DNA from: a virus
Virus record (IMG/VR): IMGVR_UViG_3300005435_000034
Span: 1-38,088 of that record
Length of the DNA: 38,088 nucleotides
Reading direction: 5' to 3' (one strand)
In this document: positions 1-38,088 of the stretch, piece by piece
Position numbering within the stretch: the stretch's first letter is position 1
Layout of the letters: the number at the start of each line of letters is the position of its first letter
Made by a program: the position numbers and the translations under genes
Notes under the pieces: generated by a model
The model's input: the letters and a program-made list of their open reading frames with translations, nothing else
Databases searched by the model: none
Told to the model about the DNA's origin: nothing

Positions 1-2
1 GA

Positions 3-362
3 CTGGCTTCAACTTCCTACGTCGCCCCCGACAACGCCGACATTGCCCTTATCGCCGGCAAGCTGCCCGTCAACAACATTGCCGACGAAACCCTGGTCAT
101 AAGTGCCACGAACGCAATCCTCAGTGCCGTAGGAACGCCCATGCAGGCCGGCACCGTGGTCCACATTAATACGACCGACGCCATACCGACCACAGGTAAT
201 ACGGCCAACAGTATCGCCGACTGCTTAAACGCCGCCCGTGCCCAGGGGTTTGGGCCGTGGAAAATCGTCGGCAACAATCTGAGCCTCTACGCCCCCGACG
301 GCGTTACCGTGGTCCACAGCTTCACCCTCGACAACGGCGTTAACTCCACCCAGCGCACCTAA
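3..362 (+). CDS. Phage tail-type structural protein, 3' part (5' end outside window)
   Basis: The reading frame is open from the first bases of the window, so the start lies upstream; 119 residues and the stop are visible. The segment YVAPDNADIALIAGKL near the beginning resembles the xAPDNAxIxxI element common in tail-fibre and other distal virion proteins of tailed phages. The rest is rich in Asn, Thr, Ala and Val (for example LYAPDGVTVVHSF), as expected for a beta-rich fibre or baseplate segment. The next gene begins 3 nt after the stop and also looks structural. An ATG at 141 in this frame is probably internal, because the coding pattern continues upstream of it. Exact virion role is unknown. 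Confidence 0.6.
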   Translation: MASTSYVAPDNADIALIAGKLPVNNIADETLVISATNAILSAVGTPMQAGTVVHINTTDAIPTTGNTANSIADCLNAARAQGFGPWKIVGNNLSLYAPDGVTVVHSFTLDNGVNSTQRT

Positions 363-365
363 TCC

Positions 366-866
366 ATGTCGATTATCACAGCGGGTTACGGCGGCCGGAT
401 CATTACCCAGGGCTACGGGTCCGCCTTCGTCAACCCCGTTTGCGTGGTAAAGGTGCCGGTATCTAGTAGCCGTCTCGTCTCCCTACTCGTTTCCAGTAGC
501 CGCGTGGTCCAAGTTCCCGTGGGGTGCCCCGTGATTGAAACGACCCTGAAGATTCCACGCGGCCAAACCCGCGTCTGGCAACTGGCCTACGTGACGCCCA
601 CAAACATTACGGGCAACAACTACACCTTCACCGCCCGCGACCTGTACGGCAATATTCTCTTTCAGGTATCGACCCAGGGTAGCGTCGTCGGCATCGTCAT
701 AACGGACCAGTTAAACGGCGTCCTCCAGGTCACGGTCACGAGTGCCATGTCCTTGGTCCCCGAACAGGAAGGCACCTGGGACTGTTGGCGCACCGACCTC
801 GGTTACGAAGACCAAATCGGCAAGGGTGCCTTGCTCGTTACCGAAAGCGTTCTCAACTACGGCTGA
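366..866 (+). CDS. Probable phage structural (tail or baseplate) protein
   Basis: 166 residues. The N-terminus (about 1-20) is Gly/Tyr-rich, followed by a near-repeat (SRLVSLLVSSSRVVQV, about 35-50), then a beta-rich domain (about 55-166) starting LKIPRGQTRVWQLAYV and containing RDLYGNILFQVS and EQEGTWDCWRTDL. The run from the polarised-residue start to the EGxW element resembles small immunoglobulin-like or upper-baseplate domains of phage virion proteins. No signal peptide or membrane segment. It sits between a tail-type gene and a small Cys-containing phage protein, and the next start codon overlaps its stop. The structural role is inferred from composition and position. Confidence 0.5.
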   Translation: MSIITAGYGGRIITQGYGSAFVNPVCVVKVPVSSSRLVSLLVSSSRVVQVPVGCPVIETTLKIPRGQTRVWQLAYVTPTNITGNNYTFTARDLYGNILFQVSTQGSVVGIVITDQLNGVLQVTVTSAMSLVPEQEGTWDCWRTDLGYEDQIGKGALLVTESVLNYG

Positions 867-1069
867 TGAAACTGGGAACGCTACTGGAGACGGCCCTTAG
901 CCAAGTGGGACTGACCGAGGAAAAAGTGTCCGGCTGGCTCGGTAAACCCTGCCACTGTAAGGAGCGTAAGGAAAAGCTCGACCGGCTCTCCCTCTGGGCG
1001 GCCCAGACGGTCAGACGCCGTATGCCGCCCGGACTCGCCCGCGACTATCTGGAGCAAATTCTCTCGTGA
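866..1069 (+). CDS. Small phage protein with CxCxxR motif
   Basis: 67 residues, starting at an ATG that overlaps the TGA of the preceding gene (TGATG), which favours translational coupling and decides against an upstream in-frame start at 785. It contains GKPCHCKERKEKLDRL (about residues 27-42), a CxC-xxR-xxxL pattern I associate with small conserved phage proteins found next to tail or glycosylation genes; function unknown. The rest is a predicted helical, basic C-terminus. The next gene, a glycosyltransferase, overlaps by 4 nt (GTGA). Confidence 0.6.
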   Translation: MKLGTLLETALSQVGLTEEKVSGWLGKPCHCKERKEKLDRLSLWAAQTVRRRMPPGLARDYLEQILS

Positions 1070-2148
1070 ACGAACTGAGCCTAAAGCCCCGGACCATAGC
1101 CGACATTATCCGTAGTACCGGCCCGGCCGAACACCTGCCGGAGCTACCGGCACCCGACTACGCCCGGCCCAAGACGGAAGAGAAGGGCCGAATCGTCCTG
1201 GCCGTCAAGAGTATGCAGGACCACATGACCGACGAAGGCTGGCAGATTTGTCTGGGGCTACAGCTATCTTTTTATAACCTCGTGGGCCACGGGCTACACC
1301 CGAACCTTACCGACGTGCCGGAAATTTTGCGCCGAATGAACCCCGGCGTGGTGGTGGTACAGGATAAACGAGAGTGGGACGTGAGGGCCGGCGACTTCCG
1401 CGACCAGAGGGCACGCTTTTACGGTATCGAGTGTCTCAAAGACCGTCCCGAAATCTTCAGGCTCACGGTACTAAAAGACGCACACCAGAGACCCCACTAC
1501 CACCGCCAATCGGCCGAAGAAATTGGCTGCCACGGCTGGATAATCTACTACCACCCGCAACTGGTCTCCCACTTCGCCCCCTACGTCCGGCCCAAACACC
1601 TTGTCCGTACCTACCACAGCCTGGACCAAAGGCTCGTGCCGCCCTTTAACTACAAGGACCGCAAGGGGGCAATACTATCCGGCGCGGTCAGTCGTACCCA
1701 TTACCCCCTACGCTGTCGGCTTGTAAACGACACCTACAAAGGCCACTTACCCCAGGTCACGGTACTACCCCACCCCGGCTATCACCGCCAAGGCTGCCAA
1801 ACGGCGACGTACCTGCAAACCTTAAACTACTACAAGGTTGCCATTTGCACGTCCTCGGTTTACGGTTACGCCCTCCGAAAGATTATCGAGGCCACGGCCT
1901 GTGGCTGTGTCGTCGTCACCGACCTGCCTGCCGACGACGTACTACCCGGTATCGACGCCAACTTGGTTCGAATCCACCCGGACACCCCCAGCGAGGAACT
2001 ATCGGACCTCCTGTCCTACCTTTACCGTAGCTATAATCACGAAAAGCAGTACCTTTTATCTTTGGCGGCCAAGCGTTATTACAACTGGCAGGACGTGGGG
2101 GCTAGACTGGCCCACGATATTGAAGAACTGAGGAGCAACTATCCGTGA
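1066..2148 (+). CDS. Glycosyltransferase, GT-B fold (GT1/GT4-like)
   Basis: 360 residues, GTG start overlapping the previous stop. The C-terminal third carries the nucleotide-sugar-binding signature of GT-B glycosyltransferases: KIIEATACGCVVVTDLPADD (an E-x-ACGC element, about residues 267-286) followed by helices ending at YYNWQDVGARLAHDIE. The N-terminal half is less recognisable and includes a block rich in His and Tyr. It would transfer a sugar to an unidentified acceptor. It is translationally coupled to a methyltransferase downstream and is one of two glycosyltransferases in the 1066-4544 cassette. Candidate targets are tail or capsid proteins, or host surface glycans; this cannot be decided from sequence. 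Confidence 0.7.
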   Translation: MNELSLKPRTIADIIRSTGPAEHLPELPAPDYARPKTEEKGRIVLAVKSMQDHMTDEGWQICLGLQLSFYNLVGHGLHPNLTDVPEILRRMNPGVVVVQDKREWDVRAGDFRDQRARFYGIECLKDRPEIFRLTVLKDAHQRPHYHRQSAEEIGCHGWIIYYHPQLVSHFAPYVRPKHLVRTYHSLDQRLVPPFNYKDRKGAILSGAVSRTHYPLRCRLVNDTYKGHLPQVTVLPHPGYHRQGCQTATYLQTLNYYKVAICTSSVYGYALRKIIEATACGCVVVTDLPADDVLPGIDANLVRIHPDTPSEELSDLLSYLYRSYNHEKQYLLSLAAKRYYNWQDVGARLAHDIEELRSNYP

Positions 2149-2744
2149 CACTGCTACTGGCCGACTTCAGGGATCGAGAGAACTTTGGGCCGTTTCTATC
2201 CCGGCGCGGACTAAACGGATCGGCCGTGGAAATCGGTACGCACCGAGCACACTTCACACACGCCTTCCTGGTCCGGTGGAACGGTAGGCTACTTTACTGT
2301 GTGGACCCTTACACCACGCCGCCCGGTTACGAGGGACAGGCCGACGACCTGAAACGCCTCTGGAAGACCGACGGCGACCGCGACAAGGATTACCGCCACG
2401 CCAAGGATAAACTGTCCTGGCTCGCCCCCCGCTACACGTTCGTCAGGAAATGCTCCCACGAAGCCGCTCCGACATTTCTTAACAACTCGCTCGACTTCGT
2501 GTATCTGGACGGCGACCACCGCCGCGACATGGTTCGCCACGACCTACTGCTCTGGTGGCCCAAGGTGAAGTCCGGCGGCATCATTGCCGGACACGACTTT
2601 ATCTGTCCGGGGGAACCCGGTGGCGGCTGGGGCAAAGATATACAAATGGCCGTCCACGACTTTACAATGGGCACCGGCTCGGACGTATACCTCGTACCGG
2701 AGACGAAGGCCGAGCCGTGGTCGTTCTATATCGAGAAACCATAG
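2145..2744 (+). CDS. Class I SAM-dependent methyltransferase
   Basis: 199 residues, GTG start overlapping the glycosyltransferase stop by 4 nt. The Rossmann motif I region is visible as AVEIGTHRAHFTHAFL (about residues 27-42), with the acidic end of strand 2 in YCVDPY (about 50-55) and a later motif DFVYLDGDHRRDMV (about 117-130). Next comes SGGIIAGHDF, typical of the Methyltransf_24 (FkbM/cephalosporin hydroxylase-like) group that often modifies sugars. Its position between a glycosyltransferase and a radical SAM enzyme suggests glycan or small-molecule methylation rather than DNA methylation, and no DNA-methylase DPPY motif is seen. Confidence 0.75.
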   Translation: MTLLLADFRDRENFGPFLSRRGLNGSAVEIGTHRAHFTHAFLVRWNGRLLYCVDPYTTPPGYEGQADDLKRLWKTDGDRDKDYRHAKDKLSWLAPRYTFVRKCSHEAAPTFLNNSLDFVYLDGDHRRDMVRHDLLLWWPKVKSGGIIAGHDFICPGEPGGGWGKDIQMAVHDFTMGTGSDVYLVPETKAEPWSFYIEKP

Positions 2745-2754
2745 GAGCAAAGTC

Positions 2755-3762
2755 GTGAACGAACAGGAATGTCTGTCCCGTATGAAGGCTCCCGGCGACA
2801 AGAGGCCGGGTAAGTTCCGCGACGGCGTTATCCAGGTCTGGGTGACCCGTGCCTGTGACAAGTCTTGCTGGGGCTGTACCCAGGGCAGTAACTTGGCCGG
2901 CAAGCCCGGCTTCATAACGCCGGAGCAATACGAACAAGCCCTCATTTCCCTCAAGGGCTACTGGGGCGTCGTCGGCATGTTCGGGGGCAACCCTACCATG
3001 CACCCCCAGTTCCCGGAGCTTTGCAAAATCCTCCGTAAGTACGTCCCATTCGAGCAACGGGGCCTATGGTCCAACCACCCCAGAGGCCACGGAAAGGTCA
3101 TGGCCCAAACCTTTAACCCGCGCTACTCGAACCTCAACGTCCACATGGACCAAGCCGCCTACAACGAGTTTAAACGCGACTGGCCCACGTCCAACCCCTT
3201 CGGCCTCCAATCTGACAGCCGCCACAGTCCGCCCTTTGTCGCCATGAAAGACGTAATCGCCGACGAAGGAAAGCGGTGGGAGCTTATCTCCAACTGTGAC
3301 ATTAACCAGCACTGGTCGGCCATGATTGGCGTGTTCCGGGGCGAGCTTCGGGCGTGGTTTTGTGAGATTGCCGGGGCACAGGCCATGCTCCACCAGGACG
3401 AACCCGACTATCCCGACACGGGCCTAGACCCAACCCATTACTACCTACCCAGCCACATATCTTGTAAAGAGGCGAATAATCCTAACTTGTACGTAAGGTG
3501 GTGGCAGCTACCAATGTCCTCTTTTTCGGACCAAGTACGAAAGCACTGTCACGAGTGCGGTGTACCCCTCCGAGGCTTCGGCCAACTCAGCCAGTCGGAA
3601 CGTCCCGAACAGGCGAGCCGGACGCACGAAGCCGTCTACCGCTCCAAGAGACGAAGACCGCTGGAACTGGTAGAGGAGTCATGGCAGCTACGCGGCCACG
3701 TACCGAGGGTCATTGACTACGTGAAAAATGGGGGAATGAAACAGTCATGCGAGCAATCCTAG
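2755..3762 (+). CDS. Radical SAM enzyme with extra C-terminal cysteines
   Basis: 335 residues from the GTG at 2755, chosen because AGGAGC lies just upstream; an in-frame ATG at 2584 would overlap the methyltransferase by 161 nt. The [4Fe-4S] cluster motif CDKSCWGC (C34, C38, C41; CxxxCxxC) defines the radical SAM superfamily. It is followed by a GGNPTMHP element (about 75-82), a version of the GGEPTLxP motif. The C-terminal half has further cysteines (WFCEI, SCKEA, KHCHECG) that could form a SPASM-like auxiliary cluster site. The substrate is unknown. Being embedded among glycosyltransferases and a methyltransferase suggests modification of a sugar or of a virion protein. The stop overlaps the next gene by 16 nt. 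Confidence 0.8.
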   Translation: MNEQECLSRMKAPGDKRPGKFRDGVIQVWVTRACDKSCWGCTQGSNLAGKPGFITPEQYEQALISLKGYWGVVGMFGGNPTMHPQFPELCKILRKYVPFEQRGLWSNHPRGHGKVMAQTFNPRYSNLNVHMDQAAYNEFKRDWPTSNPFGLQSDSRHSPPFVAMKDVIADEGKRWELISNCDINQHWSAMIGVFRGELRAWFCEIAGAQAMLHQDEPDYPDTGLDPTHYYLPSHISCKEANNPNLYVRWWQLPMSSFSDQVRKHCHECGVPLRGFGQLSQSERPEQASRTHEAVYRSKRRRPLELVEESWQLRGHVPRVIDYVKNGGMKQSCEQS

Positions 3763-4544
3763 TGTGCGTGGACTTTCACGACTTCCTCGCCCTGACTCTG
3801 CCCTACAACCAACACCACTTTAAGGAAATCTGGGTGGTGACGAGTCCCAGAGACGAAAAGACGCAAGCCCTCTGCGAACACTTCCGCTCGCTCAAGCTTC
3901 CCGTGCGAACGGTGGTAACGGACCTGTTCTACGACCAGGGCGCGGAATTTAACAAGTGGGCCGCCCTGGAACACGGACTCGATTGCATGGGCCGGGAGGG
4001 TTGGCTCACGATCATGGACGCCGACATTTTATGGCCCCACGGTGCCCTCCTGGGTACATACGCCTCCGACAAGGTGTGTGGGTTTCTCTACACTCCCAAA
4101 CGCCGAATGCTCGAAAACGTCCACGGGCCGAACCTGCCCCCCGAAGAAGACTGGTCCCGCTACCCCTACCACCGCTACCAACTGGAGTGGTCGGGCTATA
4201 GCCAAATCTTCCACGCACAAGACCCGCACCTGGGTAAACCGCCCTGGCACGAAACGAACTGGCGACACGCGGGCGGCGCGGATTCCTCGTTTCAGAACAA
4301 GTGGCCCAAAGAGCGTAAGCTCCGACCCAATTTTGAAGTGCTTCACCTGGGGGAGTCCGGTCTTAACTGGTGTGGTCGGGTATCCCCCTACCTCGGTGGT
4401 GAGCGACCCGAAGAAGCAGCCTATCGTCAACAACGTCTCCTCAGCTACTTCCGCCAGCGGCAAGCCTGCCCCCCGGAACGGAAGTACCTCCCGGAGAAGC
4501 TACCGAAACCTTCGTACACTACTGAACACATGCCCCCCGGCTGA
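3747..4544 (+). CDS. Glycosyltransferase-like protein, GT-A fold with DxD motif
   Basis: 265 residues; the ATG lies 16 nt inside the radical SAM gene. It begins with a nucleotide-sugar-type strand (MRAILVCVDFHDF) and a second strand with EIWVVTSPRDEKT. The metal-binding DxD motif is clear in WLTIMDADILWP (about residues 86-97), preceded by a helix with EFNKWAALEHGL, a layout typical of GT-A glycosyltransferases of phage and bacterial surface-modification clusters. No transmembrane segment, so it is likely cytoplasmic. It closes the 1066-4544 modification cassette and is followed by hairpin terminators. Confidence 0.65.
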   Translation: MRAILVCVDFHDFLALTLPYNQHHFKEIWVVTSPRDEKTQALCEHFRSLKLPVRTVVTDLFYDQGAEFNKWAALEHGLDCMGREGWLTIMDADILWPHGALLGTYASDKVCGFLYTPKRRMLENVHGPNLPPEEDWSRYPYHRYQLEWSGYSQIFHAQDPHLGKPPWHETNWRHAGGADSSFQNKWPKERKLRPNFEVLHLGESGLNWCGRVSPYLGGERPEEAAYRQQRLLSYFRQRQACPPERKYLPEKLPKPSYTTEHMPPG

Positions 4545-4652
4545 CGGCTCTGCTCCTCCGTCTGTCCGCATAAATGCCCGGCCACCGGCAGCGGGGCAGG
4601 GGGTATGTGCAAAATCGCTCCAGATTCGCTCAGGACCGTTCCCTAAAACAAA

Positions 4653-4690
4653 ACCGGCCCACCTGTCCTTGGTGAGCCGGTCTCGTTCTT
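4653..4690 (+). terminator. Probable intrinsic terminator after the modification cassette
   Basis: Stem ACCGGC (4653-4658) pairs with GCCGGT (4676-4681), and an inner ACC/GGT extends it. It is followed by the T-rich TCTCGTTCTT and preceded by an A-rich stretch, so it may work in both directions. It lies 110 nt past the stop at 4544. Confidence 0.6.
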
Positions 4691-4831
4691 GGTGTGTCTG
4701 GTGCGATTTACGGGCTATAGCACTTGTACAGTTAACAGGCTTACAGTATCCTGTCCGGGCGTCAAAATGGCAGCCAGAAGTTGGCCGACGACGGCTCGGT
4801 TGTCTTCCGGCTCACCGAGGGCCAGGGCGAC

Positions 4832-4859
4832 AGCCCCACCCTTTTTAGGGGGCGGGGCT
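4832..4859. terminator. GC-rich hairpin, probable terminator for the minus-strand helicase gene
   Basis: AGCCCC (4832-4837) pairs with GGGGCT (4854-4859), and an inner CCC/GGG closes a T-rich loop. It lies 16 nt past the stop of the minus-strand helicase. The downstream T-run on the minus strand is poor, so termination strength is uncertain. Confidence 0.45.
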
Positions 4860-4875
4860 TTCTGCCCTTTGACTC

Positions 4876-6702
4876 TCAGTACACAAACACCAGTTCGTGA
4901 ATGGCACGGGTAATGGCCACGTAGCATAGGTTCTGCTCCTGTTCCAGTTCCCACTCGGCCTTGGCCATCGGGTGCGGGCAGGGACCGTTAAAGGGTCGCA
5001 GGAAGAACACGCGCTCGGCTTCCAGCCCCTTGGCCTTATGAATCGAGCTAAAGCGAACGGCCTTACCCGTGGCGTCGTCGGTAAAGAGCGATTCGATTTC
5101 GGAAATCACGTCCTGGGCCGTCTTACTCTTATCGCCCTCGCTGGCGAAGCAGACGAGACAATCATGCTTATCCTGTAGAGCGATGAGCTTGTTCTCGTTG
5201 GGGTACTTTTTCTTACGCTCCTTTTCCTGTTCGGTCTCCAGCCACTCGGCCAAGTCTTCGACCAAAAGGCTCGCCAAACGGTCGCAAGGCTTCACGGGCT
5301 TACACAACTTCTCCACGAGCTTCACGAGTCCTTGCCCAATGTCGCGACCCTGGATCGTAGCCTTGATCCGGCGACGGAGGAATCGGAAGCACTCGCGGAC
5401 CAGGGGGGCGTTGACGCGGCAGAGGATAAAGTCGCCCGGCTTGACCTTGGAGCAGTAGCTCTGCTCCCAGGGAACCTCGACTTCCGCCCCGTCACGCTTC
5501 ACGACCGAGAACAACGCTTCATAAATCAGCCCTTCCGGGTTCGTCTCGAAAGCCCCGAAGTCTTCCACGTACTGGTTGGCCGCACTGACAATCGCCTTGC
5601 CACAGCGACGGGTAAAGGTCAGGGGCAGTTCCTTGCAACCACGAGCAGTTTTTTCGAGCTTGGTCTTCATGTTAGCCATGCTCTTACTGTCCGCGCCGGC
5701 GAAGCCGTAAATGGCCTGGCGGTCGTCGCCGACCATGATAAGGCGGTCGCCCGCTTTCATGGCCAAAGCCTGTTGGCAGGGCGACAAGTCCTGTGCTTCG
5801 TCAACGAGCAACAGGTCGTACTTTGGCATACCGAGGTTGTTCTTGACCGGCAGCCAAATCATGTCGTCAAAGGTGATCTTACCCTGACGGCGGGGGTCCG
5901 CCATACGGCTCATAACCTGGGGGACAAGCTCCATGACCTTCTCGCGGCCACCGTTCATCTCGACTTCAAAGTAATCGGCCACGTAGTCAATGTTATCCTC
6001 GGTCGGTTCCAAGAGGTTGACCTTGAGAAGCCGGACCAACTCGTTCGTGGCCTGAACCACGGGACTATAGCGTTTGCGAAGCTCCTCCGCAGTTACGTTT
6101 AGAAGCTCCTGTACCAAGTCCCACACGACCCACTGATTCGGCTCAAGCCGGCCATAAGCTTTCATGACGGCCTTGAAACCCATACTGTGCATGGTCATGG
6201 CGTCACAGCCCTGGGGAACGCGGGCCTGAAGCTCCGTAGCGATACTTTTGTTAAAGGCGACGAAGCAAATGGTACGTGGCTTCCTGCCCTCGCACATGGC
6301 CTCCCAAATCGCCTTCTGTTGCTTGCTGGGCGTGAACTTCGACGGCTGGCCCTTGACGGCCTTAAGACCTTCAACGAGCGTCGTGGTCTTACCCGAACCA
6401 GCGCGGGCCATGACCATAAGATGCGGGGCCAGGTTTGCGGCCAAATGGTCAACGAAGCTGTTGGCCATAGGCATTACGTTTTGCAGTCCGGCCAGAAGAC
6501 CCGTGGTCTTCGCCTTGACGGTCCCGGTCTTCTTCGGCATGGCCTTCTCCCCACAGCCCTCGTGAACGCCCTCCCTGAGCGAGTACAGGGGCTTGCCACA
6601 GATATTGCAAGTGAAGGGAACGTGTCCGCCGCAGTCCTCGCAAACTTCGCCGGCCGAGTTGTTCCCGCAACCTTCGTTTTCCAGTACACACCAAGTAGAC
6701 AT
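4876..6702 (-). CDS. UvrD/Rep-type superfamily 1 DNA helicase with N-terminal zinc-finger region
   Basis: 608 residues. Helicase motifs in order: Walker A ARAGSGKTTT (about 99-108), motif II LLLVDEAQDLSP, motif III MVGDDRQAIYGFAGAD, motif V FSSIHKAKGLEAERVF, and motif VI LCYVAITRA near the C-terminus. This is the full UvrD/PcrA order, in a protein shorter than bacterial UvrD (about 720). The first 55 residues carry cysteine pairs (CEDCGG, CNICGK) that look like a zinc-binding extension not usual in UvrD. It would unwind DNA 3'-5' during replication or recombination. AAAGGAG precedes the ATG, and a consensus promoter with the shared 15-bp operator lies directly upstream. Confidence 0.92.
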   Translation of the reverse strand: MSTWCVLENEGCGNNSAGEVCEDCGGHVPFTCNICGKPLYSLREGVHEGCGEKAMPKKTGTVKAKTTGLLAGLQNVMPMANSFVDHLAANLAPHLMVMARAGSGKTTTLVEGLKAVKGQPSKFTPSKQQKAIWEAMCEGRKPRTICFVAFNKSIATELQARVPQGCDAMTMHSMGFKAVMKAYGRLEPNQWVVWDLVQELLNVTAEELRKRYSPVVQATNELVRLLKVNLLEPTEDNIDYVADYFEVEMNGGREKVMELVPQVMSRMADPRRQGKITFDDMIWLPVKNNLGMPKYDLLLVDEAQDLSPCQQALAMKAGDRLIMVGDDRQAIYGFAGADSKSMANMKTKLEKTARGCKELPLTFTRRCGKAIVSAANQYVEDFGAFETNPEGLIYEALFSVVKRDGAEVEVPWEQSYCSKVKPGDFILCRVNAPLVRECFRFLRRRIKATIQGRDIGQGLVKLVEKLCKPVKPCDRLASLLVEDLAEWLETEQEKERKKKYPNENKLIALQDKHDCLVCFASEGDKSKTAQDVISEIESLFTDDATGKAVRFSSIHKAKGLEAERVFFLRPFNGPCPHPMAKAEWELEQEQNLCYVAITRAIHELVFVY

Positions 6703-6743
6703 GACTTGCTCCTTTAAGGTTCGCCCCTCTCTGTCTAAAGATA

Positions 6744-6772
6744 ATTATAGTGAGTATACTACTCGGCGTCAA
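6744..6772 (-). promoter_or_regulatory. Sigma-70 promoter for the helicase gene, with AGTGAGTATACTACT element in the spacer
   Basis: On the minus strand TTGACG (6772-6767), a 17-nt spacer and TATAAT (6749-6744) give an almost perfect promoter. The 15-bp element AGTGAGTATACTACT occupies 6749-6763, mostly between the two hexamers and in the opposite orientation to transcription. That suggests an operator rather than simply a -10 box. Confidence 0.8.
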
Positions 6773-6773
6773 G

Positions 6774-6810
6774 AAAAAAAGAGAAGGGCCGGCATTTTTG
6801 CGCCGGCCCT
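6774..6810 (-). terminator. Intrinsic terminator of the minus-strand ParB-like gene
   Basis: AGGGCCGGC (6785-6793) pairs perfectly with GCCGGCCCT (6802-6810). On the minus strand the stem is followed by CTTCTC and a T-run (6780-6774). It lies 34 nt past the stop of the gene ending at 6844. Confidence 0.85.
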
Positions 6811-6843
6811 CCCGGAGCGGTTGTACAGCTAGTGGACGGGTGC

Positions 6844-8292
6844 TTAGTCGAGGTTCGGCGAGCGGTAGGCTCCCGCCGCCGCGTCGTTCTCGGCCTTGAT
6901 CTTCTGAGCCTCGGCTTCCACGTCCTCTTGGCTCACGTCGGCCTTGACTTCCTCCGTGCCGATTTCCTCCTCTTCGTCACTTACCTCCATGTCGCCCGAT
7001 TCCGACCCCTGGTCAATACCGCCGGCCGTAACGTCTTCGGCCAGGACGAAACCTCCGTTAGACTTGGCGCGGTATTCGAGCTTGAAGTCTCCCTTGGTCG
7101 GGTTCTTCTCTCCTCCCAAGAACACCTTCCAGGCGTTACAGAGGTGGGCAACCTTGTCCGCCTCGGTACTGGCCGAGTCCGTCCAGACGTTGGCCAAAGC
7201 CTTGCCGTCCTCGCTGTCGGGCGAGTCCACCGGCTTTTGCACCGTCCGCAGCGGCTTAACGAATCGGTCTTCCTTGAAGTCTGCGCCGGCCAGAATGGTC
7301 CAGAACTCCTTGGCCTTTTCCCAGTTGTCCCAGTTTAGGCCGCGTTCCGACCGTTCCGACAGGCCGGTTTCCTTGTCGGCCTTCGGGTTACGGTAGGCCG
7401 AACCGTCGGACGAACTACACCCCATGAGGTAGCAGAGTCCGGCCGCCACGCCCAAACCCACCCAACGGCCGGGGCCGCCGATACGCCCGCCGTCCTTGCC
7501 CGTGCCGTCTTCCTCAAAGACATGCTGCACGGCTTTCAGAAGGTGTGGGTGCCGGCCCATGAAGGACAGAGACTCCGAGTGCGTCTGGTGACCGTGGAAC
7601 ATGTTCTTGTGCATACCCGTCCGCTTCCACAGAAACTTGATGGCACGCTCCAGAATCTTCGTGATAACTCCGCGCTGTTTCTGGTCGTAACCCAGAAATT
7701 CCGGGCTGCCGTGGAGAATGTCCGACAGCTTACGCGGCCGAACGTTGTCGAGGGTCCGCAAGGTCTCCAGGTCTTCGGGCACGCCTTCGGCGACGGTGCA
7801 TTCGATACTGACCGGCCCGGCCCAGAGCTTTTCCCAGTGTTCGGCTTGGCGGCCCGTGCGGATTTGCTCCGCGAACACCAGTCCGACCAATCGGTGCTGG
7901 CCCGACAGAACGTCCCCCGACGTGCCCAGAATGACGTGCTCGCCGTTAAAGCGCCAGTGGCGGTTGAGAACGTCTTGGCCCAGGGACAAAGCCCACTCCC
8001 TGGAAAACGGACGGTTGCGGCAGTTATAGCGGCAGTAGATTTTCTTTCCCTGCATGTCGAGGAAGTGGAATTCGCCCTTGTCTTCCACTTCCTCCCAGCC
8101 CAAAAGCTCCTTGGCGTCGTCGGCGGTCATGGCCTTTTCGCCGCGCCACTCACGCACCTGGAACTTGTTGAACTTCTGCGGACGGTTGGCCATTTCCTGA
8201 GCGATCTTCTGAGCCTTTCTCTGGGCCTTCTGCCCGGCCTTCTGGCCGTTCTGACCTTGCTTCTGGGCTTTCTTCTTCGTTTTCACCGGCAT
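6844..8292 (-). CDS. ParB/sulfiredoxin-fold domain protein, phage type
   Basis: 482 residues; ATG with AAGGAGC upstream. The N-terminal 30 residues are very Lys/Gln-rich. At about 125-150 the motif GTSGDVLSGQHRLVGL matches the G-x-x-x-DGQHRL box of ParB-like nuclease or sulfiredoxin-fold domains often seen in phages, here with Ser in place of Asp before GQHR. A TLDNVRPRKLSDIL segment follows, as in those relatives. The last 60 residues form a strongly acidic tail (EVSDEEEEIGTEE). Phage ParB-like proteins may be nucleases or DNA-binding regulators; no ParA partner is adjacent. A second, more divergent relative may be encoded at 16499-17443. Confidence 0.6.
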   Translation of the reverse strand: MPVKTKKKAQKQGQNGQKAGQKAQRKAQKIAQEMANRPQKFNKFQVREWRGEKAMTADDAKELLGWEEVEDKGEFHFLDMQGKKIYCRYNCRNRPFSREWALSLGQDVLNRHWRFNGEHVILGTSGDVLSGQHRLVGLVFAEQIRTGRQAEHWEKLWAGPVSIECTVAEGVPEDLETLRTLDNVRPRKLSDILHGSPEFLGYDQKQRGVITKILERAIKFLWKRTGMHKNMFHGHQTHSESLSFMGRHPHLLKAVQHVFEEDGTGKDGGRIGGPGRWVGLGVAAGLCYLMGCSSSDGSAYRNPKADKETGLSERSERGLNWDNWEKAKEFWTILAGADFKEDRFVKPLRTVQKPVDSPDSEDGKALANVWTDSASTEADKVAHLCNAWKVFLGGEKNPTKGDFKLEYRAKSNGGFVLAEDVTAGGIDQGSESGDMEVSDEEEEIGTEEVKADVSQEDVEAEAQKIKAENDAAAGAYRSPNLD

Positions 8293-8337
8293 GATCTTGC
8301 TCCTTAGTAGCGGTTCAAAAAACGTACGAAACTCGAT

Positions 8338-8682
8338 TCACGTTCCCGTGCCGACCCAGGCCGGTTCGGGAAAATCCACGAGACAGGACGGCCGGGGGGC
8401 ACGGAAAAGACGCGGTAAAAACCGCGCCGGCACCCGGCCGGGCTTGTCCTTGTGCCTTAGTAGCATGTCCCGAACGGACACGCCGGCCCGTAAATCCTCC
8501 AGGCAGCCGTCGCAGACGGCATACTCCCTCTCGATTTGCCCCCTTTCAAAGTGTTCGGTGTACTGTCCAGCCCACGGCTTCCAGAGGTTCCGAAAGGCCG
8601 ACACCTTTTTGTAGACGGCGAAGGTCCGGCGTGCCCTCCCGTGGGGCACTACCACGTTACACACCTGGCAGCGGTAGCACAT
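8338..8682 (-). CDS. Small zinc-binding protein, function unknown
   Basis: 114 residues from the ATG at 8682, chosen because GAGGG lies just upstream and the CxxCxxC motif begins at residue 2. The longer in-frame start at 8889 would overlap the next gene. It starts MCYRCQVC and has a second pair CDGC about 60 residues later, consistent with one zinc site. The central part is basic and aromatic (RRTFAVYKKV, FRNLWKPW). Not recognised beyond that. Confidence 0.55.
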   Translation of the reverse strand: MCYRCQVCNVVVPHGRARRTFAVYKKVSAFRNLWKPWAGQYTEHFERGQIEREYAVCDGCLEDLRAGVSVRDMLLRHKDKPGRVPARFLPRLFRAPRPSCLVDFPEPAWVGTGT

Positions 8683-8708
8683 ACCCTCTAGTCCTCGGTA
8701 CGGGTTAG

Positions 8709-8743
8709 GGGCGAGTCCGGTTTTTCTATAACCCGGCTCGCCC
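8709..8743 (-). terminator. Strong GC-rich hairpin, possible terminator
   Basis: GGGCGAG (8709-8715) pairs with CTCGCCC (8737-8743). After a bulged T, CCGG (8717-8720) pairs with CCGG (8733-8736). It lies just past the stop of the minus-strand gene at 8757. The T-run sits in the loop rather than after the stem, so it may instead be an RNA-processing or stability element. Confidence 0.4.
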
Positions 8744-8756
8744 GCCCCGTCAAGGA

Positions 8757-9164
8757 TTATTCGCAAACGAGGGTGCGGTAGGTCTTGCGGACGGTTTTGA
8801 TCTTGCACCGCCCGCCCGCCTTGACCTTGGCCATGTACTTGAAGTTCAGGTGGCTGAACTTCCGGTCCACGGGCGAGAGCTTCACCCACAGTTTATTGCG
8901 CTTCTTCTCCACCGGGTCTCTCGACCAAATATTCAAGCGACCCAGGGCACGGCGGACGCCGGCCAGTTCCTTGGCCGTGACTTCCATCTCGTACGTATAG
9001 CCGAAGGCCGTAACGACGGGTTGGACGTAGACGCCTTCGCCGGCCAAAAGCTGAATGGCCAGGTAGGTGTTCTCGACCTGTTCGACCTTCTTCTTCAAAG
9101 CCTTTTCGGATTCCTGGCGGATCGTGTCGATCAGTTCGTTCATCGGTGGAAGTTGATAACCCAT
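8757..9164 (-). CDS. Hypothetical phage protein
   Basis: 135 residues from the ATG at 9164, preceded by AAGGAGCAAGTC; the longer frame to 9206 would run into the promoter. A helical N-terminal half (about 10-45, Glu/Lys-rich, possibly coiled coil) is followed by a mixed region and a very basic C-terminus (KAGGRCKIKTVRKTYRTL), which may bind nucleic acid. It is the first gene of the minus-strand operon. No family recognised. Confidence 0.55.
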   Translation of the reverse strand: MGYQLPPMNELIDTIRQESEKALKKKVEQVENTYLAIQLLAGEGVYVQPVVTAFGYTYEMEVTAKELAGVRRALGRLNIWSRDPVEKKRNKLWVKLSPVDRKFSHLNFKYMAKVKAGGRCKIKTVRKTYRTLVCE

Positions 9165-9205
9165 GACTTGCTCCTTTTCGTTCGGGGCGATTCGTTGACT
9201 CCACA

Positions 9206-9236
9206 AGTAGTATACTCACTGTACGAACCAGGGCAA
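9206..9236 (-). promoter_or_regulatory. Promoter of the minus-strand operon with 15-bp operator
   Basis: On the minus strand TTGCCC (9236-9231), a 16-nt spacer and TATACT (9214-9209). The -10 lies inside a perfect copy of AGTGAGTATACTACT (9206-9220, minus orientation). Predicted transcription would start about 40 nt before the ATG at 9164. Confidence 0.7.
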
Positions 9237-9467
9237 GGTCCGGTTCGCGGATTTTGTCCGAAAAGCCGCGCCAGTTTTGGCAGGCGACCGGCTTCCCTGT
9301 CAGGTTGGCAGGTGTGGCAGAATGAACCAGCGCAAGTTGCAAGACGCTACACCCTGACCGGCCGTACAGTGCCTATCTCCCCTCTAGAGCGAAGATACGC
9401 TTTGGCACGAGTAATGCATTAACTATCTCAGTCAAAACGACAACCGGACCTGTAAGGAGACGAAGAA
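9237..9467. other. Divergent intergenic region with hairpin and short repeats
   Basis: About 230 bp between divergent operons. It holds a hairpin CGCGG-A-TTTT / AAAA-G-CCGCG (9246-9270), two direct copies of TTGGCAGG (9277-9284 and 9305-9312), and a weak plus-strand promoter candidate TTGGCA-N16-TATCTC (9402-9429). It is more AT-rich near 9400-9440. It could be a control region or an origin; nothing here proves either. Confidence 0.4.
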
Positions 9468-9641
9468 GTGCTGAAGCATTTGACGATGTTTCTGGGCATG
9501 TACGCGATCACCGTTACCCTGTTCACCTTTGAGACGGGGAGCTTTCTGACCGGGCTGTACATGGGCCTGTTGGCCGCGTCCTTTAAAACCGCCTGGGCGG
9601 TGACGCACCACAAGCTCTGTGCCCGCTTCGCCAAGAGCTAA
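9468..9641 (+). CDS. Small membrane protein
   Basis: 57 residues; GTG start preceded by TAAGGAGACG. The hydrophobic stretches TMFLGMYAITVTLFTF and FLTGLYMGLLAASF suggest two closely spaced membrane segments with a short polar turn, ending in a basic tail (HHKLCARFAKS). It is the first gene of the long plus-strand early region. Unrecognised; small phage membrane proteins of this kind can be superinfection-exclusion or lysis-related, but nothing specific is visible. Confidence 0.5.
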   Translation: MLKHLTMFLGMYAITVTLFTFETGSFLTGLYMGLLAASFKTAWAVTHHKLCARFAKS

Positions 9642-9681
9642 AATCAGCGCGGAACAGAGGAGAGGCATTCTAGGAGAAGCC

Positions 9682-9792
9682 ATGTTCACCACGTTTCTTA
9701 CCAGCGTCGTTCTCTTCTACGTCCTGGCCCAAATGGGCGGGGACTGCCGAGACGACCTTGACGACTGCCCGTACTACCGGAGGGACCAATGA
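9682..9792 (+). CDS. Very small membrane-associated peptide
   Basis: 36 residues from an ATG with TAGGAG upstream. A hydrophobic N-terminus (FTTFLTSVVLFYVLAQM) is followed by an acidic, Cys-containing tail (GGDCRDDLDDCPYY). The stop overlaps the next ATG (ATGA), which supports it as a translated gene. Function unknown. Confidence 0.45.
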   Translation: MFTTFLTSVVLFYVLAQMGGDCRDDLDDCPYYRRDQ

Positions 9793-9983
9793 GCGATTTT
9801 CGCGTGACCGACTACGGCACCGTGGTTTACTTCACGCCCCAGACCGAGGGGGCGAAAGCCCTCTCGGATACGGTGGGCCTGGAGCCGTGGCAGAGGCTCG
9901 GCAACAGCTTCGCCCTGGACCACAGACCGGCGCAACTTTTCATCGACCAACTACAGACCGAGGGTTACACCTTCGGCAGCTAA
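9789..9983 (+). CDS. Hypothetical small protein
   Basis: 64 residues, ATGA overlap with the preceding peptide. It has a beta start (DFRVTDYGTVVYFTPQT), a helix and a final FIDQLQTEGYTFGS. The pattern resembles small soluble phage and bacterial proteins of unknown function. AAGGAGACAAC follows for the next gene. Confidence 0.5.
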   Translation: MSDFRVTDYGTVVYFTPQTEGAKALSDTVGLEPWQRLGNSFALDHRPAQLFIDQLQTEGYTFGS

Positions 9984-9993
9984 GGAGACAACT

Positions 9994-10272
9994 ATGTTCA
10001 TGCCCCGCGTCGAGTTTTACTGCAACAACCGCCCCAACGCCGTCCGCGTGGACCTGGAAGACCGTACCTTGTGGTTTTCCTACAACACGCTTATTGCCTT
10101 CCAGATAGGCGATAATAGCCGCGTCGTGAGCGAGAACTGCTGGGGTCCGACCACCGGCAAACACTTAAACGCCCTGGGAGGCGACCTGTCCGGCAAGAAA
10201 TATCGCGTCAGCCGTGCGGAGTTTGAGCGGCTGTATCAGGAGCAGTCCGAGGCTGTGGTCAAGGTGAGCTAA
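9994..10272 (+). CDS. Conserved-looking phage protein (DUF8033-like)
   Basis: 92 residues; ATG preceded by AAGGAGACAACT. The motif ENCWGPTTGKHLNAL (about 47-61) resembles a block in a small protein family common in phages and plasmids, which I recall as DUF8033. The N-terminal half is beta-rich (VEFYCNNRPNAVRV). Function unknown. The family name is from memory and needs a profile search. Confidence 0.5.
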   Translation: MFMPRVEFYCNNRPNAVRVDLEDRTLWFSYNTLIAFQIGDNSRVVSENCWGPTTGKHLNALGGDLSGKKYRVSRAEFERLYQEQSEAVVKVS

Positions 10273-10300
10273 CCAAACCGTCGCCCAAAAGGAGTGGGTC

Positions 10301-10477
10301 GTGAATAACCAAGTCCTCGTTGACCGCTGGTCGGTTGATACCTACGACGGCCGTAAGTGGCACGTCTACGGAGTCTACAAGACCGAGAAAGAGGCGGTTG
10401 AGGTGCGTGATTTTTTGAAGTCCCAGGGCAACGACGCCCGCGCCACCGGGCCGCACAAAATATGGGTGGAAGAGTAA
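10301..10477 (+). CDS. Hypothetical small protein
   Basis: 58 residues; GTG start preceded by AAAAGGAGTGG. The sequence pattern (LVDRWSVDTYDGRKWHVYG, then a helix with EKEAVEVRDFL, ending KIWVEE) looks like a small alpha/beta fold. Not recognised; supported by ribosome-binding site, spacing and codon pattern. Confidence 0.45.
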   Translation: MNNQVLVDRWSVDTYDGRKWHVYGVYKTEKEAVEVRDFLKSQGNDARATGPHKIWVEE

Positions 10478-10512
10478 TTACACAACCGTCGCCCGTTTCA
10501 AAGGAGCAAGGC

Positions 10513-10704
10513 ATGTTCGGACGATTCTTCAAGGCACTGGCCACCCTCTCTCAGAATACGGAGACCTTGGCCCAGTCCGTGGCGGAAGCCAACGACAACT
10601 TTCGCGCCAATTTGGGACTTGACCGCAGGGAGGAGTGGCCCGCCCTGGAATTTCAGCCGGTAGAGGTGGAAGACAAGAAAAACCGGCGAACCCGTGGCCG
10701 CTGA
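10513..10704 (+). CDS. Hypothetical small protein, helical
   Basis: 63 residues from the ATG at 10513 (AAGGAGCAAGGC upstream); an earlier in-frame ATG at 10462 lacks a site. It has an amphipathic N-terminal helix (FGRFFKALATLSQNTETL) and a basic C-terminus (KKNRRTRGR). Unrecognised. Confidence 0.45.
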   Translation: MFGRFFKALATLSQNTETLAQSVAEANDNFRANLGLDRREEWPALEFQPVEVEDKKNRRTRGR

Positions 10705-10711
10705 GTGACGT

Positions 10712-10726
10712 AGTGAGTATAATAAC
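10712..10726 (+). promoter_or_regulatory. Degenerate copy of the 15-bp element with TATAAT -10
   Basis: AGTGAGTATAATAAC matches AGTGAGTATACTACT at 12 of 15 positions and contains TATAAT (10718-10723). No good -35 is seen 17 nt upstream (TGGCCG). It precedes the gene starting at 10758. Confidence 0.55.
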
Positions 10727-10757
10727 GGAGCAGAGGAGAGGCAGAAAGGAACCCGTT

Positions 10758-11111
10758 ATGAGCGGTAAGAAGCGGATTTTGACCCTGTGGGAAGTGCGGA
10801 CCTACGACGTGTGGGGCAACCACGAAGACGGCTATCACGTCAACGACAGCTACGTACAGCACCGCGAGTACCCGATTATCTGCGCCGTAAAAACATATAA
10901 CGCCGGCACGGAATTCGAGTTCCAGTCGGCTTTCCCCACTCACCGGCAGATTCGTAACGTCCTGGGGATAAAGGCCGGGGTTAAAATCGACGTGGACGGA
11001 GACGACCTGCATATCTACGTGGAAGCCTCCGAGGACGGCTATCCCCTCGGTGAACTGTATTGCGTCTCGCACGAGTCCCTGTCGCCCATTAAGCCGAAGG
11101 TGAAGTCATGA
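10758..11111 (+). CDS. Hypothetical phage protein
   Basis: 117 residues from the ATG at 10758 (AAAGGAACCCGTT upstream); a longer frame from 10635 would cover the promoter and overlap the previous gene. It begins with a beta pattern, LWEVRTYDVWGNHEDGYHVND, matching a small family I recall from phages and plasmids with the YDVWGNxxDGYxVN element, of unknown function. The stop overlaps the next ATG. Confidence 0.55.
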   Translation: MSGKKRILTLWEVRTYDVWGNHEDGYHVNDSYVQHREYPIICAVKTYNAGTEFEFQSAFPTHRQIRNVLGIKAGVKIDVDGDDLHIYVEASEDGYPLGELYCVSHESLSPIKPKVKS

Positions 11112-11512
11112 ACGCCGAAGTTACAAAGTGCCTGAAGGAAGCCAAGGATACACTGTCCGAAGCCCTGTCGCTTCTAGACCTTATCGGCCGGGGCGATCGT
11201 ACCGCCGAGAAGAAGCTACAGGCCATGTGCCGCTTCGTCTCTTACGAAGGGGACGTACTGTGCGTGAACCTGGACCACCTGTTCGCGGAACTGGACGCCT
11301 ACCGGCACGACCTGGAAGAAGAAGACACCGCGATTCTGGTTGACGAGCGCAAACCGGCCGATAACCCGGACAGTTATCCGGTCCCCCAAGACACTTGCCC
11401 TAAATGTACTAGTGGCAGCTATCACGCCAACGTAACAACCGACCAATACCTTGTTACTTGTCAAGGCTGTGGCTACCGCTGGTTTGAACCGATTGAAACG
11501 CCTTTGACATAA
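11108..11512 (+). CDS. Small protein with C-terminal zinc ribbon
   Basis: 134 residues, ATGA overlap with the preceding gene. The N-terminal two-thirds are helical and acidic (LKEAKDTLSEALSLLDL, HDLEEEDTAI). The C-terminus has a classical zinc ribbon: CPKC (about 96-99) and CQGCGYRW (about 117-124), the spacing of rubredoxin-like knuckles. It may bind nucleic acid or a host protein. Function unknown. Confidence 0.55.
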   Translation: MNAEVTKCLKEAKDTLSEALSLLDLIGRGDRTAEKKLQAMCRFVSYEGDVLCVNLDHLFAELDAYRHDLEEEDTAILVDERKPADNPDSYPVPQDTCPKCTSGSYHANVTTDQYLVTCQGCGYRWFEPIETPLT

Positions 11513-11558
11513 CTAACTGCCGGGATAAGAACCCGGCCCAACCCAAAAGGAGTCTGAC

Positions 11559-11873
11559 ATGAGTAAGAAACTGGAGAACCGGGCCAAAATGAATACGTCT
11601 CGCCCGGTCAAGATTTACTGAGCGGTTATCGTCACTTACGGTCGTAAGTGCCCCAAAGGTTTCCTGCCGGCCGGCTCGGTCAACACTGAGGAAGAGGCCG
11701 AGGAACTTATCGAGCGGTGCTGTGAAAAGGTGTGGATTACGGAAGAGGGCCGCATGGGCTATATGGCCCCGGAGCTTCACGACGAACAGACCTTGGACAA
11801 CCTGTACGCCTTCGGCGCTAGGCTAGAGGCAGAATACCAGAAAATGTTAAAGGAGACCGACCGTGCTAAGTAA
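11559..11873 (+). pseudogene. Small gene interrupted by an in-frame TGA at codon 21 (recoded or broken)
   Basis: A good ribosome-binding site (AAAAGGAG) precedes the ATG at 11559. The frame reads MSKKLENRAKMNTSRPVKIY, meets TGA at 11619-11621, then stays open for 83 more codons in the same frame (AVIVTYGRKCPKGFL..., ...YMAPELHDEQTLDNLYAFGARLEAEYQKML) to TAA at 11871-11873, overlapping the next gene. No start codon follows the TGA, so the second part needs readthrough, or the gene is a nonsense mutant. An 18-nt hairpin (CACTTAC-GGTC-GTAAGTG, 11633-11650) begins 11 nt after the TGA. Function unknown. Confidence 0.6.
11633..11650 (+). promoter_or_regulatory. Hairpin directly downstream of in-frame TGA (possible recoding element)
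   Basis: A perfect 7-bp stem CACTTAC/GTAAGTG with loop GGTC lies 11 nt after the TGA. The loop G-T is about 19 nt downstream, in the range described for bacterial SECIS elements. It could also be chance or a readthrough enhancer. Confidence 0.35.
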
Positions 11874-12129
11874 AGAGGAATCGGCCAAGCAGGAAATGCC
11901 CTGCCCCAAGTGCAAACGGATGCACGCACGGGGCGAGTACCGGACCTGGCCACCCGACGCCAAAGGCAAACGCTACTGCTGCCCGGCCGACGTGGAATGC
12001 CCGTGCGGGCTGGTACTACAACACACCGTACCCCTGTTCGCCGTGGGCCGCTACGGCTGGCGCTGGACGCCCAAGCCTGACGACCGGCCGATACGGAAGA
12101 TTGCGGACTTGCCGGAATACCAGTCGTAA
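11863..12129 (+). CDS. Small multi-cysteine, probable zinc-binding protein
   Basis: 88 residues; GTG start overlaps the end of the interrupted gene, with AAAGGAG 10 nt upstream. Cysteine pairs CPKC (about 14-17), CC (about 40-41) and CPCG (about 47-50) suggest one or two zinc sites. The C-terminus is Trp/Pro/Asp-rich. Function unknown. A terminator follows immediately. Confidence 0.55.
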   Translation: MLSKEESAKQEMPCPKCKRMHARGEYRTWPPDAKGKRYCCPADVECPCGLVLQHTVPLFAVGRYGWRWTPKPDDRPIRKIADLPEYQS

Positions 12130-12136
12130 TAAAACC

Positions 12137-12163
12137 GCCGGGGTTCGCCCGCCCCGGCTTTTT
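12137..12163 (+). terminator. Intrinsic terminator
   Basis: GCCGGGG (12137-12143) pairs perfectly with CCCCGGC (12152-12158), followed directly by TTTTT. It lies 8 nt after the stop at 12129. The next gene starts only 24 nt later without a clear promoter, so some readthrough is likely. Confidence 0.85.
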
Positions 12164-12186
12164 GAGGAGCGAAGTGGGGTGAGTTC

Positions 12187-12468
12187 ATGAAAACCTATCG
12201 CATGGAGTATCCCGGCGACCCACCCTCGACGGTCATTGAAATGAGCCGTGCCGAGTTTCTGGAGCGTTACCCCGACCGTAAAGGCATGGTGGAGAGCTTT
12301 GAGCCGTACCAGAAAACCGTCTTCGACCTGGGGGACAACTTGCACTGTGATTGTTGCAACGCCTGGCTCTACGAAACGGTGTGGGTCTGGGTCGAAGGCA
12401 ACCGGGGTTACTGTGAGGAGTGTTGGCTGGCGTGGCTAAAACCCAACTGTACGGAGGTGGCGTCGTGA
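12187..12468 (+). CDS. Small protein with CxxC pairs
   Basis: 93 residues; ATG preceded by GAGGAGCG about 16 nt away and GGGGTGAGTTC nearer. Motifs: CDCCNAW (about 56-62) and CEECWLAW (about 78-85), a treble-clef or zinc-ribbon arrangement. The N-terminal half (YRMEYPGDPPSTVIEM) is beta-like. Function unknown; one of several small cysteine-pair proteins in this region. Confidence 0.55.
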   Translation: MKTYRMEYPGDPPSTVIEMSRAEFLERYPDRKGMVESFEPYQKTVFDLGDNLHCDCCNAWLYETVWVWVEGNRGYCEECWLAWLKPNCTEVAS

Positions 12469-12624
12469 AGGGGAATTTGAGACAAAGTGTGTAGCAAATC
12501 CCCTAATACAATACTACGTACTACTACTACTTACTACACACACCACCCCCCGCCCTACTCCTTTCAAGGTGTAGTAAGTGTAGTCTGGCAACCGGCAAGG
12601 TGTCAAGGCAGAAGGGAGGAAAAA
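12469..12624. repeat. Non-coding stretch with low-complexity TAC/CAC tract and an 11-bp inverted repeat
   Basis: A run of ACTACTACTAC-type repeats and a CACCACCCCCC tract is flanked by ACTTACTACAC (12529-12539) and GTGTAGTAAGT (12569-12579), a perfect 11-bp inverted repeat with a 29-nt loop. It could form an RNA stem before the next gene's ribosome-binding site or be a protein-binding site. An open frame from 12487 crosses it but lacks a start signal. Confidence 0.55.
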
Positions 12625-12816
12625 ATGGCCTTTGTGCGTGAGGTGATCGTAGACACCCCAACGGACCGGGAGAGCTTCTATCGGTGCGACTGCGGTTTTA
12701 GTGTTTACGCGGGTGAGGACTGCGGCTGTGGGGACTGTGACCGCTACCGTAAAGAAAACGGACTGCCGTTCACGAAATGCCCGGCCTGCGGTCAACCTTT
12801 AACGGAGACGATATGA
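12625..12816 (+). CDS. Small zinc-ribbon protein
   Basis: 63 residues from the ATG at 12625, preceded by GGGAGGAAAAA, a strong site that decides this start over 12487. Cysteine groups YRCDCGF, EDCGCGDC and KCPACGQP give at least three CxC or CxxC pairs in a very short chain, pointing to zinc binding. Function unknown. Its stop overlaps the next ATG (ATGA). Confidence 0.55.
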   Translation: MAFVREVIVDTPTDRESFYRCDCGFSVYAGEDCGCGDCDRYRKENGLPFTKCPACGQPLTETI

Positions 12817-13103
12817 AGAAGTTACCACAGCGTCTCAGCGGCTCCCGGTGGAGACACGGCAAGACCGAACACTTGAACGGTTACGCGGCTTGGCAGGTCG
12901 TGGAGGTGCAACAGACCGTCCACGGCTGGTACGCCCGGCTCCGGGCCAAGACGGACGACGTGACGGACGATTTGAAGACCGAGATACTGTCCGGCCCCTG
13001 GGAGAACCAGGACTCGGCCGAGATCAACCTACTGGACGGGCTGCGGGCACTGGGCACCCCGCCCGACCCTATGGCTTTGCCCCTGGGAGGAAAGTCCCTG
13101 TGA
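12813..13103 (+). CDS. Hypothetical protein
   Basis: 96 residues, ATGA overlap; CGGAGACG upstream. The N-terminus is basic (MKKLPQRLSGSRWRHGKTEH), the middle beta-like (AAWQVVEVQQTVHGWYARL), followed by an acidic helix. No recognised family. It is coupled by GTGA to the following gene. Confidence 0.45.
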   Translation: MKKLPQRLSGSRWRHGKTEHLNGYAAWQVVEVQQTVHGWYARLRAKTDDVTDDLKTEILSGPWENQDSAEINLLDGLRALGTPPDPMALPLGGKSL

Positions 13104-13423
13104 TTACCAAAGGTTTGGACCCCGCTTACATTCTGGAAACCTACCGCACGAACTTGGCGCTCGGCTGGCCCGTGGACGTGGAAACGCTTCTGGACGTGGC
13201 CCAAAAGCTCTACGACCTGGTACCCGACTACGCGGCCTTAAAGATGCAGCGGGACGCACTGGACCTCTTAGAAACCTTCTGCCGCGACAAGTTAGATAAG
13301 GTCAGAGACGGTTTAACTGACCTGGCGGTTCAGTTCGATAAAAACCCCGGCCGTGCCCTCAGTAGTTGGCGAAACAAGGTGGACCGATTGATAAGAATCG
13401 TGAACAAGGAACTGGAGGACTGA
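13100..13423 (+). CDS. Hypothetical helical protein
   Basis: 107 residues from GTG at 13100 (GGGAGGAAAG upstream, GTGA overlap). It is predicted mainly helical with heptad-like stretches (LKMQRDALDLLETFCRDKL and WRNKVDRLIRIVNKELED), so a coiled coil or small helical bundle is plausible. Function unknown. A 15-codon frame with a GTG start (13426-13473) follows and may be a leader peptide. Confidence 0.45.
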   Translation: MITKGLDPAYILETYRTNLALGWPVDVETLLDVAQKLYDLVPDYAALKMQRDALDLLETFCRDKLDKVRDGLTDLAVQFDKNPGRALSSWRNKVDRLIRIVNKELED

Positions 13424-13456
13424 CCGTGGCACAGTACCGAAGCCCCGACCGGGACG

Positions 13457-13486
13457 TTGACAACCCCCTCTAGGGGTTCATATACT
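13457..13486 (+). promoter_or_regulatory. Sigma-70 promoter with palindromic spacer
   Basis: TTGACA (13457-13462), an 18-nt spacer and TATACT (13481-13486). The spacer holds AACCCC-TCTA-GGGGTT-like dyad symmetry, which could bind a regulator. The downstream TCACATACTGAGT recalls half-sites of the shared 15-bp element. It drives the gene at 13524. Confidence 0.7.
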
Positions 13487-13523
13487 CACATACTGAGTAA
13501 AGCCTCGCCGCTTGGAGATTATT

Positions 13524-13808
13524 ATGTCCGTCAAAGACCGTAAGCTCAAACCCGTGCCCCACGGCACCCGCTACCCGTGGGAAAAGTGGTTTAGTAAGAA
13601 CTCTTTCACCCTGCGGGCCGGTAAGGATTTCCATTCCCGCACCTACTCGATGGCCGGGCAAATCCGGCTGGCGGCGGCAAGGCTCGGCCACCAAGTCAGT
13701 ATCAAGATTAACCGCGAACAGACCGAAATCACGGTCATGGTACTCCACCACGCCCACGAGGTTTGGCTGTTCGACCAGCGACCCAAGAAGAGAAAGAAGA
13801 GGGCGTAA
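13524..13808 (+). CDS. Small basic protein
   Basis: 94 residues from ATG 13524 (TTGGAGATT upstream). Very basic: it starts SVKDRKLKPVPHGTRYPWEKW and ends RPKKRKKRA. The middle contains DFHSRTYSMAGQIRLAAARLGHQVSIKI, a strand-helix-strand pattern. Probable nucleic-acid or nucleoid-binding role by composition only. First gene after a strong promoter, so early expression is likely; TAATG junction with the next gene. Confidence 0.5.
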   Translation: MSVKDRKLKPVPHGTRYPWEKWFSKNSFTLRAGKDFHSRTYSMAGQIRLAAARLGHQVSIKINREQTEITVMVLHHAHEVWLFDQRPKKRKKRA

Positions 13809-14173
13809 TGCCGGTCAAAACCACTAAAGCAAAACCCGCGCCGGCCGTCTGGAAGGAGGGCCGTATCCGAGTTGTCTACCATAACCCCACCGAGGAAAAG
13901 GTGGTCATGGCCAAGGTTTTCGGCTTCTTCGCCGTCCGCCAGGTGACGAAGGGTAGCACGAAGGTCTGGACCCTGACCCACGTACCCAGCGGTCTCAAGG
14001 TGGTGGACACCGAAGGGGAGGCCGACTGTCGCCGGGTCGGGGAATACCTCCAGTCCCGTTTTGAAATGGTTTTCAGTAAGAAACTTCCCACCTACGCCGA
14101 CCTGCCCGACTGGTTCAAGCCTTGGATACTATCGGTCAACGGCGCGGGTAAGTGGGTCGAACCGCCGGAGTGA
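13808..14173 (+). CDS. Hypothetical protein
   Basis: 121 residues from the ATG overlapping the previous stop (TAATG). A basic, Ala/Pro-rich N-terminus is followed by beta-rich segments (RIRVVYHNP, VWTLTHVPSGLKVVD) and a C-terminal aromatic stretch (PDWFKPWI). No recognised family. Confidence 0.45.
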   Translation: MPVKTTKAKPAPAVWKEGRIRVVYHNPTEEKVVMAKVFGFFAVRQVTKGSTKVWTLTHVPSGLKVVDTEGEADCRRVGEYLQSRFEMVFSKKLPTYADLPDWFKPWILSVNGAGKWVEPPE

Positions 14174-14176
14174 GTC

Positions 14177-14419
14177 ATGAAGATACTGGATTTCCGCGTC
14201 CTTTACGAAAAAGACGACGGCACCAAGGAGCAAATGTCGATAGACGGTTTCATAAACCGCTCCCCGAACCGAAGGGTTATAGGTCACTCCCTGGCCGTCT
14301 TTAAAAACGTGGGCGACATGAGGTTTTATAACGACCACCGGGCCACGGACGCGGAGAAGCAAGCCGTCCTCGACATGCTCCATGATTGCTTCTTCCCAAC
14401 GCCGACGGAAACGACGTGA
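14177..14419 (+). CDS. Hypothetical protein
   Basis: 80 residues; ATG preceded by GCCGGAGTGAGTC. Mixed alpha/beta pattern (FRVLYEKDDGTKEQMSIDGF) ending with a helix (AEKQAVLDMLHDCFF). Unrecognised. GTGA overlap with the nuclease-like gene downstream suggests coupled expression. Confidence 0.45.
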   Translation: MKILDFRVLYEKDDGTKEQMSIDGFINRSPNRRVIGHSLAVFKNVGDMRFYNDHRATDAEKQAVLDMLHDCFFPTPTETT

Positions 14420-14751
14420 AATTGCCTCTACTCGTGCAACTGAAGGCGGCCGGGCTGCCCCTGCCCGTGGAGGAATATCGCTTTGACGATTCCAGAAAAT
14501 GGCGGTTCGACTACGCCTGGGTGGAGCGGGGAATTGCGCTGGAAATCGAGGGCGGCACGCGGTCGGTTCCGGGCGGCGGACGGCACCAGCGGCACAAGGG
14601 CTACCAGAACGATTGCCGTAAGTACAACCGAGCTACCCTGTCGGGCTGGAAAGTGTTACGCTTCACGTCCGAAATGATTGCCAGCGGCGAAGCACTAAAA
14701 GTTTTGGAATCCGTTTTCAAAGGAGAAAATCGTGGAACCCGTGCCCCTTGA
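14416..14751 (+). CDS. PD-(D/E)XK-type small endonuclease
   Basis: 111 residues from GTG at 14416 (overlaps previous stop). Motifs match a small nuclease family common in phages: KWRFDYAW (D32), a core ALEIEGG (E43, E45), GGGRHQRHKGYQNDCRKYN (about 53-71) and GWKVLRFT (about 77-84). This fits the FDYAW, LEIEGG, GRH and KYN, GW-VLR order of very-short-patch-repair or VRR-NUC-like enzymes. Likely a structure-specific or nicking DNA endonuclease acting in recombination or host-DNA degradation. It overlaps the following small gene by 20 nt. Confidence 0.75.
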   Translation: MKLPLLVQLKAAGLPLPVEEYRFDDSRKWRFDYAWVERGIALEIEGGTRSVPGGGRHQRHKGYQNDCRKYNRATLSGWKVLRFTSEMIASGEALKVLESVFKGENRGTRAP

Positions 14752-14920
14752 CCGTAACTGTGACCTGTGCCACGTCCCCTTGACGCAAGGCGTCGGCGGC
14801 AACCTCGGCCAGTGTACCGATTCGACCGCCTTGTGCGAAAAGTGTTTGGACCGTCTCGTTACCCAGAACGTCCAAAGTCCGTTCGAGGAAACCGGCCGTG
14901 ACTCCGTTTCAGAAATTTAA
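14732..14920 (+). CDS. Small zinc-binding protein
   Basis: 62 residues, GTG start with AAAGGAGAAAATC upstream, nested across the end of the nuclease gene. CDLC (about 10-13) and CEKC (about 35-38) form a plausible zinc site; the rest is unremarkable. Overlaps the start of the uracil-DNA glycosylase gene by 23 nt. Function unknown. Confidence 0.5.
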   Translation: MEPVPLDRNCDLCHVPLTQGVGGNLGQCTDSTALCEKCLDRLVTQNVQSPFEETGRDSVSEI

Positions 14921-15482
14921 GGCTAGGTGGCGGGACTGTCACGGCTGCTACCTTTGTGACACCCGCAAATCCGTGGTCCTTTCGCGTGGAACCTACCCCT
15001 GTGACATACTCTTCGTGGGGGAGGCTCCGGGCGAAAACGAGGACGCCCTCGGTCAACCCTTCGTCGGCCCGGCCGGTAAGCTTCTGGACCAAATTGTTGA
15101 ACGTGCCCTTCGCGGCCGTACCTACCGGGTGGCCTTTACAAACCTCATTTGCTGTATCCCCCGCGAGGAAGACGGCGGTAAGGCCGGCGAGCCGCCCTGG
15201 GAGTCTATCGAAGCCTGCACTCCGCGCCTGGAAGAGTTTATTGAACTCGTTAAGCCCAAGGTCATTGTCCAGGTCGGTAAGCACGCCCGCGAGTACCTTA
15301 GCCCCGGCTGGCGTCACTCGGTCGAAGTGCCCCGTGACGTGGAACAGGTACATATCGACCACCCCGCCTACATCCTCCGTATGAACGTGGCCCAGCGAAC
15401 ACTGGCGTTTCAAAGGTGTGTGGTGGCAATCAGTCAGGTGATTGACTGGCTCGACCACCGCGAAAAATACAAGGAGACATGA
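14898..15482 (+). CDS. Uracil-DNA glycosylase, family 4 (iron-sulfur type)
   Basis: 194 residues, GTG start. Motif A VGEAPGENEDALGQPFVGPA (about 40-59) and motif B HPAYIL (about 152-157) are those of family 4 uracil-DNA glycosylases. Cysteines for the [4Fe-4S] cluster are visible: CHGCYLC (C14, C17, C20) near the N-terminus, CIP (C86) after TNLI, and C107 in IEACTPRLEEF. The enzyme removes uracil from DNA. Its presence beside a dCTP deaminase (37646 onward) suggests control of the dUTP made on the way to dTTP, and argues against a uracil-substituted genome. It is the first recognisable gene of the recombination-repair block. Confidence 0.92.
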   Translation: MTPFQKFKARWRDCHGCYLCDTRKSVVLSRGTYPCDILFVGEAPGENEDALGQPFVGPAGKLLDQIVERALRGRTYRVAFTNLICCIPREEDGGKAGEPPWESIEACTPRLEEFIELVKPKVIVQVGKHAREYLSPGWRHSVEVPRDVEQVHIDHPAYILRMNVAQRTLAFQRCVVAISQVIDWLDHREKYKET

Positions 15483-15483
15483 C

Positions 15484-16428
15484 ATGCCGGAAGTCGAAAC
15501 GACACTCGGTAAATTAGCCCGCGTTGCGAACGAGGAACACTCGGCCGGTGAAAAAGCCGGTCGGGATGAAGTTACCTACAGCCAGCGGAGCCAGTCCTCG
15601 GCCCAGGAAAAGCTCGACCACTACCGGCGGGCGGGCGAAGCCTTGAACAAGGCCAAGGCCCTGTGCAAGCACGGTGAGTGGCTGCCGTGGGTCAAGGATA
15701 ACTTGAAGTTTACGCGCATGACTGCAAATCGCTATATGCAATTTGCTAAATGTAACGTCAACGTTACATTTGACGAGCAACTAGCCGCCTGGCAGCGCAT
15801 TCAGGGCAACGTGGACGCCGAAGACGAACCGGAGCCGGAGGAAGAGGAACTAGAAGACGAACCCGAAGACGGGCCGCCCGAAGAGGCCGAAGCGGAAAAT
15901 AGACCCACGGTTAACGCCGGACCCGCCGTACCTAAACCAACGCCTACAAAGCCTCCCTTGTCTAGCCCGCCAAATCCGAAACCGGATACTAACAAACCCG
16001 ACCCGAAGAAAGAGGACTGTGAGAGAGTGCCTGATAAAACAAAGGTGCCGAGCAAGGAGCTATCCTGGGATAAGTCTCTGGCGGCTTCGGCCCGACGAAA
16101 AACTGTTACCAAGGAGGACGTGGCAAAGATTTCCGGGGTCAATGCTATTGACTGCGGCAAGAAATTGTCGATATGTGCGCAGAGCCGTGGTTACTTAGTG
16201 ACCCCTCTTGTGAACGGCGAGTACCGGGTCCGGCGTGCGGTACATTTCGTGTGGGGGGACTCCGGGGAAGTTAACGTTAACAGTAAGGCGGCCATTAAAG
16301 ACCTGCTACGCGAAACCGAGAAGGCACTGTTGTTAGAGGCTTCCAACTCTTCCGCAACGTGGTCGGAACGGGACAGAAGGGACTACTTGAATAAGGCTTT
16401 ACACCTACTGAAAAGCCTATTAGCCTAG
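15484..16428 (+). CDS. DUF3102-like regulatory protein with acidic Pro-rich linker
   Basis: 314 residues from ATG 15484 (AAGGAGACATGAC upstream). Residues about 45-90 contain LDHYRRAGEALNKAKALCKHG followed by a helix with FTRMTANRYMQFAK, resembling the DUF3102-type helical module seen in phage and plasmid regulators. A long acidic then Pro/Lys-rich low-complexity linker follows (about 118-195), then a C-terminal domain with TVTKEDVAKISGVNAIDCGKK. A role in DNA or regulatory binding is inferred only. Base composition in the linker and tail is less GC-rich than in neighbours. The gene contains a perfect 10-bp inverted repeat at 15748-15771. Confidence 0.5.
   Translation: MPEVETTLGKLARVANEEHSAGEKAGRDEVTYSQRSQSSAQEKLDHYRRAGEALNKAKALCKHGEWLPWVKDNLKFTRMTANRYMQFAKCNVNVTFDEQLAAWQRIQGNVDAEDEPEPEEEELEDEPEDGPPEEAEAENRPTVNAGPAVPKPTPTKPPLSSPPNPKPDTNKPDPKKEDCERVPDKTKVPSKELSWDKSLAASARRKTVTKEDVAKISGVNAIDCGKKLSICAQSRGYLVTPLVNGEYRVRRAVHFVWGDSGEVNVNSKAAIKDLLRETEKALLLEASNSSATWSERDRRDYLNKALHLLKSLLA
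15748..15771 (+). repeat. Perfect 10-bp inverted repeat inside a coding region
   Basis: AAATGTAACG (15748-15757) and CGTTACATTT (15762-15771) flank TCAA. It could be an operator or an mRNA hairpin. It lies in-frame within the DUF3102-like gene, so it may also simply follow the encoded residues. Confidence 0.5.
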
Positions 16429-16498
16429 GAGACAACCCGGCCGAAGCACGGTAGCACTTCGCAAGCCAAGCAAGAGGCCGGTAAAAGGAGGTGTCTAT

Positions 16499-17443
16499 AT
16501 GACACTGAAGCTAGTTTCGGCGAAGGTGGTGCCCCTGACCTTAACACTCGCCAAGAGGTTCAGGGACATGAAGGCTCTTAAGAACGAGCGCCACCTAAAA
16601 TCTTCCCGCTGTAAGGGTCACGTCAAACTGATTGAGGACGGGAAGTTCTTCACCCCGCTTTGGGGAGAGTGCCGTTACGAGGGGACCGACTACCGGGGTA
16701 ACGGCAACCACACTTCCAACCTATTGACGGCCTGCCTCCAGGCACAAACCGACGACGGACTGGACGAAAAGGCCGCCGCGTTTGTACAAGACTACCTTCT
16801 CACACGCGGGGGAGAGTGGGACGGGGGATCTCCTAGCGACCTTCCCGTGTTGGAGGAAGGTATGCCGGTCATGGTGGAGAAGTTTACGGCCGACAACGAG
16901 AACGACCTTGTTGACTTCTTTCGCCGCTACGACCCCAAAGAGGCCGCGCGTACTTCCGGCGAAATCCTCTACGTCTACGTGGGCAAGTACGACGACCTTA
17001 TCGGCCTAGACGGTAAGAAGCTACAATATGCCCTGTCCGGCGTGCTACGTGCCGCCCGCATATTTTCCGAAGAGTTCGGCTTCTCCGACAACAATCCCAT
17101 TTCCCTCTACCAAGGTCCGCGTCTGGGAGGTGCTTTTGCTTCTCCCAAAGTTCGGGAAGCCACACGCTGGATTGTCGAAACGGTTCCCGACGAATCCCTC
17201 TACTCCAAGGTGGCCGGCTCACAGGTGTTCGCAGAACTGTGGGCCAAGCACGGCCCGGAGGTGGGGGAAAAGATTGTTGAGGAGATTATGCGTCAGATAG
17301 ACGCCGAAGAGGAACCGGCGGCTTCTTGGGAAGCCTCCCTCAACAAACGTCGTAACCGGCCGACTCTGGAAGCTCTTATCAAAAAGGGTCGAACGGTGGT
17401 AAAGGCCGTGGCCGAAGAATTTGGTGAAGAGGAAGCTGCTTAG
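16499..17443 (+). CDS. Possible ParB-fold phage protein, divergent
   Basis: 314 residues; ATG preceded by AAAAGGAGGTGTCTAT. The segment YRGNGNHTSNLLTACL (about 63-78) has the shape of the R-x-x-GQHR or RLNGNHTS box of phage ParB-like domains, preceded by a conserved-looking helix (LAKRFRDMKALKNERHL). The rest is helical with an acidic C-terminus (EEFGEEEAA). I rate the ParB relation as tentative. It lies between the DUF3102-like gene and the promoter of the nuclease operon. Function unknown. Confidence 0.4.
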   Translation: MTLKLVSAKVVPLTLTLAKRFRDMKALKNERHLKSSRCKGHVKLIEDGKFFTPLWGECRYEGTDYRGNGNHTSNLLTACLQAQTDDGLDEKAAAFVQDYLLTRGGEWDGGSPSDLPVLEEGMPVMVEKFTADNENDLVDFFRRYDPKEAARTSGEILYVYVGKYDDLIGLDGKKLQYALSGVLRAARIFSEEFGFSDNNPISLYQGPRLGGAFASPKVREATRWIVETVPDESLYSKVAGSQVFAELWAKHGPEVGEKIVEEIMRQIDAEEEPAASWEASLNKRRNRPTLEALIKKGRTVVKAVAEEFGEEEAA

Positions 17444-17449
17444 CACTTC

Positions 17450-17503
17450 TTGACAAACCTGTAGTAGAGTGAGTATACTACTATGGTTAACTTGCTCTAC
17501 TAC
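17450..17503 (+). promoter_or_regulatory. Promoter with 15-bp operator and flanking 9-bp inverted repeat
   Basis: TTGACA (17450-17455), an 18-nt spacer and TATACT (17474-17479), the latter inside AGTGAGTATACTACT (17468-17482). GTAGTAGAG (17461-17469) and CTCTACTAC (17495-17503) form a perfect inverted repeat centred near the transcription start. Drives the nuclease, CsrA and Sak4-like operon. Confidence 0.8.
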
Positions 17504-17514
17504 AGGAGTCTAAC

Positions 17515-18684
17515 ATGCCGGCAAAAAACAACCTTGCCAAGTTAGCCGCACAGTCCGTCCGGCCCCGCGAACCACTATGGCACGGGCCACAAGTGGACGG
17601 AATCACCTACAGTCTCCTGTGTCAGTTCCTTAACTGCCGGGAGCGGTTCCGGGTGCGTGTTATCGAGGGCCTGGCCCCGCATGACACCTTTAACCACAAA
17701 ATCGAATTTGGCTCCATGTGGCACGCCTGCGAGGAAGGGCTGGCTGTTGACGAGGACGCCTGGAAAGGCTGTCTTATCGACTACGCCAACGCCCTTTGTA
17801 AACGCTACTCCATGCAACAAGAGCAAGTGGAGCATTGGTACCGAGTCTGTAAGGCACAGTTTCCCCTCTACGTGGACTACTGGCAAAAACACCCCGACGT
17901 GACCAATCGCACGCCCTTACTTCAGGAGGAAAAGTTTCGGGTGCCCTACAAGCTGCCGTCGGGCCGGACGGTGCTGCTCCGGGGCAAGTGGGATAGCGTG
18001 GACTTGATTAAGGGTGACATTCGCCACGGCACGGCCACCACGGGCATATGGCTTCAGGAGAATAAGACGAAGGGCGACATACGCGAGGGGCTGATACTGA
18101 AACAGCTTCGCTTCGACCTTCAGACCATGCTCTACATGACGGCCCTGTGGGAAGAGAAGAAAGACCCGAAGTCGAATCTATTCCGAGAGAAAAGTGCTGT
18201 AAAAGACGGCGGGAAGCTAACGCCCCTGTGGGGTACTAATGTGCCCATACTCGGCGTCCGCTATAACGTGGTGCGTCGGCCCCTCTCAGGCGGCAAGGGA
18301 ACGATTGTCCGGCACAAGCCGAGTAAGTCGAACCCGGCCGGCGAGTCGGCCGACGACTTCTACAAGCGGGTCGAACAGTACATCAAAGACGAACCGGAAA
18401 CGTACTTTATGCGCTGGAAGGTGGAAATCACGGCCAAGGACGTGGAGACCTTCCGCCGCACCTGCCTGGACCCGATACTGGAGAACCTTTGTTATTGGTG
18501 GGACTACATTAACCAGAAAGACCCCGCCCCGGAGGAATACGGCTATGGGATACACTACCGCCACCCCTACGGCGTCTATAACGCCCTAAACGAAGGGGGT
18601 GCTACGGACCTGGACGATTATCTGGACACCGGCTCGGAAGTAGGGCTACGCCGGATAGGCGACCTGTTCCCGGAGCTAACATGA
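17515..18684 (+). CDS. PD-(D/E)XK (RecB/Cas4-like) nuclease
   Basis: 389 residues; TACAGGAGTCTAAC precedes the ATG. RecB-type nuclease motifs: an N-terminal helix with YSLLCQFLNCRERF (about 32-45), MWHACEEGL with H70, then RGKWDSVDLI (D160), WLQENKTKGD (E182, K184) and QLRFDLQTMLYMTAL (about 197-211), the QxxxY element. This order is diagnostic of the PDDEXK_1 RecB/AddB/Cas4 group. Two cysteines near the N-terminus (C36, C41) are present, but a complete Cas4-like iron-sulfur set is not obvious. Likely an exonuclease feeding recombination with the Sak4-like ATPase encoded three genes downstream. Confidence 0.85.
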   Translation: MPAKNNLAKLAAQSVRPREPLWHGPQVDGITYSLLCQFLNCRERFRVRVIEGLAPHDTFNHKIEFGSMWHACEEGLAVDEDAWKGCLIDYANALCKRYSMQQEQVEHWYRVCKAQFPLYVDYWQKHPDVTNRTPLLQEEKFRVPYKLPSGRTVLLRGKWDSVDLIKGDIRHGTATTGIWLQENKTKGDIREGLILKQLRFDLQTMLYMTALWEEKKDPKSNLFREKSAVKDGGKLTPLWGTNVPILGVRYNVVRRPLSGGKGTIVRHKPSKSNPAGESADDFYKRVEQYIKDEPETYFMRWKVEITAKDVETFRRTCLDPILENLCYWWDYINQKDPAPEEYGYGIHYRHPYGVYNALNEGGATDLDDYLDTGSEVGLRRIGDLFPELT

Positions 18685-18866
18685 CTCTAAGTACGCTCTT
18701 GGAGTTAGGTACTTGCCTGGTGGTGCTTTTGGGTACGTTCTTTATGTTTCTGGAATCTCTACAGGCTTGGTGGATACGGAGACGTGACTTAAGAAAAAAG
18801 GAGGGTACGAATGCTCATTTTGTCACGGAAGGTGGGCGAGAAGATTCGTATCGGCGACAACATTGA
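18681..18866 (+). CDS. Small single-pass membrane protein
   Basis: 61 residues, ATGA overlap with the nuclease gene. The N-terminal 29 residues contain a hydrophobic segment (CLVVLLGTFFMFLESL) followed by a basic cluster (RRRDLRKK), so a single membrane pass with a cytoplasmic tail is likely. The last 18 codons overlap csrA in another frame, which includes the csrA ribosome-binding site. Function unknown. Confidence 0.45.
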   Translation: MTLSTLLELGTCLVVLLGTFFMFLESLQAWWIRRRDLRKKEGTNAHFVTEGGREDSYRRQH

Positions 18867-18993
18867 AATCATGGTTACGAGCATGGAACCGGGTAAGGTC
18901 CGGCTGGGGATAATCGCCCCCAGGGACGTACAGGTTTTGCGCTCAGAACTATTAAAACCCGAAGAAAGGAAGGACCATGCCGCAGGTCAATAA
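18811..18993 (+). CDS. csrA: CsrA, carbon storage regulator (phage-encoded)
   Basis: 60 residues, AAAAGGAGGGTACG before the ATG. Near-canonical CsrA: it starts MLILSRKVGEKIRIGDN, has GKVRLGIIAP (about 28-37) and VQVLRSELL, with Arg at position 44, the key RNA-contacting residue in Escherichia coli CsrA; L4 and R6 are kept too. CsrA dimers bind GGA motifs in mRNA leaders, usually blocking translation. Here it sits between a membrane protein and the Sak4-like gene, which overlaps its 3' end by 17 nt. It may retune host translation or regulate phage mRNAs. A second, divergent CsrA-like gene lies at 25387. Confidence 0.95.
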   Translation: MLILSRKVGEKIRIGDNIEIMVTSMEPGKVRLGIIAPRDVQVLRSELLKPEERKDHAAGQ

Positions 18994-19834
18994 GCAAGTA
19001 CCACGACCCGTGCCGAAAAACGGCGAGTCTGTTTTGGACCGCATTCGGCCGGTCGGTGAAGTGCCGGACAAAGGGTATAAACTCAACGTGTACGGACTCA
19101 GTAAGACGGGCAAGACCCGCATGGCCTGCACGTTTCCCAAGCCCCTACTCCTTATCGGCACCGAGGACGGCACACTCTCGGTGAAGTCGGTCAAGGGCGT
19201 GGACTTCGTGCGGATACACACGACCCAGGAACTACTGGACCTTGCCGAACACGCCAAGACCCGTTACCGCTCGGTGGTACTGGACACGGCCGGCGGGCTA
19301 CAGGACATACTGCTCATGGAGGTGGTGGGCTACCAGCAGATTCCGGTTCAGCGCACCTGGGGCATAGCCACGCAAGAACACTGGGGCGTTATCAACACGA
19401 AGACCAAGGAGTGCCTGAAGAGACTTTTCGACCTGGCCGAAAACCACCGAATTAACACGGTGATTATTGCCCACGAGAGGGATTTCACTAAAAAAGACAG
19501 TCCCGACCCCAACGTGTCCGAACTGGAACGAACCTTGCCGAAGGTCGGTAGTGCCCTGACTCCGGGGGTCAAGGGTTGGCTTGACGGCGAATGCGACTAC
19601 ATTTGCCAAACCTTCATTAACCACACGACCGTAACCGAAATGCAGAAGGTGGAAGTGAACGGGCAAATGCAGGAAGTCCCCGTGGCCAGTAAACGCAAAA
19701 AGGAATACTGCCTTCGCATCGGGCCGCACAACCTCTTCACGACCGGCTTCCGCGTGGACGGGGCCGTGGAGCTTCCCGACTTTATCGTGGACCCCACCTT
19801 TGAAAAGATTGCCCAGGTCGCCAAGCGCAAATGA
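18977..19834 (+). CDS. Sak4-like RecA-fold ATPase (phage recombinase)
   Basis: 285 residues; ATG with GAAAGGAAGGACC upstream. Walker A GLSKTGKT (about 40-47), with an early NVYG strand; Walker B-like SVVLDTAGG (about 97-105); then a helix with RTWGIATQEHWGV and TVIIAHERDF, typical of the AAA_24/Sak4 type of single-domain RecA-fold ATPases that serve as phage recombinases. The C-terminal part (LRIGPHNLFTTGFRVDGAVELP) is also typical. It would act with the upstream RecB-like nuclease and possibly with the acidic-tailed protein downstream as an ssDNA-annealing partner. It ends just before a large hairpin terminator. Confidence 0.82.
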   Translation: MPQVNKQVPRPVPKNGESVLDRIRPVGEVPDKGYKLNVYGLSKTGKTRMACTFPKPLLLIGTEDGTLSVKSVKGVDFVRIHTTQELLDLAEHAKTRYRSVVLDTAGGLQDILLMEVVGYQQIPVQRTWGIATQEHWGVINTKTKECLKRLFDLAENHRINTVIIAHERDFTKKDSPDPNVSELERTLPKVGSALTPGVKGWLDGECDYICQTFINHTTVTEMQKVEVNGQMQEVPVASKRKKEYCLRIGPHNLFTTGFRVDGAVELPDFIVDPTFEKIAQVAKRK

Positions 19835-19842
19835 TTCGTACA

Positions 19843-19926
19843 CCCGCCGCCGGAACGAGTCCTCCACTCCCGTTCGGCTCTCCTTTGGCGAGGCTTTACC
19901 GGCCGAACGGCCCGGCGGCGGGTTTT
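19843..19926 (+). terminator. Large two-part hairpin with T-run (terminator or structured RNA)
   Basis: CCCGCCGCCGG (19843-19853) pairs perfectly with CCGGCGGCGGG (19912-19922), followed by TTTT (19923-19926). Inside, CCGTTCGGC (19870-19878) pairs perfectly with GCCGAACGG (19902-19910). The second arms are nearly adjacent, giving one 20-bp interrupted helix. It ends the nuclease-CsrA-Sak4 operon. Confidence 0.75.
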
Positions 19927-20139
19927 GTAATCGGGGGTGGGTCATGCGGTCGAGAAAGTCGCGGCCAGCCCACGCCCAGCGACAACCCAGGGTGCCCCGT
20001 GGCGAAGAAAAAGTTACGGGGCGCAGGCTGTCCCCAACCTGTATCTAGAACGGGTTGCCCCCGAATCCTTGACCCAAGCGGCCGGGGGGCTGTCTCAAGC
20101 CGGCAAGGTAGCCGGTTGGCCCTTCGGCCCTTGACCCGT
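19927..20139. other. Intergenic region with small hairpin and direct repeat
   Basis: About 210 bp. It holds CCGGC-AAGGTA-GCCGG (20100-20115) and two copies of CCTTGACCC (20067-20075, 20129-20137), the second just before the promoter. Open frames crossing it (for example 19831-20157) are Pro/Gly/Arg-rich and lack a convincing start. Confidence 0.45.
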
Positions 20140-20171
20140 TTGACACGTAGTAGGTGAGTGAGTATACTAGT
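20140..20171 (+). promoter_or_regulatory. Consensus sigma-70 promoter with 15-bp operator
   Basis: TTGACA (20140-20145), a 17-nt spacer and TATACT (20163-20168), the best promoter in the window. The -10 lies in AGTGAGTATACTAGT (20157-20171), one mismatch from the shared element. Confidence 0.85.
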
Positions 20172-20209
20172 CTTCGTTGGTTCCACACTTTAACACCGGG
20201 AGGTTTGAA

Positions 20210-21325
20210 ATGCCGGCACAGGAGCAAAAATCGGGACTCTTGGCGAGTATGGGCGGTAAGGCCGTCGAAGCGTTTAAGAACAACATGAGCCGCCCGCCGG
20301 AACTGAATATCGGCGGGGGGCTGCCGCCGGGCATTGACAACGGCGTGGCCCGTTTCACCGGCGCGAAACTCGGCGTCTTCAAGGACGGGGACAATAAGGG
20401 CAAGCCCTTCTTCATGGCCACCGGCTCGGTGGTGTCTCCGAAGGAAGTGACCCTGAAGGACGGCAGCCGCGTCCCCGTCTTCGGCCAGACGACGAAAATC
20501 GGCCCGGAGCCTCTTTGCGACACGCCCAAGGGCAAGGGCAAGCGGAAGACGGCCTCGGATCACTTTAACTTCATGCTCGACCACTTGCGCTCACTTGGCC
20601 TGGACGAATACTTGGCCAAGTCGCTGCCGGGCTGCCAGACCGACGCCCAACTGGAGGCCGTTCTGAACGCCGGCTTCGCCGCCCTCAAAAAACAGGGTCC
20701 GTACTTCCGCTTCCGTACCTTTAAGGGCGATCCGACCCCGGCCTTTCCCAACCCTCGGACCACGGAGCTATGGGGAGAAGTCCTGCCCGACTTCGACCCA
20801 AACCTGGAAGGGGCGGGAGACAACGACCAGACCGGACAACCGGCACATGAAGCGTCGGTAAACGGCGTGGCCCCTACCGGCTCGGCTGACGACTTCCAGG
20901 CCGCCGAAGAAGAGGAAGCGGCTGCCGGGACCGAAGAAGACTTGGACGCCTTGGCCCTGGCCGCAGACCCCGGCGGCTCCGACGACAGCGAGGCCCAAGA
21001 CCGTTTGGAAAAACTCGCCATTGACGCCGGTTACACGGCAGAGGAGGTTTCGGAAGCAGAAAGCTGGAACGCGGTGGTCGAAATGATTCGCAGTCCGCGC
21101 GGCTCCGACGATACCCCGCCCGAACCCGAACCGGCCAAGCCCGCCGAACCCAAGGTCGGTGACGCCGTGGGCTATAAGCCGATTGACCCCAAGACGAAAA
21201 AGCCCGTGAAGAAAGCAATCCAGTGCGAGATTTTGGCGGTCGATAAGAAGGCGAAGACCGTCAAACTCAAGAACCTCAGTAACCCCAAGGCCGTCTATAC
21301 GGCCAAGTGGGACGCACTGGACTAG
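20210..21325 (+). CDS. Acidic-tailed protein, possible ssDNA-binding partner of Sak4
   Basis: 371 residues from ATG 20210 (CGGGAGGTTTGAA upstream). The N-terminal domain (about 25-200) is beta-rich (ARFTGAKLGVF, FFMATGSVVSPKEVTL, PVFGQTTKIGPEPLCDT), followed by a helical part. A long acidic Ala/Glu/Asp-rich linker (about 215-270) precedes a C-terminal Lys-rich domain (KVGDAVGYKPIDPKTKK, KKAKTVKLKNL) with an SH3- or KOW-like look. Single-strand-binding proteins often have an N-terminal OB fold and acidic region, and phage genes beside Sak4 often encode such partners; this assignment is inference. It has its own strong promoter, as expected of an abundant replication protein. Confidence 0.45.
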   Translation: MPAQEQKSGLLASMGGKAVEAFKNNMSRPPELNIGGGLPPGIDNGVARFTGAKLGVFKDGDNKGKPFFMATGSVVSPKEVTLKDGSRVPVFGQTTKIGPEPLCDTPKGKGKRKTASDHFNFMLDHLRSLGLDEYLAKSLPGCQTDAQLEAVLNAGFAALKKQGPYFRFRTFKGDPTPAFPNPRTTELWGEVLPDFDPNLEGAGDNDQTGQPAHEASVNGVAPTGSADDFQAAEEEEAAAGTEEDLDALALAADPGGSDDSEAQDRLEKLAIDAGYTAEEVSEAESWNAVVEMIRSPRGSDDTPPEPEPAKPAEPKVGDAVGYKPIDPKTKKPVKKAIQCEILAVDKKAKTVKLKNLSNPKAVYTAKWDALD

Positions 21326-21520
21326 GACCACTTGCCCACGGCCTAAAGTAAGGCGACTCCCTGGGTCGTGGGTGGGCAACACGCCGCCGGGTCGTGGTGG
21401 AAAACCCGGCAAAAATACGAAGCGTCCGTTGCCAACCCCCGGAGCGTTTCCGGGCGCTACACCCCCGCCCGCCGGCTGCGGGGACGGAAAAGCCGGCACC
21501 TTTTTCTCTCGGAGGCTACC
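21326..21520 (+). promoter_or_regulatory. Structured leader ending in a terminator-like hairpin
   Basis: Three stems: TTGCCCAC/GTGGGCAA (21332-21339 with 21372-21379), GCCGGGT/ACCCGGC (21386-21392 with 21404-21410), and GCCGGC/GCCGGC (21471-21476 with 21492-21497) followed by ACC and TTTTT (21501-21505). The T-run ends only 15 nt before the next start codon, so the hairpin lies in that gene's leader unless the gene has no other transcript. This is the layout of an attenuator. Confidence 0.5.
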
Positions 21521-21874
21521 ATGCGTAAGGCAATCCTCTTCGCCCTGGCCCTCTGTCTGTTGGTCGTGTTCGTGACGAGTGCGGAAGCCTGCCACCGCCG
21601 CCGTGCGGCCCGTGGCGGACAGCAAATGGCCGTGGGAACCTACATGCCAATGGGCTACGGTTACGGTTACGAGGCCGGTTACGGCACCTGTGGTTACGGC
21701 GGCTATTACGGGGGCTACTACTCTCCCTTCTACACTACGACCGTACCGTACACGACGGGGCAGGCCGGGCAGACGGGACAACAGCAGTACGAACCGGGTA
21801 GCGTGTGGCGGGCCGACGAAAACGGAGTCCTGCGACCCTTCAGCCCGCACACGACGCCCAGTAAGAGACGCTGA
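21521..21874 (+). CDS. Secreted Tyr/Gly-rich protein with signal peptide (host-type, moron-like)
   Basis: 117 residues from ATG 21521 (CTCGGAGGCTACC upstream). A textbook signal peptide, MRKAILFALALCLLVVFV, ends at TSAEA, followed by CHRRRAA. The mature part is a Gly/Tyr-rich low-complexity tract (GYGYGYEAGYGTCGYGGYY, about 46-66) then Thr/Gln/Pro-rich with a polar tail. Planctomycetes have many short secreted proteins that start Cys-His-Arg after the signal peptide, so this may be host-derived. It is the only clear secreted protein here besides the LEPR-XLL-like one and is flanked by a structured leader and a structured RNA. Possible roles: altering the infected cell's surface, or a lysogenic-conversion-type moron; unproven. 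Confidence 0.75.
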   Translation: MRKAILFALALCLLVVFVTSAEACHRRRAARGGQQMAVGTYMPMGYGYGYEAGYGTCGYGGYYGGYYSPFYTTTVPYTTGQAGQTGQQQYEPGSVWRADENGVLRPFSPHTTPSKRR

Positions 21875-21880
21875 GAAAAA

Positions 21881-22028
21881 TCTGGTGCCCTGGGTCGGTA
21901 TCGCAAGACCGACCTAAACTCCGATAACGTCTACCCACGACAAGGGGCAACGCCAACGGTAGTACGAAGTACAAGGAACCCGTCGGCGGAAAGGTAGTGC
22001 GGAGGTGTAAGTCCGCCAGGACACCAGA
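21881..22028 (+). ncRNA. Structured RNA candidate closed by a 12-bp stem
   Basis: TCTGGTG-C-CCTGG (21881-21893) pairs with CCAGG-A-CACCAGA (22016-22028), a 12-bp stem with one C-A mismatch. Inside are GTCGGT/ACCGAC (21894-21899 with 21908-21913), a stack CGCC-A-ACGG / CCGT-C-GGCG (21951-21959 with 21980-21988) capped by GTAC-GAA-GTAC, and GCGGA/TCCGC (21999-22003 with 22012-22016), competing with an alternative GGCGGA/TCCGCC. No open frame spans it. It abuts the tRNA by 2 nt. I do not recognise the class. Confidence 0.6.
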
Positions 22029-22030
22029 GA

Positions 22031-22105
22031 GACCCGATAGCTCAAATGGATAGAGCGGCGGCCGTTACGGGTTCGCAGGTACGGGTTCAAACCCCGTTCG
22101 GGTCA
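22031..22105 (+). tRNA. tRNA, probably tRNA-Val(UAC), with atypical anticodon arm
   Basis: The acceptor stem GACCCGA (22031-22037) pairs perfectly with TCGGGTC (22098-22104). The D arm GCTC-AAATGGATA-GAGC and T arm ACGGG-TTCAAAC-CCCGT are canonical, and the discriminator is A. The anticodon arm fits best as a 6-bp stem (with one G-U pair and one C-U mismatch) and loop GTTACGG, giving anticodon TAC, with U33 correct but G at 32, 37 and 38. That is one base pair longer than standard. CCA is not encoded. The anticodon identity is therefore uncertain; a damaged or specialised tRNA is possible. Confidence 0.75.
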
Positions 22106-22188
22106 ATGGGGAGAGGGGTATAGCCTGAAGGTGTGGAACCGGACGGCTTGTGCTGGGAACCCCCTCCCCTTAAACCAAGGAGAGTTCC

Positions 22189-22296
22189 GTGAAGACCCCT
22201 TTACAACACGCCCTCGCCAGCCTCTTGTGGCTGGTACTGTCCTTCCTTCTAACCGTTCTAACCGTATTCGTATGGGCCTACCTCTATACTCTATAG
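22189..22296 (+). CDS. Tiny single-pass membrane peptide
   Basis: 35 residues, GTG start preceded by CAAGGAGAGTTCC. Almost entirely hydrophobic after residue 6 (LASLLWLVLSFLLTVLTVF), so one transmembrane helix is expected. It lies just after the tRNA and before the polymerase operon. Function unknown; could be a holin-like or sensor peptide, but nothing specific shows it. Confidence 0.5.
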   Translation: MKTPLQHALASLLWLVLSFLLTVLTVFVWAYLYTL

Positions 22297-22314
22297 TGCT
22301 GAAGGACACGGGCA

Positions 22315-22536
22315 ATGAGTAAAGTAGGTGACAACGAGCGGGCGGACATGCCGGCCGAGTTGGTGGAAGCTGCCGACAAGTTTTTTATGGCGGGCCGCGA
22401 GTACCGGCAGTTTCTTAAAAAGCACTATCCCGACCGACTTCACGGCGTCGTATGGGTGGAAAGCGAAGACGGGGAACTGGCCCTCTACTGTGAGAATTCC
22501 TACTACACGAGCCGGATAAAGGAAATATCCCTGTGA
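22315..22536 (+). CDS. Hypothetical small protein
   Basis: 73 residues, ATG 18 nt after the preceding stop. A helical N-terminal half (LVEAADKFFMAGREYRQFLKK) is followed by a beta pair (GVVWVESEDGELALYC). The stop overlaps the polymerase GTG start (GTGA), suggesting translational coupling to DNA polymerase. Unrecognised. Confidence 0.5.
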   Translation: MSKVGDNERADMPAELVEAADKFFMAGREYRQFLKKHYPDRLHGVVWVESEDGELALYCENSYYTSRIKEISL

Positions 22537-24689
22537 TTGCTCTGGATACGGAAACCACCGGACTGGACCTGTACCACGGTGCCTTACCCTTCTTCGTGAC
22601 GACTTCGGATGAAGAGGGTAATCAAAAGTTCTGGGAGTGGGAGGTGGACCCACTGACGAGAAAACCCCAGATACCGCCGGGCGACCTGGACGAAATCCAT
22701 AACCTCTTGGAAATAGCGGGCACCTGGGGCGACAACTACGACGAAGAGACTTCCGACCGTCACGCCATTATCACCCAGAACGGTAAGTTCGACGCCACCG
22801 CTCTAAGGCAACTGGGTATCGACAATTGGCCCTGGGACAACCACCATGACACCTTGATTGCCGCCCACATTCTGGCCAGTAACCAGCCCCACGACCTGAC
22901 GAGCCTGGCACTCCACTATTTGGCCGTGGACATATTGCCTTTTGAGGACAACCTGCGAAAAGCCTGTATCTCGGCACGGACCATAGCCCGACGGAGCTAC
23001 CCGCGCTGGATATTGGCCAAGAAGGGCACGCCCGGTATGCCCAGTGCCAGGGGTAGCGGCGGCCGTAAGGTTGTTCGTGGCGTGGAAAAAGACAGTCTGT
23101 GGAAGTTCGATTGTTGGCTTCCCAAGCTCTTGGCGGATAGACTCAACTACCCCGAAGGTCACCCGTGGTATACGGTTCTTCGGGACTACGCCAACGCCGA
23201 TTCTGCGATTACGGCTGCCCTCTGGCAAGTCCTGGCGGCCGAACTCAAATCACGCGGCTATTGGAAAATCTACAAGGAGCGAATGAAGCTCATCCGCTGT
23301 TTCTCGGTCATGGAGGAGCGTGGGGCGACTATGAGTAAGACGAATACGGAACACATGGAGTGTGTCCGCCGGTCTCAGTCGGAAAACCGCGCCACGGTGC
23401 TGGTAGAACTGGCCAAGGGCTGTGACTACGATTTGAAGCTTCCCAAATCCGGTACGAGTAAAAACCTCAGTACCTTCGCCTTTGACGTGTTGGGTTTGCC
23501 GGTTGTAAAGACGACAAAAAAGGGTGGTAATCCCTCGCTGGACGATAAAGCCCTGGAAGAGTACGTCACCAGCCTGCCCCACCGCTCCAAAGCCCTGTGT
23601 TTCGTCAAGAACCTCCGCGAGAAGCGGAAGTTCGACACGGCCCTTCTCTATCTTGACCAGTACAAGCGTTACCGTCTGCCCTACCTCCCACCCGACTGGT
23701 TTGTGCTGCACCCCTCGGTCAACGTGACGGGCACGGACACGCTGCGGCACTCACATAGTAACCCTAACACGGCTAACGTCAGTAAACGAGACGAGGCGAA
23801 CCTCCGCTACTGCTTCGGGCCGGCACCTGGTCGGGAGTGGTGGTGTGCCGACGGGCAAAACCTGGAATTGCGTATCCCGGCCTATCTTGCCGGCGAAGAG
23901 GAAATGATTCGGCTTTTCGAGAGGCCCAACGACCCGCCCTACTACGGCAGTAACCACCTTCTGAATTTCCACACGGTCTACCCCGACATTTGGGAGGTCG
24001 AGCTAAAGGCCGTTGGGTATGAGAAGGTCGGGCCGCACATTAAGGAAAAGTACGCGGCGACGTGGTATCAGTGGGGTAAAAACGGCGGCTTCGCGGTCCA
24101 GTACGGCGCGGTTCTAAAGCGTGACGTGGTGGGCACGGCCGACCGAGCCTTCCACCGACCCGGCTCTCATGCCAAGCTCGTGGCCCGTTTCCAGCGTATC
24201 CACGGCTCTGGCGGACTCAACGAACAATGTATCCGGGAGGCAGAAAAGTACGGTTACGTTGAAACCGTACCTCGAAAGTCGGTGGACCCTATACGCGGCT
24301 ATCCGCTCATGGTGGCCCGTACCGAGTGGGGCAGCGTCTTACCCACGGTCCCCCTCAACTACAAGGTCCAGGGTACGGCTATGGATTGGACCAACGCCGG
24401 CCACGTCCGCTGTCAGGAGTACCTTGATAAGCTCAACGCGGACCTTGTAAACGCCTACAAGCTCAACTCGGTTGACGACGGCTATCATATCGTCTTGGAG
24501 GTTCATGACGAATTGGTGTTCGACTTCCCAGCCGGCACAGGACCGGAGCCGTGGAAGACGAACTTACCCGTCGCCCTGGAGTGTAAACGTCTTATGGAAA
24601 AAGGTGGGGAGGACATTGGCGTACCGACGCCCGTTAGCCTCAAGTACCACCCCAAGAACTGGGCCGAAGGAAAGGCGGTGAAGGTATGA
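22533..24689 (+). CDS. DNA polymerase, family A, with 3'-5' exonuclease
   Basis: 718 residues, GTG start coupled to the upstream gene. Exonuclease motifs: ALDTETTGLD (D5, E7), QNGKFDA, and YANADSAIT (Exo III). Polymerase motif A is ADGQNLELR (near residue 439) rather than the usual DYSQIELR, closer in style to T7 polymerase (DASGLELR). Motif B appears as GKNGGFAVQYG (near 516, the Lys-x3-Phe-x3-Tyr-Gly of the O helix), and motif C as EVHDELVF (near 657). No 5'-3' exonuclease domain is present. It is the phage replicative polymerase. The primase-helicase is encoded 2 kb downstream. Confidence 0.95.
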   Translation: MIALDTETTGLDLYHGALPFFVTTSDEEGNQKFWEWEVDPLTRKPQIPPGDLDEIHNLLEIAGTWGDNYDEETSDRHAIITQNGKFDATALRQLGIDNWPWDNHHDTLIAAHILASNQPHDLTSLALHYLAVDILPFEDNLRKACISARTIARRSYPRWILAKKGTPGMPSARGSGGRKVVRGVEKDSLWKFDCWLPKLLADRLNYPEGHPWYTVLRDYANADSAITAALWQVLAAELKSRGYWKIYKERMKLIRCFSVMEERGATMSKTNTEHMECVRRSQSENRATVLVELAKGCDYDLKLPKSGTSKNLSTFAFDVLGLPVVKTTKKGGNPSLDDKALEEYVTSLPHRSKALCFVKNLREKRKFDTALLYLDQYKRYRLPYLPPDWFVLHPSVNVTGTDTLRHSHSNPNTANVSKRDEANLRYCFGPAPGREWWCADGQNLELRIPAYLAGEEEMIRLFERPNDPPYYGSNHLLNFHTVYPDIWEVELKAVGYEKVGPHIKEKYAATWYQWGKNGGFAVQYGAVLKRDVVGTADRAFHRPGSHAKLVARFQRIHGSGGLNEQCIREAEKYGYVETVPRKSVDPIRGYPLMVARTEWGSVLPTVPLNYKVQGTAMDWTNAGHVRCQEYLDKLNADLVNAYKLNSVDDGYHIVLEVHDELVFDFPAGTGPEPWKTNLPVALECKRLMEKGGEDIGVPTPVSLKYHPKNWAEGKAVKV

Positions 24690-25108
24690 GTGAGCAGACT
24701 GTGTGTCTTCAGTTCGTCTACACCAACCACCGGGACGAAACGGCCGTTCGGCGCGTGTTTCCCCTGGTGTTCTGGACGGGTAAATCGAAGTGCTACGGGA
24801 ACGAGGAAGACGAACTGTTCCTAAAGGCGTTCGACCTGGACAAAATGGGCGTCCGCGACTTCATGGTGAAACGTATCGAGAGCCGGCTCAAAGTGGTCAA
24901 AGGTGATGCGGAGACGCTGAAACCGGGCGGCATACCAAGCCCCCAGGCCGAGCCGGTGAAGTTCGTAACCTCCGTGGATTTACCGAACACCCCCGGCGGC
25001 ATGACCCTCACGGTTAACAGCATGACCATGTACCGAGAGCCGGACGGCACACTTATACTACCTCTTAAGGAGTTGGAAAATGCCAAAAAAGACGGGTCGA
25101 AGACTTAG
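24686..25108 (+). CDS. WYL-like domain protein
   Basis: 140 residues, ATGA overlap with the polymerase gene. The N-terminal half fits a small WYL-like unit: LQFVYTNHRDETAVRRVFPL (about 8-27), then a segment with FLKAFDLDKMGVRDFMVKRI (about 46-65), corresponding to the Y-N-R-GE-RRV-P and LxAxDxxKxxxRxFxxxxI pattern. The C-terminal half is Pro-rich and unplaced. WYL domains bind ligands or nucleic acid and regulate; role here unknown. Overlaps the following gene by 29 nt. Confidence 0.5.
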   Translation: MSEQTVCLQFVYTNHRDETAVRRVFPLVFWTGKSKCYGNEEDELFLKAFDLDKMGVRDFMVKRIESRLKVVKGDAETLKPGGIPSPQAEPVKFVTSVDLPNTPGGMTLTVNSMTMYREPDGTLILPLKELENAKKDGSKT

Positions 25109-25394
25109 TGCCGATTCGTCGGTCGGAGACAAGGCCGATTATGTACGCTCCCAGGGACAAGACCGCGAACACCACTGTCATTGGCCCGGTTGTAAGGAAC
25201 AGGTGCCGCCGGCCATGTGGGGCTGTCGGAAACACTGGTATATGCTGCCGCAAATGATACGGGAGCGTATTTGGGCCTACTACCGGCCGGGGCAGGAGCG
25301 GGACATGCGACCGAGCCGGGAGTACCTTGCCACCGCTCAAGAGGCGGAAGAATGGATATTTCACACCTACGGCGAGAGGGCCTACCATGTCTGA
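25080..25394 (+). CDS. Conserved phage protein with Cys/His cluster
   Basis: 104 residues. The centre reads HHCHWPGCKEQVPPAMWGCRKHW (positions about 31-53, with H31, H32, C33, H34, C38, C49 and H52 as possible metal ligands), followed by LPQMIRERIWAYYRPGQE and RPSREYLATA. This pattern, a CHWPGC ... WGCxxHW zinc-like site and IWxxYRPGQE helix, recurs in small phage proteins of unknown function as far as I recall. Overlaps the CsrA-like gene by 8 nt. Confidence 0.55.
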   Translation: MPKKTGRRLSADSSVGDKADYVRSQGQDREHHCHWPGCKEQVPPAMWGCRKHWYMLPQMIRERIWAYYRPGQERDMRPSREYLATAQEAEEWIFHTYGERAYHV

Positions 25395-25593
25395 GCAAGT
25401 AATCGTGGGCAGGCAGCAAGGGCAGGTCTTTACCGTCGTGCTACCGAGCGGCCAGAGGGTGGTAATTGAAACGCTGAAATGTCGTGACGGTTACGTGAAA
25501 CTTTTGGTAGAATCGAAGGATAGCTTCGTAGTCGAGCGGTATAACCACGGTTCGGAAACAATCGACCGCGTACCGAGTGTACCAAGGCTATGA
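25387..25593 (+). CDS. Divergent CsrA-like RNA-binding protein
   Basis: 68 residues from ATG 25387, the only start that is not deep inside the previous gene. It follows the CsrA scheme: VIVGRQQGQVF (5-15) matches the LxLxRxxGExI start, RVVIETLKCRDGYVKLLVE (24-42) matches the second and third strands, and VVER (48-51) matches the VxREEI strand with Arg at the R44-equivalent. It has a 3-4-residue N-terminal extension and a longer beta1-beta2 turn (LPSGQ) than canonical CsrA. Its stop overlaps the mom-like start (ATGA), the same architecture as com-mom in phage Mu. Fold assignment is by eye. Confidence 0.6.
   Translation: MSEQVIVGRQQGQVFTVVLPSGQRVVIETLKCRDGYVKLLVESKDSFVVERYNHGSETIDRVPSVPRL
25514..25528 (+). 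promoter_or_regulatory. Candidate CsrA-type hairpin upstream of the mom-like gene
   Basis: CGAAG (25514-25518) pairs with CTTCG (25524-25528) around GATAG; the sequence AAGGA spans stem and loop, so a GGA lies at the loop, as CsrA sites require. It is inside the CsrA-like gene, about 60 nt before the mom-like start. Chance occurrence is possible. Confidence 0.25.
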
Positions 25594-26522
25594 ACAATCA
25601 GGCACAAGGCTGGCTATTCGACCTGGGGACGGGCCGGACCCGCTACACGGCCTACAAGGATAAGCCGTCGGGCCGATTCAACCTGTGTGATATTGAGCGC
25701 AAAACGTGTGAGGAGATGGTACGCGAATACCACTACTCCGGCACGCACGAGTATGAGGGATTGGACAAAGACGGACTACCCACGAGATATTGCCAAAGAC
25801 TCCCCGGAATCGTACGGGCCTGGGGTCTTACGGACGGTGACGATTTGGTAGGCTGTGTGGTCTACAGTATCCCCGCGTCCATGACTCTATGCCGGGGCGT
25901 ATGCGGCCCGGAGTATACGCGGGACGTTTTGGAATTGTCGCGGCTCGTCATTACGACCGAGGCGGCCAACGCCGCCAGCTTCCTGGTCGGTAATAGCCTG
26001 AAGCTCTTGGCCCTGGAAGGCTATACCGTACCGACCGAACCCGGCTCCAGGGAGCGGGTGCGAAAAAACTGTGCCGTCGTGGTTTCCTACGCGGACGGCT
26101 CCGACCGGGCCGGTCACGTAGGCTACGTCTACCAGGCCACCAACTGGATTTATACCGGCCAAGGGGCACGTCAGCCGGTTTACGTGGAGGACTCCACCGG
26201 GAAAATCGTCTCTTACACTGAGAGACATATTGACGTAAAGGCCCGTGCTTTAGGCTATAAATGGGAACCCAACGCCCGCAGAGGGCCGGGGCTTACCGAA
26301 TACTTGACCGAGGGCAAACACCGCTACGTTACGTTCGTGGGGGACAGGAGGTGGGTGAAAAAGGCCAGGGCAGCCCTCCGCTACGAAGAACTGCCCTACC
26401 CCAAAGGAAAGACCCGAAAAGACGCGCCGAATTTTACTCGCCGCCCTGAGCCTTCTTCAGAAGTTTCTTGCCCTGAGCCGACAGCCGCAGCGTCACAACG
26501 TCCTTGCCGTCGATCTCGATAA
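25590..26522 (+). CDS. Mom-like DNA-modification protein (adenine modification, GNAT-like fold)
   Basis: 310 residues, ATGA overlap with the CsrA-like gene. Family features: EYHYSGTH (about 46-53), a strand-helix block with LELSRLVITTEAANAASFLV (about 113-132), then VVVSYADGSDRAGHVGYVYQ (about 160-179) and ATNWIYTG, the VxSxADxxxGHxGxxYQAxNW signature of Mom-type proteins. In Mu, Mom adds a methylcarbamoyl group to adenine N6 and shields DNA from restriction. Length exceeds Mu Mom (about 230). The last 27 or so codons overlap the opposite-strand gene at 26434-26742 and look like readthrough sequence (Pro/Ser/Arg-rich). Substrate specificity unknown. Confidence 0.75.
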   Translation: MNNQAQGWLFDLGTGRTRYTAYKDKPSGRFNLCDIERKTCEEMVREYHYSGTHEYEGLDKDGLPTRYCQRLPGIVRAWGLTDGDDLVGCVVYSIPASMTLCRGVCGPEYTRDVLELSRLVITTEAANAASFLVGNSLKLLALEGYTVPTEPGSRERVRKNCAVVVSYADGSDRAGHVGYVYQATNWIYTGQGARQPVYVEDSTGKIVSYTERHIDVKARALGYKWEPNARRGPGLTEYLTEGKHRYVTFVGDRRWVKKARAALRYEELPYPKGKTRKDAPNFTRRPEPSSEVSCPEPTAAASQRPCRRSR

Positions 26523-26742
26523 CGTCCTTGATAACGTAACCGTCTCTGCCTAGCTGTGCCAAGTTACTGTAAACGCAACTACCCATCGGCAGTTCGCGGT
26601 AGAGGTGCCAGTCTCCGTCTTCCATTGCCTTTAGGAGACGGTACAGGTTCGTGGCCATACCGACCCGCTTGGCCTCTATGCCCTCCTTGTCGTCCTGAGC
26701 CTGGTATTTCCGCCACCGCTGTTCGACGTTTTGGTAAGCCAT
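26434..26742 (-). CDS. Winged-helix-like regulator candidate
   Basis: 102 residues from ATG 26742 (TAGGAGCAACGAC upstream). After a helical N-terminus, NLYRLLKAMEDGDWHLYREL (about 32-51), SNLAQLGRDGYVIKDVIEID (about 59-78) and DVVTLRLSAQGKKLLKKA (about 80-97) fit the helix, recognition helix, beta-wing and C-terminal TxxG-like tail of MarR/PadR-type winged-helix proteins. It is transcribed away from the primase gene, and its promoter shares the 15-bp element, so autoregulation by it is a reasonable hypothesis. Its 3' end overlaps the mom-like gene by 89 bp, tail to tail. Confidence 0.5.
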   Translation of the reverse strand: MAYQNVEQRWRKYQAQDDKEGIEAKRVGMATNLYRLLKAMEDGDWHLYRELPMGSCVYSNLAQLGRDGYVIKDVIEIDGKDVVTLRLSAQGKKLLKKAQGGE

Positions 26743-26757
26743 TGTCGTTGCTCCTAT

Positions 26758-26818
26758 TTGCGTCAAAGGGCGAATAGTGAGTATACTACTATTATAGGAA
26801 CCTACGGCGCGGAGTCAA
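26758..26818. promoter_or_regulatory. Divergent promoter pair sharing one 15-bp operator
   Basis: Plus strand: TTGCGT (26758-26763), an 18-nt spacer and TATACT (26782-26787). Minus strand: TTGACT (26818-26813), a 16-nt spacer and TATAAT (26796-26791). A perfect AGTGAGTATACTACT occupies 26776-26790, covering the plus -10 and lying just downstream of the minus -10. Confidence 0.75.
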
Positions 26819-26855
26819 GAGAATTTCGCGCTATTTCTCGAAAGGAGCTTGTGTC

Positions 26856-29126
26856 GTGCCGAATAAAACCAGCGTACCGAAGTCGCTCAGACCCTACGTC
26901 TTTCACGGCCTCAATTTGCAGTGGGAAGACGGCAAGGAACAGGCCACGGGGGATTGCCCGTGGTGCGGGCGTGAAGGTAAGTTCAGTATCAACGTGGAGG
27001 ACGGACTTTGGCGCTGTTTTGTCTGTAACGAAGGTGTGGACACGGGCAAGGACGCGGCCGGCGGCGGCTGTTACGTGTTCCTCCGTATGCTCCACGAATA
27101 CGGCCGGGACAATAAGTGCCTACAGGCCGCCATCGGCCCCTTGGCAGAAGACAGGCGGCTAAAACCTGAAACTCTTGACGCCTGGGGGCTGTGCGTGTCG
27201 ATTCTTGATAGTCACTGGCTTATACCCGGTTACACGACGCCCGACAGCTTAAGCCAGCTTTATAGCTACCGCAGGGGCAAAGACGGTAAGGCGGTGCTGT
27301 TGGCCACGAACGAACTGGAACATACCCTCTTCGGGCTACAGCTTTGGGACGACAGTAAACCCGACGTGTATCTGTGCGAAGGGCCGTGGGACGCAATGGC
27401 CCTGTGGCAAACCTTAAAGCGTTACAAGCGGTGCCAGGACGGTACGCTCACTCTTACTTCCAACGAAGAGGTTTCGCTTCTGGCAAACGCCAACGTGTTG
27501 GCCGTGCCGGGCTGTACCACGTTCAAGGAGAAGTGGGCACGCTGGTTCACGGGCCGCCGAGTGTTTATCTGCTACGATTCGGACCACCCCCGGATAAATG
27601 AGCGCGGCGTAGACGTGGGCAGGGTGGGCTACCGCTCGATGCAACACGTCGCCCGTACGCTCCTGTCGGACCCCTGCCCGCCCAAAGAGGTGCATTACCT
27701 CAACTGGGGTGAACAGGGTTACGACCCGTCCTTCCCGTCGGGCTTCGACGTGCGGGACTATTTGTGTAACAAGCTCGTTACCACGTCCGCAACTATCTTG
27801 TCTGCATTCCTGTCCAAGTTAACGCCAATTCCCGAAGCGTGGGTGGACGATTTGCCCAAACGGTCCCTGTCCGGCATGGGCACGCGGCCCTGCGAGGACT
27901 GGAAGACGGTGGAGAACGAGTGGAAAAAGGCCATGCAGTGGCGGCACAGCATGTCCGACGCCCTGGCCAGTATGTTGGCCGTGGTCGTATCGACGGACCA
28001 AGTGGGTAACGACCAGTTGTTTTTGCAGGTAATCGGCGAAGCCGGCAGCGGCAAGACGCAACTTTGTGACGCTCTGTTAACTAGTCCTCAGCACTGTTTC
28101 CCCCTGGAACACTTCACGGGTTTTCATTCGGGCATTAAAGGTGAAGACGGCGAAGACCTGAGCCTACTGGCCCGTATTAATCACAAGACCCTCGTGACGA
28201 GCGAGGGCGACGTGATTATGTCAAACCCCAAGTTTCCCGAAATCATGTCCCAGTGTCGCCGCATTTTCGACGGTGTGAGCCAGTCCACCTATAAAAACAG
28301 TAAAGAGGACAGGCGTTACACGGGACTGCGGACGCCCTGGATCATGGCCGGCACGCCCGCCCTCATGAACATGGACCAGTCGCGTTTGGGCGACCGCTTC
28401 ATACGCATTTTTATCGACCCGCCCGGACACGAGGAAAGGCAGGACATACTGCGGCGCGTCGGCCACACGGCCTACCGCTCGCTCCTTTTGACGAGTAACG
28501 GCGACCCGCAAAGTAGCATGGAAGAGTACCGAAGGCGTGCCTACCAACTGACCGGCGGTTACGTCCAGTATTTACGCGAAAACGCCGGAACGCTTCTGTC
28601 GCGGGTTAAGTTCAACGAGGATTGGCTCGTGAACCGCTGTGCCAAGCTCGCGGAGTTTACGGCCCTCATGCGGGCACGGCCGGAAACCAAACCCGACAAG
28701 GAAGTGGACGCCATGAAGGAAGAACCGACGCGGCTCCAGGGCCAATTCGTGCGTCTGTCCGTGTGTCTGGCGGCGGTACTGGGAAAATGGAAACTGGACG
28801 AATCGGTACTCAGAATCGTGCGAAAGGTGGCACTCGACACGGCACGCGGGCGACCTTTGGAGGTGGTAAAATTCCTCTACGTCCAGGGAGCGCAAGGTGC
28901 CGAGAACGTGGCGGTGAGCGTGGATTTGGGAGTGAAGGCCGACAAGTGCCTGGAACTCATGAAGTTTCTAAAGCGTATCGGCGTCGTTATTAGCCGCGAA
29001 CAGGTCTTCGCCCATAGCGTCAAGGGCAAGCCCCGCTATTACCTCTCACCCGTCATGCTAGGGTTGTGTCGGGACGTTCTTGGAAAGGACCGTAACGCCG
29101 TGGCCGCTTGCAGAAAATCGCACTAG
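26856..29126 (+). CDS. Primase-helicase: CHC2 zinc finger, TOPRIM and AAA+ helicase domains
   Basis: 756 residues, GTG start with AAAGGAGCTTG upstream. The zinc finger CPWC (C34, C37) and CFVC (C54, C57) is typical of DnaG or T7 gp4 primases. TOPRIM: YLCEGPWDAMAL (Glu motif) and RRVFICYDSDHPR (DxD). From about 385 an ATPase with Walker A GEAGSGKTQL follows, then LVTSEGDVIMSN and PWIMAGTPALMNMDQSRLGDRF, an SF3/MCM-like arrangement rather than a DnaB-like one. A C-terminal helical and winged region ends KGKPRYYLSPV. One protein could both prime and unwind. Promoter with operator directly upstream. Confidence 0.88.
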   Translation: MPNKTSVPKSLRPYVFHGLNLQWEDGKEQATGDCPWCGREGKFSINVEDGLWRCFVCNEGVDTGKDAAGGGCYVFLRMLHEYGRDNKCLQAAIGPLAEDRRLKPETLDAWGLCVSILDSHWLIPGYTTPDSLSQLYSYRRGKDGKAVLLATNELEHTLFGLQLWDDSKPDVYLCEGPWDAMALWQTLKRYKRCQDGTLTLTSNEEVSLLANANVLAVPGCTTFKEKWARWFTGRRVFICYDSDHPRINERGVDVGRVGYRSMQHVARTLLSDPCPPKEVHYLNWGEQGYDPSFPSGFDVRDYLCNKLVTTSATILSAFLSKLTPIPEAWVDDLPKRSLSGMGTRPCEDWKTVENEWKKAMQWRHSMSDALASMLAVVVSTDQVGNDQLFLQVIGEAGSGKTQLCDALLTSPQHCFPLEHFTGFHSGIKGEDGEDLSLLARINHKTLVTSEGDVIMSNPKFPEIMSQCRRIFDGVSQSTYKNSKEDRRYTGLRTPWIMAGTPALMNMDQSRLGDRFIRIFIDPPGHEERQDILRRVGHTAYRSLLLTSNGDPQSSMEEYRRRAYQLTGGYVQYLRENAGTLLSRVKFNEDWLVNRCAKLAEFTALMRARPETKPDKEVDAMKEEPTRLQGQFVRLSVCLAAVLGKWKLDESVLRIVRKVALDTARGRPLEVVKFLYVQGAQGAENVAVSVDLGVKADKCLELMKFLKRIGVVISREQVFAHSVKGKPRYYLSPVMLGLCRDVLGKDRNAVAACRKSH

Positions 29127-29137
29127 CCTTGTATACT
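29108..29137 (+). promoter_or_regulatory. Promoter for the SprT-like gene
   Basis: TTGCAG (29108-29113), an 18-nt spacer and TATACT (29132-29137), overlapping the end of the primase gene. Lacks the full 15-bp operator (CTTGTATACTATAAC), so it may be controlled differently. Confidence 0.6.
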
Positions 29138-29174
29138 ATAACGTGGTCTATCCCCTGGGTCCACGGAGCAAAGT

Positions 29175-29762
29175 ATGAACACGTTTAATCGGGAAGGCTG
29201 GTTGACCGAACTGGCGAGCCGGGTGCGGGTACATTTTAGCGGGTTGACCTTAAGTCCGTTTCGCCTGACGTGCGGCTGGCCCAGTAAATGCGGCCTGTCT
29301 ACAAACAGGCGCAGAGTCGGCGAGTGCCACGGTGCCAAGTACAGTAAAGACGGCACGCACGAGATTTTCATTAGTCCGGTCCTTGACGACCCGCTAGAAG
29401 TGGCCGGCACGGTCATGCACGAGCTATGCCACGTCGCGGCCGGTATCGAGACGGCTCACGGTAAAGACTTTATCAAGGTTTGCCGCCACGTAGGGCTGAC
29501 GAAGGGTAAGCCCGCTTGCGTCATGCCGGGGCCGAGTCTGGAGGACACGCTTAAAGGGTATCTCAAGGACATGCCCGACTACCCCCACCGGGCCTTGGTA
29601 ACGCCGGCTCGCGTGGCTGTTAGGCCGCCCCAGAATCTACGGCTCGTATGTAGAAACCCGGCGTGCGGTTGCGTTATCATGATGAGCGGGAAGTGGTTTT
29701 TAGCCGCCGGCCTGCCCGTGTGCGGCTGTGGGGAGTTATTCCGTACCGGTAAAGACGGATAA
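29175..29762 (+). CDS. SprT-like zinc metalloprotease
   Basis: 195 residues; ATG after CACGGAGCAAAGT. The metalloprotease motif HELCH (H82, E83, H86) is followed by HGKDF with H95 as third ligand, which is the SprT/Spartan pattern. A C-terminal zinc ribbon, CRNPACGC and CGCGELFRTG, matches the SprT-like C-terminal knuckle. Spartan-type proteases remove DNA-protein crosslinks; phage members may clear host proteins from DNA or process virion or host factors. Located between replication and packaging genes. Confidence 0.85.
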   Translation: MNTFNREGWLTELASRVRVHFSGLTLSPFRLTCGWPSKCGLSTNRRRVGECHGAKYSKDGTHEIFISPVLDDPLEVAGTVMHELCHVAAGIETAHGKDFIKVCRHVGLTKGKPACVMPGPSLEDTLKGYLKDMPDYPHRALVTPARVAVRPPQNLRLVCRNPACGCVIMMSGKWFLAAGLPVCGCGELFRTGKDG

Positions 29763-29776
29763 GAGGAGTCCTGGCA

Positions 29777-30175
29777 ATGACACACGCCGACATTCGGGTT
29801 TTAGACCTTGGCCTTTACGTGGTCTACTGGAAGTCAGGCGGCTCAAGCCTGGCCGCCGTAGGCATGGACGAAAAGGGCGACCGCTGGCTGGCCCCTTGTA
29901 ACTGGGTCAACGTGCCCACCTACGACTGGTCGGACGTGGACCGGGCGGTTCTAATCATGCGCCGGATGGGGCCACTGACCTTTGTCGCAGATTACGTCGC
30001 AAATTACGTTCTAAATGGTGCCGCACGCTACGACGATTCGATCGAACCCGTGGGTGGTTTTGCGGTGTGGACTCCGGACCCGGAACCACCTGTTGAGCCT
30101 CACCCGGCTACCCGGTGGACCCTGAAACCGCAAAACGACGAAAGTGTAAAGCCGGACGTGACTTTGGAAAAGTAG
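29777..30175 (+). CDS. Hypothetical phage protein
   Basis: 132 residues; ATG after GAGGAGTCCTGGCA. The N-terminal half is beta-rich and includes an aromatic tract (LYVVYWKSGGSSLAAVGM, RWLAPCNWVNVPTYDW), then a helical segment (VDRAVLIMRRMG) and a Pro-rich tail. I recall similar small proteins in phage packaging and replication neighbourhoods but know of no function. Confidence 0.5.
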   Translation: MTHADIRVLDLGLYVVYWKSGGSSLAAVGMDEKGDRWLAPCNWVNVPTYDWSDVDRAVLIMRRMGPLTFVADYVANYVLNGAARYDDSIEPVGGFAVWTPDPEPPVEPHPATRWTLKPQNDESVKPDVTLEK

Positions 30176-30198
30176 GTCTTAGTGGGCTTGTTGAGCGT

Positions 30199-30858
30199 AT
30201 GCCGGCGCGGAAACGAACGAAGGTACAGAGGGAGCAAGACCTGTTGCGGGTGGCGAAGCTCCACAGGCGGGGCTGTCCCATTGAGAGGATTGCCAAGCTT
30301 ATAGGGGTATCGTGGCAGCAGATTGTCTACGACATTGACACGATCAACAAGCGTTACCTGAAGGCACAGATAAAGGTCCGCGAGCTACACGTCGCCGACA
30401 TCGAGGCCAAGTATGACGAGGCACTAAGGGAGGCGTGGAAGGCGTGGCACAGAAGTAAACTGGACGCCCATAAGCGTGTGGAAAAGCAAGAGCCGGGCTA
30501 CGTGACCGAGGAAGACGAAATAGGCAACAAGTCGCGTAGGCCGACGGGTGACATGGAGGTGACGGAGATAGCCAGTACGACCGAGGGACGCTTACCAAAT
30601 AACGCTTACATGGCCACCATCCTTAGTATCCTCCAGGCCAAACGCGACCTGCACGGTTTGGACATGCCGAAGAAATCGGTGGTGACACGGCTCAGTATAC
30701 CATTCGAGGAAATAGCGCAGAGTGTGCCGAAGGAAATCGTATTTGACGAAATCGAACAGGAACTCAAGCGGGACTTGGAACAGTTGCCGCAGAAACCTAA
30801 CCAGCCGCAAAACGGACTCAAGGAACTGCCCGGCGGCAACGGGGCCAATCATGTCTGA
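30199..30858 (+). CDS. Helix-turn-helix protein, probable terminase small subunit
   Basis: 219 residues from ATG 30199; a longer frame from 30115 would overlap the previous gene by 61 nt, so the start is uncertain. The N-terminal 45 residues hold a homeodomain-like HTH (LLRVAKLHRRGCPIERIAKLI and a second helix in SWQQIVYDIDTINKRY). A long helical, charged middle (AKYDEALREAWKAWHRSKL) and a C-terminal region with Glu-rich helices follow, as in small terminase subunits that recognise the packaging site and form rings. It lies 0.9 kb before the large-subunit ATPase gene, which supports the role. Confidence 0.55.
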   Translation: MPARKRTKVQREQDLLRVAKLHRRGCPIERIAKLIGVSWQQIVYDIDTINKRYLKAQIKVRELHVADIEAKYDEALREAWKAWHRSKLDAHKRVEKQEPGYVTEEDEIGNKSRRPTGDMEVTEIASTTEGRLPNNAYMATILSILQAKRDLHGLDMPKKSVVTRLSIPFEEIAQSVPKEIVFDEIEQELKRDLEQLPQKPNQPQNGLKELPGGNGANHV

Positions 30859-31033
30859 GACCAAGATCATGGTACGGTGCCGAACGTGTGGCACGCTGTT
30901 AGAGTTGGGCTACAAGGACCGTCACGAGAAACACCGCTGCGAAAAATGTGGCCAGCGGTTTGAACTGGACTTCGAAGACGGCCACGTTAAGCGTCTGAAG
31001 CCAATACTTCCCACGTCAAGGGTTAACGCATGA
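30851..31033 (+). CDS. Small zinc-ribbon protein
   Basis: 60 residues; ATG overlaps the terminase-small-subunit-like stop. CRTCGTLLEL (about 10-19) and CEKCGQRFEL (about 30-39) form a classic zinc ribbon of two CxxCG knuckles. Similar to the 31533-31739 product in having CxKCGQRF. Function unknown; coupled to packaging genes. Confidence 0.6.
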   Translation: MSETKIMVRCRTCGTLLELGYKDRHEKHRCEKCGQRFELDFEDGHVKRLKPILPTSRVNA

Positions 31034-31338
31034 AGACGATTAAGGTTCCGGTGCGTGTGCTGACGCCCGGAGAACAAACGGTCGTTCGTTACGACAACGG
31101 CGGTCACGGCCCGCTCGTTAACAGTGGTAATGAACACCCTATTCAGGTGGCGGGACGCTGTAAGCCGGTTTTGACGAAGGAAGAGTACCAATGGGCCGAA
31201 GCCGCATTACGAGACGTTGCCTCGTTCGTTCGTAACTACGTGCAAAGAAACCCGTGTACCATAAGCCTTAGAAAAATGAGAGACGACGTGATGGACAAGA
31301 TTGAAGAGGTAATGACTTGGTACGGCCCGACCGAATAA
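31030..31338 (+). CDS. Hypothetical protein
   Basis: 102 residues, ATGA overlap. A beta N-terminal half (IKVPVRVLTPGEQTVVRY) precedes a helical C-terminal half (YQWAEAALRDVASFVRNYV, RDDVMDKIEEVM). No recognised domain. Part of the packaging operon by position. Confidence 0.45.
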   Translation: MKTIKVPVRVLTPGEQTVVRYDNGGHGPLVNSGNEHPIQVAGRCKPVLTKEEYQWAEAALRDVASFVRNYVQRNPCTISLRKMRDDVMDKIEEVMTWYGPTE

Positions 31339-31356
31339 CCAGCGGGAGGTCAAGGC

Positions 31357-31605
31357 GTGAGAAGGCTACTAAAGGTGTCCGTGTTCGTCTTATTTGTCGG
31401 TCTGGTGGCACTCGTCTGTTACCTAAACGCCGACGGCGGTTGGTATTTTGACGCCTACACGCACAGGCTGTATTATGCCGTCTTCCCGCCCGTAGTCGAA
31501 GTCCCGGAACCCACACGACCCACGGAGGGACCGTGCGAAAACGCTGTCCACGCTGCCAAACCGCCCTCGTCCGCTGCCCCAGTTGCGGCGGATACCAACG
31601 AGTAG
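31357..31605 (+). CDS. Single-pass membrane protein with Pro-rich tail
   Basis: 82 residues; GTG preceded by GGGAGGTCAAGGC. One hydrophobic segment (VSVFVLFVGLVALVCYL, about 7-23) precedes a polar and Pro/Ala/Thr-rich C-terminus. The strong positive inside start (MRRLLK) suggests an N-in topology with the tail outside. Its 3' part overlaps the next gene by 73 nt. A spanin or membrane-anchored lysis role cannot be excluded. Confidence 0.45.
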   Translation: MRRLLKVSVFVLFVGLVALVCYLNADGGWYFDAYTHRLYYAVFPPVVEVPEPTRPTEGPCENAVHAAKPPSSAAPVAADTNE

Positions 31606-31739
31606 ATTGGAAAGAACGGCGCGGAATACAGTCGTGTAACAAGTGCGGCCAGCGTTTTCTTGCCAGTGACAAGACGCCGGGGCTGTCCTGGCGTCTTTTA
31701 CCTTTCGTCAACGGACGAATCGACTGTGAACCCAAGTGA
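31533..31739 (+). CDS. Small zinc-ribbon protein
   Basis: 68 residues, GTG start with GGAGGGACC upstream, overlapping the previous gene in another frame. CPRC, CPSCGG and CNKCGQRF supply three cysteine pairs, a zinc-ribbon pattern resembling 30851-31033 (CEKCGQRF). It runs into the terminase ATPase gene by 14 nt. Function unknown; the strong motifs support a real gene. Confidence 0.55.
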   Translation: MRKRCPRCQTALVRCPSCGGYQRVDWKERRGIQSCNKCGQRFLASDKTPGLSWRLLPFVNGRIDCEPK

Positions 31740-32316
31740 CCTCTCTAACCCGTTCGTATTCGGTCAGGTCATGTGGCCCGATGTTCGCTTCTACCGCCAG
31801 CAGCGGGAGACGATTGCCTCGGTCTGGCAGAACGACGAAACGTTGGTCGTGGCCGGCAACATGCTCGGCAAAGACTACGTGGCCGGTTTTATCGCACTAG
31901 TTTACTTTCTCCTGCACCAGCCCTGCCGCGTCATTACCACCAGTGTCAAGGACGACCATTTGCGTGTCCTCTGGGGTGAAATCATGCGCTACGTCCAGAC
32001 GGCCAAGTACCCGTTGGCCCAGAAGGACGGCGGCAACTTGGTCATTAACCACCGGGACATTCGCAAGGCAAACGCGGAGGGCGAGCTAGACCCGATTAGC
32101 TATCTTCGTGGTATGGTTAGTGAAAAAGGCGAAGGCATGGCCGGTCACCACGCGGCCTTTACGCTCGGTATCATTGACGAAGCCAGTGGCGTGGACGATC
32201 TTGTTTACACACAAATGGATACGTGGGCCAAGAAGAAGCTTATCTTTGGTAACCCGAACCCTACCACCAACTTCTTTTACAAAGGGGTACGCGGTGGCGA
32301 CCTTAAAGCCTCCTGA
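31726..32316 (+). CDS. Terminase large subunit, ATPase half (split gene)
   Basis: 196 residues from GTG 31726. TerL ATPase elements: an adenine-binding start (RFYRQQRETIASVW), Walker A as LVVAGNMLGKDYVAG (about 40-54), Walker B with catalytic Glu as LGIIDEAS (about 147-154), and the coupling segment KLIFGNPNPTTNFFYKGV (about 171-188). It stops right after GGDLKAS, where a complete TerL (about 450-550 residues) would continue into the nuclease domain. That domain is encoded separately at 33998-34927. Both halves are needed to package DNA, so the products probably assemble. Confidence 0.85.
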   Translation: MNPSDLSNPFVFGQVMWPDVRFYRQQRETIASVWQNDETLVVAGNMLGKDYVAGFIALVYFLLHQPCRVITTSVKDDHLRVLWGEIMRYVQTAKYPLAQKDGGNLVINHRDIRKANAEGELDPISYLRGMVSEKGEGMAGHHAAFTLGIIDEASGVDDLVYTQMDTWAKKKLIFGNPNPTTNFFYKGVRGGDLKAS

Positions 32317-32503
32317 GAAGTGGGACTTGGACGCACACAAGGGCGACATGGGGCTTCTTATCGACGCCACGGGTAATGAGGTTAAGCACCCGCTTCGGTG
32401 CGTCCTGGCAACAGGCGTGTGCGAGGTGGTGGACCCGGCCACGGGAAGGTACGAGCTTAAACGTTTCCCCGCACCACTCAGATTCTTCCGCCAAAAGGAC
32501 TAG
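32294..32503 (+). CDS. Small protein inserted between terminase halves
   Basis: 69 residues, GTG 32294, overlapping the terminase ATPase stop by 23 nt. The sequence runs LKPPEKWDLDAHKGDMGLL, then LRCVLATGVCEVVDPATG and a basic aromatic tail (LKRFPAPLRFFRQKD). The middle looks like a small beta unit with a conserved-type DPATGRYE turn. No recognised family; first of seven small genes separating the two terminase parts. Confidence 0.5.
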   Translation: MATLKPPEKWDLDAHKGDMGLLIDATGNEVKHPLRCVLATGVCEVVDPATGRYELKRFPAPLRFFRQKD

Positions 32504-32505
32504 AC

Positions 32506-32712
32506 ATGATGCTACCTTGTGCTAACGATGATCCGCTCGTATGCCCCCGTTGTGGCAACGGCAGGCTAATGCCTCTAGCCTTTCACAGCTACGACGTGCG
32601 GCGGTGTTCGTCCTGTCATTACGTATTTGACGCGGCAGAGGCACCGCGTAGGAGTGAGTATGTTCGGACCCCACATGCGGCCTCTAACGAGACAGGCGGC
32701 CCAACTGGGTAA
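32506..32712 (+). CDS. Small zinc-ribbon protein between terminase halves
   Basis: 68 residues, ATG 2 nt after the preceding stop. CPRCGNGRL (about 13-21) and CSSCHYVF (about 34-41) form a two-knuckle zinc ribbon; the rest is polar and unstructured-looking. It overlaps the next gene by 53 nt in another frame. Function unknown. Confidence 0.5.
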   Translation: MMLPCANDDPLVCPRCGNGRLMPLAFHSYDVRRCSSCHYVFDAAEAPRRSEYVRTPHAASNETGGPTG

Positions 32713-32992
32713 GCTCTTTGCCTACCACGTCGTTTATGAACTGCGCCGTCGGAACGTCTACACGTACGGGCTGCCCGTGCCGGCCCGTATCAAGGACTCC
32801 GAAGGTATGCAAATGCTCAAGCGGACGATAGGCGAAGAGAATCTTCTGAAGCTCCTGGCCCGCGTCTACTTCTGGGGCAAGAAGCGTACCGAACAGGATT
32901 ACCAGCTTTGTAAGACGCTTGCACACCTGGCGGTGGTCTATGGTATAATCGAGCCGGTGAAGGATAGTCACTTACTCACTGGTGGTCAATGA
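32660..32992 (+). CDS. Hypothetical helical protein
   Basis: 110 residues from ATG 32660 (TAGGAGTGAGT upstream); the longer frame at 32627 is less well placed. All-helical and basic: LTRQAAQLGKLFAYHVVYEL, RTIGEENLLKLLARVYFW and LCKTLAHLAVVYGI. No homing-endonuclease motif (no HNH, GIY-YIG or LAGLIDADG) is seen, which matters because of its place in the terminase gap. Function unknown. Confidence 0.5.
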   Translation: MFGPHMRPLTRQAAQLGKLFAYHVVYELRRRNVYTYGLPVPARIKDSEGMQMLKRTIGEENLLKLLARVYFWGKKRTEQDYQLCKTLAHLAVVYGIIEPVKDSHLLTGGQ

Positions 32993-33195
32993 CTCTAGGC
33001 AATCCGCTGAACCCGACGCCCGAAGTCCGACACGCGGACATTCTCTTTGAGTTTCTGAAAGCCGAGATACGTAACATGCACATTGATATACGGCTCAAGT
33101 TCGTTATGGAGTTGGTTATCTTCTGCGAGCCGGAGATACAGGCACTCCTTAAGCAGAACCGGAGCGAGGCGTTGGCGAAGGCGGTGAAGACGTGA
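32989..33195 (+). CDS. Hypothetical small protein
   Basis: 68 residues, ATGA overlap. Two helices (ADILFEFLKAEIRNMHI, FVMELVIFCEPEIQALLKQN) with no metal motif or membrane segment. No recognised family. One of the genes between the terminase halves. Confidence 0.45.
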   Translation: MTLGNPLNPTPEVRHADILFEFLKAEIRNMHIDIRLKFVMELVIFCEPEIQALLKQNRSEALAKAVKT

Positions 33196-33383
33196 TCGAG
33201 AGAAACGCGCCTACTCTTGTCCTGGTGGTAATAGCCACCTTCATAGTGGTACAAACCTACTGGTGCTATAAACTGTCCGACAGGTGCGACGAATTGGAAT
33301 CGGAAGTGTATAAGCAGCACTTGACGATCAACGTACTCAGGGAAAGGGTCGAAGACCTGGAGCGGTGGAGGAAGCGGCCGTGA
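33192..33383 (+). CDS. Membrane-anchored coiled-coil protein
   Basis: 63 residues, GTG start (GTGA overlap). An N-terminal transmembrane segment (APTLVLVVIATFIVVQ, about 6-21) is followed by a heptad-like helix (CDELESEVYKQHL, INVLRERVEDLERW). This TM-plus-coiled-coil plan resembles phage Rz-type inner-membrane spanins or membrane anchors, but size and context are not decisive. It overlaps the next gene (GTGA). Confidence 0.45.
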   Translation: MIERNAPTLVLVVIATFIVVQTYWCYKLSDRCDELESEVYKQHLTINVLRERVEDLERWRKRP

Positions 33384-33766
33384 TTAAGCAGATCGTCCAA
33401 AGGCTTGACCTGACGCCCGGCACGCTCTACGACTACGCACCAATCTGCCGTTACAAGAACCCCGACGGCTCTTACTCGGTGGGCCGGGTGCCCTTCGGTC
33501 GCTACAAGGTGATCGGCATGGCCAAGGTCGGGCATACCGGGCAGTGTCAGATAACGTACTTGGGTATCGGCGGTAGTGACGACGGCAAACGCTTTACGGC
33601 CACGCCCTGGGACTTCGCCACGAAGTTCGTGCCGGTGCCGGTGGAAATCTGTGGGCCGCCCCAACCGCAGAGTGAGCCGGACCCGCCCATGCCGTTTAAA
33701 GAATACGACATGACGGGCCGCGAATCCGAGGACAGCCGAACGCGGAGAAAGGTCGGTGGCAAATGA
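33380..33766 (+). CDS. Hypothetical protein
   Basis: 128 residues from GTG 33380 (GTGGAGGAAGCGGCC upstream; overlaps previous stop). The N-terminus has LDLTPGTLYDYAPICRY and a beta-rich middle (YKVIGMAKVGHTGQCQITYL), the tail is Pro/Asp/Arg-rich. No recognised domain. Part of the gap between the terminase halves. Confidence 0.45.
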   Translation: MIKQIVQRLDLTPGTLYDYAPICRYKNPDGSYSVGRVPFGRYKVIGMAKVGHTGQCQITYLGIGGSDDGKRFTATPWDFATKFVPVPVEICGPPQPQSEPDPPMPFKEYDMTGRESEDSRTRRKVGGK

Positions 33767-34026
33767 CGGAAGAGCAGCGTCAGGAGTTTAACGAAAAGCT
33801 CTTTAGGCTACTGACCGAGTACAAGATACCGGGCGGACTTCTCTACTACCGTGAGGGTCTAGACCTACGCTCGTGTACCGTGGCCAATAATCCCGTTGAT
33901 TATGCCGCTTTTAACCGGCTGGAAGGGGAGTTTGGTAAGTCGGTAGACGCCGCCTGTCGAAAGGTGAACGAAGCGGGTAAAGCCGCCGGGAAGTTCTATG
34001 GTGCGCTACTATCGGAAGATAATTAA
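33763..34026 (+). CDS. Hypothetical protein
   Basis: 87 residues, ATGA overlap. Helical, with an acidic N-terminus (TEEQRQEFNEKLFRLLTEY) and a C-terminal helix (DAACRKVNEAGKAAGKFYGAL) that overlaps the start of the terminase nuclease gene by 29 nt. Last of seven small genes between the terminase halves. Unrecognised. Confidence 0.45.
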   Translation: MTEEQRQEFNEKLFRLLTEYKIPGGLLYYREGLDLRSCTVANNPVDYAAFNRLEGEFGKSVDAACRKVNEAGKAAGKFYGALLSEDN

Positions 34027-34927
34027 GATTCGGGCTGAGGACAGTCCCAACGTCATTTTGGGGCTGGCCCAGGAAGCGGCCGGCATACCGCCCAGTCACA
34101 AGGTACTGGTGCCCGGCGTTCTGACCTACGACCTTTACAAGAAGCGTCGGGCGACCTGGGACGCCATTCGGCAGTGCGTGGGACTGGACGCCGAGTTTTA
34201 CGAGGGACAGGAAGTCAAAATGTTCCCCCCGCTCTGGCGTAACCGGGCGGCAACCTTGGCGCGGAAATACCACCTGGAGGGCAGGCCGCGTCGGGCCAAG
34301 GCTTTGGGAATTGATCCCGGCGAGGGTGCCGAAGACACGAGTTGGTCCGTCATAGACGAACTGGGACTTATGAAGCTCATTGCCTACAAGACACTGGACA
34401 CGTCCGTCATTACGGGTCAAACCCTGGAGATTATGCGCGAATACAAAATTGCACCCGAATACGTCTGCTTCGACCGGGGCGGCGGCGGTAAGGAACATGC
34501 CGACAGACTCAGAAGTCAGGGCTACAAGGTCCGTACCGTGGCCTTTGGCGAGCCGCTTCTTATTCCCATTCGCTACGGGGATACGCAAGTAAAAGACCGT
34601 GTGGCCAACCGCGAGGAACGCTATAGCTACGTCAACCGCCGCGCCGAAATGTACGGCACGCTTAGACTGCTACTGGACCCCGTGAACCCCGGCTTCGCAC
34701 TGCCGGCCGAATATCAAAGGCTCCACGACGAACTGGCACCCATACCGCTCATGTACGACCAGGAGGGCCGGCTCTACCTCCTGCCCAAAAACCGCCGCGA
34801 CCCGACCAGTAAGGTTCCGACCCTGATCGAGCTTATTGGGCACTCTCCCAACGACGCCGACAGTCTCGTGGTGGCAATCCACGCCATGACGCACCGACCC
34901 CTCCAGGCCCGCGCGGGAGTTAGCTAA
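33998..34927 (+). CDS. Terminase large subunit, nuclease half (split gene)
   Basis: 309 residues, starting inside the preceding gene. It begins with RYYRKIIKIRAEDSPNV, the element that in intact TerL proteins follows the ATPase domain, and LVPGVLTYDLYKKRRATWD. The RNase H-like nuclease fold is visible: ALGIDPGEGAEDTSWSVI (D106), then YVCFDRGGGGKEHADRL and, near the C-terminus, HSPNDADSLVVAIH, which supply the expected acidic residues. It should cut concatemers during packaging, together with the ATPase product of 31726-32316. I see no sign that the ATPase domain is duplicated here. Confidence 0.85.
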   Translation: MVRYYRKIIKIRAEDSPNVILGLAQEAAGIPPSHKVLVPGVLTYDLYKKRRATWDAIRQCVGLDAEFYEGQEVKMFPPLWRNRAATLARKYHLEGRPRRAKALGIDPGEGAEDTSWSVIDELGLMKLIAYKTLDTSVITGQTLEIMREYKIAPEYVCFDRGGGGKEHADRLRSQGYKVRTVAFGEPLLIPIRYGDTQVKDRVANREERYSYVNRRAEMYGTLRLLLDPVNPGFALPAEYQRLHDELAPIPLMYDQEGRLYLLPKNRRDPTSKVPTLIELIGHSPNDADSLVVAIHAMTHRPLQARAGVS

Positions 34928-35256
34928 TGAAGATAACGGCGAAAGAACTGAAGCCGGGAATGATCGTATTCGACATGCCTGACGTTGGCAGTGAAGGTCC
35001 GTATGCGTGGCAGACGGCCGCCGTAGTGATATTACGCGGGGGACTACACTACCTAGTCTTCCTATATGAATCAACGGACATTGGTAAGGAACAAGCGGTG
35101 TTCGCCCAACCGATTAGGGACACTAACGTTTTTTACACCACACAAGAGGAAGCGGACATGGAGGCACTTAACAGAGAGGCCGAATACTACAAGGAAGAGT
35201 TAGAAAAGGTCATGCGTGAGATAGGCCGACGCCAGGCCAACAGGGGAGTAAGCTAA
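34927..35256 (+). CDS. Hypothetical protein
   Basis: 109 residues, TAATG junction with the terminase nuclease gene. The N-terminal half is beta-rich (KPGMIVFDMPDVG, AAVVILRGGLHYLVFLY), then a helix with EADMEALNREAEYYKEELEKVMREI that looks coiled-coil. No recognised family; translation probably coupled to the terminase gene and to the next gene. Confidence 0.45.
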   Translation: MKITAKELKPGMIVFDMPDVGSEGPYAWQTAAVVILRGGLHYLVFLYESTDIGKEQAVFAQPIRDTNVFYTTQEEADMEALNREAEYYKEELEKVMREIGRRQANRGVS

Positions 35257-36131
35257 TGGCCAAGAAATACGGCCCGTCGCCGCTTACAGGTTTATACGAA
35301 AGGTTTGCCAGTATCGAGGGCACCCTAACTCAATTTAACCGGGAGCTATGGCAGCGTCTTGCGGATAGTAGTCTACCACACTCCTTAGAACCCGGCTTTT
35401 TGATTAACCCCGACGACGAGGTATCAATGACCGAACAGGAATGGCTAACTTCGACAAGCTGTTATACCATGTTTAGTCGCCTCATGATCCGAAAGCCCTC
35501 GCCGTCGGAACGAAAGTGCGTCCTCTACGCCCGCCGCTGCTGCGAACTGGCACACCTGAGTACCGTAACGAACACGTTCGGCGATCCTTATAAAGACCCG
35601 GACCTGGAGAAAAAACCAAACTACATCGGTACAACCGCCCGCCAGTGGGCCAAAAATTGGACGGTGGACTACTGGGCCGATATAACTCCCGGCAACCTTC
35701 GTGTGTCAAAAGAAGCACGCGCCGACCTACTCCGAGACCTGTTCGGTAACCCGTTCCGACCCGTTCCTTTCCCGTGCGGCGGAAGTCATCGTCACGAAGG
35801 CGAAGACGCCTGCGGCACAACCCGTGTCAAAGACTGTAATAAATGTCAAAGCCTTTTTACCTGGAACGGCGGCGTCATCCTCACCACCGCCCGCCGCATG
35901 TACGACACAGGCGATTTCGGCGACATACCCGTACTGGCCGATATGCTGGAGGAGGCCGGGTGCGACAACGAAGAGATTCTGATGCACCTTCGCGGAATAC
36001 GTCGTTGTCCTGAGTGCTGGATGACAGAAAAATTGGTGTGTGGCACCTGCACCGGAACCGGCTTCATTCAGTTCGACGCCCCGCACGTAAGGGGCTGCTG
36101 GGTCGTGGATTTACTACTAGCTAAGGAGTGA
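35256..36131 (+). CDS. Gemmata-type family protein with inserted zinc motifs
   Basis: 291 residues, TAATG overlap. Family features I recognise from Gemmataceae paralogues: MTEQEWLTSTSCYTMFSRL (about 55-73), RKCVLYARRCCELAHL, an LFGNPFRPV block (about 163-171), then DIPVLADMLEEAGCDNEEIL (about 228-247) and the end HVRGCWVVDLLLAKE. Relative to those, two cysteine-rich inserts stand out: CGGSHRHEGEDACG ... CNKC (about 175-200) and CPEC ... CGTCTGTG (about 253-271), the latter like a DnaJ-type zinc knuckle. The family function is unknown. Its presence in a phage suggests capture from the host. Confidence 0.65.
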   Translation: MAKKYGPSPLTGLYERFASIEGTLTQFNRELWQRLADSSLPHSLEPGFLINPDDEVSMTEQEWLTSTSCYTMFSRLMIRKPSPSERKCVLYARRCCELAHLSTVTNTFGDPYKDPDLEKKPNYIGTTARQWAKNWTVDYWADITPGNLRVSKEARADLLRDLFGNPFRPVPFPCGGSHRHEGEDACGTTRVKDCNKCQSLFTWNGGVILTTARRMYDTGDFGDIPVLADMLEEAGCDNEEILMHLRGIRRCPECWMTEKLVCGTCTGTGFIQFDAPHVRGCWVVDLLLAKE

Positions 36132-36134
36132 AGT

Positions 36135-37637
36135 ATGCACCGTTACGTGTGTCCCCTGGATAGCGTCCGCTTCGGTCTGGAAACCCTGGAGGAGCGCCGG
36201 CTTCTTTCCAACGGTATTTACGCCCCCGTCGTCGGCAACAATTGGAACGGTGAAGTGGTACAGGGCACGACGACTTTTACCAACTGGGTCTCTACGACGG
36301 GCACCCGCATCGTAGACGACCCGTCTACCCACACGGGCTACCCCGGCGAGTACAATTCCGGCGACGAAGCCATATTCACAAGCGGCGGATTCCGGGGCCT
36401 GACCATCATGCAGGTGGTTCAGGCCAACGTGCCCTGTAACGTCCAGGGCGAGACCTACGACCTGGGCGTACTAACCATCGAATCGGGCTACACGTCCACG
36501 GTCACGATGCTACAAAACCTGACCGAAAACGGCGGCGGCAGTGCGCTACATTTCTCCATGACCAACGGCAACCTGGACGTACACGGTAACGTCTTGACGA
36601 TCGAAGACGATCACGCCGGCTCTTGGACCGGCGGTAACATTCAGGACACGACGGGCGGCGGCCAGTTCGACGTGAAAGCCGTTAGCCACCCCTGTAACCT
36701 CGGCATAAGTGCGAACGCCAACAAGTTGACCCCGGAGACGGTTATCTCCGGCGCGAGCCTGACGAACGCCTGTACGGTCACGGTCAACGCGATGGTGACG
36801 TACCTGTCGCTCGACAACATGACGCAAATACTGGTCGAGAACTACGGCACGTTGGCCCTGGCCCAAGACAATTCGGCCGGCAACCCGGCTCCGGGCAGTC
36901 TCCTGTCCTCCATCCCCAACGGCGCGTATGACTCGGTACAAGTGCTGGGCGGCAACCTCTACCGGCAGAATACGGCCACGCACGCCGTCGGCATCGTCCA
37001 AATAAGTAACGGCGTCTACATGTCGTCGGGCACAATTAATATCGACCCCGGTTCGACCCTTACGATCACCGGCCAAGACGCCAGCGGCTCGGCCCTCCAC
37101 CAAACGGGCGGGGCCACGACGGTCAAGGTAGGCACGGTCGGTACGGCGAAGATGACGGGGCAACTAGACGCCGGTTCCTTCAACCATGACATCGACATAG
37201 AAGGCGGCAATTTAGTCGTCTACGTCAACCCGACCGGGGAAGACCTGGAAGTCTGGGCCGCCCACGTTACCATTTACTCCGGCGCAGAAATGAACCTGTA
37301 CTCGGACGGCACCAACGTCTCCGAAGTCGGTACGGCGGAAGTCAAGGCCACGAGCCTGACCTTCGACTCCGGCTCCTCCTTCCGCGTCCAGACCTGGGGC
37401 AACCAGTCCGGCACCATCGTCACGGACGTGATCCACTGCACCGGCTCGGTCGTCCAGGGCGGCACGATGACCCTTTACTGTGCGGACGGCAGCCAGCCGC
37501 TCAAGGACGTGCTGTTCACGCCCTTCTCGGCCGACGACGGATTTTTCGGCGAGTTCGCACTGGTACAGGACACCTACCTCCTGGCCAACGACACGTACCA
37601 GTGGGTACAGGGCGGCACCTATAAGCGCGTAACCTAG
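36135..37637 (+). CDS. LEPR-XLL-like surface or secreted beta-rich protein
   Basis: 500 residues; ATG preceded by AAGGAGTGAAGT. The N-terminus RFGLETLEERRLLS (about 12-25) matches the LEPR-XLL/LEExxLLS type signal that marks very large secreted proteins of planctomycetes. The rest has recurrent short beta-strand units (GNLDVHGNVLTIEDDHAG, GTINIDPGSTLTITGQDAS, GGNLVVYVN, SLTFDSGSSFRVQTWG), suggesting a right-handed beta-helix passenger like adhesins or phage tailspikes. It lies between the Gemmata-type gene and dCTP deaminase. It could be a tail-fibre-type protein or a host-derived surface protein expressed on infected cells. Confidence 0.65.
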   Translation: MHRYVCPLDSVRFGLETLEERRLLSNGIYAPVVGNNWNGEVVQGTTTFTNWVSTTGTRIVDDPSTHTGYPGEYNSGDEAIFTSGGFRGLTIMQVVQANVPCNVQGETYDLGVLTIESGYTSTVTMLQNLTENGGGSALHFSMTNGNLDVHGNVLTIEDDHAGSWTGGNIQDTTGGGQFDVKAVSHPCNLGISANANKLTPETVISGASLTNACTVTVNAMVTYLSLDNMTQILVENYGTLALAQDNSAGNPAPGSLLSSIPNGAYDSVQVLGGNLYRQNTATHAVGIVQISNGVYMSSGTINIDPGSTLTITGQDASGSALHQTGGATTVKVGTVGTAKMTGQLDAGSFNHDIDIEGGNLVVYVNPTGEDLEVWAAHVTIYSGAEMNLYSDGTNVSEVGTAEVKATSLTFDSGSSFRVQTWGNQSGTIVTDVIHCTGSVVQGGTMTLYCADGSQPLKDVLFTPFSADDGFFGEFALVQDTYLLANDTYQWVQGGTYKRVT

Positions 37638-37645
37638 GAGACGAC

Positions 37646-38088
37646 ATGAGCTTACTGGTAGACTGGCAGATTCGTAACCTCTGTAAAAAGCCCGAAGGAT
37701 ACGTAGGCGAGAACTGGCAACCCATGATCGAACCGTTCGCCGACTATGACGAGTGCCGGCCGGGGCAGATCAGCTACGGCCTTTGCACGGCCGGATACGA
37801 CCTGAGACTCGCGCCGGAAATCCTCATGTTCCGCCGGCAAAAATACGTGGTAATCGACCCGAAGTTGTTCAATCAGCCCGGCTACCAAGACAAGGTGTTA
37901 GAAAAGGTTTGGTTGGAAGAGTCGTTTGAAGACGTGGGGCGAATGGTTGTATCCGTCGGAAATAGTTTTATTCTGCCTCCCCACCACTACTGCCTGGGTC
38001 GGTCTTACGAGTATCTGCGGCTGCCCCGTCACCTGTCGGCCCTCTGTATCGGTAAATCCACCTACGCCCGCTGCTGCATCCTCTGTAA
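37646..38088 (+). CDS. dCTP deaminase, 5' part (3' end outside window)
   Basis: 147 residues visible; ATG after CTAGGAGACGAC. DCD/dUTPase-superfamily features: QISYGLCTAGYDLRLAPEI (about 41-59), SFILPPHHYCLGRSYEYLRL (the GxFxLxxTxEyxxlP element, about 113-132) and GKSTYARCCI near the cut end. The catalytic residues usually follow this point and are not in the window. Makes dUTP from dCTP as a route to dTTP in phage replication. It does not look like a bifunctional dCTP deaminase-dUTPase so far, but the C-terminus is missing. Confidence 0.85.
   Translation, partial: MSLLVDWQIRNLCKKPEGYVGENWQPMIEPFADYDECRPGQISYGLCTAGYDLRLAPEILMFRRQKYVVIDPKLFNQPGYQDKVLEKVWLEESFEDVGRMVVSVGNSFILPPHHYCLGRSYEYLRLPRHLSALCIGKSTYARCCILC

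Follow-up and report, generated by a model that had tools for sequence, protein, structure and literature searches.

The analyzed stretch of DNA of an uncultured phage (38,088 nt; hereafter, the window) encodes a homolog of the DNA-modification protein Mom, the start codon of which overlaps the stop codon of a small csr-like ORF. Translational coupling is the economical reading of this overlap; in our opinion, the chances are about even that the two form a translationally coupled pair, in which mom follows translation of the csr-like gene and the latter encodes a divergent paralog of CsrA. The mom start codon is predicted to pair with a stretch inside the csr-like ORF; ribosomes translating this ORF would unzip the pairing and then reinitiate at mom, and mom output would track translation of the upstream gene. 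The divergent CsrA paralog, P0001, would be produced in step with Mom, and regulation of mom by P0001 would not be required. P0001 may act on other mRNAs of the phage or of the host; alternatively, P0001 may pair with CsrA and blunt the action of the latter. Mom, judging by its family, would then protect the phage DNA from host restriction by modifying its adenines, as Mu Mom does.

Genes and sequence features of the locus:

18811–18993, plus strand: canonical phage csrA, P0007 (PF02599, 75.3 bits; phrog_9500, CsrA-like regulator)
22533–24689, plus strand: family A DNA polymerase, the head of the gene cluster and the bait for finding relatives
25080–25394, plus strand: P0003 ORF (phrog_18063), the 5′ neighbor, with an 8-nt overlap with the csr-like ORF
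25387–25593, plus strand: csr-like ORF, P0001 (68 aa), a divergent CsrA-fold candidate
25584–25587, plus strand: AAGG, a weak Shine-Dalgarno-like sequence for mom, seen in the sequence
25590–25593, plus strand: ATGA stop/start overlap of the csr-like ORF and mom, seen in the sequence
25590–26522, plus strand: mom homolog, P0002 (310 aa), with PF25680 and phrog_1384 matches and motifs that align with Mu Mom
26434–26742, minus strand: small PadR-like winged-helix candidate (E 0.01, under the cut-off)

The mom gene and its surroundings

As judged by its sequence, P0002 is certainly Mom at the family level. The original prediction of a Mom-type gene is borne out by a PF25680 match of 87.6 bits (E 1.1e-24; cut-off 27.1) and by a match to phrog_1384, “Mom-like DNA modification protein” (E 1.5e-35). 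When aligned with the Moms of Mu, Listeria, Proteus, Acinetobacter, and others, P0002 keeps the motifs HY..R, ELxRL, S[FY]A[DE], YQA[ST]N, and YPK and has an insertion in the HY..R region. The activity expected of a Mom-family protein is carbamoylmethylation of adenine in phage DNA.

Both ORFs, the 68-residue length of the first, the ATGA overlap, and the weak AAGG before mom are present in the sequence as originally described. The cluster belongs to the replication region, and its gene order is DNA polymerase, two small genes, the csr-like gene, and mom, all co-directional; P0003 and the csr-like ORF are thus parts of one co-directional cluster. Codon usage in the csr-like frame resembles that of the known genes of the phage, and the other frames are unlike them. 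The PadR-like candidate is convergent with mom, and its tail overlaps the mom 3′ end. A search with P0003 returned one relative, beside which no csr-like gene was called. The sole Rfam match in the window is a tRNA; this tRNA-Val (tac), at 22031–22105, lies just 5′ of the polymerase cluster.

An ATGA overlap is nothing special here: of the 44 junctions between co-directional genes in a gene list of the window compiled by hand, 10 are four-nucleotide overlaps. The mom gene of Listeria phage LP-013 also has an ATGA overlap, formed with an unrelated 69-aa gene. With P0001 and P0007 as tblastn queries, a CsrA-like gene was found at none of the 80 Mom loci collected by similarity; among 80 phage-CsrA loci, the sole Mom within 6 kb is that of phage L082, where the polymerase intervenes. 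The csr-like/mom pair was conserved in no relative found, and the open-access literature searched contained nothing on CsrA and momification together.

The canonical csrA, overlooked in the original prediction, scores above the PF02599 cut-off. It lies between an exonuclease gene and a Sak4-like gene. Of the 13 phage records in which a related DNA polymerase was found, 12 have a csrA match (11 above the family cut-off), and one, L082, has mom; because some records may be fragments, the absence of mom from a record is not proof. Within these records, csrA is a lineage trait and mom is not. In L082, mom directly follows the polymerase and overlaps its stop codon (TAATG), with no csr-like gene between them; in L083, the same slot holds an MT-A70 methyltransferase gene (5667–6710); and no Mom was found in L084. 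Thus, the post-polymerase slot holds differing DNA-modification genes, which are swapped at one locus between L082 and L083, and this comparison makes the csr-like gene an addition seen solely in the phage studied here.

The modification slot is followed by a small minus-strand gene (window 26434–26742, L082 8924–9469, L083 6744–7229, and L084 10502–11131), which is opposed to its neighbors and precedes the primase gene where one is seen. In some of the phages, its product is winged-helix-like; in L082, the gene is difficult to call. In the primase/helicase ORF of L082 (9811–13110), the two segments that match the primase of the window are separated by an intein-like insertion (about SDDTEVLT...VVSG).

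Probable kinship of P0001 with CsrA

We consider it probable that P0001 is kin to CsrA; its sequence suggests that it is most likely a divergent paralog of the phage’s own CsrA. The CsrA pattern originally ascribed to it is real but weak: PF02599 is the top Pfam match, but at 12.4 bits (E 0.15), under the cut-off of 27, and DUF7391 scores almost equally. PHROGs, NCBIfam, and PDB sequences gave no CsrA link, and a general profile of 60 phage CsrAs gives P0001 a score of 4.5 bits, a value also attained by 282 of 19,460 scored shuffles. AlphaFold run without an alignment produced a poor model, with CsrA absent among the listed structural matches. All these results favor the reading that P0001 is not related to CsrA, being a small beta-rich orphan, the gene of which would overlap mom as a matter of ordinary packing.

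We regard that reading as unlikely. Tests conducted within the lineage speak against it. A profile of 11 CsrAs from the related-polymerase phages scores P0001 at 8.9 bits, equaled by 14 of 20,000 shuffles. When P0001 was compared with 2827 ORFs of these phages, canonical CsrAs took three of the top six non-self ranks, an outcome that one of 100 shuffled queries matched. The residues that P0001 has kept also argue against an orphan. R9 and R51 align with R6 and R44 of CsrA. From strand 4 to the R44 equivalent (β4–β5), the alignment is gap-free, and this stretch matches CsrA in length. The position of R51 is invariant in the CsrA alignment, and R44 of E. coli CsrA is essential in RNA binding (PMC7366521). 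Between strands 2 and 3, P0001 carries four extra residues, but a similar insert, PSDG, occurs in the same loop in the CsrA of the related phage L174. It should be added that the mean pairwise score of P0001 against the same 60 phage CsrAs has a z of 3.8, a level reached by 6 of 1000 shuffles.

P0001 has lost the LGI-x-AP motif, which adjoins the RNA-binding edge in CsrA, and no relatives of P0001 were found in viral contigs, GTDB genomes, or sequenced phages. Fold prediction, which had been proposed as a check, gave a mixed answer as to the domain-swapped five-strand dimer typical of CsrA. With four CsrAs supplied as the alignment, AlphaFold reached a block-mean pLDDT of 81–89 over residues 11–50, and the best five Foldseek matches of this model are CsrA/RsmA; however, such a model presupposes the answer, because its alignment was seeded with CsrAs, and the model made without an alignment is uninformative, the lack of CsrA among its listed matches ruling nothing out. 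The lack of csr-like relatives in the searches and the CsrA-seeded origin of the model both count against the reading of a coupled pair that includes a CsrA paralog.

Predicted RNA structure at the mom start and possible control of mom

Three segments of the csr-like ORF are relevant to the start of mom:

25514–25528, plus strand: GGA hairpin CGAAG-GAUAG-CUUCG (GGA at 25518–25520), the 3′ arm of which is common with the start-hiding pairing
25526–25533, plus strand: segment predicted to pair with 25586–25593, i.e., with the end of the Shine-Dalgarno sequence and the mom start codon
25548–25568, plus strand: possible hairpin with a second GGA (25554–25556) at its top, 36 nt past the first GGA

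The pairing of 25526–25533 with 25586–25593 has a predicted probability of at least 0.93 in three of four folding windows and of ~0.7 in the fourth. Few of the starts tested are less accessible than that of mom (mean unpaired value 0.21), although its opening energy is only middling in the same comparison. The start is hidden equally well in 36 of 500 codon-preserving shuffles and in 2 of 500 shuffles made with the codon usage of the window; the whole-fold z is −1.67. By these figures, the burial predicted for the mom start is statistically marginal, which counts against translational coupling. On the side of coupling are the poor accessibility of the start, the frequency of four-nucleotide junctions in this phage, the TAATG junction of L082, and the ATGA junction of LP-013. 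Long-range pairing of a start with the upstream ORF has been described for coupled genes (PMC6728339). Moreover, since coupling alone would need the mom start to be buried, its predicted burial is no special sign of a Com-like gate.

A GGA hairpin about 60 nt upstream of mom was part of the original prediction. The hairpin at 25514–25528 does exist and ends 61 nt before the ATG, but the first G of its GGA is in the stem rather than in the loop. GGA is not enriched in this region (two in 214 nt versus ~4.2 expected from the window frequency). While the two GGAs in the csr-like ORF can each be drawn at a hairpin tip, the same is true of 116 of the 753 plus-strand GGAs in the window, with at least five stem pairs. 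Similar hairpins being common in the window, the hairpin by itself was rejected as evidence.

An alternative explanation is Com-like activation, by which P0001 or the canonical CsrA would bind the GGA hairpin and hold it formed, freeing the mom start and turning translation on. Because the CUUCG arm of the hairpin overlaps the start-hiding strand, the two structures are mutually exclusive, and forcing the hairpin raises the predicted accessibility of the start from ~0.22 to 0.36–0.40 in three of the four folding windows, at a cost of 2.9–5.0 kcal/mol. In the fourth, however, the start stays closed (0.18 before and 0.10 after forcing; cost 1.2 kcal/mol). Other points in favor are the AAGGAU of the hairpin, which fits ARGGAU, the core of the SELEX consensus for CsrA as cited in PMC7492729, the second GGA further on, and the precedent of ymdA, which CsrA activates by opening a hairpin that hides the Shine-Dalgarno sequence (PMC7492729). 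Set against these are the ordinary frequency of GGA and of such hairpins, the loss of LGI-x-AP beside the RNA-binding edge of P0001, and the absence of the pair from the 80 Mom loci and from the phage-CsrA loci, with L082 having the only Mom located 6 kb or less from a csrA of a phage. The predicted competing geometry would fit a Com- or ymdA-like switch and also long-range translational coupling (PMC6728339). We consider Com-like activation possible but quite unlikely. Less probable still is its more specific form, in which the divergent CsrA paralog took over the job of Com by binding the GGA hairpin in its own coding sequence, keeping this hairpin folded, and freeing the mom start, which would amount to protein-gated expression of a DNA-modification gene, invented independently and with a different RNA-binding fold. 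The competition between the hairpin arm and the start-hiding pairing is a point in favor of the com-mom analogy originally proposed; specific support for the functional analogy was not found, as the pair is unconserved, the overlap is routine, and the overlap in Mu is of 80 nt.

The least probable explanation is repression or autoregulation, in which P0001 or the canonical CsrA would bind the GGAs of the csr-like ORF and lower its translation together with that of the coupled mom: this is the commoner mode of CsrA action (PMC7492729), and two GGAs in possible hairpins lie inside the ORF, but neither gene has its Shine-Dalgarno sequence overlapped by a GGA in the manner typical of CsrA repression.

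A gate on mom, if real, would mean that mom is controlled by an unrelated RNA-binding fold in a second lineage, which would suggest that the gate itself is selected; it would also single out one specific target of a phage-borne CsrA. Should there be no gate, the csrA match in nearly all related-polymerase records still raises a testable question, namely which targets phage CsrA regulates.

Comparison with known systems

In Mu, mom is tightly gated. The Mu com-mom pair (PMC6483171) resembles the pair described here in that a small upstream gene overlaps a Mom-family gene, and in that RNA folding would bury the start of mom, here by a statistically marginal prediction, and a hairpin precedes it. 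The two differ in the upstream protein, Com being a CCCC zinc-finger protein whereas P0001 has one cysteine and no such cluster; in the extent of the overlap, 80 nt in Mu versus 4 nt for csr-like/mom; and in that the Mu pair is experimentally proven.

A small Cys/His-rich ORF of the Zn type, with the pattern CG[FW]CMTG..H..C...I..Y...W.C.C, lies directly 5′ of mom in ~17 aquatic viral contigs, several of which are near-identical (L258–L263, L279, L287, L302, and L305–L312; near position 2001–2130, with mom directly after). It overlaps mom by 8 nt or 4 nt, and 22 of the 66 loci counted for this ORF have a Mom match within 2 kb. Judging by sequence, this ORF and mom look like a recurrent com-mom-like pair, and the Cys/His-rich ORF looks like a better analog of Com than the csr-like gene.

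With CsrA/RsmA, including phage-borne csrA (PMC7366521), P0001 shares its length, the predicted order of strands, and the arginines aligned with R6 and R44; the phage, in addition, encodes a canonical csrA. P0001 differs from these proteins in scoring under the family cut-off, in the four residues inserted between its strands 2 and 3, and in the loss of LGI-x-AP. E. coli ymdA (PMC7492729) would be alike in its working, since there CsrA opens a structure that blocks ribosome binding; it differs in having a 5′ leader and proven sites, whereas here there are a gene overlap and a prediction. With ordinary translational coupling, the csr-like/mom pair has in common the ATGA overlap, the weak Shine-Dalgarno sequence, and the predicted pairing of the start with the upstream ORF, and its sequence reveals no difference from such a system.
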